From positions 496,001 to 560,000 of the forward strand of contig CP079103.1 in the NCBI GenBank assembly GCA_019285755.1: a DNA stretch of 64,000 bases. Reading direction: 5' to 3'. The position numbers and the translations under genes were made by a program. Below the pieces are notes generated by a model. That model was given only the letters and a program-made list of their open reading frames with translations, searched no databases and was not told the origin of the DNA. Each line of letters opens with the position of its first letter. Position 1 is the first letter of the stretch. Positions 1 through 64,000 of the stretch are shown in pieces. The stretch comes from Chitinophaga sp. E66. Lineage in GTDB: Bacteria; Bacteroidota; Bacteroidia; Chitinophagales; Chitinophagaceae.

Positions 1-1
1 C

Positions 2-364
2 ATCGAGAAGAAAGTGGTGGAGCTGGCTACCAAAGCCCGCGACAGCAAGCTCACCATGGAAGAAATGACCGGCGGTACCTTCACCATCACCAACGGTGGG
101 GTATTCGGCTCCCTCATGAGCACACCCATCATCAATATCCCGCAATCCGCCATCCTCGGCATGCACAAGATCCAGGACCGCCCCATGGCGGTGAACGGAC
201 AGGTAGTGATCCGCCCCATGATGTACGTAGCCCTCAGTTACGACCACCGCATCATCGATGGCCGCGAGTCCGTAAGCTTCCTCGTTCGCGTGAAAGACAT
301 GCTGGAGAACCCCGAACAGCTCCTGTTCGGCAAGGATCCCGTGAAAGCGCTGCTGAAAGTATAA
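2..364 (+). CDS. 2-oxo acid dehydrogenase E2 acyltransferase, C-terminal part (partial)
   Basis: This is the 3' end of a dihydrolipoamide acyltransferase, the E2 core of a 2-oxo acid dehydrogenase complex; the 2-oxoglutarate (succinyl-transferring, OdhB/SucB-like) type fits best. The gene begins outside the window and is open from base 2. The catalytic-domain signature is visible: TNGGVFGS, then [12 protein letters not shown], and near the end the active-site motif [11 protein letters not shown], whose His and Asp are the catalytic pair of the CoA-dependent acyltransferase fold. The C-terminus (DPVKALLKV) is complete and the reading frame is intact. A terminator-like hairpin follows. Which 2-oxo acid is used cannot be decided from this fragment. 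Confidence 0.9.
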
Positions 365-388
365 TTTACCGTAATAGTATATCGCAAA

Positions 389-418
389 GGGGCTCCCATA
401 ACGGGCAGCCCCTTTTTC
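389..418 (+). terminator. Rho-independent terminator after the E2 gene
   Basis: A GC-rich hairpin has arms ggggct (389-394) and agcccc (407-412), extended by imperfect CCC/GGG pairing, and is followed directly by a T-run at 413-417. It lies about 25 bp after the E2 stop codon. Confidence 0.75.
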
Positions 419-600
419 TTAAAATAAATTTCACATTGCAATCACCCTCTTTTACCCTCCTTGTACCTGTAACCATAACAGCGTGGCAGTACCACAGAAC
501 GACGTGAGATCAACTATGTAGAGAATTAAGGGCGATTACCAGCACTCGTGCGCATAGCTTCTAAAAGCCGATGAATGTAGTAAATCCGGATTATTTTTTA

Positions 601-630
601 CTTTGTACGGCTGAGAATGACCGTACAAAG
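601..630. promoter_or_regulatory. Perfect 10-bp inverted repeat before the sigma-factor gene
   Basis: CTTTGTACGG (601-610) and CCGTACAAAG (621-630) are exact reverse complements separated by 10 bp. The repeat lies just before the preferred ATG at 637 and would lie inside the gene if the upstream ATG at 571 were used. It could be an operator or a leader hairpin covering the start region. No T-run follows, so it is not a standard terminator. Confidence 0.5.
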
Positions 631-636
631 CTACTT

Positions 637-1146
637 ATGCATCAATCGAGATCAGGAAAGGTTGTTTCCTTCGAGGAACAGTTCAGGGTTCACTATGTTT
701 TATTGTGCCGGGCAGCTTATTATATCGTATTAGACCAGGACGCCGCCCGCGATATCGTGCAGGACTTTTTCCTCTACTGCTGGAATAAGCGCCACGATAT
801 CCAGATCACTCACGACTTTAAAAGCTATGCTCTGCGTTCCATCAAGAATGCCTCCCTCCGGTATTTACAGAAATCCGGCAAGGTACTGCTGGAAGAGATT
901 AAAGTGATCGAGGCGATGAGTGAATACTTCCCGGAGGACGACGGCAGTGAAGAAGAACGGCGTAATGCCGCCCTGTGGGCAGCAGTGTCCCGGATGCCGG
1001 AGCAACGCCGGAAGGTCTTTCTTATGAGCAACCAGGAAGGCCTGAAATATAAAGATATCGCAGATGTGCTGGGGATTTCGATCAATACCGTAAAGACGCA
1101 GATCAAGCAGGCTTTGCAGTTTTACGGAAGGAATGCGGCTGGATGA
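637..1146 (+). CDS. ECF RNA polymerase sigma-70 factor (Bacteroidota FecI-like)
   Basis: An extracytoplasmic-function sigma factor that would direct RNA polymerase to the SusCD promoter of this locus. Region 2 is seen at RAAYYIVLDQDAARDIVQDFF and following residues; region 4 with its helix-turn-helix is at the C-terminus (MPEQRRKVFLM, then YKDIADVLGISINTVKTQI). I prefer the ATG at 637 because a protein starting there has normal ECF length. The frame is open back to an ATG at 571, but that would place a perfect inverted repeat inside the coding region. The gene is intact. The FecR gene starts 33 bp downstream, followed by an STN-containing SusC, the classic sigma/anti-sigma/transducer order. 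Confidence 0.92.
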   Translation: MHQSRSGKVVSFEEQFRVHYVLLCRAAYYIVLDQDAARDIVQDFFLYCWNKRHDIQITHDFKSYALRSIKNASLRYLQKSGKVLLEEIKVIEAMSEYFPEDDGSEEERRNAALWAAVSRMPEQRRKVFLMSNQEGLKYKDIADVLGISINTVKTQIKQALQFYGRNAAG

Positions 1147-1179
1147 TGAAATTGTTAACCCCTATAATGGCCTTAATGT

Positions 1180-2288
1180 ATGTTTGAACATAACGACGAT
1201 AAAAATATTGATTGGGATAAGCTGGCAGCCCGGCTGGATGGCGACCCTTCCGCCACAGACTTCACCGAAGAAGAGCTGCGGGTGCTGGCGGCGGAGCGCG
1301 AGATGCGGATCCGTATGGCGCCACCGGCATTCTCCGAGCGGGACGGCTGGCAGCAATTCGATGCCATCCGCAGTAAACGCCGGATAGTTCACATATTGCG
1401 GCTCACTGTGGCGGCCATATTGATACTGGCCATTGAGCGGGCGTCTGGATGTTTGAGCCGGACAAACAAGGTACAGCAAAACCTTCCCAACTGGCTAATG
1501 TAAAGCCCTCCGGAAAAGTGCAGCTGAGGATGGGCGATGGCCGTTTGGTAGAACTGGGTGGGGAAGAACAAACCATTCAACATGGCTCCGATGCAAAAAT
1601 TACAACAGGCAGTTCATCCATCGCTTACGCTGGTGGTACATCCGCAGCAGCAGCCATAAAGATGGACACGCTGGAGATACCCAGAGGCTTGCAGTTCAGC
1701 CTGCAGCTTTCTGACGGGTCTAAAGTCTGGCTCAATTCCGAAACCGCTCTCAGCTACCCAGCTGTGTTCAACGGACCAACAAGAGACGTGTACGTGAGGG
1801 GAGAAGCGTTTTTCGAAGTCAAGGCCAATGCGGCGCAGCCGTTTATCGTTCACGCGGGAGATAATCAGCTGAAAGTGCTGGGTACTTCTTTCAACGTAAA
1901 TACGTTCGATGCCAAAGTAACCACCACATTAACTACCGGCCGCCTTCTTGTAGCAGCCGGCGCTGAACAGCGGCAGCTCGATCCCGGTGAACAAACCGTT
2001 TACAACAACGGTTCGCTGGATAAGCAAAACGTAGATACGCAGGTATTCACCGCCTGGAAGGATGGCGATCTGCTTTTCTACGATGCCTCCTTGCTGGATA
2101 TTACCCGGTACCTCGGGCGCAACTACGATTACAATTTTGAGTTTGACAATATATCACTGGAAACGCTCCGCTTTACGCTCGATATGCCCCGGCCCGCAAA
2201 CCTGCAGGTTGCGCTGGACGTGATTGGCAAAGGGTTGGATATCCGTTTCCATGTACAGGATAAGACCGTTCGGATAAGCAAAAACTGA
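1180..2288 (+). CDS. FecR-family anti-sigma factor (one frame break)
   Basis: An inner-membrane anti-sigma factor partnered with the upstream ECF sigma. The N-terminal cytoplasmic part (about residues 1-75) precedes one transmembrane helix (LTVAAILILAI). The periplasmic FecR domain follows (DGSKVWLNSETALSYPAVF, then RDVYVRGEAFFEVKANA), and a DUF4974-like C-terminal domain ends in FHVQDKTVRISKN. The frame changes by -1 at about 1433-1440, just after the membrane helix; adding one base gives 369 residues, normal for the family. Signal from the SusC below would reach this protein through the STN domain. Confidence 0.9.
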
Positions 2289-2375
2289 CCAGGATAAACA
2301 ATAACATAACAGAAGGGAATACCGTCAACCAAATTGAGCGGGATGGACTATTAATTTAATCTTCATTCTAATAAG

Positions 2376-5300
2376 ATGAGACGTAAGGATTTATTCTTTC
2401 TACGGAAAGACAGGCTGTTTCATGCCCGGTGGTTCACATTAGTTTGGCTGCTTGGCCTGCTGTTGACCGCCGGAAGCAGCTACGGACAAAGCAAGGATGC
2501 ACTCGCACAGCGGATCACCTACAAAGCCAGCAAGGCCGCACTAAGTACGGTATTACGGGATGTCCGGAAGAAAACCAATGTGCGGTTTTCCTATAACAGC
2601 GAATTGGTGGGGCGGCAGCAGCCGGTTACGGTGAATGTAACTGCAATTCCGTTACGCGAATTCCTGCAGCAGGTGTTGGGAAACTGCGGATTGGAATTTA
2701 TCGAGGAGATGGGCGTAGTGATCATTTATGAGAAAAAGGACGACCGGGCCATATCTGCCGAGAACCAGGCGCCGAAACAGTTGTCCGTCGTATTACGCGG
2801 ACAGGTCACCGACCCTAAAGGCACGCCGCTGTCTGGGGTGAGCATCCGTGGACTGGCGTCGCGCGAGATGACGACAACCAGCGAAGAAGGCATGTTCGTG
2901 CTTTTTGCGCATGATAAGGAAACGGTGAGCTTCTCCAGGTTAGGGATGAAAGCGTTTACTTACAAGGTGGCCAATGCCACAGACCGTTTTCTAACTTTTA
3001 AAATGGATACGGTTGTCAGCGAGATACAGGAAGTTGTAGTGACAGGTTATCAGAAGATCGATCCGAAACTGGCTACCGGTACTTACACCCGCCTCAAAGG
3101 GGCGGAAATCGTTCAGCCGGGTGTGGCCTCGGTGGACCAGATGCTCCAGGGTAAGGTGCCCGGCCTCATGGTGATCAATACTTCCGGATCGGTGAACGGC
3201 CAACCTAAGATGCGTATCCGGGGAACATCGACACTGGTAGGGAATGCTTCCCCGCTTATCGTAGTGGATGGGATGATCCGTCCCGATCCTGTCAATATCG
3301 AAGCTTCCGTGCTCAATAATCTGGTCTCGGATGTGGCTAACGCCAATTATGCACTGATGGGTAATGCGCTATCGGGGATCAACGTATTCGATATCGAAAG
3401 CCTTACCTTTTTGCGGGATGCGGCTGCAACGGCCATCTATGGTACCAGGGCAGCAAATGGGGTAATTGTGATCAATACGAAAAGAGGAAAGGTAGGCGCC
3501 ATGCAGATCAATTATAACGCCAGCGTAAGCTTTCAGGCCAGGCCCACTTATAACAAAATGATGTTAATGAATTCGAAGGAAAGGGTGGAGCTGTCCCGGC
3601 AATTTGAAGCTGACGGCGTGGTGTTTCAACCAGGCTTTACCGGATTCCGGGAGATGGACTCTTATGAAGGTCTCCGTTACGCGCTTTACAGCAGGAATAT
3701 CACGCAATCGGAATTCGACCAGAAAGTGGCACAGCTGGAAACGAATAACACGGATTGGTTTAAAGAGTTTTTCCGCAATCAGCTTGGAACGCAACATAGC
3801 ATCAGTTTCGGCGGCGGGGCGGGTAAAACGACCTACTATGCTTCATTTAACTATGCGCTCAATAACGGGGCAGCGAAGTTAGATGGCAATACCCGTTATG
3901 GCGCACAGATGTCCATCCGTTCCGAATTGGGAAAACGCTTGTCGATCGATTTGAGCATGAACAGCAATGTGAGTAATTCAACCGGTTACTATAGTGCGGT
4001 AACCAATCCCAACAATTACGCTTTACAAACCAGCCGCACATTAGATCCGGCTATCTTTTATCCGTTAAGCGCACATAGGAATGAGCTGAACGGAGAAACG
4101 GGATATCTCTCCAACAGGGGCAGTCCATTTACTTCAACATGAGGAACGAGCATGCGCATTCCATGAACGAAAGCAAATCCCGTTCAACCAGCGTAAACCT
4201 GATATTGGATTATAAGATCAGCCAGAAATGGAAATTCCTCCATCAGTCCAATATCATGATATCGGATGCAAATGGCTTTTCCGCATTCGACGAGCGCTCT
4301 TACCTGGCCGCGAACCTGAGGACCTGGAACTATGGTGAAACACCTTCGGAGTTGGTTTTTAACAGTTCGGATTTACCCTCCGGCGGGATCGCCAATATAA
4401 ACCAGATGAGCAGCACTGCCTGGGGCGTTCGTAACAGCCTGGATTTTGCCACACCGCTTTTTGACAACCGGGATCAGTTAAACTTTACGATCGGCAGTGA
4501 ATTCAATAGTGAAAAGTTTGATGGCTATAGTGCTACGGAACCCGGGTACTTTCCGGACCGTGGAAAGACTTTTTTGCGTCGGATGTTATCCGCAGAAAGC
4601 ACAGCCGGCAGTATCTGACGGACGGTTTGAAGAATACCGTCTCGGGTTATGCTACCATGACTTACAGCCTGATGAATAAGTACATTGTGCGTGGCGATAT
4701 TCGGACCGACGGCTCCAACAGATTCGGGCAATACTCCAACGCTAAATTCTCCCTAACTTCAGCGTCTCTGGCCGCTGGAACGCTTATGCGGAAGAATGGT
4801 TCCCGGCGGGTAAGTTGCTGTCCAGCTTCGGCCTCAGCCTTTCTTACGGTACGCAGGGTAATGTTGTCAGTGCGGTGGGCCCAAACCTGATCGCGTATTA
4901 TGAACCTTCCGGCAATTCTTTTAACCCTGCTACCCAGGTCCCCTATATGCGGATTAAATCCCTCCCTTACCCGGATCTCCGCTGGGAGAAAACCAGGCAG
5001 TTCAACCTGGGCGCCGATATGGCATTCTGGAACGGCCGTTTGCGCGCGGGGTTGAATTATTATCATAAACATACTGTGGATGTGGTTGATAAGGTGGATA
5101 TCCCTTTCGAATACGGTATGGAATATATGTACAGGAACGGCAGCGAATTGTTTAACAAGGGCCTGGAAGTGGCGTTGAGCTTAGACGTGATAAAGAACCA
5201 GGCCACCACTTTTACCATTTCCATGAATACCTCCCGGAATTTCAACCGGAAGGATGATGGCAATCCCCGTTCGGATCTGAATTCGTTCCTGAACGGGCAG

Positions 5301-6037
5301 GGCCATTTGCCGGGTAAGCCTGTTAGCGGGTTCTATTCCTATATCTTTAATGGCCTCAGCCCTGTAAACGGCCAGCCCACATTTAAAAACATCACCGCTT
5401 CCGAGCAGGCCGTCAAATTCACCGATCCGGGCCAGTTCCTGGTGTATTCCGGTCAGATGGATCCGACGCTGACATTATCCGTGTCGCCCTCACTGCAATA
5501 CAAGGCCTTCTCCATCCGGACGCATTTGTATGCCGTGATGGGTAATACCCGCCGGCTGAATCCGCCGTTTGGCCGTAATTATAGCAACAACGGCATTCCC
5601 GGAACCTTTACGAACGTGTCCCGCGAATACCTGGACCGCTGGCGCAAGCCGGGGATGAAGCGCATACCAACATCCCGGCGCTCGTGGATAATAAAACGGG
5701 CAGCTATTACTTCGTGCCTTACAGGGGCCCGCAGATGGCCAGCGGGTCGAGCGCCAATTACATGGTCGTGCCTATGGAAGCTTACGAGAAGTCGGATTAC
5801 CTCACCGCCAACGGAAGCTATCTCCGATGCAAGAATGTTATGTTGAATTATCTCATCCCCGCCAACCTGGTCCGCAGAATGGGAACGAAGAACCTTTCGG
5901 TCGGGTTTACCATGTATAACATATTCACAATCGCCAGCAAAGAAATGAAAGGCCAGGACCCGGAAACGGATGGTGTGGGCACCACCGCGCTGCCGATTAC
6001 GCGGCAATATGCATTCAGCCTGAACGCTGGATTTTAA
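2376..6037 (+). CDS. SusC/RagA-family TonB-dependent receptor with STN domain (four frame breaks)
   Basis: An outer-membrane active transporter for an unknown ligand. In order: signal peptide ending near SSYGQSK; STN domain (about residues 45-120, ITYKASKAALSTVLRDV), which contacts FecR in the periplasm; CarboxypepD_reg-like beta-sandwich (LRGQVTDPKGTPLSGVSI); plug domain (EVVVTGYQK, then LRDAAATAIYGTRAANGVIVI); and a beta-barrel to the end. Frame breaks fall near 4130, 4620, 4770-4815 and 5660, each equal to one missing base; the repaired length is 1,221 residues. The SusD partner starts 22 bp downstream. The STN domain plus the upstream sigma and FecR genes imply substrate-induced autoregulation. 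Confidence 0.92.
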
Positions 6038-6059
6038 TTCACTTATGCAATTATTCTCT

Positions 6060-7555
6060 ATGAAGAAGTTGTTTATGATCTTACTGGGCGCCTGTTGCAT
6101 GGTCTCCTGCAAGAAGTTTCTGAACGAATACTCTCAAACCGATATCAAACCTGAAACGACCGAGCATTTCGGAGAGATTATCTATTCGGATGGCTATCCG
6201 GATATAAAAGACCCGATGCATAGCTTTACCGTTTTTCTTGATGATGATGTGGAATGTTATTACGGTCCAACGCTGGGCAATAGTGGCATTTCCCGGATTA
6301 CGGCCCCTGTCTTTCAATGGCAGCCCGATTTTCAGGAACAAATGGAACGGGAATCCTCGTCGTTTTACTACAACGCATGGTTTAATTACTACAAGCGGAT
6401 CCTGGGCGCCAATGTGGTGATTCAGTTCATCGACGGGGCGGTAGGCCCGCAAAGGACAAGGACCAGATCAAAGGAGAGGCGTATGTGCTCAGGGCGTATT
6501 ACCATTTTATGCTGGTAAACCTGTATGCCGCGCCGTATAATGATTCCACTACCTCGCCGCAGTTATCGCCCGGCGTTCCCATCCGGACAACCTCGGATCT
6601 TTCGGAACAATACCTGACAAGAAACCCCGTAAAGAGGTGTACGCCCAGATAGAACGTGATCTGGACAGCGCCATTTTGTTGCTGAGCAGGGAGAAGAATA
6701 CCAAGAAGGTAACCCGACTCAACCATGTTGCGGCGCATTTGCTGGCCAGCCGGGTGTACCTTTTGAAGAGAAATGGGAGAAGGCCGTCGAACATGCCGAT
6801 ATCGTATTAAGCTACCATCCCCAGCTGATGGACCTCAACACTGGGGCGGTATTCCCGTACCGGAAAGCAAGCCGCTGGCGGGGATCAATAATGTTGAGTC
6901 GATATGGTGCTACGGTACGGCGTCGGAGAAGTTGCCGGAAACTTATGGAATGGTCTATGATCTTTCTTACGACCTGGTCAGCAGCTTCGAGCCGGCAGAC
7001 CTTCGGGCCTTGACCGGTTTTTATGTAAACCCTCCGGAATTGAAGGTGTATTACGCAACGGATTTTTCGCAGCAGAAAGTATTCCCCGCCGGACAGCTCG
7101 GCATGGGCAATAACTACGACAGCTATAATTCCTGGCGAAGTGCGGAGGCTTACCTGAACCGGGCGGAAGCGCTTATCCAGCTGTATAAGACTAAGGGCGA
7201 CGTTGGTTATGCTACCAAGGCGCTTTTCAGCCTCAATACTTTACGGGCTTCCCGTATTGACAGGACGGCCTTTACCAACTGGACCGTTAAGCCTGCGGCT
7301 GAAATGCTACGCCTGTGCCGGGAGGAGCGCCGCCGTGAATTGTACCTCGAGGAAATGCACCGCTGGTTTGATCTGCGCAGATACGGGATGCCCGCCATCA
7401 AACACGTTTACCGGCCGGATGAGCTCACTACGGAAGTTTACCAGTTGGATGCGAGAGACCCGCAGTATCTTCTCCCGATCCCGGAAGAGGTGCTCACCCG
7501 AAACGCCATGCTACAACCTAATCCCCGGAGAACGGGAGCCCGCATGCCTCAATAA
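6060..7555 (+). CDS. SusD/RagB-family outer-membrane lipoprotein (four frame breaks)
   Basis: The surface substrate-binding lid of the upstream SusC. I chose the ATG at 6060 because it gives a compact lipoprotein signal with Cys in the MVSCKK lipobox; an ATG at 6045 is also in frame. SusD hallmarks are visible: KGEAYVLRAYYHF in the TPR core, YLNRAEALIQLYK, and the C-terminal block REERRRELYLEEMHRWFDLRRYG followed by YLLPIPEEVL. Frame breaks near 6450, 6632, 6765 and 6850 are each one lost base; three sit in A, T and G runs. The repaired length is 499 residues. The ligand cannot be inferred from the sequence. Confidence 0.93.
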
Positions 7556-7581
7556 ACCTGTTTATGTCTAAGAATATTTTT

Positions 7582-8402
7582 ATGAAGTATTTTCTGATGA
7601 TATCGATCGCCGCCGTTGCGCTGGCTGTAATAAAGAAGCTAAACTCGCTCCTTCCGCCCCGGAGTCGATACACCTATTGCCACAGGGGAATAGCCAGTAT
7701 GACGATAGCATCATGGCCGCATACAACAAATATGCGACCTTCATCCTCTACAGGTTCAGTCAAAACGATTATGGCTATAACCAGATAGAACAAAAGAAAG
7801 ACAGTGCTTTTAACGCAAACCCGGCGTATATCAGCCCGGTGCTGCGCTTCCTGCATGAGCACCTGTTCCATGTGTTCCCGGAGCGTTTCCTGCAGAAAAC
7901 GATGCCATACAAGATCCTCCTGGCATCTTATATCGGCGGAAAGGATACCCGGAGCGCCGTCAATTTTGCCAGCACATATGCGACGCTTACCATAGGATGG
8001 GCGGATAGCACATTTCTACAGCAAACGACCGATGCGCAGAAAAGGAAGCTGCGGTCAAACCTGATCCGCTTCTATATGGAAAGGGCTTTCCGGGCAGGAT
8101 CGATCGAGTCTCCGCAGGATTTCAAGGCATTGGCCCCACCCAGTTATGTAGCTGTAAGTACGCAGGCTTTGAGGAATCAGTGGGGAGTTATCGAGCCTTC
8201 CGGGCGGCTTCTGACTTCGGGATCCGATTTCCTGGGGTATGTTGAAGCGATTTGCACACGGTCGCGGGCGGATATCGAGGAGGCATATTTTAACCCGGCG
8301 GTAGATACGAAAGGGTATTACAAGCTAAAGTACAGGGCGGTCATCACCTACTTCGACACGAAATTCGGCATAGACCTGCAGGCAATCGGGGATGCGTTCT
8401 GA
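7582..8402 (+). CDS. SusCD-associated lipoprotein, possibly related to the import-associated metallohydrolase family
   Basis: A secreted lipoprotein of about 273 residues following SusD. After repair of one lost base near 7626 the signal ends in a lipobox with Cys followed by NKEAKLAPS. The N-terminal half (YDDSIMAAYNKYATFILYRFSQND, then FPERFLQKTMPYKILLASYI) resembles the start of the SusCD-associated zinc metallohydrolase lipoproteins. I do not see a proper HExxH motif; LHEHLFHVF is the nearest stretch and has the wrong spacing. It may be a catalytically dead or only distant relative. An alternative start lies at 7564. Function unknown; surface location inferred. Confidence 0.6.
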
Positions 8403-8491
8403 TCTCCGTTCATCACATTCTGCGTATCCGGATCACCCTTTTTAATGGATCCGGTACCCATACTTTAATTAAGGCTTAAATAATTTACTGC

Positions 8492-10626
8492 ATGATAGTG
8501 TTTAAAAGAGGCAAGCGCCTTTTAATGACCATGTTCGCCCTGTCCGCAATGGCTGCTGCCATTGGCCAGAGCCCTGAAGACCCGAAAGCCGTTCCTGCAT
8601 ACCGCAAGGCGGCGATTCAATCCATGGTCGACCGCATTCAGAAGAAGCATTACAACCCGAAAGCCATTAATGATTCGTTTTCTATCGCCGTATTCGACCG
8701 CTTATTGCATGTGATGGATCCCAACAGTTACATTTTCCTGCAGGAAGATGTGCGGCAGCTGGAGAAATTCCGTACGCTCGTGGATGATCAGCTGGCAACG
8801 GGCGATCCCGCTTTTTCGAGGCGGCATATGGCATTTACCGCCGCCGCGTGACGGAAGCGGAAGCTGATTATAAACTTTTGATGGCCGCTGCCATTACGTT
8901 CGATAAGCAGGAGGAGGTAAAACATGTCCGGAAGAACGATCCTTTTCCGGCCACTGCTAATGATAGAAAGGAATTGTGGCGGAAACTGCTGAAATACTAT
9001 GTGATCAGGAATTACATGGACCTGGCAGTAGCGGCAGACAGCAATGCGGTAAGTAAACCCACAGACCCGGCCACGATGGAGAAGGCAAAAGTTAAAGTGA
9101 AGAAGTATTTCGATGATTTCTTTGCACACAGCCATAAGCAAAAGTCGGGAGAAGAGAAGTTCGAAGCGTACCTGAACGTAATCGCCATGGAGTTCGATGC
9201 GCATACAATGTATTCCGGCCCCAAAGACCGCACGTTCACAGAAATGCTCAACAAGCGCTTTTTCGGACTGGGGATCGAACTGGAGAACCGGGATGGAGAG
9301 TACTACGTGAAACGCCTGATGCAGGGCGGTACTGCCTACTCCAGCGGCCTGGTAAAGGAAAACGACCGTATAGTAGCCATTGCCGATGCCGCCGGAGACT
9401 TGCTCAATATAAGCGGCCTGCCTAATAATGAAGTCGTAAGCATGATCCGGGGAGAAAGGAACGTCTGTGAAAATGCAGGTACAGCAAGCCGGAGAACAGG
9501 CCAGGACCGTAGTCGTGAAAAGGGACGAGGTAGTAGATACGGAGAATAAAGCGAAAAGCGCTGTAATAGACAGGAACGGGAAGCGATATGGCTACATCCG
9601 CTTTACGGACTTTTATATCGACGCGGGCGGAGATCAGAACAAAGGCGTTGCGGGAGATGTTGGGCGCGAACTGTCGTCGCCTCCGGCAGGAAGAAATCGA
9701 GGACTGATCATTGACCTCCGCAGCAACGGAGGCGGCGCGCTGGATGAAGTTGTGCGAATGTGCAACTTTTTCCTTCCCAAAGGCGGCATTTCTTACCTGA
9801 GAGGCAGGGAAACTTTCAACCAGTACGCCAGCAAAGCGGAGATCCCGTTTTATACCGGCCCGTTGACCGTATTGGTGGACGAATCCAGCGCCTCCGCCTC
9901 GGAGATATTCGCTGCAGCCATCCAGGACTATGGCCGTGGGATTATCGTTGGGTCGAAGACCACTTTTGTAAAGGTACCGCACAGCAAAATTTCAATATCG
10001 GCAGGATGGGCGACAGCAGCAAAGGCACTAAGCCTGAAAGATACGGCAGCCTGCGGATCACTATGGAGAAATTTTACCGCGCCAACGGTACTTCCACGCA
10101 GCTGAGAGGCGTTAGCTCCGATATCGTGTTTCAGGACAGGATGAACATCCAGTCCATCATGGAAACCGACTTCCCGAATATCCTGCCCTGTGATACGGTG
10201 ACCCTGCCGCCGCTGAAACGCGTTAACCAGGAAGGCGTATTTGCAGCTGTAATTGAAAAATCCAAAGCGCGCATCGCCGCTAATCCTGTATTCGCCAAAG
10301 TGGAGGCCATCAGCGGAAACCTGAAGGCCAGCCTGGAGCAGCCCGCCGAGCTGGATCTGGCCGGTTTCAGAAAGCACTACCAGCAATGGCACGGCGGAAC
10401 GAAGCAGGTACAGGCGCTCAGGAAACTGCCGGCGGATAAAAAGCTGGAAGTCGCCCTGACCACAGTCCGCAACATCAATCCCGCTCTCCGCAACGATGCC
10501 GACCGGATCCGTTTTAATAAGCAATGGATCGAGAGCATCGCGAACGATGTCTACGTGGAGGAAACGATTTCAATCCTGGAAGATATGCTGGCGAATCCCA
10601 TTGCGGGCGCAAATTCCGCCAAATAA
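8492..10626 (+). CDS. S41-family C-terminal processing (tail-specific) protease (three frame breaks)
   Basis: A periplasmic serine protease of the Prc/CtpA family. In order: signal peptide ending near AAAIGQSPED; N-terminal tail-specific protease region (VDRIQKKHYNP, VMDPNSYIFL); PDZ domain (FFGLGIELENRDGEYYVKRL, then GLVKENDRIVAI); S41 catalytic domain (GLIIDLRSNGGGALDEVV). The nucleophile Ser is in ESSASASEIFAAA and the general-base Lys in the repaired TTFVKGTAQQ stretch. A Prc-type C-terminal extension completes 712 residues. Breaks lie near 8815 (-1), 9456 (-2, an A run) and 9968 (-1). Its place between a SusCD lipoprotein and thioredoxins suggests processing of envelope proteins or imported peptides, which is inference. 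Confidence 0.9.
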
Positions 10627-10656
10627 TAATCCTCAATCCGTTTAAAAGATTTTATC

Positions 10657-11846
10657 ATGAAGAAAGTAATGACAGGCATACTGAGTATAAGCTGTCTGGC
10701 CGCTATGGCGCAGGATATAGGTGCAAGCTTCAGCAACACCAAACCGGAACCCATGGCGATCGTATCCGGCAAACTGGATAAGGCGCCAAATGACAGCCTC
10801 ATCTTTTATATGAGCCTTATTCGGGCGATACCACCAGCACGCGCATTAAAAACCATCAGTTCGAATTGCACATGCCGATGAAGAAGGGGGCAGCGTTTAT
10901 ATCCTTCAGATTGGCAATTTTACCGGGGAGAATAACGGGATGGCAACCCTCGTTTACCTCGAAGACGGTAAAATGGACATCCGTGGCAAAGGCGCCGGTT
11001 TCAATGATGCCAGCTATAAGGGATCCGCGTTTGTAAAGGAATGGCAGGAGGTGATGGTCCTGACCGACCCCTTCAACGGAGACGGTCTCCGTTTTGCGCA
11101 ACTGGAAAAGCAATATCACGAAGCCGTTGCCATTGGAGACGAAGATGCGATGAAGGTCGCCAGCGATGAAGCATCGGCTGTCGAGAAAAGAACAAAAGAG
11201 AAACTGAAGAATTGGGTGACCGCCCACCCCAACTCCGGCGTATGCGGGTATATACTCACTAATTATTTTGCGAATGATAAGAACTTTATAGATTCCGTGT
11301 ATGAAACCCTGGGCGATCGTGCCGGGGCGTCCCGCATTTTCCAACGCTATAAGTTCCCGGGCAAGGTGGACCAGATCCCATTAGAACTGAAGGTTGGGGA
11401 GGGCGAAGCCGTTGCTGCCGCGGGAAGGGTAAAACCAGGTACGGCTGCCCCGGATTTCACCATTCCTGATCTGGCCGGTAAGAACGTAACGCTTTCCGGT
11501 TTTAAAGGGAAGTACGTGTTCATCGATTTCTGGGCCAGCTGGTGCAGCCCTGTATCGAACAAATTCCCCATCTCAAGGAGATCAATGAACAATTCAAGAA
11601 AAAAACTTCCAGTTGGTGGCTGTGTCCCTCGATTCCAAACGCGAAGGCTGGGAGAAGGCGGTAAAGAAACATGACCTTACCTGGCTGAACGTTTCAAATC
11701 TCAAAGGCTGGGGCGAACCTGTCGCCGGACTGTATGGCGTTCGTTACCTCCCGTCAAACGTACTGATCGATCCTGCCGGAAATGTAATTGCGTACGACCT
11801 GTACGGCGATGCACTGAAAGCGAAGCTGACGGAGCTGATCAAATAA
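10657..11846 (+). CDS. TlpA-like thioredoxin with N-terminal DUF4369-like domain (four frame breaks)
   Basis: An exported thiol-disulfide oxidoreductase of about 397 residues. A signal peptide (ILSISCLAAMAQDIG) precedes a DUF4369-type N-terminal domain, a helical linker and an AhpC/TSA-thioredoxin domain beginning at GTAAPDFTIPDLAGKNVTL. The active site reads DFWASWCSP and, once a lost C near 11554 is restored, ends in the second Cys (WCSPC). The cis-Pro region YGVRYLPSNVLIDPAG is intact. Breaks near 10808, 10885, 11554 and 11605; the last is in a seven-A run. A second member of the family follows. Reduction of periplasmic substrates is the likely role. Confidence 0.88.
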
Positions 11847-11861
11847 TTGAATCCCTATCAC

Positions 11862-11895
11862 AAAGGCAATGGCGCTCTTTTGCGCCGTTGCCTTT
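11862..11895 (+). terminator. Hairpin terminator between the two thioredoxin genes
   Basis: Arms aaaggcaatggcgc (11862-11875) and gcgccgttgccttt (11882-11895) pair over 14 bp with one G-T wobble, and the sequence is T-rich at the 3' edge. It ends 15 bp before the next ATG, so it may limit transcription into the second thioredoxin gene. Confidence 0.65.
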
Positions 11896-11910
11896 TCAAT
11901 TGGTTATTGC

Positions 11911-12899
11911 ATGAAGAACAGCATACAACTCATTCTCCTCCTGCTGCTGCCGGTATGTGGATTCGCGCGGGACGGATTTGTGATCAAAGGAAAGATAACA
12001 GGCATTAAGAATGGCACGGTGGCGGTTTTGCCGGCTGCCTCTGATACTGAGGATAGCGAAGGTGGAAAGCTGGAACTATCGGAGCCGGTGCGCATCGTGA
12101 ACGGGGAGTTCACCTATTTCGGTAAAGTGGACCGGCCGAGGGTAGTGAAGCTGAAGATAAGTACCCGCTTCGTAAATGTTTTCCTGGAAAACGCGTATTA
12201 CGAAATCAATTGCAGCCTCGATTCCCTTCACGGTTCCAAATTGACCGGCGGTACGCTCAATGGCCAGTATTGGGCTTTTGTGGGAGCCGGACATGGAGAT
12301 ATGGTCGCGGATATCAGGAAAGTAGCACATACGGAAATAGGCCCTGGCTTGCCTATTCATTTACCCGCGACAGAAAGGACGTAGAGGAAATTTATCCTAT
12401 GCTTTCTGCAGCAGGAAAGGAAACTTATGAAGGCCGGATGTATAAGAAGCGCTATGACGGTTTCATCAATAGCATCGCCGGTAAACCGTTCCCGAAACTG
12501 AAACTGACCCTTCCGGACGGAAAGCCATTTACGGAGAAGGATATGGCAGGCAAAGTGGTGGTATTTGATTTCTGGGCCTCCTGGTGCGCCCCGTGCATCG
12601 CTTACATTCCCCAACTGCGGCAATACTATCAAAAGTTTCAGGGGAAAGATGTAATGATAGTCAGCATTTCTGTGGACGAAACCGATGCCGCATGGAGAAA
12701 AGCGATGAAAGAACATCCCATGGACTGGACACAGTTACTGGCGGATGGCGGGTTCTATAAAGGTGAAGTAAAGAAATTGCTAAGCATTCCATCTATCCCT
12801 TATGTGGTGGTAATAGACAAGCAGGGTAAGATCGCCGCTACGCTGGATTTCGATCAAAAGAAAGAACTGGAGCAGGTAGTGTTGAAGGCGCTGCAATAA
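11911..12899 (+). CDS. TlpA-like thioredoxin with DUF4369-like domain, second copy (one frame break)
   Basis: An exported thioredoxin-fold protein of 329 residues, paralogous to the preceding gene. The signal peptide is LILLLLLPVCGFARDG, followed by a DUF4369 domain (FVIKGKITGIKNGTVAVLPA, then RVVKLKISTRFVNVFLE). The redox domain carries FDFWASWCAPCIAYIPQL with both active-site cysteines present, and the cis-Pro loop SIPSIPYVVVIDKQGKI. One -1 break lies near 12340. The N-terminal region is shorter than in many DUF4369 thioredoxins. Start chosen at the ATG giving the signal peptide. A strong bidirectional terminator follows. Confidence 0.9.
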
Positions 12900-12917
12900 G
12901 GTAGTAATAAGCAAAGG

Positions 12918-12957
12918 AAAGGGCCGGCTCATATTTAATTCATGAGCCGGCCCTTTT
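12918..12957. terminator. Bidirectional terminator between convergent genes
   Basis: Arms aaagggccggctcat (12918-12932) and atgagccggccctttt (12942-12957) form a nearly perfect stem with A-tract and T-tract flanks, so it can stop transcription from both the thioredoxin gene (+) and the beta-lactamase-like gene (-). Confidence 0.85.
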
Positions 12958-12970
12958 CAGTTGATGAGAG

Positions 12971-14383
12971 TTATTGTTTGAGGAAAGCCCTGTTTCGCCA
13001 ACCGTTGAACATTTTTAACGTATCGCCGGCAATGGTCCACATGGCGGGTTGCTCGGTAATGACGAATTTGTTGGGTTGTGTGAAGTAAGTTTTGAACGCT
13101 TTACCACCCTCTACTTTCATTGCCAGGTCGTTCCCGGCCGGTAGGATTTCGATATTGGTCTTTTGATCGTCGGTACTACGGTACCTCCCGGCATAGTGTA
13201 GTTTCAGGCTGTCTGCCACAGCAGGTAATAGCGTAAATTTCTCCGCAGACTGGTAATCTTTCCATTGATATACTTCAGCAATAGCGCGGACAATCTCATC
13301 GATAATAAGGTGATTGCTTACATTTGTCATAATGACAAATCCGTTCCCTCCTCTGTGCTGCCCGAATAGGTACAGGCAAAGCCCCAATTGCCACCGTTAT
13401 GGCTGAACCAGCGCCCTTCGTGATTGATAAACACGCCTAGCGCGGATTCTTTATTCAGATAGGGACTGAGCCGTTTCAACGTCATCTCTTGTGACAACAC
13501 CTTCGCGGACTTCCCTTCCTTCGACAATTGTGTCTCGATGATATATTTAGCCAGGTCGGTGGGATTCGTCCATAACCCGGCGGCTGCCTGTTCAGGATAG
13601 ACGTGGTATTTACCTTTAACGGGCGTTCCGTCGTTTTCATAAGCCGTTGCCAGCAGTAACGCTTTTTCTTTCGGCGGTGGCTGGTTATAGAAGCTCTGTG
13701 TCATCCCCATGGGATTGAGTACTTCGCGCTGCAGGTATTGCTCATAACGTTCGCCGGTTACAGTGGTAAGGATGAGCTGTGTTACTGTGGTGCCCCGCCC
13801 GAATATTGCATCTTTTCGCCGGGAGCGGCAAAGGGCTTGACTTTATTGGTATTAGCTGGTTTCTGGCCTGTCAGAATTTCTTCCGTGGTTGGCAGCTTAT
13901 CCGTTGTTTCGTAACCGGGGAAGCCATGGATCGTAAGACCTGCGGTATGACTGAGCAAATGCGCCAACGTAATCGAGCCCTTGCTGGAATCGGGGCGCCA
14001 GGTCTTTAGGTAGGTATTGATATCCTCGTCCAATTTGAGCTTACCGTCCTGCACGAGTTTCATTATCGCGATGCCGTTGAGCGATTTGCTGATAGAAGCA
14101 GCCTGAAAAAGGGTTTCGTTGGTGACGGGGCGTTTAGCTTCCTTATCGGCCCAACCGTACCCTTTCGCCCATTCTACCTTATAATTACGGATTACGGCCA
14201 CCGTGATCCCGGGGATATCAAGGGCTTTGAGCCGTTCTTCAATGTTGAAGCGCATGGCGGGCTGGTCGTTGAATTGTACCAGGGCATGAGGCTGTTCTCC
14301 ACACGGCGCTGGTTTTCTTCCGCCGTCTGGGCAAACGAGGCCACGGGAAGGAGGATGCATAACAGGGTTTTGATATAGTGCAT
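12971..14383 (-). CDS. Serine beta-lactamase-like (class C / PBP-type) hydrolase (three frame breaks)
   Basis: A secreted serine hydrolase of the beta-lactamase/D-aminopeptidase superfamily, about 471 residues. A signal peptide (CILLPVASFAQTA) starts at the ATG at 14383. The SxxK nucleophile motif is SISK in FQAASISKSLNG; the YxN-equivalent is YSG (EKMQYSGG); the third motif is HNGGN in place of KTG. A C-terminal beta domain (LLPAVADSLKLHYAGRYRST) is present, as in esterase-like members. Breaks near 14290, 13785 and 13340 are each one missing base. HNGG rather than KTG argues for a peptidase or esterase role rather than antibiotic resistance. It stands alone on this strand. Confidence 0.87.
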
Positions 14384-14486
14384 TGGCGGTATTTTAACTA
14401 AAATTACGGTTTTCGCTACACGCATTGCCGCAGTGTGACTAACATGATAAACCGGGATTCGAAATACGCCTTTCAGGGGATAGAAT

Positions 14487-14494
14487 TATCTTTG
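14487..14494 (+). promoter_or_regulatory. Candidate Bacteroidota -7 box (TATCTTTG)
   Basis: TATCTTTG matches the TAnnTTTG consensus and lies 5 bp before the ATG of the RNA methyltransferase, implying a very short or absent leader. No clear -33 TTG at the ideal distance. Confidence 0.4.
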
Positions 14495-14499
14495 CGGCC

Positions 14500-15660
14500 A
14501 TGACGCGATGGGAAAATTACCTCCGGTCGGCCGCGGCCGTTCTGGAAGAATACGATGGCAGCGTGCCGCTGCACCATTTTCTGAAGCAATTCTTCAAATC
14601 CCGGCCCCAAATGGGCAGCCGCGACCGTAAAACCGTTCAGCAGCTGGTTTATCGCTATTACCGCCTGGGCCGCTGGCAGACGGATATGCCCGTGGAAGAC
14701 CGCCTCCTGCTGGCCACTTTCCTTTGCGAAACATCACCAGACGCCATGCTGGCCTCCCTGCGCCCGGAACTCGCTCCGCACATTTCAGCCCCTCTGGAAG
14801 AGAAACTGTCCGCCGCCGGCCTCAGTTGGGACCCCGGCGCCGTGTTCCCTTTTCAAAGCCATTTATCCCCTTCCATAAACGCTGAAGCGTTTTCCCGCTC
14901 CTTCCTGCAACAGCCACGCCTTTTCATCCGCGCCCGCCCGGGCAGGAAGAAAGCCTTGCTGAAGCAACTGGAGCAGGCCGGCGTCACGTTCGCCACCATC
15001 GGAGCAGACGCCATCGCCCTGCCCAACGGTACCAAGACGGAAGCCATCCTTCCCGAAAAGGACTGGTTCGAGATACAGGACCTCTCCTCCCAGGAAACCG
15101 GGCAACGCTTCCGCCCCAAATCGAAAGAATATTGGTGGGACTGCTGCGCCGCCTCCGGAGGGAAATCCATCCTCCTGCACGACCAGCAGCCCGATATCCG
15201 CCTGCTCGTCAGCGACGTCCGCCCTTCGATCCTCGACAACCTCCGCAAGCGCTTCGCCGAAGCCGGTATCCGTGATTATGCCTCCCGGGTGGTAGACCTG
15301 ACGGGCCCACAGCTCGGCGGGCAACTTCCCCACACCTCCTTCAACGGCATCATCCTCGACGCGCCCTGCACCGGCTCGGGTACCTGGGGCCGCACGCCCG
15401 AAAACCTCTACTTTTTCGACAAGGCCAGGATCGCCGAATACGCCGCTTTACAGAAGAAGATCGCGAAGAACGTATCGAAGTTCCTGGCGCCGGGAGGGAC
15501 GTTGATATATATCACCTGCTCCGTGTTCCGGGAGGAAAATGAGGACGCAGCCGCCTTCCTGGAGAAGGGGTGCGGGTTACGGATCCAGGAAAGTACGGTA
15601 GTGGAAGGGTATGAGCGTTTTGCGGACTCTATGTTCGTGACCGTGGCCAAACGAGACTAA
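14500..15660 (+). CDS. RsmB/NOP2-family RNA (cytosine-5) methyltransferase
   Basis: An S-adenosylmethionine-dependent m5C methyltransferase acting on rRNA or tRNA. One of the few long genes with an unbroken frame (386 residues). The SAM-binding motif is seen at WWDCCAASGGKSILL and VSDVRPSILDNL. The two catalytic cysteines of the family lie in DAPCTGSGTWGRTPE (motif IV) and ITCSVFREENEDA (motif VI). The N-terminal part (EYDGSVPLHHFLKQFFKSRPQMGSRDRK, spanning about residues 17-45) corresponds to the NusB-like/Fmu N-terminal region. The exact target base is not determinable. It converges with mnmA across a shared terminator. Confidence 0.93.
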   Translation: MTRWENYLRSAAAVLEEYDGSVPLHHFLKQFFKSRPQMGSRDRKTVQQLVYRYYRLGRWQTDMPVEDRLLLATFLCETSPDAMLASLRPELAPHISAPLEEKLSAAGLSWDPGAVFPFQSHLSPSINAEAFSRSFLQQPRLFIRARPGRKKALLKQLEQAGVTFATIGADAIALPNGTKTEAILPEKDWFEIQDLSSQETGQRFRPKSKEYWWDCCAASGGKSILLHDQQPDIRLLVSDVRPSILDNLRKRFAEAGIRDYASRVVDLTGPQLGGQLPHTSFNGIILDAPCTGSGTWGRTPENLYFFDKARIAEYAALQKKIAKNVSKFLAPGGTLIYITCSVFREENEDAAAFLEKGCGLRIQESTVVEGYERFADSMFVTVAKRD

Positions 15661-15672
15661 TGCACATAAAAA

Positions 15673-15694
15673 GGCCCCTCCGCTCGGAGGGGCC
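15673..15694. terminator. Bidirectional terminator between convergent RNA-modification genes
   Basis: ggcccctccg (15673-15682) and cggaggggcc (15685-15694) form a perfect 10-bp stem with a 2-nt spacer; A-rich sequence precedes and T-rich sequence follows. It serves the methyltransferase (+) and mnmA (-). Confidence 0.85.
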
Positions 15695-15716
15695 TCATAT
15701 TTTCAGTAGGTTCTTT

Positions 15717-16807
15717 TTATCTGCGGATGATCCCACCGCCCAGTACATCGTCTCCTTCATAGAAAACGGCGCTCTGCCCGGGCGCAATGCCTTTCACCTG
15801 CTCGTAGAAATGCACTTTGGTAAGGCCATCGCCGGCGTCGTACAGGTTGGCGAGGGTGCCTTTGTCTTTGTAGCGCACTTTCACCACGGCTTCCATGCCT
15901 TCGGGGATGTGATCGTATTTCACGAGGTTGATGCCGCCCACGTTCATTTCTGAACGGTTAAGCTCCACTTCATCGCCCAGCACTACGGTATTGGTTTCCG
16001 GGATGATCTCGGTTACAAAGATGGGGCGGCCCAGGGCGATATCGAGGCCCTTGCGCTGACCGATGGTGTAGAAGGGGTACCCTTTGTGTTTGCCCACGAT
16101 GGTACCGTCTGCCAGTACGAAGTTGCCGCCGTTTACGCGTTCTTCCAGTCCGTCTACCTTGCGCTTCAGGAAGCCGCGGTAATCGTTATCCGGCACAAAA
16201 CAGATCTCATAGCTTTCGGCTTTCTTCGCCAGTTCGGGGTACCCGAAATCGAACGCCATCTGGCGGATCTCCGTTTTGCGGTAGCCGCCCAGGGGGAGGA
16301 GGGTGCGTTTGATCACGTCCTGCTCCAGGCCCCATAGCACGTAGCTCTGGTCTTTCGTTTCATCGACCCCTTTGCTGATGATGCCCCGGCCGTTTTCCCC
16401 GCGGATCTGCCCGTAATGGCCCGTGGCGATGAAAGCGCAATCCATAGCGTCCGCCCGTTTCATGAGGGCGCGCCATTTGATGTGGGTGTTGCACAGTACG
16501 CAGGGGTTGGGGTACGGCCTGCGAGGTATTCGTCCACAAAGTTATTGATGACGAAATCGCCGAATTCGTCGCGTATATCGAGTATAAAGTGCGGGAAACC
16601 GTGATGCACGGCCGCGGCACGGGCGTCATTGAAAGAGTCCAGGTTGCAGCAACCGGTCTCCTTCTTGGAGGCCCCGGCAGAAGCATAATCCCAGGTCTTC
16701 ATGGTGATGCCCACCACCTCATATCCCTGCTCATGGAGCATCAGGGCGGTGACGGTACTGTCGATGCCCCCGCTCATGGCTACCAGCACTTTTCCATGCT
16801 TGCTCAT
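15717..16807 (-). CDS. mnmA: tRNA-specific 2-thiouridylase MnmA (one frame break)
   Basis: Forms 2-thiouridine at the wobble position 34 of tRNA-Lys/Glu/Gln using ATP and relayed sulfur. The PP-loop AMSGGIDSTV is near the N-terminus. Catalytic cysteines are in the NPCVLCN motif (restored once a lost base near 16520 is added) and in YEICFVPDNDYRGFL. The central domain has FIATGHYGQI and DQSYVLWGL; the C-terminal beta-barrel has YTIGQRKGL. The repaired length, 363 residues, is normal. Start at the ATG giving MSKHGKVLVAMSGG. Divergent from the uronate operon. Confidence 0.96.
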
Positions 16808-16827
16808 TTTCCTATCGGTTTAGCGTG

Positions 16828-16835
16828 CAAAATTA
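16828..16835 (-). promoter_or_regulatory. mnmA: Candidate -7 box of mnmA (TAATTTTG on the minus strand)
   Basis: On the minus strand TAATTTTG matches the Bacteroidota TAnnTTTG -7 consensus, 20 bp before the mnmA ATG. The -33 element is weak. Confidence 0.4.
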
Positions 16836-17053
16836 CTGAAAATCCCCGGAACGGGGCCGAAGCCCGTATAGATACTGCTGATATCCCGGTGGGAGAATGT
16901 TGATATGTTGGATGAAAAAAATTCAATATGAAGGGATTTACAACGATTGATATCTCATTTTTGTCTAAATTCTTTAACTATTCGTCAAAAAAGTCCCAGC
17001 CTAATTTTATATTTATCGGATATTAGCTATGTCATATTATAAATTTTGAATGC

Positions 17054-18548
17054 ATGCTACCTCGTTTGAATAAGGCACACGTTATGAATCACCCGCAATG
17101 GGGCATTACATCAGACTACTTTCAGCTACCAGAGAAAATACTCCAATTCGGCACCGGGGTGCTTCTGCGCGGACTGGTCGATTACCTCGTGGATACCGCC
17201 AATAAACAAGGCGTTTTCAACGGCCGTATCGCCATCGTAAAAAGCACCGACGGGGAGATGCCGCCGCGTTCCATGCGCAGGACGGTCTCTACACCACCCA
17301 CATAAAAGGCGTATCCAGGGAAGCCTGTTGATCAATACCTTATCAACGCTTCTGTTAGCCGTGTTCTGCAATCGAATGCAGATTGGGAGGCAGTATTAGA
17401 AGCTGCCTGTCAGCCTTCCATGGAGATCATCGTGTCGAATACTACGGAGGTAGGCATTCAATATCTGGAAGAGAACATCGCGGCCGGGGTGCCCTTATCC
17501 TTCCCCGGAAAGCTGCTGGCTATTCTTTACCAGCGCTGGCTCCGCAAGCTGCCCGGTTTCGTCATCATCCCGACGGAACTGGTGGTAGACAATGGCAAGC
17601 TGCTGGAATCCATCGTTCTTAAATTGGCCGCATACAACCAGCTACCTGATAGTTTCATCCAATGGATCAGCCAGAGCAATCGTTTCTGCAGCTCGCTGGT
17701 AGACCGTATCGTGCCCGGAAGGCCCAAGAACCTGGCCGAATGCTGGGAAGAAGCAGGGTACGAAGATGAACTGTGGATCGACGCGGAGCCCTTCCTCCTC
17801 TGGGCCATCGAAGGAGATGCGGGCGTTGCGCAGAAGCTGGCGTTCCACCACGCGGACGACCGCATGCTTATTGCCCCATCCATCACGCCCTATCGTGAGC
17901 AGAAGTTGCGTATCCTAAACGGCAGTCACACCGCCGCAGTGACCCTCGGGTACCTGTCTGGCCTCAATACCGTGTACGAATGCATGGAAGACGGCTATAT
18001 GCGCCGCTTCTTCGAAACGGTGGTAAAGGCGAGATCCTCCCTACGCTGGAGCACCTGGGCCCGCAAGTGGCTACCTTCGCCACAGACGTGCTCGACCGCT
18101 TCGCCAATCCTTCCATTGAACATAAGCTGCTTTCCATCACCTTCCAGCAAAGCAGCAAAATGAACGCCCGCAATGTGCAGACCATGATCCGCTACCGCGA
18201 GAGCAAAGGCCTGTTGCCCGAAATGATGCTCCTCGGTTTCGCAGGAACCCTGTTGTTCCTCCGTGCCGCCCGTGAGCAGGATGGTAAGTTCCAGGAAAGC
18301 GAGGCGATGAATATTATGATATCAACGACGACAATGCAGCCATATTTGCCGGCTACTGGAAACAGGTAACCAGGCCCGCCTACCCGGAAGTATCCGCCAT
18401 GGTGCGGGAAATTTGCGGTGACGAGCGGCTCTGGCAAACCGATCTCAACCAGCTGCCCGGATTCGCCGATACCGTTACCGATCACCTCATGGGCATGATG
18501 CAGAACGGCGTGAAGGAATATATCATCCACCATTCCAAGGTCCTATAA
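17054..18548 (+). CDS. uxaB: Tagaturonate reductase (altronate oxidoreductase) UxaB (four frame breaks)
   Basis: Reduces D-tagaturonate to D-altronate with NADH in galacturonate breakdown. It belongs to the mannitol dehydrogenase-like polyol-specific reductases. The N-terminal Rossmann region is [22 protein letters not shown] and [10 protein letters not shown]; mid-protein conserved blocks are [15 protein letters not shown] and [13 protein letters not shown]. The catalytic-domain core is [20 protein letters not shown]. Breaks near 17253 (-1, G run), 17317 (-2, or one extra base), 18028 (-1, A run) and 18312 (-1); repaired length 499. The ATG at 17084 is an alternative start, but the preceding residues match the family. 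First gene of the uxaB-uxaC-kdgK-eda run. Confidence 0.92.
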
Positions 18549-18552
18549 TCGC

Positions 18553-19944
18553 ATGAAACAATTTCTGTCCGACGACTTCCTCTTACAAACAGAAACGGCC
18601 CGGCGCCTGTATTTCGATTATGCGAAAGACATGCCCGTGATCGATTACCATAACCACCTTCCTCCGGATGAGATCGCGTCTGACAAGACGTTTGCGAACA
18701 TGACGGAGATCTGGCTGAAGGGCGACCACTATAAATGGCGCGCCATGCGGGCCAACGGGGTTGCGGAAGACCTTATAACCGGTAATGCGGACGACTTCAC
18801 CAAGTTCCGCGTGTGGGCCGAAACCGTCCCATTTACCGCCAGGAACCCCTCTACCACTGGAGCGCCATGGAACTGGCGAACCCTTTCGGTATCCGCGAAA
18901 CGCTCCACGGCGGTAATGCGCAGAAGATCTACGATTTCTGCAACGCCCAATTGCCGCAATATTCCACCCGCAGCCTGCTGCAGCATTTTAATGTAAAGCC
19001 CTCTGCACTACAGACGATCCGGCGGATAGACTGGAGCATCATAAAGCATTGGCGGGAGAAGGATACAGCGTGAAAGTATTGCCCACTTTCCGCCCGGATA
19101 AAGCGATGGCGGTGGAAGACCCCGCGTCTTTCAAAACCTACCTGTCCAAACTGGGCGCCGCCGCCGGGATCGAGATACATAGTTACCAATCCCTGCTCGA
19201 CGCGCTGAAGAGCCGTCACGATTACTTCCATGCCGCCGGCGGCCGCCTTTCCGACCACGGGCTCAATTATTTTGTATACAACGACTTCACGGAAGCGGCG
19301 CTCGAACAGGCTTTCCAGCAGTTGTTCGCCGGCCGCCAGCTGGACGCTGCCGCCGCGGCCATGTTCAAATCCGCCACCCTGCACTTCATCTGCCAATGGA
19401 ACCACGCCAAAGGCTGGGTGCAGCAGTTTCACGTGGGGCCATCCGCAACAACAACAGCCGCCTCCTGAAACGCCTGGGCGCAGACGCGGGCGTAGACTCC
19501 ATCGGCGACTGGGCCATGGCCGAAGCCATGAGCCGCTTCTTCGACCGGCTGGACGCCACCGATCAGCTCGCCAAAACCGTCGTATACAACCTGAACCCCT
19601 CCTACAACGAAGTGTTCGCAACCATGGCGGGCAACTTCCAGGACGGCAGCGTAGCCGGGAAAATGCAGTTCGGCTCCGGATGGTGGTTCCTGGATCAGAA
19701 AGACGGTATGGAGAAACAGATGAACGCGCTCAGTAACATGGGCCTGATCAGCCGTTTCGTAGGCATGCTGACGGATTCGAGAAGTTTCCTGTCGTACAGC
19801 CGCCATGAGTATTTCAGAAGAATATTGTGTAATTTGTTCGGCAACGATGTGGAGAACGGAGAATTGCCCGCCGACATTCCCTGGCTGGGCAAAACAGTGC
19901 AGGATATATGCTATAACAACGCCCAGGCCTATTTCAATTTTTAA
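18553..19944 (+). CDS. uxaC: Glucuronate isomerase UxaC (three frame breaks)
   Basis: Interconverts D-glucuronate/D-fructuronate and D-galacturonate/D-tagaturonate, the first intracellular step of hexuronate use. It has the amidohydrolase fold: metal-ligand motif [11 protein letters not shown] near the N-terminus, [17 protein letters not shown], and C-terminal blocks [51 protein letters not shown]. Breaks near 18835, 19000 and 19440 are each one missing base; repaired length 464, normal. The stop codon overlaps the next gene's start in a TAATG, showing translational coupling with kdgK. Starts 4 bp after uxaB. Confidence 0.96.
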
Positions 19945-20941
19945 TGCAACCAGTATCAGTCATCACTTTCGGAGAAATATTATTCAGGCTTTCGCCCGAG
20001 TGGGAAAACCACCGCGCAGCCATGTTCGTAGGCGGCGCAGAAGCCAATGTAGCCGCGGCCCTGGGTACCTGGGGCAATAGCGTGGCATACATCAGCAAAG
20101 CGCCCGACAACGGCCTCAGCCGCCAGGCGCTCGCGCAGCTGGAAGCCGCAAATATCGTAACGGACAGAATGCTCTGGGGCGGCGACCGCATAGGGGCTTA
20201 TTACCTCTCCAGGGAGCCGATCTGAAGCATGCCGAAGTGGTGTACGACCGTAAATACTCCAGTTTCAGCGAAATACAACCCGGCACCGTGGATTGGGACG
20301 CCCGGCTCCAGGGAGCCGGCTGGTTCCATTGGAGCGCTATCTCTCCCGCACTCAACGCCAACGCGGCCATTATCTGCCGCGAAGTGCTGGAAGCCGCCAC
20401 GCGCAGGGGCATGACCATCTCCACCGACCTCAACTACCGCAGCAAGCTGTGGCAATACGGGCAATCGCCGGTAGACGTGATGCCCGCGCTCACCGAATAT
20501 TGCCATGTTATCATGGGCAATATCTGGGCGGCCGATATGATGCTGGGCGTACCGTTAAACAAGGAAGCCGTAGCACAAAACAGCAAAGACGGCTACCTCC
20601 AGGCAGCCCGCGATTCCGCCGCATCCATCATCGCTAAGTTCCCGAAGTGCGACCGCGTGGCTTTCACGTTCCGGTTCTCCGAAGGGCCTACGCATAATTT
20701 GTACTACGCGGTGTATTATACCGGCGGACAATTATATGTGAGCCGCCAGTTCGAAACTAATGACGTGGTAGACCGCGTAGGCAGCGGCGATAGCTTTATG
20801 GCCGGACTTATCCATGCAAACCTGCATGGCTTCGCGCCGCAGGACACGATCGGTTATGCGGCCGCCGCGGCATACACGAAGCTTTTCAGGACGGGCGACT
20901 TCAACCTGACGCCGCGTGAGACCATTACCCAACTGATGTAG
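19944..20941 (+). CDS. kdgK: 2-keto-3-deoxygluconate kinase, PfkB family (one frame break)
   Basis: Phosphorylates 2-keto-3-deoxygluconate (KDG), the meeting point of the galacturonate, glucuronate and unsaturated-uronate routes. It is a ribokinase-fold protein: N-terminal ITFGEILFRLSPEWE, AMFVGGAEANVAAALGTWG, and the catalytic PfkB signature near the C-terminus, VDRVGSGDSFMAGLIHA, where the Asp is the general base. One -1 break lies at about 20215-20235; repaired length 332. It overlaps uxaC by one base and is followed 3 bp later by eda, which cleaves its product. Confidence 0.94.
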
Positions 20942-20944
20942 ACC

Positions 20945-21606
20945 ATGACAACGCAACCAGATATCATCGTAAAAGCATTTGAAGACACGAAGGTCATTCC
21001 CGTATTTTACCACGAGGATCCGGAAGTGTGCGCGGAAGTAATGAAAGCCTGTTATGCAGGCGGTATCCGCGTTTTCGAATTTACTAACAGGGGAGAGCAG
21101 GCCCGTCAGAACTTCGCGCACCTGCGCGATCTGAAAACCGCTGCCATGCCGGATATGCAACTCGGTATCGGTACCATTAAAAACGCGGCCGACGCTAAAT
21201 CCTTTACGGAAATGGGCGCCGATTTCATCGTTTGCCCCGTAGTGGATCCCGAGACTGCGGCGTATTGCCAGTCGGCCGGCATCCTCTGGATCCCGGGCTG
21301 CATGACGCCGACGGAGATTTCAGTGGCGGAGAAGAACGGCGCATCGCTGGTGAAGCTGTTTCCTGGCAGCGCACTGGGACCGGATTACGTAAAGCCATCA
21401 AACCCCTGTTCCCAGGGCTGAAGTTCATGCCGACAGGCGGGGTGGAACCGGAGCAGGCCAACCTCCGGGCATGGTTTGGCGCGGGCGTTGTCTGCGTAGG
21501 GATGGGGTCTAACCTTATTCCAAAAGAAACCCTTTCAAAACGAGACTGGGCGGGCCTTGCTGAGAAAATAAAGCAAACGTTTGCATTATTAACGACATTA
21601 CAGTAA
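20945..21606 (+). CDS. eda: KDPG/KHG aldolase Eda (one frame break)
   Basis: Cleaves 2-keto-3-deoxy-6-phosphogluconate to pyruvate and glyceraldehyde 3-phosphate. It is a class I aldolase: catalytic Glu in IRVFEFTNRG, the Schiff-base Lys in SLVKLFPGSALG, and a phosphate-binding loop at the C-terminus (FMPTGGVEP, WFGAGVVCVGMGSNLI). One -1 break near 21390; repaired length 220. The 3' end contains a perfect palindrome GCAAACGTTTGC (21573-21584), identical to the core of the palindrome before kduI, so the coding end may double as an operator for the transporter gene downstream. Confidence 0.94.
21573..21584. promoter_or_regulatory. Candidate LacI-type operator inside the end of eda
   Basis: GCAAACGTTTGC is a perfect 12-bp palindrome, 62 bp before the transporter ATG. 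The same 12-mer occurs before kduI (core of 29998-30011). A LacI regulator is encoded in the same pathway cluster. Confidence 0.55.
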
Positions 21607-21645
21607 TTTGGTCTGTAGTGATCAACCCTTAAACACTCAACTGAT

Positions 21646-22952
21646 ATGAATTCCACTGTAATTGGCCGGTACCGCTGGCGAATTGTCGCATTACTGTTTT
21701 TTGCCACAACCATTTGTTATATAGACCGTCAGGTATTGTCGATGATTTCGACTGATGAGACTTTTCAGAAAGATATCCTGGGATTATCGGCCGACCATGT
21801 GATGCAATCATCCGATCACGCGGATTTTAAAAAGGCGCTCGGTAACACCGATGCGGCATTCAAACTGGCCTATTCGCTGGGTTTTCTCATCGTGGGCTGG
21901 TTCCTGGACCGGGTAGGGGTGCGTAAAGGCTTTCCCATCGCTCTGGGGCTGTGGAGCTTGTCAGGCATGTTGCATGGATTGGTGAAAAGTGCGGGCGGTT
22001 TGATAGGTGCCAGGTTTTTACTGGGGATAGGAGAAGCGGGAAACTTTCCATCGGCGAATAAGACGATATCGGAATGGCTCCCGCGAAAGGAGCGATCGCA
22101 GGCCACAGGGATCATGAACGCAGGGGCTAATATCGGGGTGATCGCCACGGCATTGGCTGTGCCGGTGCTGAATGCGCACTTCGGCTGGCGCGTATGCTTT
22201 ATCGTAACCGGTGCGCTGGGTTTCATTCTCATCGCATTCTGGATCAAAATGTACCGCAAGCCGCGCGAAAGCCAATCGCTGTCTCCGGCCGAGCTGGCGC
22301 ATATCGAAAGCGACATGGAACAGGAGCCTCCTGGAAAAGTTTCCTGGCCTAAACTCTTCGGATACCGGCAGACCTGGGCTTTCGCCGGCGCTAAATTCTG
22401 ACCGACAGCGTATGGTATTTCTTCCTGACCTGGCTGCCGCTCTTCTTCGTCCGCAACAATACGCTCGATCAGAAACTGGATATTTCTTCCGTAGGGTTCA
22501 CTTTTGTGTTCATCTATATCATCTCCGACCTTGGCAGTATTTTCTTCGGATGGCTGACAACGAACTTCATGAAAAAAGGCTGGTCACTGAACCGGGCACG
22601 TAAAACAACGCTGGTGTTATGCGGGCTCTGCGCCTTACCGATATTCTTCGCGGCATATACCACCAGTTTTTATGTGGCGGTGATCATCATCGCTTTAGGA
22701 ACCGCTGCACATCAGGGTTTCTCTTCCAACATCCTTACCATGCCAGGCGACCTGTTCCCGAAATATGCGGTAGGTTCCGTAACGGGCATCGGCGGTACGC
22801 TGGGCGGCATCGCCGGCGCTATGATGACCTGGTACGCCGGTCATACAGACAGTTACGTACCTTTCTTCATCTACGGCAGCACCGCCTACCTCATTGCTAC
22901 GCTGGTGATCCACCTGTGCGTCCCGAAAATGGAACGCGCACAACTGGCCTGA
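21646..22952 (+). CDS. MFS hexuronate transporter, ExuT-like (one frame break)
   Basis: An inner-membrane proton symporter of the anion:cation symporter group, with hexuronate as the likely cargo from context. Twelve hydrophobic segments can be followed, starting at WRIVALLFFATTICYIDRQVLSM. The MFS loop motif is WFLDRVGVRKGFPIAL, and GARFLLGIGEAGNFPSANKTISEWLPRKERSQATG (spanning about residues 122-157) is typical of ExuT/GudP-like carriers. One -1 break at about 22395; repaired length 435. It follows eda with a 39-bp gap and ends at a strong terminator. Confidence 0.9.
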
Positions 22953-22979
22953 TAATCAGAGATTTTATCGTGTACTATA

Positions 22980-23014
22980 GAAACGGCACTGCTTCATTGC
23001 GGTGCCGTTTCTTT
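22980..23014 (+). terminator. Terminator closing the uxaB-to-transporter run
   Basis: gaaacggcac (22980-22989) pairs perfectly with gtgccgtttc (23002-23011), a 10-bp stem followed by a short T stretch. Confidence 0.8.
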
Positions 23015-23018
23015 AGGC

Positions 23019-23106
23019 TGAGTGCTCTCTGAGTGCTTAAAAAGTGCGCTAAGAGTGCATCGGGAGTACTTGCTGAGTACTTAAAGAGTTCTTTCCTGGT
23101 GCTCAA
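23019..23106. repeat. Degenerate 11-bp tandem array, 8 units (tgagtgcttaa type)
   Basis: Eight consecutive 11-bp units, phase kept exactly: tgagtgctctc, tgagtgcttaa, aaagtgcgcta, agagtgcatcg, ggagtacttgc, tgagtacttaa, agagttctttc, ctggtgctcaa. Positions 3-5 (mostly AGT) and 7 are most conserved. It lies between the terminator of the transporter gene and the PKD gene, with no plausible coding frame. Confidence 0.85.
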
Positions 23107-23110
23107 AAAA

Positions 23111-23143
23111 ACGTAGACCTTACGTTGACCTTACGTAGGCCTT
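23111..23143. repeat. 11-bp tandem array, 3 units (acgtagacctt type)
   Basis: acgtagacctt, acgttgacctt and acgtaggcctt in exact 11-bp register, followed by a decayed fourth unit (acctggatact). Its sequence is unrelated to the array immediately upstream but it has the same period. Confidence 0.85.
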
Positions 23144-23238
23144 ACCTGGATACTATCTTGTAACACCTTAGATGCCCCACGCTAAGGTCCCCTGTTGCCA
23201 ATTTTCTCCCACCCGCACCGGGGTATGGCTTATCTAAG

Positions 23239-23246
23239 TATTTTTG
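23239..23246 (+). promoter_or_regulatory. Candidate -7 box of the PKD gene (TATTTTTG)
   Basis: TATTTTTG matches TAnnTTTG, 24 bp before the first ATG. No convincing -33 element was found. Confidence 0.4.
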
Positions 23247-23269
23247 CGTAATTTCCCTTCATACCGCAC

Positions 23270-26200
23270 ATGTTTATGTCCCTTACTCCCCGGGTAATCC
23301 CTAAAATTACCGCCGCCTGTACCATTTTGTTAATACTGCTCTGCTGCCCCGGCATTTCCGCCAACGCGCAGCTAAGGGCGGATTTTACCCCACTAAATCC
23401 AGCGACTGCGAGAGCCTCATCACCAGGTTCAACGACAATTCAACCGGTAGCCCCGTGTCCTGGCAATGGAACCTGGGCAATGGCTCCACATCCACCGCAC
23501 AAAACCCCAGCGCCTCGTATACCTCCCCGGGAACCTATAAAGTCACCCTCACGGTGAAAGACGCCTCCGGTGCCAGTCACTCCACGGAAAAGACCGTCAC
23601 CGTCTGGGCCAATCCCAAACCCGATTTCACCGCCAGCCCCGCTAAAGGCTGCATCCCCTTCGAAGTACAGTTTACCGGCAAATCGGACCCCGTAAACGGG
23701 ACGATCACCACCCAAAGCTGGGATTATGGAGACGGGATCACCGGAGATGGCAACAACCCGGTCCATGTATACAGGAACGTGCTCAAACCAACAGTTACTC
23801 TCACCGTCACGAATAGCAACGGTTGCACGGCCTCTAAAGTCATCCCCAATATTGTAGACGCCGGCGCTGCCCTGGTCGCAGACTTTAACCTGAACACCCA
23901 GAACGTCTGCACGGCTCCGGGTACCGTAACGATCACCAACGCCTCCTCAGGCCCTGGAGCCCTCACTTACAGCTGGGACTTCGGCGATGGAAAAACAGCC
24001 ACAGGCGCTAACCCCGGTTCGCATACCTACACCGCCAAAGGTGTATACAAGATCAAGCTGACCGTTTCCAACGACAGGGGATGCGTGGCCAGCAAAACTT
24101 CTGAGAACATCAATGTGGCGAACTTTACCACCGAGATGGAAACGGGCGCCGTCATCTGTGAAAATTCGCAAATGCTCTTCACGGCTAAAACGACTCCCGC
24201 CGCGGATAATATCACCTGGAGCGTAGATAAGGGAAGCATGGGCGGATGGGGAACCTCCGCTTATCTATACCCGTTGGGCGCCGGGCAGATAAAAGTTACC
24301 ATGACGGCAGATTATGGCAGCTGCCGGGAAACCATCACGCGCGACTTTGTCGTAAACCCCACACCCAAAGCAGAATTTACCATGGATAAGACGTTGTTCT
24401 GCGATGTGCCCGCTACGATTAAAATAACGGATAAATCGACCGGCGCCAGTACTGGAGCTGGGATTTCGGTAACGGACAAACTTCCACCCAGCAGCATCCT
24501 GGCATTACCTATAGCGCCCTGGGATCGTACAATATCGTCTTGACTGCCACCAGTGCCAAAGGTTGTATAAGCCAGGCATCAGCAAGTGCATGGGTAATGA
24601 AGCCGAATATATCGATCTATGCCAGCGTTAACCGGGGATGTGAAGGCTTAACCCCTAATTTCTATGCGCACGGCCTGTACGGTGAAACGATCGCCACATA
24701 TGAATGGGATTTCGGTGACGGTAGCGCCAAATCCAATGCGGTAAACCCCTCTCATACTTACAGCAAAGCCGGGACCTATGTCGTTAAATTGAATTATACG
24801 ACGACAGAAGGCTGCAAGGGCACGGTATCTACTCTTTCATATGGTAATATCGAGGTGTACAAGAAACCGACGATCGACTTCACTTCGCCCCAGGCGCCGC
24901 AGGTCTGTGGCAACAACTGGGTACAATTCAATCCCATTTCTGATGTTCCCGGTACCTATAATTGGGAATTTGGTGACGGGGGCTGGAGCTCAGATAAGAA
25001 TCCGAAACACAGCTATCGTGAGCCACGTACCTATGATGTAACACTCACCGTCTCGAATAACGGATGTAACACCACCCTCACCAAACCCGCCTTCATCACC
25101 GCGGTAAACCCATTCCCAAGGTTCCAGATGAGGCCGGTGGACTGTAACAACCGGACCGAAATCAGCTTCGACGACAACTCTATCGGTAACATCACCAGCT
25201 GGAAGTGGAGCTGGGGCGATGGCCAGGAAAGTTCCTACACCACGAAGCAGGCCATCGCATCTCACAAATACCCCAGGTCCGGCATCTATCGCGTGAAGCT
25301 GACCGTCTCGGACGGTACCTGCACCAGTTCTGACTCGACAGACATCAACGTGTATGCTGCCGGCGCTATCACGATCAGTACAGATAAGGCAGCCTTCTGC
25401 GGACATGAGACCGTAACTGCAAATCTGCTCACCATAGACCGGTCGCTCTATTACCTGATGTACAATTATAACTGGATATCCTCAGACGGTACTTCGCCGC
25501 ATTGGGACGGTTATAACGTCGATTATGCGAAGTTTACCAACCTGAAGCCGGGTAAGCATAATATCCGGTTTTACGCCGTCAATTACCAGGGCTGCGTGGA
25601 TTCGAGCAATAAGGTAGCGGTGGACGTACGCGGCCCTGTCGCACAGTTCGTATCACCACCCGTATTGAGTGCCGCGGCACGCAATTAACGTTCGTTGACC
25701 AGACGGATGTGTCTAAAGGAAAGCCCGTCAAGACCTGGTCGTGGGACTTTGGAGATGGCAGCGGCCCTAAAACATATACCGCGCCTCCCTTCAATTATAC
25801 TTATCCAAAATCCGGGTACTTCTATCCCTCATTGACCGTGACCGACGAAGACGGCTGCAAGAGCACCGCTACCAATTCATATTTGCAGGTGAATGGCCCC
25901 AACGCTGATTTTAATCCCAGCGCAAACCTGGTCCGGCCGGGCGGTGAAGTATGGTTTTACAACAATACTACGGAAACGGGCGGTTACGCGACCTACGAAT
26001 GGGATTTCGGGGATGGTACCACTTCAACTGATTACAGCCCCAATAAGATTTACGATGTGAAAGGCGTGTACACCGTGCGGCTGCTGGCAAGGGATAATAA
26101 CGGTTGCGTAGACAGTATGAAGAAACAGATCAAGGTTTCGGCAGTTAGCGCGGACTTTACGTTTACCACTTCATTCGTCAACAATAGCGGATGCCCGCCG

Positions 26201-28152
26201 GTGATTGCCCGTTTCACCAATACTTCGCTCAACTATAGCAGTTCTTATTGGGACTTCGGGGACGGAAGCTTTTCCACGCTGGATAATCCAGCCCACACCT
26301 ACACTTACGCGGGCAAGTATAAAGTAAAGCTGAAAGTGACCGGCGATGCGGGTACGGAAGACGAATTTGAACAAGAGGTGGAAGTGAAGGGCCCCTACGC
26401 CACGATTGCCACTTCGGCCAATGGCGGTTGCCTCACAAAAGAAATCGAGTTTACGGTAACTGCCGTCAACGCCGTTAACTTTGCATGGGACTTTACGGAT
26501 GGCGTCGTAACGGAAACCACGGCCTCCGCCATCAAGCATATCTTCAAAGATCCGGGCGTATATAAACCCCGCCTCATCCTGTCGGATGCCGCCGGCTGCA
26601 AAGGCACTGCTTTCCTCGATGCGCCCATTGTGATCGATAAACTCGATGTTAAACTGATCTCAACGCCGGCATATGTCTGCGATAAAGACTGGATCACTTT
26701 CAAACCGCAATTCAATAGTTATTCCATCGATGAACTGAAAGAGGACGCCACCTATCAGTGGACTTTTGACGCGGCCCTCAACGCGCAGGACGATGCCTCC
26801 GCCAATCCGACGTTCTACCCGGATCAGCAGAAAGAATACGCCTTTACTCTGACCACCACTACCGCCTATGGCTGTACCCAAACGGTAAATGCCACGGTGC
26901 CTGTCTACCCCCGCCCGGAGGCTATTGTCAGCGGTCCCTTGCAGGCATGCCAGGATGCGCCAGTCAGCTTCAGCGGCAATGTGAGTGTTGTCAATGACGT
27001 AACCTGGAAATGGGAATTCGGTAACGGGAGCACCAGCACTGCGCAAAACCCCGTTAACCAGGCATTCCCGGCAGGCCCGGCCGAAGCCGTGCTCATCGTT
27101 TCCAGTAAAGACGGTTGCAACGATACGGCCCATCATGCGATCAATATCACACCAACGCCGGTTGTGAAGGCTGCTTCCGCAGCAGCTTTCGTTTGCCTCG
27201 GCAACAGCACCACCCTCAGCGCCGGCGGCGGTACCCGCTATCAATGGACGCCTGCATTGGGCCTGAACGATCCGCAGTCTGCAACTCCCGTTGCAGCGCC
27301 GGAAGTGAGCACGGAGTACCAGGTGACGGTAACGGATGCCAACGGCTGCACCAATACCGACGCCGTCAACATCCGCGTAGCGCAGCCTTTCACCATACAG
27401 GCCACGCCCGATACTACTTTGTGTCTCGGTGATCCGTTGCCGTTGTGGGCCAATGGCGCACATCATTACGTGTGGAAGGGAACCGGACTAAACGACACCG
27501 ATGCCCCTAATCCCAAAGCCACCCTTCAGGCGCCCGGCAACTATACGTACGACGTAACCGGGTACGATGCCGACGGTTGCTTTACGGATGAAGATATCGT
27601 AGCCATTAAAGTGCAGCCCACGCCTGTTAGCAACGCCGGTCCGGATAGGGTGGTAATGTCTGGCAGCCCGGTTACATTGGGCGGCAGGGGCAGCGCGGAC
27701 ATTATCAGATGGACGTGGACGCCGGCAACCAAACTGGATTGTCCGACATGTCCGGCCCCGGCAGCTTTGCCTAACCTGACCACTTTATACACGCTGGAAG
27801 TGGAGAATATGTTCGGCTGTAAAGCGAAGGATGAGGTACTGGTAAAAGTAGTTTGCGACCAGGGCAGCGTAACGATGCCGACAGCCATCACCCCAATAAA
27901 GACGGCATCAATGAATGGTTTTATCCAAAAGGCCGCGGTATTAAGGAAGTGAACTGGATGCGGATCTATGACAGATGGGGCGGCCTCGTGTTTGAGAATA
28001 CACATTTCCAGATGAATAGCCCGACCGCCGGCTGGAACGGCAGCTGGAAAGATAAAGCATCGGCGTACGGTACCTACGTCTACGCCATTGAAACGGTGTG
28101 CGAAGACGGTACCACCTTTGTGTTCAGGGGAACGGTGACGGTGATCAGGTAA
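23270..28152 (+). CDS. Giant multi-PKD surface protein with T9SS type B (CHU_C) sorting domain (four frame breaks)
   Basis: A secreted, probably cell-surface protein of about 1,628 residues. The signal peptide is ILLILLCCPGISANAQ. About a dozen PKD beta-sandwich repeats follow, recognised by WDFGDG-type motifs (WDYGDGITG, WDFGDGKTA, WDFGDGSAK, WEFGDGGW, WSWGDGQE, WDFGDGSGP, WDFGDGTTS, WDFGDGSFS, WEFGNGST) each ending in a YTVRLL-like strand. The C-terminus (GINEWFYPKGRGI, WMRIYDRWGGLVFEN, GTYVYAIETVCEDG, GTVTVIR) is the gliding-motility-associated CHU_C domain, exported by the type IX system. Breaks near 23400, 24455, 25670 and 27890. PKD domains usually bind polysaccharide or mediate adhesion; the ligand is unknown. 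It sits unexpectedly between two blocks of uronate genes. Confidence 0.9.
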
Positions 28153-28159
28153 TGCATAA

Positions 28160-28200
28160 AACGAAAGCGGCAGAGCCTTCGCTCCGCCGCTTCGTTATTT
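28160..28200. terminator. Terminator between convergent PKD and uxaA genes
   Basis: aacgaaagcggc (28160-28171) pairs with gccgcttcgtt (28186-28196) with one bulge; A-rich upstream and T-rich downstream flanks let it act on both strands. Confidence 0.7.
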
Positions 28201-28222
28201 TCATACTACAAATCTCTGTTAA

Positions 28223-29868
28223 TTAAAGGCTCACACCGCGCTTCCAGGGAATGAAATCGTCCTGGTGCAGCAGCTCGGCCTTGGTGATCTCTTCACCGCT
28301 GGCCAGCCTGATCACATAATCCAGGATGTCTTCGCCCATTTGTTCAATGGTTTTTTGTCCGCTGATGATGGCGCCGGTATCGATGTCTATGATGTCGGGC
28401 ATGCGTTGCGCCAGGCGGGTGTTGGTAGCTAGTTTTACAACCGGAGCAATGGGGTTGCCGGTAGGCGTTCCCAGTCCGGTAGTGAACAATACTACGTTTG
28501 CGCCTGAGCCTACTTCCGCGGAGGTGGACTCAACGTCATTGCCGGGTGTGCAAAGCAGGTTGAGGCCGGGTTTAGTCACATATTCCGTATAATCCAGTAC
28601 GTCACGGACAGGAGAAGTGCCGCCTTTTTTGGCTGCGCCGGCAGACTTGATGGCATCGGTGATGAGGCCGTCTTTGATATTGCCCGGCGAAGGGTTCATA
28701 TAGAAACCGGAGCCTACGGACTGCGCCTGGCTCTCGTATGCGCGCATAATGGTAATGAATTTATCTGCCGTCGTTTCTTCCACACAACGGTTGATCAGTT
28801 CCTGCTCCACACCGCAGAGCTCAGGGAACTCAGACAGGATGGTGGTGCCGCCCAGTGCTACCAGCAGGTCGGAAGTATGACCGATGGCCGGGTTGGCGGA
28901 GATGCCGCTGAAACCATCGGAGCCGCCGCATTCCAGTCCGATCGTGATCTTAGACAGGGGAGCGGGCTGGCGTTCCTGCTTGTTGGCTTCCACCAGTGCA
29001 AGGAATGTATCTCTGATAGCATTGCTCAGCATGGTGAATTCGGAACCGCTGGTTTGTTGCTCGTATACCAGTACGGGTTTATTGAAGCTGGGATTCAGCT
29101 TCTTCAGTGATTCCTGGAGGATGGATACCTGCGCGTGCTGGCAACCGAGGCTGAGCACGGTAGCGCCGGCAACGTTAGGGTGGTGGATGTAACCGGCCAG
29201 CAGGGCGCAGAGTGCGTCTGAATCCTGGCGGGTGCCGCCGCATCCGCCTTCGTGGATGAGGAATTTCACGCCGTCGATATTCGGGAAGATGGTGCTGCGG
29301 GCACTGGCCTGCTTGTTTTCCGTGGGCGTGTATTGCTTAATGGCATCGAGGTTGCCGCTTTTATACAGGCCTACCAGGTCGTTCACCTGTTCATTGTATA
29401 CTTCAGGCGGCGCAAAGCCCAGTCCTTTTTCGAATGCGGTCTTGATCACATTTACGTTCCTGTTCTCACAGAAAACCATGGGGATCACGAGCCAGTAGTT
29501 GCGGGTGCCCACTTGTCCGTCTGCACGATGGAAACCATTGAAAGTCTTGTTCTTCCATTTGCTGACATCGGGCGCCTGCCATTGGAATTCCGCGTCTTTC
29601 TCGTGGAAAGCGTCGGCATCGTGCTGGAGGTTCTTTACGGTGATAGGCTCGCCTGCGGCGATATCCGTTACGGCCTTTCCACGAGCACGCCGTACATCAG
29701 CACGGGATCGCCGGAATGAAGGGGCCTGAACGGAAATTTATGTTTGGCGGGAACGTTCTGCGTCAATTGGATCGAAGTGCCGTTGAAATCGATCTGCCGG
29801 CCTGCCGGAAGATCCTGTAAAGCCACCAGCACATTGTCTTTCGGGTGAATCTGAAGAAAGGTATTCAT
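28223..29868 (-). CDS. uxaA: Altronate dehydratase UxaA (one frame break)
   Basis: Dehydrates D-altronate to 2-keto-3-deoxygluconate, the step between UxaB and KdgK. It has a SAF-like N-terminal domain (about residues 1-100: IHPKDNVLVALQDLPAG, VPAKHKFPF) and a large UxaA catalytic domain with GYHRADGQVGTRNYW-like (here GFHRADGQVGTRNYW), GCGGTRQDSDALCALLAGYIHHPNVAG (spanning about residues 215-241), GLECGGSDGFSGISANPAIG and TTGLGTPTGNPIAPVVKLATN. One -1 break near 29680; repaired length 548. It is transcribed divergently from kduI across a region holding the 14-bp palindrome at 29998, so both directions may be controlled together. Confidence 0.93.
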
Positions 29869-29997
29869 GATATGCTAAAATAGACCATTTGCCAAAGCTG
29901 CGTTAATACTATCCACTGTATTCATGATTTAATATTAACGCCCTGTAAAGTTAACACTTCCCTGCACCATCCTGTCCAAACAGCCTGTTAATCTTTA

Positions 29998-30011
29998 TGC
30001 AAACGTTTGCA
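29998..30011. promoter_or_regulatory. Perfect 14-bp palindrome TGCAAACGTTTGCA, candidate LacI-type operator
   Basis: It lies in the 231-bp divergent region between uxaA (-) and kduI (+). It has the central CG and inverted half-sites typical of LacI/GalR operators. The 12-bp core recurs exactly at 21573-21584. The likely regulator is the LacI protein at 33911-34953. Confidence 0.65.
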
Positions 30012-30099
30012 GATTTGCAGGATAATTTATAACTTCCGGCACCGTTCCACGGTTATATTTCATTACAATTTTCGCATACATCTAAAAACATCCTAATTG

Positions 30100-30939
30100 A
30101 TGAGCACACATATCGAGACCAGGTATGCCAGCAGTCCTGCCGAAGCCAAAGGCTGGGACACCGCCCAGACGCGCGAAGCCCTGCTGATTCCTTCCTTATT
30201 CGAGGAAGGAAATATCCGCCTGGTTTACAGCCATTACGACCGTTTCATTACCGGCGGCGCCATGCCGGTTTCAGGTCCCCTCGCCCTGGAAGCCCCAATC
30301 CCCTCAAAGCTGAATACTTCCTGGAGCGCCGGGAACTGGGTATCATTAATGTAGGCGGTGCGGGAACTGTTACAGTAGACGGAGAGGTGTTTCAGTTAGG
30401 TAACAAGGAAGCGCTCTATATCGGGAAAGGCAGGCGCGAAGTGATCTTCGCCAGCGCAGATGCGGCCGCTCCCGCGCTTTTCTACCTCAATTCCACCCCC
30501 GCGCACATGACCTACCCTACCCGCCGCGTCACGAAGGCGGAAGCGGAGGTAGTAACCCTCGGATCCCAGGAAACCGCGAACCACCGCACGATCAATAAGC
30601 TGCTGGTCAATTCCGTACTGCCTACCTGTCAACTCCAGATGGGAATGACGGAACTCAAACCCGGCAATACGGAATACCATGCCCGCGCACACCCACGACC
30701 GCCGCATGGAAGTGTATTTCTATTTCGAAGTGCCGCAGGGGCAATCGGTCTGCCACTTCTGGGGCCAGCCGCAGGAAACCCGCCATATCTGGATGCAGAA
30801 CAACCAGGCCGTGATTTCGCCGCCCTGGTCTATCCACTCAGGCTCCGGAACCAGCAATTATACATTTATATGGGGCATGGCCGGCGAAAACCTCGATTAC
30901 GGCGATATGGATCACTGCGCCATCACCGAATTAAGATAA
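30100..30939 (+). CDS. kduI: 5-keto-4-deoxyuronate isomerase KduI (two frame breaks)
   Basis: Isomerises 5-keto-4-deoxyuronate (the ring-opened unsaturated uronate released by GH88/GH105 enzymes) to 2,5-diketo-3-deoxygluconate. It is a cupin-fold enzyme: LRELFLI-like start ([25 protein letters not shown], spanning residues 26-50), IGIGRREV-type block ([13 protein letters not shown]), and the metal-binding cluster [18 protein letters not shown] with its two His and Glu, then [22 protein letters not shown]. Breaks near 30293 (-1) and 30668 (-2); repaired length 280, as in the family. Four bases separate it from the GH105 gene. Confidence 0.95.
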
Positions 30940-30943
30940 ACCT

Positions 30944-33112
30944 ATGCGCAATACACGGAAAACATGGTGCCTCGCAGGCATAACAGGCGCCGCTATGGCC
31001 CTGCCCGCCCGTACGCAGGAGCGCCTGTCGCATGACAGCCTCTTCGTATACATGAAGAAAGTAAACGACTGGCAATTCAAAAACCTGGAACGCAAAGGCT
31101 GGACCTGGTCCAAATGGGACTGGACCAACGGCGCCCTCTACGCCGGCGCATATGCTTACGCGGAGATCGCCAACGACCCGGCCAACATCGAACGGCTCGT
31201 GCGCATCTCGGAAGATAACGGCTGGAATACCGGGCCGCGGCGGTTGTTTGCGGATGACTATTGCGTAGGGCAATTATATGCGCAACTCTATCGTGTATAT
31301 GGAGATGAGCCCATGATCCGCCGGTGGCGGTCGCTGGCCGATAGCATCGGTAAGCTGCCGCATGACGAACCGCTGGACTGGAAGAACCACATCCACATGC
31401 GCGAATGGGCCTGGTGCGATGCCTTATTCATGGGCCCCCGGCTCTGGCGTACCTCTCCACCGCCGCGGGCGATCCTTCTTACCTGGAAACGGCCGTGAAG
31501 CTCTGGTGGAAGACCTCGGATTTCCTGTACAACAAAAACGAGCGCCTCTATTACCGCGACGCGCGTTATTTCGATAAGAAGGAAGCCAACGGCGCGAACG
31601 TCTTCTGGAGCCGTGGCAATGGCTGGGTAATGGGCGGCTCGTGCGCATGCTCATCAATATGCCGGCAGATCATCCTTCCAGGCCTGCCTTCGAAAAGCAA
31701 TTTAAAGACATGGCTACGCGGCTAGCCGCCCTGCAACATGCGGACGGCACCTGGCATGCGGCCCTCCTGGATATGGACAGCTATGCCTCTAAAGAAACCA
31801 GCGGCACGGGGTTTTTCCTGTATGCCATGGCCTGGGGCGTAAATAACGGGCTGTTACCGAAGAAAGACTTCCGCCCGGTGCTGGTGAAAGGCTGGAACGC
31901 ATTGCAATCGAGCGTGCATGCAGACGGTAAGCTGGGCTTCGTGCAAAAGATCGCCGACTCTCCCGGCAAAACGACCTTCGAAGATACGGAGGTATACGGG
32001 GTAGGGGCGTTCCTGCTGGCGGGGACGGAGCTGCTGAAGATGACGCTGGCGGAACAGAAATTCCCGGTTACGGCAGATGTGTACAACCCGGCGGGCGCCG
32101 TAGCGCCCTTGTCCGAACTGGATTACGCCGCGGTAGCCGCGAAGTGGAAACCCCTGCGCAAAGGTCCCTTTAAAATCCTCAACGCAGTAACCGGCAAGGA
32201 AGTAGCGTACCAATTGATCCGCGAAGGCGGCAAGCAACCTGTGAAGATCCTGGTAGACGTACCGCTCGCCCCAGGCGGCCGCGCGATCCTCACATTCGCG
32301 GAAGGTATTCCTGCGCCCGTGGAAACGAAAACCTACGGCCGGTACATCGCCGAAAGATTGGATGACTTCGCCTGGGAGAACGACCGTGTGGCTTTCCGGA
32401 TGTACGGGCGCGCACTGGAATCGGTGCCGAATCAAAACGCTTATGGTGTTGATTTCTGGAATAAGCGTACCGAAAAGATGATCGTCAACAGCTGGTACAA
32501 ACGCCCTAATTATCATAAGGACGAAGGCGAGGGGCTGGACCAATACAGCGTAGGCTTCACGCTGGGCGCGGGCGGCATCGCTCCATACTCGAAAGACAGC
32601 ATCTGGCACTCCCGCAACTACACCGGCCATCGTATGCTGGATAGCGGTGCGCTCCGCACCACGTTTGAATTGCAATACGAGCCCTGGAACGCAGACGGTA
32701 AACAGGTAAGCGTGGTAAAGCGCGTGTCTGTCGATGCGCACAGCCAGCTGTCGAAAATGGAGATCACTTACAATGCGCCGCTTACGGCCGCCGTAGGTAT
32801 CGTGAAACGGAAAGCCCCGGTACCCAATACTTCGGCGAACAGGAAGGCGTCATGGGCTATTGGGAGCCTACCTCCGCGAAAGACGGTACCACCGGTATCG
32901 GTGTGGTGATGGTGACGCCCGTGAAGGAAATGATCATGGAAAAAGGGCACCTGCTCACCATCGTGCCCACGGCCGAAGGCAATAAAGTGGTATATTATAC
33001 CGGAGGGGCCTGGGACAAGGCAGGGCTCATCACCAACGCAGGCGAGTGGTTCCGGTACCTTCGCCAGGAGGCGCAGAAGCTGAAGAAACCCGTCCAGGTA
33101 CGGATTTATTAA
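30944..33112 (+). CDS. GH105-like unsaturated uronyl hydrolase fused to DUF4861 (three frame breaks)
   Basis: A secreted enzyme of about 723 residues with two parts. Residues about 30-365 form an (alpha/alpha)6 barrel of the GH105/GH88 clan: [46 protein letters not shown], with the catalytic Asp expected in the first two blocks. Residues about 390-723 match DUF4861 proteins ([62 protein letters not shown]). Breaks near 31440, 31635 and 32825. It would remove unsaturated galacturonate from lyase-cut pectin or rhamnogalacturonan; the role of DUF4861 is unknown. It lies in the kduI-kduD run. Confidence 0.88.
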
Positions 33113-33130
33113 CCTCGAAAATCAGGCATT

Positions 33131-33897
33131 ATGTCCTAATTGATCAATTCAGCCTCAAAGGCAAAACGGCCCTGGTAACAGGCTGCAAGCGGGGATCGGT
33201 AAGGCGATGGCGGAAGCGCTGGCGGAAGCGGGCGCAGACGTGATCGGCGTCTCCGCCTCGCTGGAGCTTTCGGGAGCGACGTGGAAAAGTCGGTCACCGC
33301 ATCAGGGCGCAAATTCAAAGCTTACCAGTGCGATTTTGGGAACCGGGACTCTTTGTATACATTTATTGCGGCAGTCCATCAAGACTTTCCGGTTATCGAC
33401 ATACTCGTGAACAACGCCGGTACCATCATGCGCAAGCCCGCCGCTGAGCACCCGGACGAATATTGGGACGAAGTGATCGCCATCAACCAGACGGCGCAGT
33501 TCATCCTCACACGGGAGATCGGCAAACGGATGTTAGAGAATGGCAGCGGAAAGGTGATCTTCACCGCGTCGCTGCTCACTTTCCAGGGCGGCATCAACGT
33601 ACCGGGCTATGCGGCCAGCAAAGGCGCGGTGGGGCAGCTCACCAAAGCTTTCGCCAATGAATGGGCCGGCCGGGGCGTGAACGTGAACGCCATTGCGCCG
33701 GGGTATATTTCCACGGATAACACCGTGGCATTGCGTGCAGACGAAAAACGCAGCCAAAGCATCCTGGACCGTATACCCGCCGGGCGTTGGGGCGAGCCGG
33801 AAGATTTCAGGGGCCTGTCGTCTTCCTTGCTTCCGCCGCTTCCGCGTATGTTCACGGTACGGTATTGACGGTAGACGGTGGCTGGATGGGCCGATAA
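33131..33897 (+). CDS. kduD: 2-dehydro-3-deoxy-D-gluconate 5-dehydrogenase KduD (four frame breaks)
   Basis: A short-chain dehydrogenase that reduces 2,5-diketo-3-deoxygluconate to KDG. SDR motifs: GKTALVTG(C) with the cofactor loop KRGIGKAMAEAL (after repair), DILVNNAGTIMRKPA, the catalytic Ser in FTASLLTFQGG, and YxxxK as YAASKGAVGQL; the C-terminus TVLTVDGGWMGR is typical of KduD. The apparent start ATG-TCC-TAA at 33131 is itself broken: one base lost within the first codons returns the frame to IDQFSLKGK. Other breaks near 33197, 33275 and 33813; repaired length 256. It links KduI to KdgK. Confidence 0.93.
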
Positions 33898-33910
33898 ATC
33901 AAACTATTTT

Positions 33911-34953
33911 ATGTCCGTACGTTCTGAAAAAACTATCGTGGATATCGCTGAAGAGCTGGGGCTCTCCGTATCCACCGTTTCCCGCGCATTGAATGATCAT
34001 CCCAACATCAGCGCCAAGACGAAGGAAAGAGTGAAGAAAATGGCCCGCAAACTGGGCTACAGGCCCAACGCCATGGCTGCCGGGTTGCGGAACAACAAAA
34101 GCAAGACCATCGGGCTCATCATCCCGCGGATCTCCATGTTCTTCCCCGCCAGCATCACCACCGTGGTGCAGAACAAGCTCCAGGAATACGGCTACCACCT
34201 CATCATCTGCCAGAGCAACGACTCCCTCGAGCAGGAACAACAGCTGGCCAATACGCTGTATTCCGCACGGGTAGACGGGCTGGCCGTTTCCGCCACGCTT
34301 TCCACGACGGACTTCTCCCATTTCGACATCTTCAAACAACACAATATCCCCGTCGTCTTCTTTGACCGCACGCCTAAAGACTACCAGGCCAAAGTGATCA
34401 AGGGAGACGATTTCCTCGGGGCGCCACCGCCACCCGGCACCTCATCGAACAGGGCTGCCGGGATATTGTGCATATCTCCGGGCCGCTTTCCTGCAACCTC
34501 TACGTAGAACGCCTGGCGGGCTACAAGAGCGCGCTCCAGCAGGCGAAGATCCCGTTCAAAAAGCAGCGGGTCTTCTTCCATGAGCTCACCCGCGAGAACG
34601 CACTGGCCACGGCGGAGAAGATCTTTGCCCAGCAGCCATACCCGGACGGCGTCTTCGCCACTAACGACACCACCGCCATCACGATCCTCGAATATTGCCG
34701 CAAGCGGGGCATCCGCGTGCCGGAAGACGTGAAGATCGTCGGGTATTCCAACGATCCCCGCACGGAGATCGTGACGCCTTCCATTACCTCGGTAGACCAG
34801 TTCCCCGCCACTATGGGCGAAAGGGTGGTTTCCGCACTGATGGACCTCATCCAAACCCGGCACCCCGCCACTTACCGCCACCCGCAGGAGATCGTTCCCA
34901 TTCAGCTGGTGGCCAGGGAATCCAGCGCGGGCTCGCCGAAAAAGAAAAAATGA
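33911..34953 (+). CDS. LacI-family transcriptional regulator of the uronate cluster (one frame break)
   Basis: A DNA-binding regulator of 347 residues. The N-terminal helix-turn-helix is TIVDIAEELGLSVSTVSRAL and the hinge helix follows RKLGYRPNAMAAGLRN. The periplasmic-binding-protein-like effector domain runs from SKTIGLIIPRISMFFPA to the end, with FATNDTTAITILEYCRKRGI and DVKIVGYSNDP typical of the family. One -1 break near 34425 in a GC-rich run. It is encoded 13 bp after kduD in the uronate gene run, so it probably senses a uronate intermediate and binds the GCAAACGTTTGC palindromes before kduI/uxaA and the transporter; that link is inference. Confidence 0.92.
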
Positions 34954-34960
34954 TCCACTT

Positions 34961-36140
34961 ATGAAACGACTTGTCTTCGCATTACTTCTCTCCACTTCCA
35001 CGGCCGCCTTTGCACAGACCAGGGTGAGCAAAAAGAAATGAAGGCCCTCGTGGCCGAAAGCCTAGCCTTCTCCGCACGCCAATACAAAGGGATGATGACC
35101 GCCGTGCCGGATTCCCTCTTCCCCGTTCCGCCAACAAAGACGGCAGCCTCATGACGGCGAAGTATAACTGGTGGACCGCCGGCTTCTACCCCGGTTCCTG
35201 CTGGTACCTCTTCGAAGCCACCGGAGACCCCGCCTTCCGCGCGGAAGCGAAAAGAGACAGGTGAACCTGTTGCCTAATCAATACCGCACCAACACGCACG
35301 ACCTCGGGTTCCTCATGTATTGCAGTTTCGGCAACGACCTCCGCCTCACCGGCGACACGGCCGCCCGCCGCATCCTGCTCACCAGCTCGGCGTCTCTCAT
35401 CAAGCGATACAAACCTACTATCGGCGCCATCCGTTCCTGGGACCATGCCGGCTGGAAGTGCCCCGTCATCATCGACAACATGATGAACCTGGAAATGCTC
35501 ATGTGGGCAGCGAAAGTGAGCGGCGATAAAAACTTCGCTGCCATCGCCGTAAACCACGCCAATACCACCATCAAAAATCACTTCCGGGAAGATTACAGCT
35601 CCTACCACGTGATAGATTACGATACCGCCACCGGCCGGTGCTGGCCAAGAAGACCCACCAGGGCCATTCGGACGCATCTGCCTGGAGCCGCGGTCAGGCC
35701 TGGGGTTTATATGGTTATACCATGATGTACCGCGAAACGAAAGACCGCTCCTACCTCGATCAGGCGCGGCATATCGCGGAGTACATGCTCAATCATCCCA
35801 ACATGCCGGCCGATCTCATCCCGTACTACGATTACGACGCCCCGGGATCCCCAACGCCATCCGCGATGCTTCCGCCGGGGCGGTGATGGCTTCCGCGTTA
35901 CTGGAGCTAAGCCGCTATGTGGATAAATCCGCGGCAAGGAAATACTGGGACGCCGGTTCGGATGCCCTGGCCAGCCTCAGCAGCGATGCCTACCGCGCAA
36001 AAGAAGGCGCCAACAACCATTTCATCCTCATGCACAGCACAGGCTCCATGCCCGGTAATTCGGAGATCGACGTGCCGCTGTCTTACGCCGACTATTATTA
36101 CCTCGAAGCATTGCTGCGCTATAAGCAATGGAGCAAATAA
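34961..36140 (+). CDS. GH88 unsaturated glucuronyl/galacturonyl hydrolase (five frame breaks)
   Basis: A secreted hydrolase of about 394 residues that hydrates the C4-C5 double bond of unsaturated uronic acid at the end of lyase-generated oligosaccharides. The signal peptide is FALLLSTSTAAFAQ. The (alpha/alpha)6-barrel motifs of GH88 are clear: WWTAGFYPGSCWYLFEAT, TNTHDLGFLMYCSFG and IIDNMMNLEMLMWAA with the two catalytic Asp residues, QGHSDASAWSRGQAWGLYGYTM, and C-terminal DVPLSYADYYYLEALLRY. Breaks near 35032, 35130, 35255, 35640 and 35845, each one lost base. It starts 7 bp after the LacI gene stop and ends the operon at a hairpin. Confidence 0.93.
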
Positions 36141-36171
36141 CATTTATTTCGTTGCCGGAATCCTTTTCAGT

Positions 36172-36205
36172 ACAGGGAATGCAGCCATAGCGGCGCATTC
36201 CCTGT
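36172..36205 (+). terminator. Hairpin terminator after GH88
   Basis: acagggaatgc (36172-36182) and gcattccctgt (36195-36205) form a perfect 11-bp stem with a 12-nt loop; a weak T stretch follows. Confidence 0.65.
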
Positions 36206-36285
36206 CTCGTTTATGCCCGAACTGCCGTCCTTTTTATTATTTTAGCCATATTCAGATAACAAAAGATTATATATAAGACGAGCGT

Positions 36286-38528
36286 ATGGGGCATTTTCCG
36301 AACCTGATTGTAGACCTGGCCTTGATTCTGGGCGCGGCAGCGGTTACGACATTAATATTTAAAGCATTAAAACAGCCGCTGGTGCTGGGGTACCTGATCG
36401 CGGGCATCCTGGTGGGGCCGTACTTCCACTTGTTCCCTACGGTGCAGGAAGAGGGCAACATCAAGGTATGGTCGGAGATCGGCGTGATATTCCTCCTCTT
36501 TAGCCTGGGCCTGGAGTTCAGTTTCAAGAAGCTCATGAAGGTAGGCGGCAGCGCGGGGATCACCGCGGTCGTGGAAGTGGCCGTCATGTTAGGGTTCGGG
36601 TATGTGGCCGGGCAGTTCATGGGCTGGAGCACCATGGATTCCATCTTCCTGGGCGGCGTTTTGTCCGTTTCATCGACCACCATTATCATCCGTGCTTTCG
36701 AGGAACTGGGCGTGAAAGGGCAGAAGTTTGCCGGGCTTGTGTTCGGGATACTTGTTGTGGAAGATCTGATCGCCATCGTCCTGCTCGTATTGCTGTCCAC
36801 CCTGGCGGTAAGCCAGCAGTTCGCCGGTACGGAAATGCTCATGGCCGTGGTGAAGCTCGTGTTCTTCCTCGTGCTGTGGTTCATCGGCGGTATCTTTTTC
36901 ATCCCGACTTTATTAAAGAAAACGAAGAAACTGATGGGGAAGAAACCCTGTTGGTGACCTCAATAGCATTGTGCCTCCTCATGGTGGTGCTTGCCGTGAA
37001 AGTAGGTTTCTCCCCGGCGCTGGGCGCCTTCATTATGGGCTCCATCCTGGCGGAAACCACGCAGGCGGAAAAGATCGAGCACCTGGTGAAATCCGTGAAG
37101 GATCTCTTCGGCGCCATCTTCTTCGTATCGATCGGTATGCTGATCGATCCCAAAATGCTGCAGATCTATATCGTTCCGGTCGTGATCATCACGCTGTTGA
37201 CGGTGTTCGGCAAGACCTTCAGCACCACCCTTGGCGCGGTAATCTCCGGTCAACCCCTGAAAACCTCCGTAAAAGCCGGTATGAGCCTTGCGCAGATCGG
37301 GGAGTTCTCTTTCATCATCGCCATCCTGGGCCGCGATCTGAAGGTGACCAGCGACTTCCTGTACCCCATCGCCGTGGCGGTATCTGCCGTAACGACGTTT
37401 ACCACGCCCTATATGATCAAAGTGGCCGATCCGTTCTACGACTGGTTGGATAAATTCATCCCGCAGAAGTGGAAATCCTCCCTCGACCGCTACAGCACAG
37501 GCGCGCAGACCATCTCGCAGGCGTCCGACTGGCAGGTGCTCTTCAAAGGATATGTGCTCAATGCCATGGTATTCTCCGTGATCATACTGGCGCTGGGGCT
37601 CCTGTCTTCCATCTACGTATTGCCTTTTGCCGACAACCTGATCGGTGACAAATGGGGTAAGATGGTGACGGCAGCCGTTACCTTCCTGTTCATGCTGCCC
37701 TTCCTCTGGGCGCTGGCCGTTCGGCAGATACAGCCGAAAGCCTTCGCCAACCTCTGGGCGCAGAATAAGTACAAAGGGCCCTTAACCCTGTTCCGCACCG
37801 TGCGGATCGCGCTGGCGGTATTCCTCGTGGGCTTTATGCTCGACCGGTTCTTCAACTTCACCGTGGCATTGACCGCTACCGCCCTCATTACGGGCCTTCT
37901 GCTGGTGATGAACAAGAAGATCCAGACGTTCTACGACCGCCTGGAAAAGCGCTTCCTTTCCAACTACAACGCCCGTGAAACCGCCGAGGCCGCCCGCCGG
38001 CCCGTACTGGCGCCCTGGGATGCCCACCTGGCTTCCTTTACCGTGCACGCAGACTGGAACGGCGTGGGCCAGACCCTCGAGCGGCTGAGCTTACGGGAAA
38101 AGTACGGCATCAACGTTGCCGTGATCGAGCGGGGAGAAAGGCTCATCCCCATTCCCCCAAAACCGAGCGCCTCTTCCCGGGCGACCGCCTCCAGGTGATC
38201 GGGACCGACCAGCAGATTGAAGCCTTCCGCCAGTTCATCGAGCATCACGAACCGCATCCCCAGTATTCCAAAACGCAGGTACAGCTGCGGCGGTACGAAG
38301 TATTGAGGGCTCCGGCGTAAACGGCAAAACCATCCGCGAATCCGGCATCCGGGAAATGGCGCACAGTATGGTAGTGGGCGTGGAAAGAGGCGAGGAGCGC
38401 ATCCTGAACCCCATTTCAGACATGCGCCTGGAAACCGGGGACGTTGTCTGGATCGTGGAGATCCCCGTCGGACTACGGCCCTTTTCCGCGTAAAAGAGGA
38501 AAAACAGCGCACCCCGAAAATGATATAA
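36286..38528 (+). CDS. Kef-type monovalent cation:proton antiporter (CPA2) with C-terminal TrkA-C domains (four frame breaks)
   Basis: An inner-membrane K+ or Na+/H+ antiporter of about 748 residues. The N-terminal Na/H-exchanger domain spans about twelve hydrophobic segments, from LALILGAAAVTTLIFKAL to FTTPYMIKVAD, with the family-typical VFGILVVEDLIAIVLLVLL (paired acidic residues in the ion path) and GEFSFIIAILG. An additional membrane block (FKGYVLNAMVFSVIILALGL onward) and two TrkA-C-like ligand-sensing modules follow (LIPIPPKTERLFPGDRLQVIG and GVNGKTIRESGIREM, then ETGDVVWIVG). Breaks near 36938, 38160, 38305 and 38460 in homopolymers. It is not obviously linked to its neighbours. Confidence 0.88.
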
Positions 38529-38600
38529 ATCTTTCCTGAATTCTATAATGCCCCGCCGCCCGTTCCGTCTCATCTTTGTATCCTCTAAAGGAAACACACG

Positions 38601-40812
38601 ATGGAAACAATGGAACAGACGGTTAAAAAGAGCTTCCCGGTAACCGGCATGAGCTGCGCAGCTTGCGCCGGTTCCGTGGAAAGCATGTTGCAGGCGCAGC
38701 CCGATGTCATTTCGGCCGCCGTCAACTTCGCCAGCAGCTCCGTGCTGGTAGAATATGCCCCGGCAAGGCCAATCCGGCCGAATGGAAAAAGCGATACAAT
38801 CAGTCGGGTACGACCTGCTGACAGAAGATACCGGCACAGGCCTGGAAGATCACCAGCGCGCCAAATACGCCCAGCTGAAAAAGAGGACCCTCTGGGCCAT
38901 CCTCTTTTCCCTGCCCTGGTAGTGATCGGGATGTTCTTCATGAACATGCCCTACGCCAACGAAATCATGTGGGCGCTCTCCACTCCGGTAGTGCTCGTTC
39001 TGGGCCGCCAGTTCTTCGTGGGCGCTTACAAACAGGCCAGCATGGGCAAGGCGAACATGGATACCCTGGTAGCCCTCAGCACCGGGATCGCTTACGCCTT
39101 CAGCGTCTTCAATACCCTCAATCCCGGCTTCTGGCATAGCCGCGGCCTGCACCCGCACGTATATTTCGAAGCGGCCGCGGTAGTAATCGCATTCATCCTC
39201 TTAGGTAAACTGCTGGAAGAAAGGGCCAAAGCCTCCACCTCCTCCGCCATCAAGAAACTCATGGGGCTGCAGCCCAATACGGTGATCCGCATCTCCGCCG
39301 ACGGACAGGAAACCGTAGTGCCGCTGGCCGAAGTGCAGGTGGGCGACGTTTTACTGGTGAAGCCCGGCGAACAGGTGCCGGTGGATGGTAAAGTAGCAGG
39401 CGGGAAGTCGTACGTTGATGAGAGCATGATCACCGGCGAGCCGGTGGCCGTAGCGAAAGAGCCCGGCGCCGATGTATTCGCCGGTACGCTCAACCAGAAA
39501 GGCAGCTTCCGCCTGAAAGCCTCCCAGGTAGGCGGCGCCACCTTACTCGCACAGATCATCCGGAAAGTACAGGAAGCGCAGGGCTCCAAAGCCCCCGTGC
39601 AGAAGCTCGTCGATAAAGTGGCAGGGATCTTTGTGCCCGTGGTGATCGGTATCGCTTTACTCGCTTTTGCTTCCTGGCTCATCTGGGGCGGTGATAATGG
39701 TTTGACGCAGGGCCTCCTGGCACTGGTAACCGTCCTGGTGATCGCGTGCCCCTGCGCCCTCGGACTGGCCACGCCTACCGCTATCATGGTCGGAATGGGC
39801 AAAGGCGCCGAGAACGGCATCCTCATCAAAGACGCGGAGAGCCTCGAAAAAGCATATCGCATACAGGCGTTGATCCTCGATAAAACGGGTACCATCACCG
39901 AAGGTAAACCCGCCGTGACCAGCGAGGCCTGGCTGTCGGAAGAAGACCGGCTCATGTATTCCGGGCTTTCCTGGCGCTGGAGCGCGAATCGGAACACCCA
40001 CTGGCCGAGGCCGTCGTGAAGCAGTTACAGGGCATTACGCCCGAGAAGTTGCAGCATTTCGAAAGCATTACGGGGCGTGGCGTGAAAGGGAGCGCCCTGG
40101 GCAAAGGGTTCTTCGCAGGCAACCAGCAGCTGCTCGAAGAAAACCACATCCGTATCGATGCATCCTCAAAGCAAAATCCGACGAATGGCTCAATGCGGCT
40201 TACACGGTGATCTGGTTCGCCGATGGACAAAAAGCCCTGGCCGTGATCGCCATCGCAGATAAGATCAAGGCCGGTTCGGCCGAAGCCATTCAAAAGCTGC
40301 AAGGCATGGGCATTGAAGTATACATGCTCACGGGCGACAATGCCCGCACCGCCGCCGCGGTAGCCTCGGAAACAGGTATCCGCCACGTCAAAGCCGGCCT
40401 CATGCCCGACGGCAAGGCTGCCTTCGTAGAGGAGCTGCAGCGGCAAGGAAAGGTGGTAGCCATGGTGGGCGACGGGATCAATGACAGTCACGCCCTGGCG
40501 CAGGCAGATGTGAGCATCGCCATGGGCAAGGGCACAGACATTGCGATGGACGTAGCCATGATGACCCTCATCTCTTCCGACCTCAGGCAGATACCCAAGG
40601 CGATCCGCCTTTCGCGGAAGACGGTGCGCACCATCCGCCAGAACCTTTTCTGGGCCTTTATTTACAACATCATCGGTATCCCCGTTGCGGCGGGCGTGCT
40701 GATCCCCATCACGGGCTTCTCGCTCGATCCGATGCTGGCGGGAGCCGCCATGGCACTGAGCTCTGTGTCTGTGGTAAGCAATAGCCTCCGCCTCAAATTA
40801 TCGAACATTTAA
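38601..40812 (+). CDS. copA: Copper-translocating P1B-type ATPase CopA (five frame breaks)
   Basis: Exports Cu(I) from the cytoplasm. The N-terminal heavy-metal-associated domain has the metal-binding GMSCAACAGS. The actuator domain has DESMITGEPVAV; the membrane metal site is IACPCALGLATPT; the phosphorylation site is LILDKTGTITEGKP; SEHPLAEAVVKQL is the P1B HP motif; the hinge is MVGDGINDSHALAQADVSIAMG; the last helices have NIIGIPVAAG. About 38760-38920 reads as nonsense in the main frame: three one-base losses (near 38762, 38795 and 38920) cancel out and hide there. Two more lie near 39970 and 40165. Repaired length 738. A CopZ-like gene follows. Confidence 0.95.
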
Positions 40813-40839
40813 TCATTCATTATATAAATCCAAAGACAG

Positions 40840-41048
40840 ATGAAAACGCTCAAATTCAAGACGAATATCAATTGCAGTGGTTGTGTGAAAGGCGTAAGCC
40901 CCGCGCTGAACGGTGAAAAGGAAATCGCGCACTGGGAAGTGGATACCAACAACCCCGACAAGATCCTGACCGTCAATACCAGCACCCTGACCCTGAAGAA
41001 GTGGAGGAAACGGTGAAAAAGGCTGGTTTTAAGGCCGAGAAGATTTAA
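40840..41048 (+). CDS. CopZ-like heavy-metal-associated (HMA) copper chaperone (one frame break)
   Basis: A small cytosolic metal chaperone of about 69 residues. It starts MKTLKFKTNINCSGCVKGV, with the CxxC metal site NCSGC, continues as PALNGEKEIAHWEVDTNNPDKILTV, and after restoring one base near 41000 ends PEEVEETVKKAGFKAEKI, the standard beta-alpha-beta-beta-alpha-beta HMA ending. Lying 27 bp after copA, it most likely delivers Cu(I) to that ATPase. Without the repair the frame stops early, so the gene is easy to miss. Confidence 0.85.
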
Positions 41049-41080
41049 TTACGCAGCAGCTAGTGTATAGTGTGACAGGT

Positions 41081-41116
41081 AACCGGTCGTGGCCCTCGGG
41101 CGGCGGCCGGTTTTTT
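41081..41116 (+). terminator. Terminator after the copper operon
   Basis: aaccgg (41081-41086) and ccggtt (41107-41112) with imperfect inner GC pairing make a long hairpin followed by a T6 run. Confidence 0.75.
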
Positions 41117-41336
41117 ATGATATTTGTAAAAGTTTTGTGCATCCGTATTGGCCTGATTTTCGTATATTCAGGGAGCCGGTAGGGCGCTTCTTTTTATGCA
41201 TTCAGTATCAATACATACCGAACCCTTTCATCCCCTACGGAGCCTCCCTTCGCAATGTGGCCCCATGTCAGTCCTATACTATTTTCACGGTAAAGTATCT
41301 TTCCCCGCTTTTAATTGAATGCCAATTAATTGTACG

Positions 41337-41380
41337 CATCAAGTCCGCCTTAAGTCCACATCAAGTCCACCTCAGGTCCG
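41337..41380. repeat. 11-bp tandem array, 4 units (catcaagtcca type)
   Basis: catcaagtccg, ccttaagtcca, catcaagtcca and cctcaggtccg, in exact 11-bp register. Confidence 0.85.
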
Positions 41381-41422
41381 GGTATTATAGTATCATCCTT
41401 CGGTGATCATTCGATAGCCACG

Positions 41423-41466
41423 CGTAGATGCTACGTAGTTATTCCGTACATATTCCGTAGATAACT
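41423..41466. repeat. 11-bp tandem array, 4 units (cgtagttattc type)
   Basis: cgtagatgcta, cgtagttattc, cgtacatattc and cgtagataact, in exact 11-bp register; the first four bases CGTA are invariant. Confidence 0.8.
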
Positions 41467-41569
41467 GCTTGTAATGCCGTTGTGTCTCCTTTCTGCCTCC
41501 CGGATTTCTACCTTCTTTTTACCGACTGTATGGTAACCTTATTGGAATGGTCACTTCCGGAGTATTAAC

Positions 41570-41602
41570 TTATGGGTTCAGTAAGGGCTACTTAAGGGTT
41601 CA
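41570..41602. repeat. 11-bp tandem array, 3 units (ttaagggttca type)
   Basis: ttatgggttca, gtaagggctac and ttaagggttca, in exact 11-bp register with the central GGG fixed. Confidence 0.75.
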
Positions 41603-41915
41603 TGTGTATCTAGTTTATATCAACCAGTACTCCCGTCAATACAGTATCCCTTAACCCTTAGGCTGATATGGCTTTACCCATGGCTACGCTTAACCAGTGC
41701 ATAATCAATGATTTACCAGAAAAACACTACAAAACACTACAAAGTAAGTGTATACGGCGTTTTTCTTTTTCCGCTGCCGGCTTACCGCTACATTTGACCA
41801 GGTTCTTTGAAATATGGTCACAAAAACACGGTAGGAATACTATAACTCGTTGAATAGTAATGAGATGCCTTGTTCAACTTGATGTAACAGTATGTAATTC
41901 AATATATTACACGTT

Positions 41916-41970
41916 CTCGTCTGCCGCTCGTCTGCCCTTCGTCTGCCCCTCGTCTGCCGCTCGTCTGCCG
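41916..41970. repeat. 11-bp tandem array, 5 units (ctcgtctgccg type)
   Basis: ctcgtctgccg, ctcgtctgccc, ttcgtctgccc, ctcgtctgccg and ctcgtctgccg; only the first and last positions vary. This is the best-conserved array of the set. Confidence 0.92.
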
Positions 41971-41980
41971 CTAACTCCCT

Positions 41981-42091
41981 TGTAATCGGCCTGTAATTGG
42001 CCTCTAATTCCCCTCTATTTGGCCTGTAATCGGCCTCTAATCGGCCTGTAATTGGCCTCTAATTCCCCCTCTATTTGGCCTCTAATCGGCC
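41981..42091. repeat. 11-bp tandem array, 10 units (tgtaatcggcc type) with a higher-order 55-bp repeat
   Basis: Ten units: tgtaatcggcc, tgtaattggcc, tctaattcccc, tctatttggcc, tgtaatcggcc, tctaatcggcc, tgtaattggcc, tctaattccccc (one base longer), tctatttggcc, tctaatcggcc. A block of four units starting at 41992 recurs at 42047, showing that multi-unit blocks have been copied. It starts 10 bp after the previous array ends. Confidence 0.92.
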
Positions 42092-42261
42092 TTTTGCGTT
42101 TTTTGCAAATTTTGTCCGGACTTGAATTAGATTAGGGGTATACATGGTGATAGCAAAATTGGTCTGGCTAGTACCGGGCGATAGTAACTCAAATGTCAAT
42201 TATTTGTTGATATAAGTTTACAATTCCGACTTGCAAATGCATCTTCCCTTAAACCGTTGAA

Positions 42262-42777
42262 ATGAAATTTACCCTTTCCTTCATGTGTCTTTTATTATGT
42301 TCCTGCGGTAAGATCCGGGAATGGCGGCTTCAGCGTGCGATTGAAACCTGGGACCGCCGGGTGGCGGAATATCGTATGAAGTGGGGCGAATGGACCGTCA
42401 TGGCGCCGGGCGCGCCGTGTGAAATATACCCAACTGGTGGCCGGGTGGATTCGCCGATGGTGAAGGAAGCATATCTGTTGCTGACGGATGTGCTGATGGC
42501 GGAATGGGTGCTCCGCAGTCAGCTGCCGGAGGTGGATCGGCATATCAGCTGGCCATTGCCGCCGGTCAGGTTGAAGTTGCATGGGTACCTGCGGCAGTAC
42601 AAAGGGTATTATGACAGGGAGGGGAAATTACATGTGCTCGTAAACGCCATTTGGAACCAGGAACCGAAGCTGAAAGGGTTTACCCGGGTGAAAGATGGCG
42701 GTAATCATTACTGGCAGATCTGGATCGATGTAAACGGATTGCGTTTGTATAACCTGGCGGTGAACGGGGAGGCATAA
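42262..42777 (+). CDS. Hypothetical lipoprotein
   Basis: An intact 171-residue protein that I do not recognise. The N-terminus MKFTLSFMCLLLCSCGK is a short lipoprotein signal with two close cysteines, either of which could be lipidated. The body is rich in Trp, Arg and Tyr (EWRLQRAIETWDRRVAEYRMKWGEW, spanning residues 20-44; then YLRQYKGYYDREGKLHVLVNAIW) and ends IWIDVNGLRLYNLAVNGEA. No catalytic motif is evident. It follows the 11-bp repeat region and precedes a small HExxH protein after 179 bp; no functional link is visible. Confidence 0.7.
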   Translation: MKFTLSFMCLLLCSCGKIREWRLQRAIETWDRRVAEYRMKWGEWTVMAPGAPCEIYPTGGRVDSPMVKEAYLLLTDVLMAEWVLRSQLPEVDRHISWPLPPVRLKLHGYLRQYKGYYDREGKLHVLVNAIWNQEPKLKGFTRVKDGGNHYWQIWIDVNGLRLYNLAVNGEA

Positions 42778-42956
42778 GCTGAAATGGGTGATAAAGCCTG
42801 CGTCATGGCGCTTCTCCGGAAAGCGCAGCGGGGAACCGGGGCTGGTGGTTCCTTTGGGGGCGGGAAGACGGGAAATTCAAGGCTGGTAACGGGTGCGCGA
42901 CAGGCCGGAGGGGCAATCCGCAACTTCGTATATTTAGTAACATCAAAAACGGGCGT

Positions 42957-43202
42957 ATGAAAGTCATTTATAAGAAACTGGGGCGGGAAAAGGCCTTCGG
43001 TCTTTCAGACTACGGCTCTAATACGATTGTGATAGACAGCAGGCTGAAAGGCCGTAAACATCTCGAAGTGGCGCTACACGAATCGCTGCACGTATACTTT
43101 CCCGAAAAAAGCGAAACCTTCATCACCAACACCGCCCGCAGGCTCGCCAACATCCTGTGGCGGATGAGTTACCGCCAGGTCGATAACTCGGTTGGCTGCT
43201 GA
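42957..43202 (+). CDS. Small HExxH-containing protein (81 residues)
   Basis: An intact short gene. The sequence shows FGLSDYGSNTIVIDSRLKGRKHLEVALHESLHVYFPEKSE (about residues 14-53), with the zinc-peptidase-type motif HESLH preceded by a helix and followed by FPE. A conserved D in TIVIDSRL before the HExxH helix recalls small phage-type or mini-metallopeptidase domains such as those near ImmA/IrrE and SprT-like folds. There is no signal peptide, so it would be cytosolic. Whether it is an active protease is unknown. No partner gene is evident. Confidence 0.7.
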   Translation: MKVIYKKLGREKAFGLSDYGSNTIVIDSRLKGRKHLEVALHESLHVYFPEKSETFITNTARRLANILWRMSYRQVDNSVGC

Positions 43203-43379
43203 CTCCCCATTCCCTCCTGGATGTTATGCCGGCGTTGCCGGCACGGAATTGTCATGAATGAGACGCGGAATTCCCGCATTTTACCTTAATTTCCCGGTTG
43301 TAAGCATATTGACAACCTCTGGCCGGCTATGGGCCGGCATAACTGTACACGCACGATGAAAGAACAGAAAGGCCAGGAA

Positions 43380-44394
43380 ATGAAAAGGTTATCCCTGAAA
43401 GATGTGGCGCGCATGGCTGGCGTGGCGCCTTCTACCGTGTCGTTCGTATTGAACGGCAAAGCACGGCAGATGCGCATCAGCGAGGAACTGGCCGAAAAAG
43501 TAATGGCGGTTGTCAAAAGACCGGGTATCAGCCGCACTCTGTGGCCGTCAATCTCCGGACCGGTCAGTCCAAAACACTCGGTCTCATGGTGGAAAGCATC
43601 TCCGGCAGTTTCTTTGCCGCACTGGCCCGAGTGATCGAATCGGAGGCAGACCGCTATGGATATCATATCGTGTATTGCAGCACAGAGAACAACGCACAGA
43701 AAGGGGAGAGCTGATCAAGATGCTGAGCCGCCAGCAGGTGGATGGGTATCTCATTACCCCGGCGGCAGGCATGGAGCAGGACATCCAGCAACTGGTGGCG
43801 CACAAGCGCCCGCTCGTATTGATGGATAGTTACTTCCCCGACGTACAGGCGCCGCATGTGCTCATCGATAATTTCGCGGGCGTTAAGCAAGGCATCGAGC
43901 ACCTTATTGACCGCGGCGCTAAAAAGATCGGTTTCGTGACGGTGGATATGGAACTGGTGCAGATGCAGGAACGCATGAAAGGCTACCGCGAAACACTGCG
44001 GAGCCACGACATAACCGTAAAGAATAAACTCGTGCTGGCGTTGCCGTATGACGGCGATAAAGATGAATCGGTCCGCAAGATCAAACAGTTCATCCAGGTA
44101 AACAAAGATCTCGACGCGATCTTCTTCGCAACGAACTACCTCGGTATCCTCGGGCTGGAAGCGCTGGCCGGCCTGCAAATGAAAATCCCTGACGACATTG
44201 CCGTGGTTTGTTTCGACGACCATGATATCTTCCGCTTATATCCTCCCGGTATTACCGTAGTGCAACAGCCGATCGAAGAGATCGCTAAAACTGCGATGCA
44301 GTTGCTGATGAACCAGCTGGATAAAAGTCAACGCGCTTTGCGCAAGACGAGACTGGAGCTGCCCGGTAAATTCGTAAAGCGCGGCTCTACCTGA
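43380..44394 (+). CDS. LacI-family transcriptional regulator of the GH92 locus (two frame breaks)
   Basis: A DNA-binding repressor or activator of about 338 residues. Helix-turn-helix LSLKDVARMAGVAPSTVSFVL, hinge region GYQPHSVAVNLRTGQ (after repair), then the sugar-binding-protein-like domain from SKTLGLMVESISGSFFAAL through IFFATNYLGILGLEAL and DIAVVCFDDHDIFRLYPPGITVVQQP. Breaks near 43519 and 43703. I chose the ATG at 43380, which has an AGGA upstream; an in-frame ATG at 43356 is possible. It lies upstream of SusC/SusD and two GH92 genes, each carrying an AAATCGWTT palindrome upstream, so it probably controls them. Confidence 0.91.
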
Positions 44395-44499
44395 TGACGA
44401 TTCCCGTTCGTCAAATTTCCGTGTGAAAATTTTTGCATTCCACAAATTAATTCTACATTTACGCTACGCCTCGTAGTCAGGCCTTTTTAAAACCCTTTG

Positions 44500-44513
44500 C
44501 TAAATCGATTTTG
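44500..44513. promoter_or_regulatory. Candidate LacI operator CTAAATCGATTTTG
   Basis: A near-palindrome around TCGA (one mismatch), flanked by G and C at 44499 and 44514. Shares AAATCGATTTTG with the site before the GH92 gene at 49767. It lies after the lacI gene and before SusC. Confidence 0.55.
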
Positions 44514-44861
44514 CGTTTAGCTTTGGAGGTTGATAAAGAGGCGGTTGCAAGGAGCAAACCTGACAGTGAATGTAACAGCGAGGATAGTAAGCGGAGCTAC
44601 CGCGGACTATCCGCATCAAATTCTACGTTTCGGTTATGAAGTGGGGATAGGTACGAAGTCTATGCCAAATATTTTAATGAAAGGAAGCGTCCGTATCCCG
44701 CATCGAATTGAACTTTATTTGTAACACACAGGAGTGCCGGCTACGCAATCATCCACGGCCGCATGCTCCCATTGTAAATCTCAATTTTCTCTTATCAATG
44801 ACGAATTAACCATTGGCATTCCAGGATGCCAAACCAAAATCACCGCCTTCAAACCTTATTA

Positions 44862-44875
44862 CTAAATCGTTTATG
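44862..44875. promoter_or_regulatory. Candidate LacI operator CTAAATCGTTTATG
   Basis: Shares CTAAATCG and the TT of the right half with the site at 44500; 207 bp before the SusC start. Weaker symmetry than the others. Confidence 0.4.
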
Positions 44876-44941
44876 CACTGATGTGACCGTCAGTGTGAGG
44901 CATCTTTGCCCGCACCGGCCGTCAACAGGCAGTTGACTTCT

Positions 44942-45033
44942 TTCCTGTACGCAGGAACAGGGTTTTCTTTGCCCCGGACCATCAGCGTATACACGGTTCC
45001 GTTGCCTTGAAAAAATTTTCCTGCATGCAGGAA
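44942..45033. promoter_or_regulatory. Paired TTCCTG-N4-CAGGAA inverted repeats
   Basis: TTCCTGTACGCAGGAA (44942-44957) and the perfect 16-bp palindrome TTCCTGCATGCAGGAA (45018-45033) lie 76 bp apart on the same axis, each followed by CAGGG. They end 49 bp before the SusC start. They could be paired operator sites or RNA hairpins. Confidence 0.5.
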
Positions 45034-45081
45034 CAGGGCAATCCTATGCCTGTATTTTCTTAACCAAATCAATACATTGCA

Positions 45082-48020
45082 ATGAACACTGCATCCACGT
45101 TTTCCAGGCGTGTAGGCTGGATGAGCGTCTTACTATCGCTCATCTGCTCCGTGGCATTCTCCCAGTCCGGCACCATCCGCGGGAAAGTGACAGACGCCCG
45201 GGATAACACTCCCCTTCCCGGCGTTACCGTGAAAATCGTCAACACCGCCTCCGGCACCGTGACCGGCGCAGACGGTAGCTATTCCCTCACCGCACCTTCC
45301 GGCTCCCGGCTGGAATTCAGCTTCATCGGCTACGAAACCCTCACCCTCGTTGCCTCCAGCGCCACGCTCGACGTACAGCTCCGCTTTCTTCCAAAAGCCT
45401 GGAAGATGTGGTAGTAGTAGGTTACGGCACGCTAAAGAAAAAAGAAGTCACCAACGCCGTAACCACCATCCGGCCGGAAAATTTCAACGCCGGCGTAGCC
45501 CGTTCCCCATGGATCTTATCCAGGGTAAAGTACCGGGCCTCAGCATCACCCGCGTAGACGGTAACAACCCTAACGCAGGCGCCAGCTTCCAGATGCGCGG
45601 CATCACTTCCATCAGCGGATCGCAATCCCCGCTCATCGTTATCGACGGCGTTCCCGGAGGTAACCTCGACCTCCTCATGCAGGACGATATCGCTTCCATC
45701 GACGTGCTCCGCGACGGCTCCGCCGCCGCCATCTATGGTACGCGCGGCAACGGCGGCGTGATCCTCATTACCACCAAAAGAGGCCGCAGCGGAGAGCCCC
45801 AGTTCAACCTGACTACCTTCGCGCAGCGCGATTACGTAGCCAAAAAGCCCCGCTACCTCACCGCAGACGAGTTCCGAAAAGTTGCGCCCAATTACGACGA
45901 AGGCAGCGATACAGACGTGTACGATATGCTGCTCAATAAAGACAACCTGTCACAATACTACACCCTCAACGCCAGCGGCGGTACCGACAAATCCAACTAC
46001 CGCGCGGCCGTGTACTACAACAAAGGAGAAGGTATTGCCAAGCGCAACGAGCGCGATCAGTATGGCGGCCGTATCAACGTCAACGCGAACGGCTTGCAGG
46101 GTAAGCTGACCTTGCAGACCAACCTGGCCGTCAACTTCAACAAAGCTGATCTGCTAGGCGGCAACAACGGCGACTTCGAGCAGGCCGTGCAACGGAATCC
46201 CACATCGCCCCTCATGAAAGACGGCAAATACGTGAACCCCAGCGGCTACAACGTATACAATCCCATCGGCCGCCTGGAACAGGAACTATACTACCGCGAC
46301 CAACAAACCCTCCAGGGCGACGCCAAGCTGAGCCTGGAACTGGTAAAGGACCTCCGCGCCTCCGTGTTCGGCGGCATCTCCCGGAATACTTACAACAACC
46401 GGCAGTTCCGTACCAAAGACTCAAAGTCTTCCATCGATTCGTACGAAGGCAGGGGATATGCGTATAAAGGCAACTTCATGCTGCTGGAAAAAACGCTCGA
46501 CCTCACGCTCGATTACGTAAAGACCATTAACGACGATCACCGGATCACGGCGGTAGGCGGTTACAGCTACTTTTTCAGCACCACCGAAACCTACAACATG
46601 AACAACTCCGGCTTCCTGACAGACGGCTTCCAGGACTGGAACATGGGCAACGGCCTCTTCCTCCGCGAAGGCAAGGCCGGTATGGGCAGCGCCAAAAGCG
46701 AGTACGCCCTCATCGCCTTCTTCGGCCGTGTCAACTACTCTTACCGCGATAAATATTTTGCCCAGGCGATCTTCCGTTACGAAGGCTCCACCAAGTTCGG
46801 CCCCAACAACAAGTGGGCGCCCTTCCCTTCAGTTTCCGTAGGCTGGAACCTGCATGAAGAAAGCTTCCTGAAACATTCCAGCTTCGTAGACCAGTTGAAA
46901 CTGCGCGTAGGCTACGGCGTTACGGGTAACTCCGGCTTCGCTTCCTACAACTCCATGGTGCTCCTCGGCACCGGCGGCGCCTATCCGCTGGACGGGCTCT
47001 TCCCGAAACAGTGGGCCCTTCCCGCAATCCCAACCCGAACCTGAAGTGGGAGAAGAAGAAAGAACTGAACGTAGGGGTAGACTTCTCCCTCCTGAAAGGC
47101 AGGCTGAGAGCGGTTCGTTTGACGTGTACAACCGCGCTACCAGCGACCTCCTCACCAACTACGACGTATCCCTGCCGCCGAACGTGACCAGCCAGACCCT
47201 GCTGAACATCGGGACCATTTCCAACAAAGGCTTCGAAGTGGTACTGAGCGGGGTAGTGGTGGATAAGAAAAACTTCTCCTACACCACAGACGTCATCTTC
47301 AACCGCCAGCAAAATGAAATGACCCGTATTTCAGGCGAGATCGACGGCAACAAATACCGCATCGAGCGCCTGACATTTGGCGACCTTCCTTCTCCTGGTG
47401 CGCTTGGTCCCGCTATCCGCGTAGTGGAAGGCGGCGCGCTCGGCAACTTCTACGGTAAGCGCTTCGCGGGCTTTACGCCAGACGGCGACTTCCTCTTCTA
47501 CAAAAAAGACGGCAGCACCGCAAAGGCGGGAGACATCAAGGAAGAAGACCTGGGTATCATCGGCAACGGCGTTCCGAAGATGATGATCTCCTGGAACAAT
47601 AACTTCAAATACAAGAACTGGGACCTGTCGCTCCTCTGGCGCAGCAAGCTGGGCGTAGATCTGCTGAACCTGCAGGACATGTACTTCGGCAACCGCAAAT
47701 GGCTGCCAAACAACCTGCTGATGGTGGGCCTGACCAAGCACGGCCAGCTCAACGCCGCTCCGCAATATTCCGATTACTACCTGGAACCGGGCGGATTCGT
47801 GAAGCTGGATAACGTTTCGCTGGGATACCGCTTCCCCCTGAAATCCGGGTATATCCGCAACCTGCGCGCTTACGTGGCGGGAAGGAACCTGGTGACCATC
47901 ACCAAATATACCGGCCTGGATCCTGAGCTGCAGGACAACGGCATGACCACAGGGATCGACGGCAGAGGGTTCTATCCGCGCACGCGTTCCTTTACCATCG
48001 GGCTGACCATGGGCTTTTAA
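45082..48020 (+). CDS. SusC/RagA-family TonB-dependent receptor (four frame breaks)
   Basis: An outer-membrane glycan importer of about 980 residues. The signal peptide (VLLSLICSVAFSQSG) is followed directly by a CarboxypepD_reg-like domain (TIRGKVTDARDNTPLPGVTV), with no STN domain. The TonB-box/plug region (DVVVVGYGTLKKKEVTNAV, PLIVIDGVPGG, VLRDGSAAAIYGTRGNGGVILITTKRG) precedes a beta-barrel ending ARTRSFTIGLTMGF-like (here PRTRSFTIGLTMGF). Breaks near 45385, 45510, 47000 and 47105. The lack of STN fits control by the neighbouring LacI regulator rather than a sigma/anti-sigma pair. With the GH92 enzymes downstream, alpha-mannose-containing oligosaccharide is the likely cargo. Confidence 0.93.
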
Positions 48021-48044
48021 TTTCAACCGTTAACTGAAAATCTT

Positions 48045-49676
48045 ATGCAAAAGAAACATATCGTGCTGGGCATGGTTGCGCTCATGAGCAGGGCAGCTGC
48101 CTGCACCAATCTCGACGAAAAAGTATATACGGAACTGGTAGCGGATACCTATTACAACAACCGCACGGAAGTAATGACCACCGTTCTCCGTCCATTCACC
48201 CACGCCAACGCCTGGGCCGCGCCAACCGGCCAGGTAGGCTACTGGCGGGTAAGCGAGCTCTCGGCAGACCAGCTGGCGTGGCCGCAGAAAGGCATCCACG
48301 GGTTCGACGGCGGGCAATGGATCCGGCTGCATAACCATAGCTGGACCGTGGAAGACGACATCGTATGGAATCCCTGGCGGCTCATGTTCTGGGGATCGGG
48401 TTCTGTAACAATACCATTGGCGACCTGGAGAAGCTGGACTTCACCAGGATCGGGATGACGGACGCCGACAAGGTATCCATCATCGCCGAGACCAAGGCGC
48501 TCCGTGCCTGGCACTACCTGCGCCTCATGGACCTGTATGGCAATATTCCCATCGTTACCAAAGTAGGCGATCCCGCGAAGCCTTTCTCCGCAACCCGCAA
48601 GGAAGTGTGGGAGTTTATCGAAAAGGAGCTGCGGGAGAATGTGGATAAATTACAGCCGCTGAGCCAGTCTATGGTGGGGCGGGTGAGCAAGGCTGCTGCG
48701 TATTCCATGCTGGCCGAGCTGTACCTGAACTCCCAGAAATGGACGGGCGTGCAGAGATGGGACGAGTGCGTGGCGGTGTGCAACAAGATCATCGCCGGCG
48801 AAGGCGGTAGCCTTAAAGGCGCTGCCCCTGCTTTGGAAACGGATATCATGAAGCCGTTCAATAACGTGAACAACACCTCCCCGGAGAACCTGTTCCAGAT
48901 CGGCTACAACTGGACGAAAGGCAAGTTCCGCTTCAGCTTCCAGGGAGACATGTGGCACTATGTGCAGTTCCAGGCCTACAATGCGGTGGACCGCGGCAAC
49001 AACGGCATCGTGGTGATCCCTACGGCGTACGATGCTTTTGCTGACAACGACCTCCGTAAAAAGCGCTGGATGCTGATCGATACCCTGAAGAAAGACCCGG
49101 CCTTCCGTACCGGCGGTCCTGGCGACTCCGTAGTGATGGCTACGGAAGAATATAAAGGCAAGCCCTGGTGTTCGTGAAAGAGATCCGCCGTAACTCTGAA
49201 GGAGAAACCGGCCCGGGTGGTATGACGAGAGGGGAGGAAAACAGCGGTGCGCGGTTCGCCAAATACCTGCCCGGCAATAAAGACGATGCGGAATTCTGGA
49301 ATAACGACTTCGTGATTTACCGCCTCGCGGAGATCATCATGTACAAGGCGGAGGCACTCATGCGGAAGAACGGAGGGGCTGCAACAGCAGAGGCGGTAAC
49401 CCTGGTAAATTCTGTCCGCCAAAGAGCCTTTAGTGCAACAGACTGGCCGTCAGCTTCTTACACAATTGCTACATTAACTTTGGACGAACTTTTGGCAGAA
49501 AGAGGAAGGGAATTTATTTTTGAAGGAAAAGACGCCAAGATTTGATTAGGTTTGGTAAATTTACGACCGCAACGTGGTGGGACCATGTTGCCTCGACCGC
49601 CAAAGCCGAATTGTTCCCGATACCGGAACGCCAGAGGAGACTGAATGTCAATTTAGGGCAGAACGACGGGTATTGA
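48045..49676 (+). CDS. SusD/RagB-family lipoprotein (three frame breaks)
   Basis: The surface glycan-binding partner of the preceding SusC, about 544 residues. The signal ends in a lipobox (SRAAAC followed by TNLDEKVY). SusD features: EDDIVWNPWRLMF, AETKALRAWHYLRLMDLYGNIPIV, YSMLAELYLNSQKW, YRLAEIIMYKAEALMR, and the C-terminal ELLAERGREFIFEG with, after repair near 49535, RRQDLIRFGKFTTATWWDHV and LGQNDGY. Breaks near 48400, 49170 and 49535. Without the last repair the protein seems to end 44 residues early. It precedes the first GH92 gene. Confidence 0.93.
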
Positions 49677-49731
49677 TTTGGCGCAAATGAACAAGTGCTT
49701 ATCATACAAACAATAAAGAGTAGCATCTAAC

Positions 49732-49764
49732 GGCTGGCCCATTCCTGGGCCGGCCCCTTTATTT
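49732..49764 (+). terminator. Terminator after SusD
   Basis: ggctggccca (49732-49741) pairs with tgggccggcc (49746-49755) with one G-T wobble, followed by a T-rich tail. It separates SusCD from the GH92 gene, which therefore probably has its own promoter. Confidence 0.75.
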
Positions 49765-49766
49765 TA

Positions 49767-49780
49767 CAAAATCGATTTTG
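49767..49780. promoter_or_regulatory. Perfect palindrome CAAAATCGATTTTG, candidate LacI operator
   Basis: A 14-bp perfect palindrome ending 4 bp before the GH92 ATG; binding here would block transcription or translation initiation of that gene. Same motif as 44500 and, in part, 44862 and 54419. Confidence 0.65.
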
Positions 49781-49784
49781 CAAC

Positions 49785-52071
49785 ATGAATACATTCCGCT
49801 GGTGCCTTGTCGCATTATGTGCAGGCTTTCACGCAAACGCTCAGACCGTACAAAAGATCACAGATCCCGTAGAGTGGGTAAACCCCTCATGGGCACGGAT
49901 TCAAAAGGAAGCCTGTCTAACGGTAACACCTATCCCGCTATCGCCACCCCTGGGGCATGAACTTCTGGATGCCGCAAACCAACCAGAACGGAAACGGATG
50001 GGCTTACCAATACAGCGCCGATAAGATCCGCGGGTTCAAACAAACCCATCAGCCTTCCCCTGGATCAACGATTATGGCCAGTTCTCCCTCATGCCCGTTA
50101 CCGGCAGCATGAAGTTCACACAGGACGAACGCGCCAGCTGGTTCTCCCATAAAGCGGAGACCGCCAAACCTTATTACTACAGCGTCTACCTCGCAGACGC
50201 GGACGTGACCACCGAGATCGCGCCCACCGAAAGGGCGGCACAGTTCCGGTTCACCTTCCCGAAAACCGACAGCGCCTTTGTGGTCGTAGATGCGTTTGAC
50301 CGCGGCAGCTACGTGAAAATCATTCCCGCTGAAAGAAAGATCATCGGATACTCCACCCGCAACAGCGGCGGCGTTCCCGAGAACTTCAAAAATTATTTCG
50401 TGCTCGTGTTCGACAAGCCCTTTGCCCTCGCCCATACCGGGACGGCAACCGCCTGGCCAAAGACACGCTCGAGCTGAAAGCCGGCCACGCCGGTGCTATC
50501 ATCGGCTTCGCCACCGCCAAAGGAGAGGTAGTGAACGTAAAAGCGGCTTCTTCCTTCATCAGCCCCGAACAGGCCGCCCTCAACCTCCGGCGCGAAGTAG
50601 GGGCAGACAGCTTCGAGGCCACAAAGCAGAAAGCCAAACAAGCCTGGAACAAAGAACTGGGACGTATCGTTCCCGAAGGCGGCACCTCCGACCAGGTGCG
50701 CACTTTCTACTCTTGCCTGTACCGCACCCTGCTCTTCCCCGCAAATTCTATGAGTTCGACGCGCAGAACCAGATCGTGCATTACAGCCCGTACAACGGTA
50801 AAGTGCTCCCCGGTTACATGTTCACCGACAACGGCTTCTGGGATACCTTCCGCGCAGTGTTCCCCTTCTTCACGCTGATGTACCCGGAACTGAACGGCCA
50901 GATCATGGAAGGGCTCGCCAATACTTATAAAGAGTCTGGCTGGTTGCCCGAATGGGCCAGCCCCGGTCACCGCGACTGTATGATCGGGTCCAACTCCGCT
51001 TCCCTCATTGCAGACAGCTATCTTAAAGGCATCCGCGGATATGACATCGAAACGCTGTACCAGGCCCTGCTGAAGAACTCGGAGAACGAAGGGCCGCTGT
51101 CTTCCGTAGGCCGCGCCGGCGTGAAATACTATAACGAGCTGGGCTATGTGCCGTACGACGTGAAAGTGAACGAGAACGCCGCCCGCACGCTGGAATATGC
51201 TTACGACGACTTCACCATCTATAAACTGGCCATTGCCCTGAAGCGCCCGCAGGAAGAAATCGACCGCTTTAAGAAACGCAGCCAGAACTTCCGCAACATC
51301 TTTGACCCGGAAACGAAACTGATGCGCGGCAAGAACCAGGACGGCAAGTTCCAGGCGCCTTTCAATCCTTTCAAATGGGGAGATGCCTTCACCGAAGGTA
51401 ACAGCTGGCACTATACCTGGTCCGTTTTCCACGACGTGGAAGGCCTGGCCCGCCTCATGGGCGGCCGCCAGCAGTTCGCGCAGATGCTCGACTCCGTATT
51501 CGTGATGGCGCCGGTATATGACGAAAGCTACTACGGCTCCGTGATCCATGAGATCCGCGAAATGCAGATCGCCAACATGGGCCAGTATGCGCACGGCAAC
51601 CAGCCCATCCAGCACATGATCTATCTCTACAACTACGCCGGCCAGCCCTGGAAGGCCCAGTACTGGGTGCGCCAGGTGCTCGACCGCCTCTACCATTCCG
51701 GCGCCGACGGCTATTGCGGTGATGAAGACAACGGTCAGACTTCCGCATGGTACGTGTTTTCAGCAATGGGCTTCTATCCCGTTTGCCCCGGAACCGACCA
51801 GTACGTGCTGGGCGCGCCGCTCTTCCCGAAAATGACGGTTACCCTGCAGGATGGTAAGAAGTTCGTGATAGAAGCGCCGGACAACAGCAAGACGAATGTG
51901 TACACCCAAAGCATCACGCTGAACGGAAAACCGCACAACGCAAACTGGATCAGCCATTCGGCCATCCAGCAGGGCGGTACGATGAAAGTGGTGATGGGAA
52001 AGGAACCTAACAAACAAAGGGGCACAAACGAGTCGGCTTTTCCTTATTCATTTACAACAACTGGAAAATAA
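49785..52071 (+). CDS. GH92 alpha-mannosidase (five frame breaks)
   Basis: A secreted calcium-dependent exo-alpha-mannosidase of about 763 residues. The signal peptide is LVALCAGFHANAQTV. An N-terminal beta-sandwich (WVNPLMGTDSKGSLSNGNTYPAIATPWGMNFW after repair, about residues 30-61) precedes an (alpha/alpha)6 domain with GFWDTFRAVFPFFTLMYPEL, WLPEWASPGHRDCMIGSNSASLIADSY, YAHGNQPIQHMIYLYNYAGQPWKAQYWVR (spanning about residues 605-633) and the acid-base region GDEDNGQTSAWYVFSAMGFYPVCPG. Breaks near 49885, 49950, 50058, 50448 and 50742. It probably releases mannose from imported oligosaccharides. Confidence 0.94.
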
Positions 52072-52127
52072 TCAAGATCCTGGAATAGTAGCACTCTATG
52101 CTATTTCATTGTTCACTGTAAATTTCG

Positions 52128-52154
52128 CATCCCGGTTCTCCGGGATGTTTTTTT
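52128..52154. terminator. Terminator between convergent GH92 genes
   Basis: catcccgg (52128-52135) and ccgggatg (52140-52147) form a perfect stem with a 4-nt loop, followed by T7 on the plus strand. It ends the first GH92 transcript next to the stop of the opposing one. Confidence 0.85.
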
Positions 52155-52156
52155 GC

Positions 52157-54388
52157 CTACTTCCTGGCGGGCTTCGCGCTCATATGAAATACCAGGGTAC
52201 CGCCGTTCATGATGTCTTCATGAGAAATGAAGCGGTCCAGCGGGCGGCCGTTCAGCACGGCTTTCTGTACATATACGTTCCTGGCCGACTGGTTCTCGGA
52301 CCTGACGGTAAATGTCTTGCCGTTCTCCAGCCTGATCTCCGCCGATTTCACGGAGGGGCTGCCCAGCGCATATTCCGTAGCACCAGGACAAACAGGGTAG
52401 AAGCCCAGCGCGGTGAAAAGGTACCAGGCGCTCATTTGCCCGCAGTCGTCGTTCCCGCCGAGGCCATCTGCCGTAGGCTTATACATTTTTTCAATGATCA
52501 TCCGCACGCGTTCCTGCGTTTTCCATGGCGCGTCCGTCCAGTTATACAGGTAGGCGGCGTGATGGGCGGGCTCGTTGCCATGTACATAGTTGCCGATAAT
52601 GCCTTCCCGGGTAATGTCTTCCGTTTCGGCAAAGAAAGCGTCGGGCAGGTGCATGGTAAACAGGGAGTCGAGGTGGCCTGTAAACTGTTTCTTGCCGCCC
52701 ATCATCCCGATCTCCAGGCGTTGCCTTCAATATAGCCCTGTCCGTGCGTGCTCAGTACGTCGAACTCCTTGCGGAATGAGCCGTCGCTCAGGCGGGGGCG
52801 CATAAAGCCCGTAGATGCGTCGAACACGTTACGGTAGTTTTCCGCGCGTTTGGAGAATTCCGTGTATAGGTCGTTGCGTCCCAGCTTCTTCGCTACCTGT
52901 GCGATGCACCAGTCGTCGTACGCATACTCCAGCGTTTTGGAAACGGAAGAGCCGTTCTTGTCTTCCGGCACATAACCCAGTTCCATATAATACCCGATGC
53001 CGTCGTAGGGCTTGTAGCGGGCGGTATTGGCGCAGGCTTCAGGGCTTTCATGGCGTCGTAGCCTTTAATATTGCCTTTCATGATGGCGTCTGCGATCACC
53101 GATACGCTGTGGTATCCGATCATGCACCAGTTCTCATTGCCCTGGTGGCTCCATACCGGCAGCATTTTATAGACGCTTTGGTTGTAGTGCTCCAGCATCG
53201 AGCGGACCATATCGGCGTTCCGGGCAGGCTACGGGATGTTGAAAAGCGGGTGCAGGGCGCGATAGGTATCCCAAAGGGAGAAGGTACTGTAGTTCGTCCA
53301 GCCTCCGCGCGATGGTTGTTCTGATCGATACCACGGTAGCTGCCGTCAACATCCGCATAGGTGGTGGGGCCCAGGTAGGTATGGTACAGCGCGGTGTAGA
53401 AGTTGATGAGGCCATCTTCGTTCAGCATGTCCACTTTCACTTTGGACAATTCCCAGTTCCAGGCATCGCGGCCCGGCGGCACGGCGTCGAAATCCCATCC
53501 AGGGTTTTCTGCCTGGAGTTGGCGAGGGCGCCTTCGGTGCTGGTGGGGGAGAGGGCCATCTTTACGATGAGGCTTCACCGGTTGCGCGTCGAACCCAGAC
53601 CAGGTACACGGAACTGGCGGCCGGTATTTCAGGAAGTTCTCGTTCTGGTTGAACTTGCGCCAGAATCCGCGAGACATCGTTGGCGGTTCTGTTGCCCGTA
53701 GCGGCGGAAGGTTTGGAGAATTTCATGGCAAAAGTAGGCGTGCGGGTGCAGGGCCCAACCGTTCGTTTGGCGGTACCGGTAATGAGGAGTCGTTCTCCAC
53801 CCGGACGAACGTCCACACATTCTTGTTTGCGTAATTATACAGGTTCGCTGTCAGGTCGAGCACGATATGGGGATTATCGGCCGAGGCGAAGGTGTACCGG
53901 TGCATGCCGGTGCGGTTGGTGGCGGTGAGCTCTGCGGTGATGCGGTGCTTATCTGTAGTACCTTGTAATAGGCGGGTTCTGCTGTTTCGTTTTGATGGGA
54001 GAAGGGTGAGCGGTACCCTTTTTCAGGATGGTCGGCGGTGCCTGGATTGAGCTGGACGGGCCCGTTGGCGGGCATGACGAGGGAAATCGCCAGGTCAGAT
54101 GCGGTTGCCGCTGAAGTGGGTGTGGGAGAACCCGGTGATGGTGGGGTCCTGGTACTGGTAGCCGGCGCAATAGCGGTAGACGTCGGGATTGTATTTCCCG
54201 TTCATTTCATAAGGAATGGTGTCTTTGTGTCCGGGCTGAGCTGTACCATCCCGGGAAGGGACAGTGGCGCCGGGTAGGTGTGCCCCATTTTGGCGGTGCC
54301 GATGATGGGCCCTACGATGCCGGGCCGGGTCCTGCGCCATGAGCAGGGACAGGGCCAGCAATGCCAGGCTGGTGATAATTAAACGCAT
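52157..54388 (-). CDS. GH92 alpha-mannosidase, second copy (at least eight frame breaks)
   Basis: A secreted GH92 enzyme paralogous to the convergent gene. It starts MRLIITSLALLALSLLMAQDPA. Recognisable blocks appear in the right order: IPYEMNGKYNPDVYRYCAGYQYQDPTITGFSHTHFSG (spanning about residues 50-86), MPANGPVQLNPGTADHPEKGYRSPF, TFASADNPHIVLDL, LYHTYLGPTTYADVDGSYRGID, MIGYHSVSVIADAIMKGNIKGYDA, MELGYVPEDKNGSSVSKTLEYAYDD, YVHGNEPAHHAAYLYNWTDAPW and GNDDCGQMSAWYLFTALGFYPVCPG. It has the densest frame breaks in the window, including three that cancel near the start. It may be a real enzyme hidden by errors, or partly decayed. Confidence 0.85.
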
Positions 54389-54418
54389 GTGTATGGGAGG
54401 TGATGAATCCTTCCAAAG

Positions 54419-54432
54419 TTAAATCGTTTTAG
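54419..54432. promoter_or_regulatory. Candidate LacI operator TTAAATCGTTTTAG
   Basis: Read on the minus strand it is CTAAAACGATTTAA, matching the CTAAAtCGATTT pattern of the site at 44500. It lies 31 bp upstream of the start of the minus-strand GH92 gene. Confidence 0.5.
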
Positions 54433-54548
54433 CTTTCTTAGGTAGTGTAGGTATGGAGATGTTTTGGTAGATTACCGGTTCAATTTTTTTTGGAACGGAT
54501 ACACCCTGAGGATGCAATTACATCTATTTATATAACACCAGCAGATCT

Positions 54549-54834
54549 ATGGAAGAAAATTTAGATCATATGCGGCAGCAGTTATACCTGCAACAAATGG
54601 CAGGGGCTACGACCGAAAGTGAGGACGCCAGACTGGCAGCAGCCTGACCGATCCCCGGATCAGGAAGATGTGCGATGAACTGGACGAGCGCTCTATAAAT
54701 CGCCCGGATGCTGGCGCTCTTGCGGGGCGGCCTACCAATAAGCGAACAAGTCTGTGGAAGAGTTCATGGACATCTTGCGGGTGACCAAGGGGCTTCGTTA
54801 CCGGATTGAAGGGAAGGAGCTGCACATCTTTTAG
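54549..54834 (+). CDS. Miniature FecR-like protein (two frame breaks)
   Basis: A predicted 95-residue protein once two lost bases are restored (near 54638 and 54770). The N-terminal part, MEENLDHMRQQLYLQQMAG then TESEDARLAAA and LTDPRIRKMCDELDER, resembles the cytoplasmic N-terminus of FecR anti-sigma factors. The last 26 residues, EEFMDILRVTKGLRYRIEGK followed by ELHIF, resemble the end of their DUF4974 domain. The membrane helix and the periplasmic FecR domain between them are absent. Either a decayed anti-sigma gene with a large internal deletion or a genuine mini-protein. It stands upstream of an ECF sigma gene and an STN-type SusC. Confidence 0.5.
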
Positions 54835-54874
54835 TATTTCAGGCAAATCACGACCATATATTAATTTTTTCATT

Positions 54875-55078
54875 ATGGAAAATTCATATTTGACGAACCG
54901 ATTGCAGTACATATTCTTGATGGACAATTTAAGTTGGGAAGATTTTGTCCACCGCGCAGGCGAGAACGGACCGAACCTGCGGGAAGAGTTACTGGATTTA
55001 TTGCAGGAGTCTACTGAGTTGCTGGCGAGGATCGGGTACCACCTGGAGATCGTCAAGGACAGCGACAGTATTCTCTAA
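54875..55078 (+). CDS. Hypothetical 67-residue protein
   Basis: An intact small frame starting MENSYLTNRLQYIFLMDNLSWEDFVHRAGENG and ending RIGYHLEIVKDSDSIL. The middle, NLREELLDLLQESTELLARIGYHL, predicts a long amphipathic helix. There is no signal peptide and I recognise no family. It lies between the mini FecR-like gene and the ECF sigma gene and could be co-transcribed with the former (40 bp apart). A role as a small sigma-binding or regulatory protein is possible only by position. Confidence 0.5.
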   Translation: MENSYLTNRLQYIFLMDNLSWEDFVHRAGENGPNLREELLDLLQESTELLARIGYHLEIVKDSDSIL

Positions 55079-55330
55079 GTTGTTTGTTAGTAATTCCCTG
55101 AGTTAACCATTATATTTGTTTTACGGGGTGCATGTTAGACATGACCGGTGTCCATTAACGCGAGATTAACATTTCGCTTTTTATTGCATACTGATTTTTC
55201 ACTAAATTGAGTGAAGACATTTTCCGTATTAGCATATGTTTAACCCATCTGTGGAATTCCCGGAAAATATGTAAGTTCGGGATTGCAAGGTGGGCATTTT
55301 ACAGTTTAAAAACACTGATGCAACTAAAAT

Positions 55331-55867
55331 ATGCCGGAAGAATCTATCTCGCCACAACATGAGTCTGGACCAATGATGGCATTGATCCAGGAATTGTTCG
55401 AACAACATCGCAAGACGTTGATCGTTGAGGCTGTGCTTATTCTGAAGGATTGGCATGAAGCGGAGGATGTGGTGCAGGATACATTCGAGGTAATTATAAA
55501 AGGCGGTCATCTTAACAGGGTGGAGCCGGATAAGTATCACGGGTATTTGTATCGTGCGGTTCGGAATAATTGTCTAAGTACCCAGCGGAAGTCTGTAGTG
55601 GATAAACGCAAGAAGGACCGTTTCGAGGAATCGGAACCCTGGTTCGAGACCGGCGATATGCTGGAGGCCTGGGACACGCGGCAGCGTTTGCGCGACGCAG
55701 TGAAATCCCTACCCGAACAGCGGCGCCTGGCGTTCGAGAAAACTTACCTGGAAGGAAAGCCGCACCGGCAGGTGGCCATGGAAATGGAGTTGAAATTAGA
55801 AACTGTAAAGAGCCACATCAAAATCGCTTTGAAGAATCTGCGCGATCGCCTCAAGCATTTAAGATAA
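55331..55867 (+). CDS. ECF RNA polymerase sigma-70 factor
   Basis: An intact 178-residue ECF sigma factor. Region 2: FEQHRKTLIVEAVLILKDWHEAEDVVQDTFEVI (spanning residues 22-55); region 4: VKSLPEQRRLAFEKTYLEGKPHRQVAMEMELKLETVKSHIKIALKNLRDRL (spanning residues about 125-175) with a clear helix-turn-helix. The linker EESEPWFETGDMLEAWDTRQRL is rich in acidic residues. Downstream is an STN-type SusC; upstream, instead of the usual downstream FecR, is only a miniature FecR-like gene. A strong hairpin follows within 60 bp, so it is transcribed apart from SusC. Confidence 0.93.
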   Translation: MPEESISPQHESGPMMALIQELFEQHRKTLIVEAVLILKDWHEAEDVVQDTFEVIIKGGHLNRVEPDKYHGYLYRAVRNNCLSTQRKSVVDKRKKDRFEESEPWFETGDMLEAWDTRQRLRDAVKSLPEQRRLAFEKTYLEGKPHRQVAMEMELKLETVKSHIKIALKNLRDRLKHLR

Positions 55868-55924
55868 TAGCCCATGAAAGGGCCTGTCAACCAAACAAGC
55901 TTGTTAGCATGCTTAGACAACATT

Positions 55925-55958
55925 AAAAATCCTATTTTCGCTAATAGGATTTTTGTTT
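55925..55958 (+). terminator. Terminator after the ECF sigma gene
   Basis: aaaaatcctatt (55925-55936) and aataggattttt (55943-55954) form a perfect 12-bp stem with a 6-nt loop and a T-rich end. Confidence 0.85.
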
Positions 55959-56061
55959 ATTTTATGAGACAATCCCCGGAATCCCGCATGACCCATCTGC
56001 ATGTGAAGTACCCCGGAGCCTGCATCCAGACCGAACATAGTACAAACCGCCAATTTTGTAA

Positions 56062-59000
56062 ATGATTCGTATGGGGAGAAGCGCAGCGATTCTGGTTTAC
56101 GCCTTACTAATTGCCATGTTTTTAAGCGTGGCTGGTGAGGTACGCGCCCAGCAAACGCCTCCGCCGCCGCCCCAATCCGTTCCTAAGGATAAGATTTTCA
56201 CCCTGAACGGCTCATATACCGTCGAGGAAATATTCACCCAACTCCACAAACAAACGAATATCTACGTTAACGTCGAGCGCTCGATCATAGATTACAGCCG
56301 CCGGCTTACCGTTCATTTCAACAATACGCCCATCCGCGAAGTCATGGAAAAAGTACTGGGCGAGCTACCCGTTGACTGGATGTATATCAACGGCGATGTC
56401 ATCCTTTTCCCCAGCGCCAACCCGGTACGACTGAAGGAAGACGAGACCATCACCGTCTCAGGAACCGTCATGGATAATGACGGAGTGAACCTGCCCGGGG
56501 TGACCATCATGGTGAAAGGCGTATCCAAGGGCGGGGTGACAGACGGGAATGGCAATTACCGTATCGAGAAGGTGCCGCCCAAAGCTACATTGGTCATTAA
56601 TTCCATCGGTTTCCTCAGCCGCCAGTACCGCCTTGACGGTGAGCGCCGCGTCAATTTCATCCTGGAACCGGCGGTATCCCAGATACAGCCCGTAGAGGTG
56701 ACGGCGAACACGGGGTACCAGGTACTGAAGAAGCGGGAAACGCCGGGGCTGTGACGGTGATCGATAGTGTTTTTATCAACCGGTCAACCGGCATGAATAT
56801 ACTGGATCGGCTGGAGGGCGCAACGAGTGGGATGTTGTCGTTCAGAACACCGGCTATGGCGCAATACGTACCCAAGATGCCAGAAGGTGCGGATATGGGA
56901 ATATACCTAAGGGGCTTCAGTACTATTACACCCAATAGGGTAAATCCTAACCCATTGATTGTATTGGATAATTTCCCTTACGAAGGAGATATCAAAAATA
57001 TCAATGCCAACGACATTACCAGCGTTACGATTTTAAAGGATGCGACCGCCGCAGGGGTATGGGGTGCGAGAAGTGGCAATGGAGTAATAGTGATGACAAC
57101 TAAGAAGGGGCAATATAAGGAGAAGATGAAGGTTGACTTTGCGACGAGCCTGACCTGGACAAAGAAACCAGACCTCAGTTATGACCGGAATTATCTTAAA
57201 GCGGCGGATTACATTGATATAGAGCGCTACTTGTACAATCAGGGATACTTTGGTTCTGATTTATCCAATAGGACGATGTTCCCCGGTTACACCTGCAGTG
57301 GAGATATTCAATCGACGGGAAAAAGGGGAGCTCAGCCAGGCGGAGGAAGAAAAGTTACTCAATGATTTGAAGAAGAATGACATCCGTTCCGATATCTCCC
57401 GCTATTCATACCGGAATGCGCTTAGCCAGCAATATTCAATTGGGGTACGAGGTGGTACGAAGGATTTCGCCTATTACGTTTCTTTGGGCCATGACAGGAA
57501 CCAGTCGAATATGGTCAGAAACCGCAATGAGCGAACTACCATTATTTCATCGAACCAGTTCAAGCCTGTCAAGAACCTGGAGATTTCAGCCCTGTTGAAC
57601 TTCAGCCAGCAGCAAATTGATGTGGGGAATCAAATTGATTCCACAACATTCAGATGACGGGAGGCAAGTACAAATATTTATATCCGTATGCTTCGATGTA
57701 TGATGAAAACGGTAATCCTGCTGCGGTGATTAAAGATTTCAGGGCGAGCTTCTCAGATAGCTTGGAAAGGCTGGGGTTTCAAAACTGGGATTACCGCCCA
57801 GCCGATGAGATGAATAGTACCCAAACTTATTTTTCACTGCAAAATTTACTTTTAAGAGCGTCGATCAAATATAATTTCCTTAAGTATTTTAATCTGGAGG
57901 TCAATTATCAGAATGAACGACAAATGATATTTTCGCAAAAGTACTTTGATAACCAGGCTTATTATGTACGTAATCTGGTCAATACATTTTCATTTTATAA
58001 TTCGACAACCCGAACTTTAACGAAGGGGCTTCCCGAGGGAGGCATAATGGCAATTAGTGACTATGATTGGCAAGGAAACAGCTTCAGAAGCAGTGCCAGC
58101 TTTCAGAGGCGATTGAACGCTCATATAATAAAAGCAGTAATCGGAGGTGAAATAAGAGAACTGTCTGCTGCCGGGTTTGAAAGGGAGAACGTTGGTTATG
58201 ATAATATTAAGGGTATTCCCATTACTAACTTAAATACCAGTACAAGCTTTCCTTTAACGCCGACAGGAAGTGCGACTTTAGATGATAAATTGAATCTTAG
58301 TGGTGAAAACGATGGTATCTTGAATAGATATTTATCCTACTATGCAATTATAGATTATAATTTGTTGAGAAAGTATGACCTGACGATTGTTGGACGGAGG
58401 GATGGCACAAATTTATTTGGAGCCAGGACAAATGAACGGATTAAACCTTTCTGGTCATTAGGTGGTGGTTGGCATATTGATAAAGAAGAGTTTTTTAGGT
58501 CAAACGTGATCAACATTTTAAGATTGAGAGCTTCCGTTGGAGAGAACGGAAATATTTACAATGGGTCTGCATACTTAACTGCATCAAGAGGAGTTGATCA
58601 ATTGACAGGGTTGCCTAGTAGTCTTATTGCCAATCCTGCAAATGATGATTTGAGCTGGGAGAAGGTTAAAATAGTAAATCTTGGATTGGATTTCGCACTT
58701 TTTAAGAGTAAGCTTTTTGGTTCAATAGATGTCTTTTCGAAGAATACAAAGGATTTAGTCCAACAGGTGAATCTCGCTCCGCAAACTGGCTATACTTCAG
58801 CACTTATTAATTCAGCAGCTACTACCGCAAAAGGGTTGGAAATTACACTGAATGGCAGTTTAAAAGTAAGGTCAGTTGAATTGCTGTCGAGAATGTATGT
58901 CACTTATTTGACCGACAAGCTAGAAAAGTATGATCAAGCTCCTAATAGGCAACTAATTATTCTCAACGATCCTAATTCAGTCATGCTTTTTGTTAAGGGC

Positions 59001-59657
59001 AGATCATTAAAAGGCATGTTTAGTTATAAATGGGCTGGCCTTGATCCCAATACCGGGGATCCGCAAGGATATCTAAACGGCCAGGTAAGCAAAGATTATA
59101 GTAAAATTCTGAATAATTTTCAGCCCGATAGTCTGGTTTATCATGGTTCCGCTTTCCCTAAATGGTTTGGAACATGGAGAAATGACTTTAGGTATAAAAG
59201 GTTTATTTTTTCAATCAGCCTAAATTATAAGTTTAACTATTACTTCAGACGTCCGGGTCTTGAGCTGAGTTATCCTGCCTTATTAAGCAGAACTACTAAT
59301 TTAGAGTATCATCAGAGGTGGCAGGTTCCCGGGGATGAGCAGCATACAAACGTCCCTTCGTTAGTATTTCCAGCTAATGACTTACGTACACAATTTTATC
59401 AACGATCTGATATACTGGTTGAACGTGGAGACCACATCAGACTGCAGGATATTAGATTCTCATATCAGTCTCCATTTAAAAACAAAGGTTTGATAAAAAG
59501 CTATGAAGTATTCTCTTACATGACAAATCTGGGTATTTTATGGCGAGCTAACCGGTTAGGCCTTGATCCGGATGTCCCACATTTAAGCACAGCAGGGAAT
59601 AGTAACAGAGTTCCTATTCCATTTACAATTTCAATTGGCACAAATGTGAAATTATAA
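56062..59657 (+). CDS. SusC-family TonB-dependent receptor with STN domain; mosaic base composition (three frame breaks)
   Basis: An outer-membrane receptor of about 1,199 residues. Signal peptide ILVYALLIAMFLSVAGEVRA, a proline run, STN domain (about residues 45-115: FTLNGSYTVEEIFTQLHKQT), CarboxypepD_reg-like domain (TVSGTVMDNDGVNLPGVTI), plug (IYLRGFSTIT, PLIVLDNFPYEG, ILKDATAAGVWGARSGNGVIV) and beta-barrel. Breaks near 56745 (-1), 57290 (-2) and 57652 (-1). The first 1.0 kb is GC-rich like the rest of the window, whereas the barrel-coding part is AT-rich and has no break over 2 kb. This suggests a barrel exchanged by recombination. The STN domain implies signalling to an anti-sigma factor. 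Confidence 0.9.
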
Positions 59658-59661
59658 TATT

Positions 59662-61048
59662 ATGAAGAATGTCTTTTTGGGAGTAGGTTTTTTTGTATTT
59701 GGCCTAAGCAGTTGTCAGAAGGCTAGTGATTGGCTAAATGAGCCTAGATCAAAGAAGGACGTTACTTTTGAAAAACTGAAGGATTATCAGGAATTATTAA
59801 ATAACACATCTGTATTTAATTTGGCTATGCCTGGAGTTAGCATAATTGGAACAGATAATATTTATATACGTGATGAAGCTATTCAAAGTCTTGCTGTAGT
59901 TGAAAGAAATGCTTATTTATGGAATAAGGATATCTTCGAAGGCAGATCATCAATTGACTATACAGGTGCATATCAGGCAATAAATTATTCAAATGTGATT
60001 TTGGCTGGGATTGAGGAAGTTGTTAGAAATGACAACAATAAAGCATTGTATAATGAAATTAAAGGGCAAGCACTTTTTTTCAGAGCGCTAATGTATTCGG
60101 AGTTAGCGAATCTGTTTTGTAAGCCATTTGACCAGCTGACTGCTAATGTGGATAAGGGCATTTGTATCAGATTGAATCCAGATATAAATTCAGTAGTTCC
60201 AAGGTCGTCAGTTTTAGAAACATACGCGCAAATATTAGGAGATATAAAGACATCTATTGATCTTTTGCAGCGAGAAAATAAAATTAAAACTAGGCCTACT
60301 AAAGTTTCGGCATATTTATTATTGGCAAGGGTTAACTTATTAATGTCGAATTATATAGATGCCAAACGTTACGCTGATTCTGTTTTGGCAATTTCAGATT
60401 TGCTAATAGACTTTAATTCAGCTCCAAATATTAATTTGCCGTATCGGTTTCCTGACTTTAACTCTTCCAATTCTGAGATTGTATTTTACGCACAAGGATT
60501 TCCATACTCTGTAATACTACCTGGCAATAATATTAATCTGGCTCTTGTGGATACATTTCTGTATAGATCATATAATGAAAATGATTTGAGGAAAATGTAT
60601 TTCTATTCTGAAATAGATTCAAGCACGATAAAGTTTAAGGAAGTTACACAGGAGCGGCAGCAATTTTTTCTGGGTTGAGTTTAAATGAGGCATATTTTAT
60701 ACGAGCGGAAAGTAACGCAAGGTTGGGTAATTTGGTTAGTGCTGCATTGGACTTAAATGCTGTATTAGTCAAAAGGTATAAGAGGGGACTTATAGTAGTT
60801 ATGAACCGAACGATAAGGATTCATTAATAGCGAAGATACTTATAGAACGACGGAAGGAGTTTCCTTTTTCAGGAAGTTTAAGGTGGCAAGATCTAAGAAG
60901 GTGCAATTTAGATCCTAGACTTGCCACAACTTTAGTTAGGAGGATCTCAGGTGTAATCCGAGAATTAAAACCCCAAGATCCCAAGTATGTTTATCCATTT
61001 CCTCAGAATGAAATCAATCTTACAGGAATAGAACAGAATGAAAGATGA
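59662..61048 (+). CDS. SusD-family lipoprotein, AT-rich (two frame breaks)
   Basis: The lid partner of the preceding SusC, about 462 residues, starting 4 bp after it. The lipobox is FGLSSCQKASDW. SusD blocks: EIKGQALFFRALMYSELANLFCKPF, YLLLARVNLLMSNYIDAKRYADSVL, and, after repair, SLNEAYFIRAESNARLGN and LIERRKEFPFSGSLRWQDLRR, with an ending EINLTGIEQNER. Breaks near 60660 and 60795; without them the last quarter is lost. Codon use is strongly AT-biased compared with the other two SusD genes, matching the barrel half of its SusC and suggesting shared foreign origin. Confidence 0.9.
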
Positions 61049-61051
61049 AGA

Positions 61052-61322
61052 CTAATCTTCGTAAGTGGATAGTACCGTGGCAGCTGTGCCTGATATTTCC
61101 TGGCCTACGCTATATGAACCGTTAGTTGAAAATGTGCATACATAAGTAAGAGCCGTACCCCTAAGCATCCTACAGCAGGTGAACTACCAGCAATTGTATA
61201 CCACATAGATCCTGGAGGTGTTCCTGCTTCACAATAATAAGTTTGAAATCTCAGCCCCCAAAGGCCTTTACACCACCAATAACCAATGCGATTGCGATTA
61301 AGCTAATTTTGAGCTTTTTCAT
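61052..61322 (-). CDS. Small secreted Cys-containing peptide, DUF6520-like (two frame breaks)
   Basis: A peptide of about 90 residues on the minus strand. It starts MKKLKISLIAIALVIGGVKAFG, a clear signal sequence of the type seen in small Bacteroidota DUF6520 proteins. After two one-base repairs (near 61255 and 61161) it reads LRFQTYYCEAGTPPGSMWYT, then SSPAVGCLG and TALTYVCTFSTNGSYSVGQE, ending LSTYED. The mature part has three cysteines. It lies tail to tail with SusD (3 bp between stops) and next to a MauE/DoxX gene, a usual neighbour of such peptides. Function unknown; a redox-linked envelope role is inference. Confidence 0.65.
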
Positions 61323-61492
61323 AATAAACCTGTTTTGTAAGAATAAATACGTATTAAGTAATGCGAATAAAACATACGTAACAACCCCCGTAGGCAACGA
61401 CCTACCGTAGATGCTGCGTTTAATCTTTAATAATGTTAGAAGGGAATGGGAAAGTTGGCGAAAACAGGCAGTGGAGAAATGGTTGTGTAGCT

Positions 61493-61941
61493 TCAGGATA
61501 GCTGTATCTCCGAAGTCGCTAATGTATCACTTTGCGGTTTGTTAACCTGTAGGATGGCATATATCGTTACGATCAGTATCGCAATATTAAATATCAGGTG
61601 CTCCGTCCAGCCGAAAGACCTTACAATGCCGGCGCAACTACACGGTACGTGCGAGAAGAAATTCAGCTTGATCATGGCAATGTATCCGCTGAAAACAGTG
61701 AGTAGTCCTGCCCCGAGGTATAATCCCCATTTCACGGTTTTACCAGAGATCAAGAGCGCGGCAATCACGAACTGGAACAAAGGTAGCCCCAGGCCAGCGG
61801 CTCCGCGAACATATCATCGAACGGCTGCTCCCGCAAACGGAACCTCCATAAGCTGATGTCCGCCAGTTTCACGACAGCGGCATAAATCCAAAATAAAAAA
61901 AGGAAAAATATAATGCCCTCAAGCAGCCTCTTCTGCTTCAT
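61493..61941 (-). CDS. MauE/DoxX-family redox-associated membrane protein (one frame break)
   Basis: An integral membrane protein of 149 residues with four predicted helices: GIIFFLFLFWIYAAVVKLAD, FQFVIAALLIS, WGLYLGAGLLTVFSGYIAMI and LIFNIAILIVTIYAILQV. The motif HVPCSCAGIVRSFGW holds a CxC pair typical of MauE/DoxX proteins, thought to pass electrons to or from periplasmic thiols. One -1 break near 61785. It is encoded 170 bp upstream of, and in the same direction as, the small Cys-containing secreted peptide, whose disulfide state it could govern. Confidence 0.85.
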
Positions 61942-62118
61942 AGATACGCGGTTTATAGACGGTTTTAGATGCTAGTTCTCTTTAGTAGCGCAAGCAGGAA
62001 TTAAGTTGGTCAGTTGTGCATTCTCATGTTGTTCCTGCTTGTATATGTAAATCTACTCTTCTAATTTTATTTTCCAACTACCAAACTGATGGAATTCTTT
62101 GCATTTTTTCAAATACCA

Positions 62119-63067
62119 TCAATCATCCTTTCTGATCCTGACCGGCGGCCGTTGGTAGTAACTCGCAAACACACGCGAAAAACCCGCCGCAGACTCATAT
62201 CCCACCTCCCACGCTATTTCCTGCACCGGCAGGCCGGTCTGTTCCAGCAACTTTCGTGCCTTGTCGAGCCGCAGGTCCCGGATATAGTCGCACAGGTGCT
62301 GATGGAACATCCTGTAATAACCACGCCGAAGCTGCGTGGGCTGGATGTCGAAACGCCTGGACAAATGCTGCAACGACAGCTTCTTATCGATGTTGTCCGC
62401 AATGTACACCTTCACTTCGTTAAGCGTTTGGTAATCGCGGTGATACACGGCCATGTCTTCCGCACGATACCGGATCCCTGCATCATCGAGCGTCTGGAAC
62501 AGCAGGTCGAGTAACCGCACCTGGCGCTTCAGGCGCCAGATATCTCCTTCAAACTCCCGCTGGTAGAGGTCATGAAGATGTTGCCTGGATTTTTGTTCTA
62601 TCAGCAGGCCGGTCGTTTGCTCATGTGGGGCCGAGATGGATTCCTCGCTCACGAGCGACTGCATTGACGGAGAAAGGAACAGGAAGAGGAAATGGTGAGA
62701 GCCTTCAGGAGTTCAACACTGTGGCCGGTAGCTTGCAGGCTGAGGATGTGATAACGGCCGGGTTCGATCTCCAGCGCCCCGCGGCCGCGGGTGTGCAGCA
62801 ACAGGGTGCCTTCCATGTTGTAAAGCACCACGGTGGCAGTAGCGGCCAAACTGACCGAGAGCTTTTGCGGCTCTCTTTGAAGGGTCTTGTACAACCAGGC
62901 CTGGAAATACTGGTCCGTAAAATACTGGGTAAGGATCTCGCCTCCTTCGTTACTGTTGTAATTGGCAATGGCCTCCTCGATTAGATTTTGGCGGTAGTTC
63001 GGGGGATCTGCATGGTAAAATCATAATTAGCGCCCTGCAGAATGCCCGCGGATGTCTTCATTGGCAT
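62119..63067 (-). CDS. AraC-family transcriptional regulator (two frame breaks)
   Basis: A regulator of about 316 residues. The N-terminal part (AIANYNSNEGGEILTQYFTDQYFQAWLYKTL, spanning about residues 30-60; then LSVSLAATATVVLYNMEGTLLLHTRG) is a cupin-like domain seen in many Chitinophaga regulators. The C-terminal domain carries two helix-turn-helices: YIADNIDKKLSLQHLSRRFDIQPTQLRRGYYRMF (spanning about residues 220-253) and LPVQEIAWEVGYESAAGFSRVFASYYQRPP (about residues 280-309), the latter being the AraC signature. Breaks near 63013 and 62690. Start at 63067 or 63061. It is divergent from the leader region at 63068-63622; its target is unknown. Confidence 0.88.
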
Positions 63068-63543
63068 GGATATATGGTTTTTCGTAATAGAATACGTGTC
63101 TGTGCGGTTGTGTGCAATGACAGGTCGGGGAGTGTTGGATGAAATCTTTACTGAGAACATACCGCAGCGGGAAAAGTTGTGTCGCTGCCCCGGATCGGGT
63201 ATGTCATTGGAGCGTCAGGTCTGATCGGTCGATTTAGCCCCGGAGCAACCCGGTTCTGCTGCGTAGTTATCTAAAATCAGGCGCCGGACAAGGTGATTGC
63301 GGTAGATTTATTCATTTTTGGCTGACGGTAGTATTCCTGCATTCGGTAGACTGTCATCCGCTTTTCAGTTTTCATTGGTGCGGAGCCGGGCGTGGCGCTG
63401 CCGGATGTATCTTGTAATGGCTATCCGTTCAATACAGAAAACCCTCGAAGCCGGAAGGCATTAGTTGCTACTCTATATTGACGGGCGAAACCCGTTTCCG
63501 TAAAAGAAACCAACCAGGACATACCGCAAAAAAGCAGCCATAT
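63068..63543. other. Gene-free stretch before a plus-strand terminator; possible leader RNA or ncRNA
   Basis: No plausible coding sequence was found on either strand. The last 90 bases contain a tight hairpin (cggg-cgaaa-cccg, around 63482-63494) and then a terminator-type hairpin. A plus-strand transcript must end there, so this stretch may hold a small RNA or the leader of the gene at 63623. I could not match it to a known riboswitch. Confidence 0.4.
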
Positions 63544-63570
63544 GGGCATCCTTAGGGGTGCCCTTTTTTT
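63544..63570 (+). terminator. Terminator/attenuator before the gene at 63623
   Basis: gggcatcc (63544-63551) and gggtgccc (63556-63563) pair with one G-T wobble and are followed by T7. It lies 53 bp upstream of the next ATG on the same strand. Confidence 0.75.
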
Positions 63571-63622
63571 CATGCGTTGATGATTGAAAATATTTATATT
63601 TATTGGCACAATCAGATGAACT

Positions 63623-64000
63623 ATGAGATCCCTTACATTCTTATTCCAATGCCTCCTGCTGGCGCTTCCGGCACTGGCTTTTGCCCAGAAAATCGACGTT
63701 TCCTCCGGCAAGATCGATGCGCTGAAGGGCATCGACACGTTTCACATCATATATAAGTACGATAAATTAATGGTGGGGATTTAGGCAGAGAGTCGAATTA
63801 TATCCGCAAGAAGAAAGCGGATGCGGAGAAGAAGGCCCCGGCAGCGGGTACGCCTGGGAAGAAATGTGGATCGGCGACCGGTCGAAGTTCTACGAGCCCC
63901 AGTTCCTGGAATCCCTCCGGAAGTTCTCGGAGAAGGAGATCGGCAACCACCCGGGCGCCCGGTACCAGCTGGTGCTCAGTTCTACCTACATCGAACCCGG
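63623..64000 (+). CDS. Secreted protein of unknown function, N-terminal part (partial; at least two frame breaks)
   Basis: The start of a secreted protein that runs off the window. Signal peptide FLFQCLLLALPALAFAQ, then KIDVSSGKIDALKGIDTFHI and IYKYDKLMVGD; after repairs near 63780 and 63840 it continues ESNYIRKKKADAEKK, YAWEEMWIGDRSKFYEPQFL, ESLRKFSEKEIGNHPGARYQ and LVLSSTYIEPG. I do not recognise a named family. The candidate attenuator upstream suggests leader control. Confidence 0.6.

Follow-up and report, generated by a model that had tools for sequence, protein, structure and literature searches.

Dispersed intergenic repeats that are paired with copies of a gene family and lie beside them have been described as REP/REPIN sequences and their RAYT genes (PMC2817692, PMC3116915, in the parts of these papers drawn on here). 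Short-period repeats that are mostly intergenic, form many sets per genome and change length in steps of one unit are known as heptamer repeats (TAACTGA sets) from Beggiatoaceae, cyanobacteria and some Bacteroidota, with a period of 7 and, within the portion of the source used, no named cognate gene family (PMC4679880). The archaeal Borg extrachromosomal elements carry tandem repeats in many independent regions, some of which lie between genes and may be regulatory, and for which the excerpted text mentions no gene-linked unit families (PMC9879509). The repeats reported here are bacterial, have a period of 11 and are linked to a gene family that we call X. They take the form of direct rows of 11-mers, and a hairpin form occurs in one class of X loci (class II) and in some solo copies, i.e., arrays that stand away from any X gene.

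Several differences set these arrays apart from familiar repeat systems. RAYT is a Y1/HUH transposase and REP sequences are palindromes of 20–40 bp, whereas X has no such match, the repeats are tandem rows, and many X paralogs occur per genome. MITEs, like the solo elements, are short gene-less copies between genes that are present or absent among relatives; however, inspection here showed neither terminal inverted repeats nor duplicated target sites, and rows of short units dominate. The parC site of plasmid R1 likewise has a promoter flanked by direct repeats of 11 bp, but the present repeats are chromosomal, would number hundreds of copies by extrapolation and have many unit sequences. In CRISPR arrays unique spacers separate the repeats, whereas here the units stand head to tail without spacers. 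Our literature search found no description of 11-bp arrays in Chitinophaga or of their link to a gene family; X itself has no name, so a search by name was impossible.

Arrays of period 11 in the window and across the genome

The window is a 64,000-nt stretch of Chitinophaga sp. E66 (genome 6.29 Mb, single contig), in which a sequence-only reading had placed five arrays of period 11 within one gene-free kilobase (at 41337, 41423, 41570, 41916 and 41981) and two more at a second site (23019 and 23111). TRF backs four of the five, at 41339–41379, 41423–41463, 41916–41972 and 41983–42092, while the one at 41570 stays below both the TRF and the lag-11 threshold, its homologous copies at two other loci (L102, L103) being clear 11-bp arrays; at the second site TRF finds arrays at 23064 and at 23111, the latter start as previously read. 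Every array of the tabulated set scores as non-coding. In the last array, the four-unit block copied 55 bp further on and the single 12-bp unit are both seen in the sequence, and the 12-bp unit may be an assembly error because its extra base lies in a run of C and the assembly looks rich in frameshifts. A completeness rating of 65% for the genome points to numerous indel errors. A copZ-like gene at 40841–41048 of the window has a broken frame.

Two gene-less (“solo”) elements make up the window cluster, with all features on the + strand. The first is a 173-bp dispersed element, with an 88% copy over its 173 bp at L120, that holds array H (41332..41384, 11-bp unit about AAGTCCACCTC) and an array of CGTAGATATTC-like units (the CGTAG array, 41423..41466), both detected by TRF and at lag 11. 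Array H gave no BLAST match to X upstream regions and is weakly like arrays downstream of two X genes of class III, L097 at E 3.6e-4 and L023 at E 0.004; the CGTAG array is 80% identical over 40 bp to the one that precedes X gene L302 (E 7.6e-6). The parent form of the first element probably lies beside X. The second element is clearly tied to X. Its array A (41912..41972, unit GTCTGCCSCTC) and array B (41973..42092, unit ATYGGCCTSTA), each found by TRF, share one continuous register and have related units with an intermediate unit between them. Array A resembles arrays upstream of A-type X genes, and together with the first B units it is 89–91% identical over 73–75 bp to the sequence that precedes L244 and L269, both of them X genes; array B is 82% identical over 112 bp to the upstream region of L277. 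At the second site, the G and F arrays (23010..23160, + strand, units GAGTGCTTGAA and ACCTTACGTAG, TRF) form a solo copy that is 79% identical over 121 bp to the region upstream of X gene L275. A profile search found no X match in the window.

Ahead of array A the second element has a conserved core (41551..41830, + strand), for which E66 has 26 matches at about 17 places (hand count). Core part 1 (41567..41650) consists of 11-bp modules, GGGTTC... and TATATCTAGTG, that are weak in the window copy. A 10-bp A-tract repeat, AAAACACTAC, follows at 41721..41743 (TRF); it resembles 10-bp arrays that lie close to some X genes of class I, and the core region around it is weakly like the region of X gene L251 (E 6.6e-4, and E 8.6e-5 in a second comparison). 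A promoter-like TACATTTG and then a boxA-like GTTCTTTGA come next (41789..41817); the last part of the core, part 2, closes with a Bacteroidota-type TAnnTTTG box plus a boxA-like sequence. A 15-mer of the L021 core copy recurs without mismatch in each of the two 16S-23S spacers (E 0.009, a modest match), and the window copy differs from this 15-mer. Across 15 aligned core copies, one of them from C. deserti, strongly conserved blocks alternate with variable ones and insertions measure 11 and 22 bp; the single-copy spacers between arrays vary in length, so that phase is not kept across the whole element. The core was also considered as a promoter of the next gene and rejected, since it points in the same direction in 7 of the 15 copies with a call, one more being undecided (hand count).

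Lag statistics were taken from 844 kb of E66, comprising the window and 39 regularly spaced 20-kb stretches (L083 was left out, as it overlaps the window). At lag 11 this sample has 33 merged arrays, against 0, 3, 3, 3 and 2 in five Markov-1 shuffles, and the same 844 kb gave 2 at lag 7, 3 at lag 10, 2 at lag 13 and 5 at lag 14. Lags divisible by neither 3 nor 11 gave 1–7 arrays, and high counts stand at multiples of 3 or 11; an excess at multiples of 3 is expected from coding sequence. Extrapolation from the sample gives about 246 arrays per genome. Seven congeners sampled at 40–60 kb each had 0–2 lag-11 runs, and G025 has 2 arrays in 460 kb, yet an array at both its X loci.

The idea that each locus has a unit of its own did not survive genome-wide comparison, as the units are not locus-private: a query of arrays A plus B has at least 50 matches in E66, at ~39 places (hand count), with 40 of the 55 candidates scored. 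The view that period, more than sequence, holds the family together fared better, given length changes in 11-bp steps and the recurrence of arrays in related genomes, which the earlier reading had proposed to search; its other suggestion, that local copying alone made the arrays, finds no support. A pattern of three A units matched seven genome records, five of them from unrelated bacteria (pattern matches alone) and the others from C. pinensis and C. deserti. An artefact of one assembly, raised as a possible objection, is unlikely because the A unit is also in the C. deserti and C. pinensis records. A single origin for all units was tried as a candidate and found weak, the observed mean being reached by 10 of 500 shuffles; unit pairs with at least eight matches are not enriched (131/500 shuffles).

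Gene family X and the arrays upstream of it

X was found by locus comparison as a roughly 1-kb gene repeated beside A arrays. The protein is about 255 aa long in the alignment, and a query with the first 200 residues found matches in 14 of 16 chosen Chitinophaga genomes; in an even draw of Bacteroidota, X occurs in 20 of 247 genomes and 13 of 122 genera, and E66 has 47 X profile matches, fragments included. The X proteins scanned have no Pfam or NCBIfam match over the cut-off, including none to a Y1/HUH transposase and no recognised DNA-binding domain, and no ribbon-helix-helix match was obtained; PHROG gave nothing better than E 0.03 and the PDB no match up to E 1. The family is apparently undescribed, and puzzling bacterial intergenic repeats are now tied to a specific many-copy protein family that is absent from the domain libraries searched. 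With L249 as the query, X had one plasmid match (Marivirga, 43%) and no phage match. Viral contigs gave no match to one X query, to one core2 pattern or to one E pattern, and one A-like match. Plasmid or phage cargo was rejected as a candidate, one element copy having no match in either collection.

For the array comparison we used 70 X loci from 14 Chitinophaga genomes, which are 70 of roughly 90 matches, some being pieces of one gene. At a lag-11 score of at least 16/22, 55 of the 70 loci have an array in the 650 bp upstream (48 score at least 17) and 0 of 70 in the 650 bp downstream, a count that rises to 1 of 70 when the search is taken out to +1500 bp or the locus end. By genome, arrays occur at 11 of 11 X loci in E66, 11 of 12 in G062, 13 of 15 in G076, 5 of 8 in G020, 4 of 5 in G068, 3 of 3 in G033, 2 of 2 in both G025 and G078, 1 of 3 in G014, and 1 of 2 in each of G012, G072 and G083; the 15 loci without an upstream array above threshold include both G030 loci (0 of 2) and the single G007 locus (0 of 1). 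When the X proteins are clustered at 60% identity, 34 of the 43 clusters have at least one array, and the units form 28 clusters at 9/11. Other lags upstream of X reach 0–2 of 70 loci, the exceptions being lag 10 at 14 loci, lag 19 at 9 and lag 20 at 11. The lag-10 signal comes from separate 10-bp A-tract arrays nearer the X gene, at 14 of 70 loci. These arrays are AAAACGACCC-like, have an A-tract in most units and lie about −130 to −290 bp from the start of the X match; their phased A-tracts would suggest a bend. The 11-bp units themselves do not have phased A-tracts as a feature.

Unit sequence follows protein relatedness. Among 49 X loci compared by pairwise identities, pairs whose proteins are at least 70% identical have a mean unit identity of 0.87 (69 pairs), followed by 0.56 for 50–70% (24 pairs), 0.55 for 40–50% (112 pairs), 0.49 for 30–40% (294 pairs) and 0.45 below 30% (677 pairs), and the comparison against opposite-strand units is flat at 0.44–0.48. 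The Mantel r between unit and protein identity is 0.70 (0/2000 permutations). The unit is common to close relatives within X and differs between distant ones, and the period stays 11. Such coupling is also expected from plain co-inheritance, in which unit and gene travel together and reading of the one by the other is not implied.

In this analysis the X loci were grouped by sequence into classes I–III. Class I genes have direct arrays, and their conserved leader upstream of X (e.g., at L275, L277 and L282) contains a GTAATTAC palindrome as well as a hairpin, GGCAC...GTGCC, that covaries. In class II the start codon is preceded by some five units of 11 bp, four of them full and the fifth running into a hairpin. 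In the class II alignment (15 of about 23 loci, picked for clear arrays, with orthologs included, in nine paralog groups) the 11-bp register is kept and a T is invariant every 11 bp, the units being otherwise different. For the hairpin, 14 of 17 pairs changed on both sides, 84.2% of cells are paired versus 61.9% when shuffled, and the covariation score is 0.643, compared with 0.250 after shuffling and no more than 0.169 after sliding, in a test somewhat favoured by the hairpin having been predicted from the same alignment. Class III is divergent and comprises L023, L097 and about 25 further weak X profile matches in E66; its arrays lie about 740–770 bp downstream of the match at L023 and L097 and are sub-threshold at L022. 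Rfam gave sub-threshold matches only, apart from tRNA, for window positions 40500–42700 and eight X loci.

Two small open reading frames accompany X at some loci, both searched with models seeded from these loci: a divergent HTH-like ORF in 21 of 70, whose label comes from Pfam matches below the cut-off, and in 18 of 70 a membrane-like one of roughly 70 aa. DUF5675 follows X at L248 and L312, and an annotated DUF5675 gene follows X on the Marivirga plasmid. A small conserved membrane-like protein with a APTPPFFQKVRN-like start comes after X at L246, L248 and L312. A small operon of X, DUF5675 and the membrane-like protein is possible.

Solo arrays and the same sites in related species

We counted an array as solo when it lay at least 700 bp from any X gene found, which applies to 25 of the 33 arrays in the 844-kb sample; one of these, at L023 8502, only just passes the limit and belongs with a class III gene. 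A test by pooled-phase unit matching did not discriminate (19 of 25 real versus 14 of 25 shuffled arrays at 0.75) and was replaced by BLAST with a downstream control. BLAST places 21 of the 25 with an X upstream region at E<0.01 (at E<1e-5 for 14 of these) and 1 of 25 with the downstream control. X remains were found at 0 of 20 targeted loci (L102–L121).

Synteny around the window cluster is kept in G025, G062, G076, G060 and G003. At this site E66 has 1.1 kb with the two elements, G025 and G060 have a short spacer only (by eye), G003 has about 330 bp and no arrays (by eye), and G062 and G076 have a different element with 11-bp arrays, whose modules align one to one by eye, with a 22-bp difference and with unlike unit sequences. 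At another site (L104/L159), array A and the core stand at the same place in E66 and C. deserti, 82% identical over 404 bp, with flanking segments at 78–87% and most of the surrounding intergenic sequence not aligning. Elsewhere, one species has a direct-array element where another has a hairpin element or a short gap. No target-site duplication was seen at element ends, and by eye 19 A-array flanks have no ends common to all, the closest empty site (in G025) being too diverged.

Competing explanations of the arrays

Weighing these results, we put a little better than even weight on the arrays being cis-elements of X modules, with the solo arrays as dispersed non-autonomous derivatives; X most likely explains most arrays of E66. 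An array would then be a row of putative recognition sites, one per helical turn, read by a product of the module, either X itself or, at some loci, the small HTH-like protein of the divergent ORF. Moving in steps of 11 bp, slippage and homogenisation would alter how long an array is and what its units read, and the spacing would be kept because the bound protein needs 11 bp between sites. In class II the last units, together with an inverted unit, would also form the hairpin before X, and solo copies would have dispersed and been tolerated between genes. Against this reading stand the 15 X loci without an array above threshold, the downstream arrays of two class III genes, plain co-inheritance as a sufficient source of the coupling, the drop in unit identity to 0.56 already at 50–70% protein identity, the failure of array H to match an X upstream region and the weak match of the core, the lack of a visible target-site duplication, the variable spacers, and the want of a recognised DNA-binding domain in X. 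In a more specific and more tentative version, to which we give somewhat less than even weight, each X paralog would read an 11-bp unit of its own, one per helical turn, and would have spread arrays of that unit over the chromosome, so that code and unit would drift together under a fixed helical spacing and one genome would hold many mutually blind gene-repeat pairs.

The arrays might instead act at the RNA level, as leaders or attenuators of X genes and not as protein-DNA sites, with solo copies as duplicated control regions or the remains of loci that lost X. The covarying hairpins, before the start codon in class II and in the conserved class I leader, point this way, as do the promoter-like and boxA-like sequences of the core and its weak likeness to the region upstream of L251. 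However, two direct arrays that were folded gave structures no better than shuffles (z −0.8 and +1.7), at the 10 loci with a divergent HTH-like gene and an array at threshold the array lies past the 3′ end of that gene and far from the X start (hand check), and the targeted loci yielded no X remains; we hold an RNA-level role to be unlikely, though the most probable of the rivals. Plain minisatellites without a function, produced by slipped replication that favours steps of 11 bp, would account for length changes in 11-bp steps and for the drift of units along an array, but not for the tie to one gene family and to one side of its genes, the covariation, or the retention of array and core at one site in two species, and are correspondingly improbable.

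Lower still stands an iteron or centromere-like site. In plasmid parC, 11-bp repeats are bound by ParR, and the period is the same here, with tandem direct repeats flanking a promoter-like core on both sides in several copies. Against such a role, which we consider very improbable, are the extrapolated 246 or so arrays per genome in many unit families, the lack of a ribbon-helix-helix match in X, and the orientation of A relative to replication direction, 22 to 15 of 37 places (hand count), which has no clear bias and by which a strand polarity along the replicon was rejected. DRT10 appends 9-nt repeats to cDNA (PMC12632851, in the part drawn on here), and the boxA-like leader and tandem repeats of fixed short length would fit a CRISPR-like system or repeats made by a reverse transcriptase, such as DRT10-like telomeric synthesis; but units vary between loci and no Cas1 was found in 4 of 4 genomes searched (the search was positive in 9 of 14 control genomes, and E66 is the genome rated 65% complete), so that this origin is scarcely credible and the core as a CRISPR leader was rejected.

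The link to X, in the cis-element reading that we prefer, offers a testable reason for a period that outlives its sequence. If units and proteins co-evolve by recognition, one genus would hold dozens of natural protein-site pairs, and the code of an unfamiliar DNA- or RNA-binding fold could be read by comparison.

At two loci an IS-like element appears to be inserted in an A array, with a 3-bp duplication, TGC, seen by eye (L102 9188–10588 and L012 6621–8025), and A arrays may serve as landing sites for this element.
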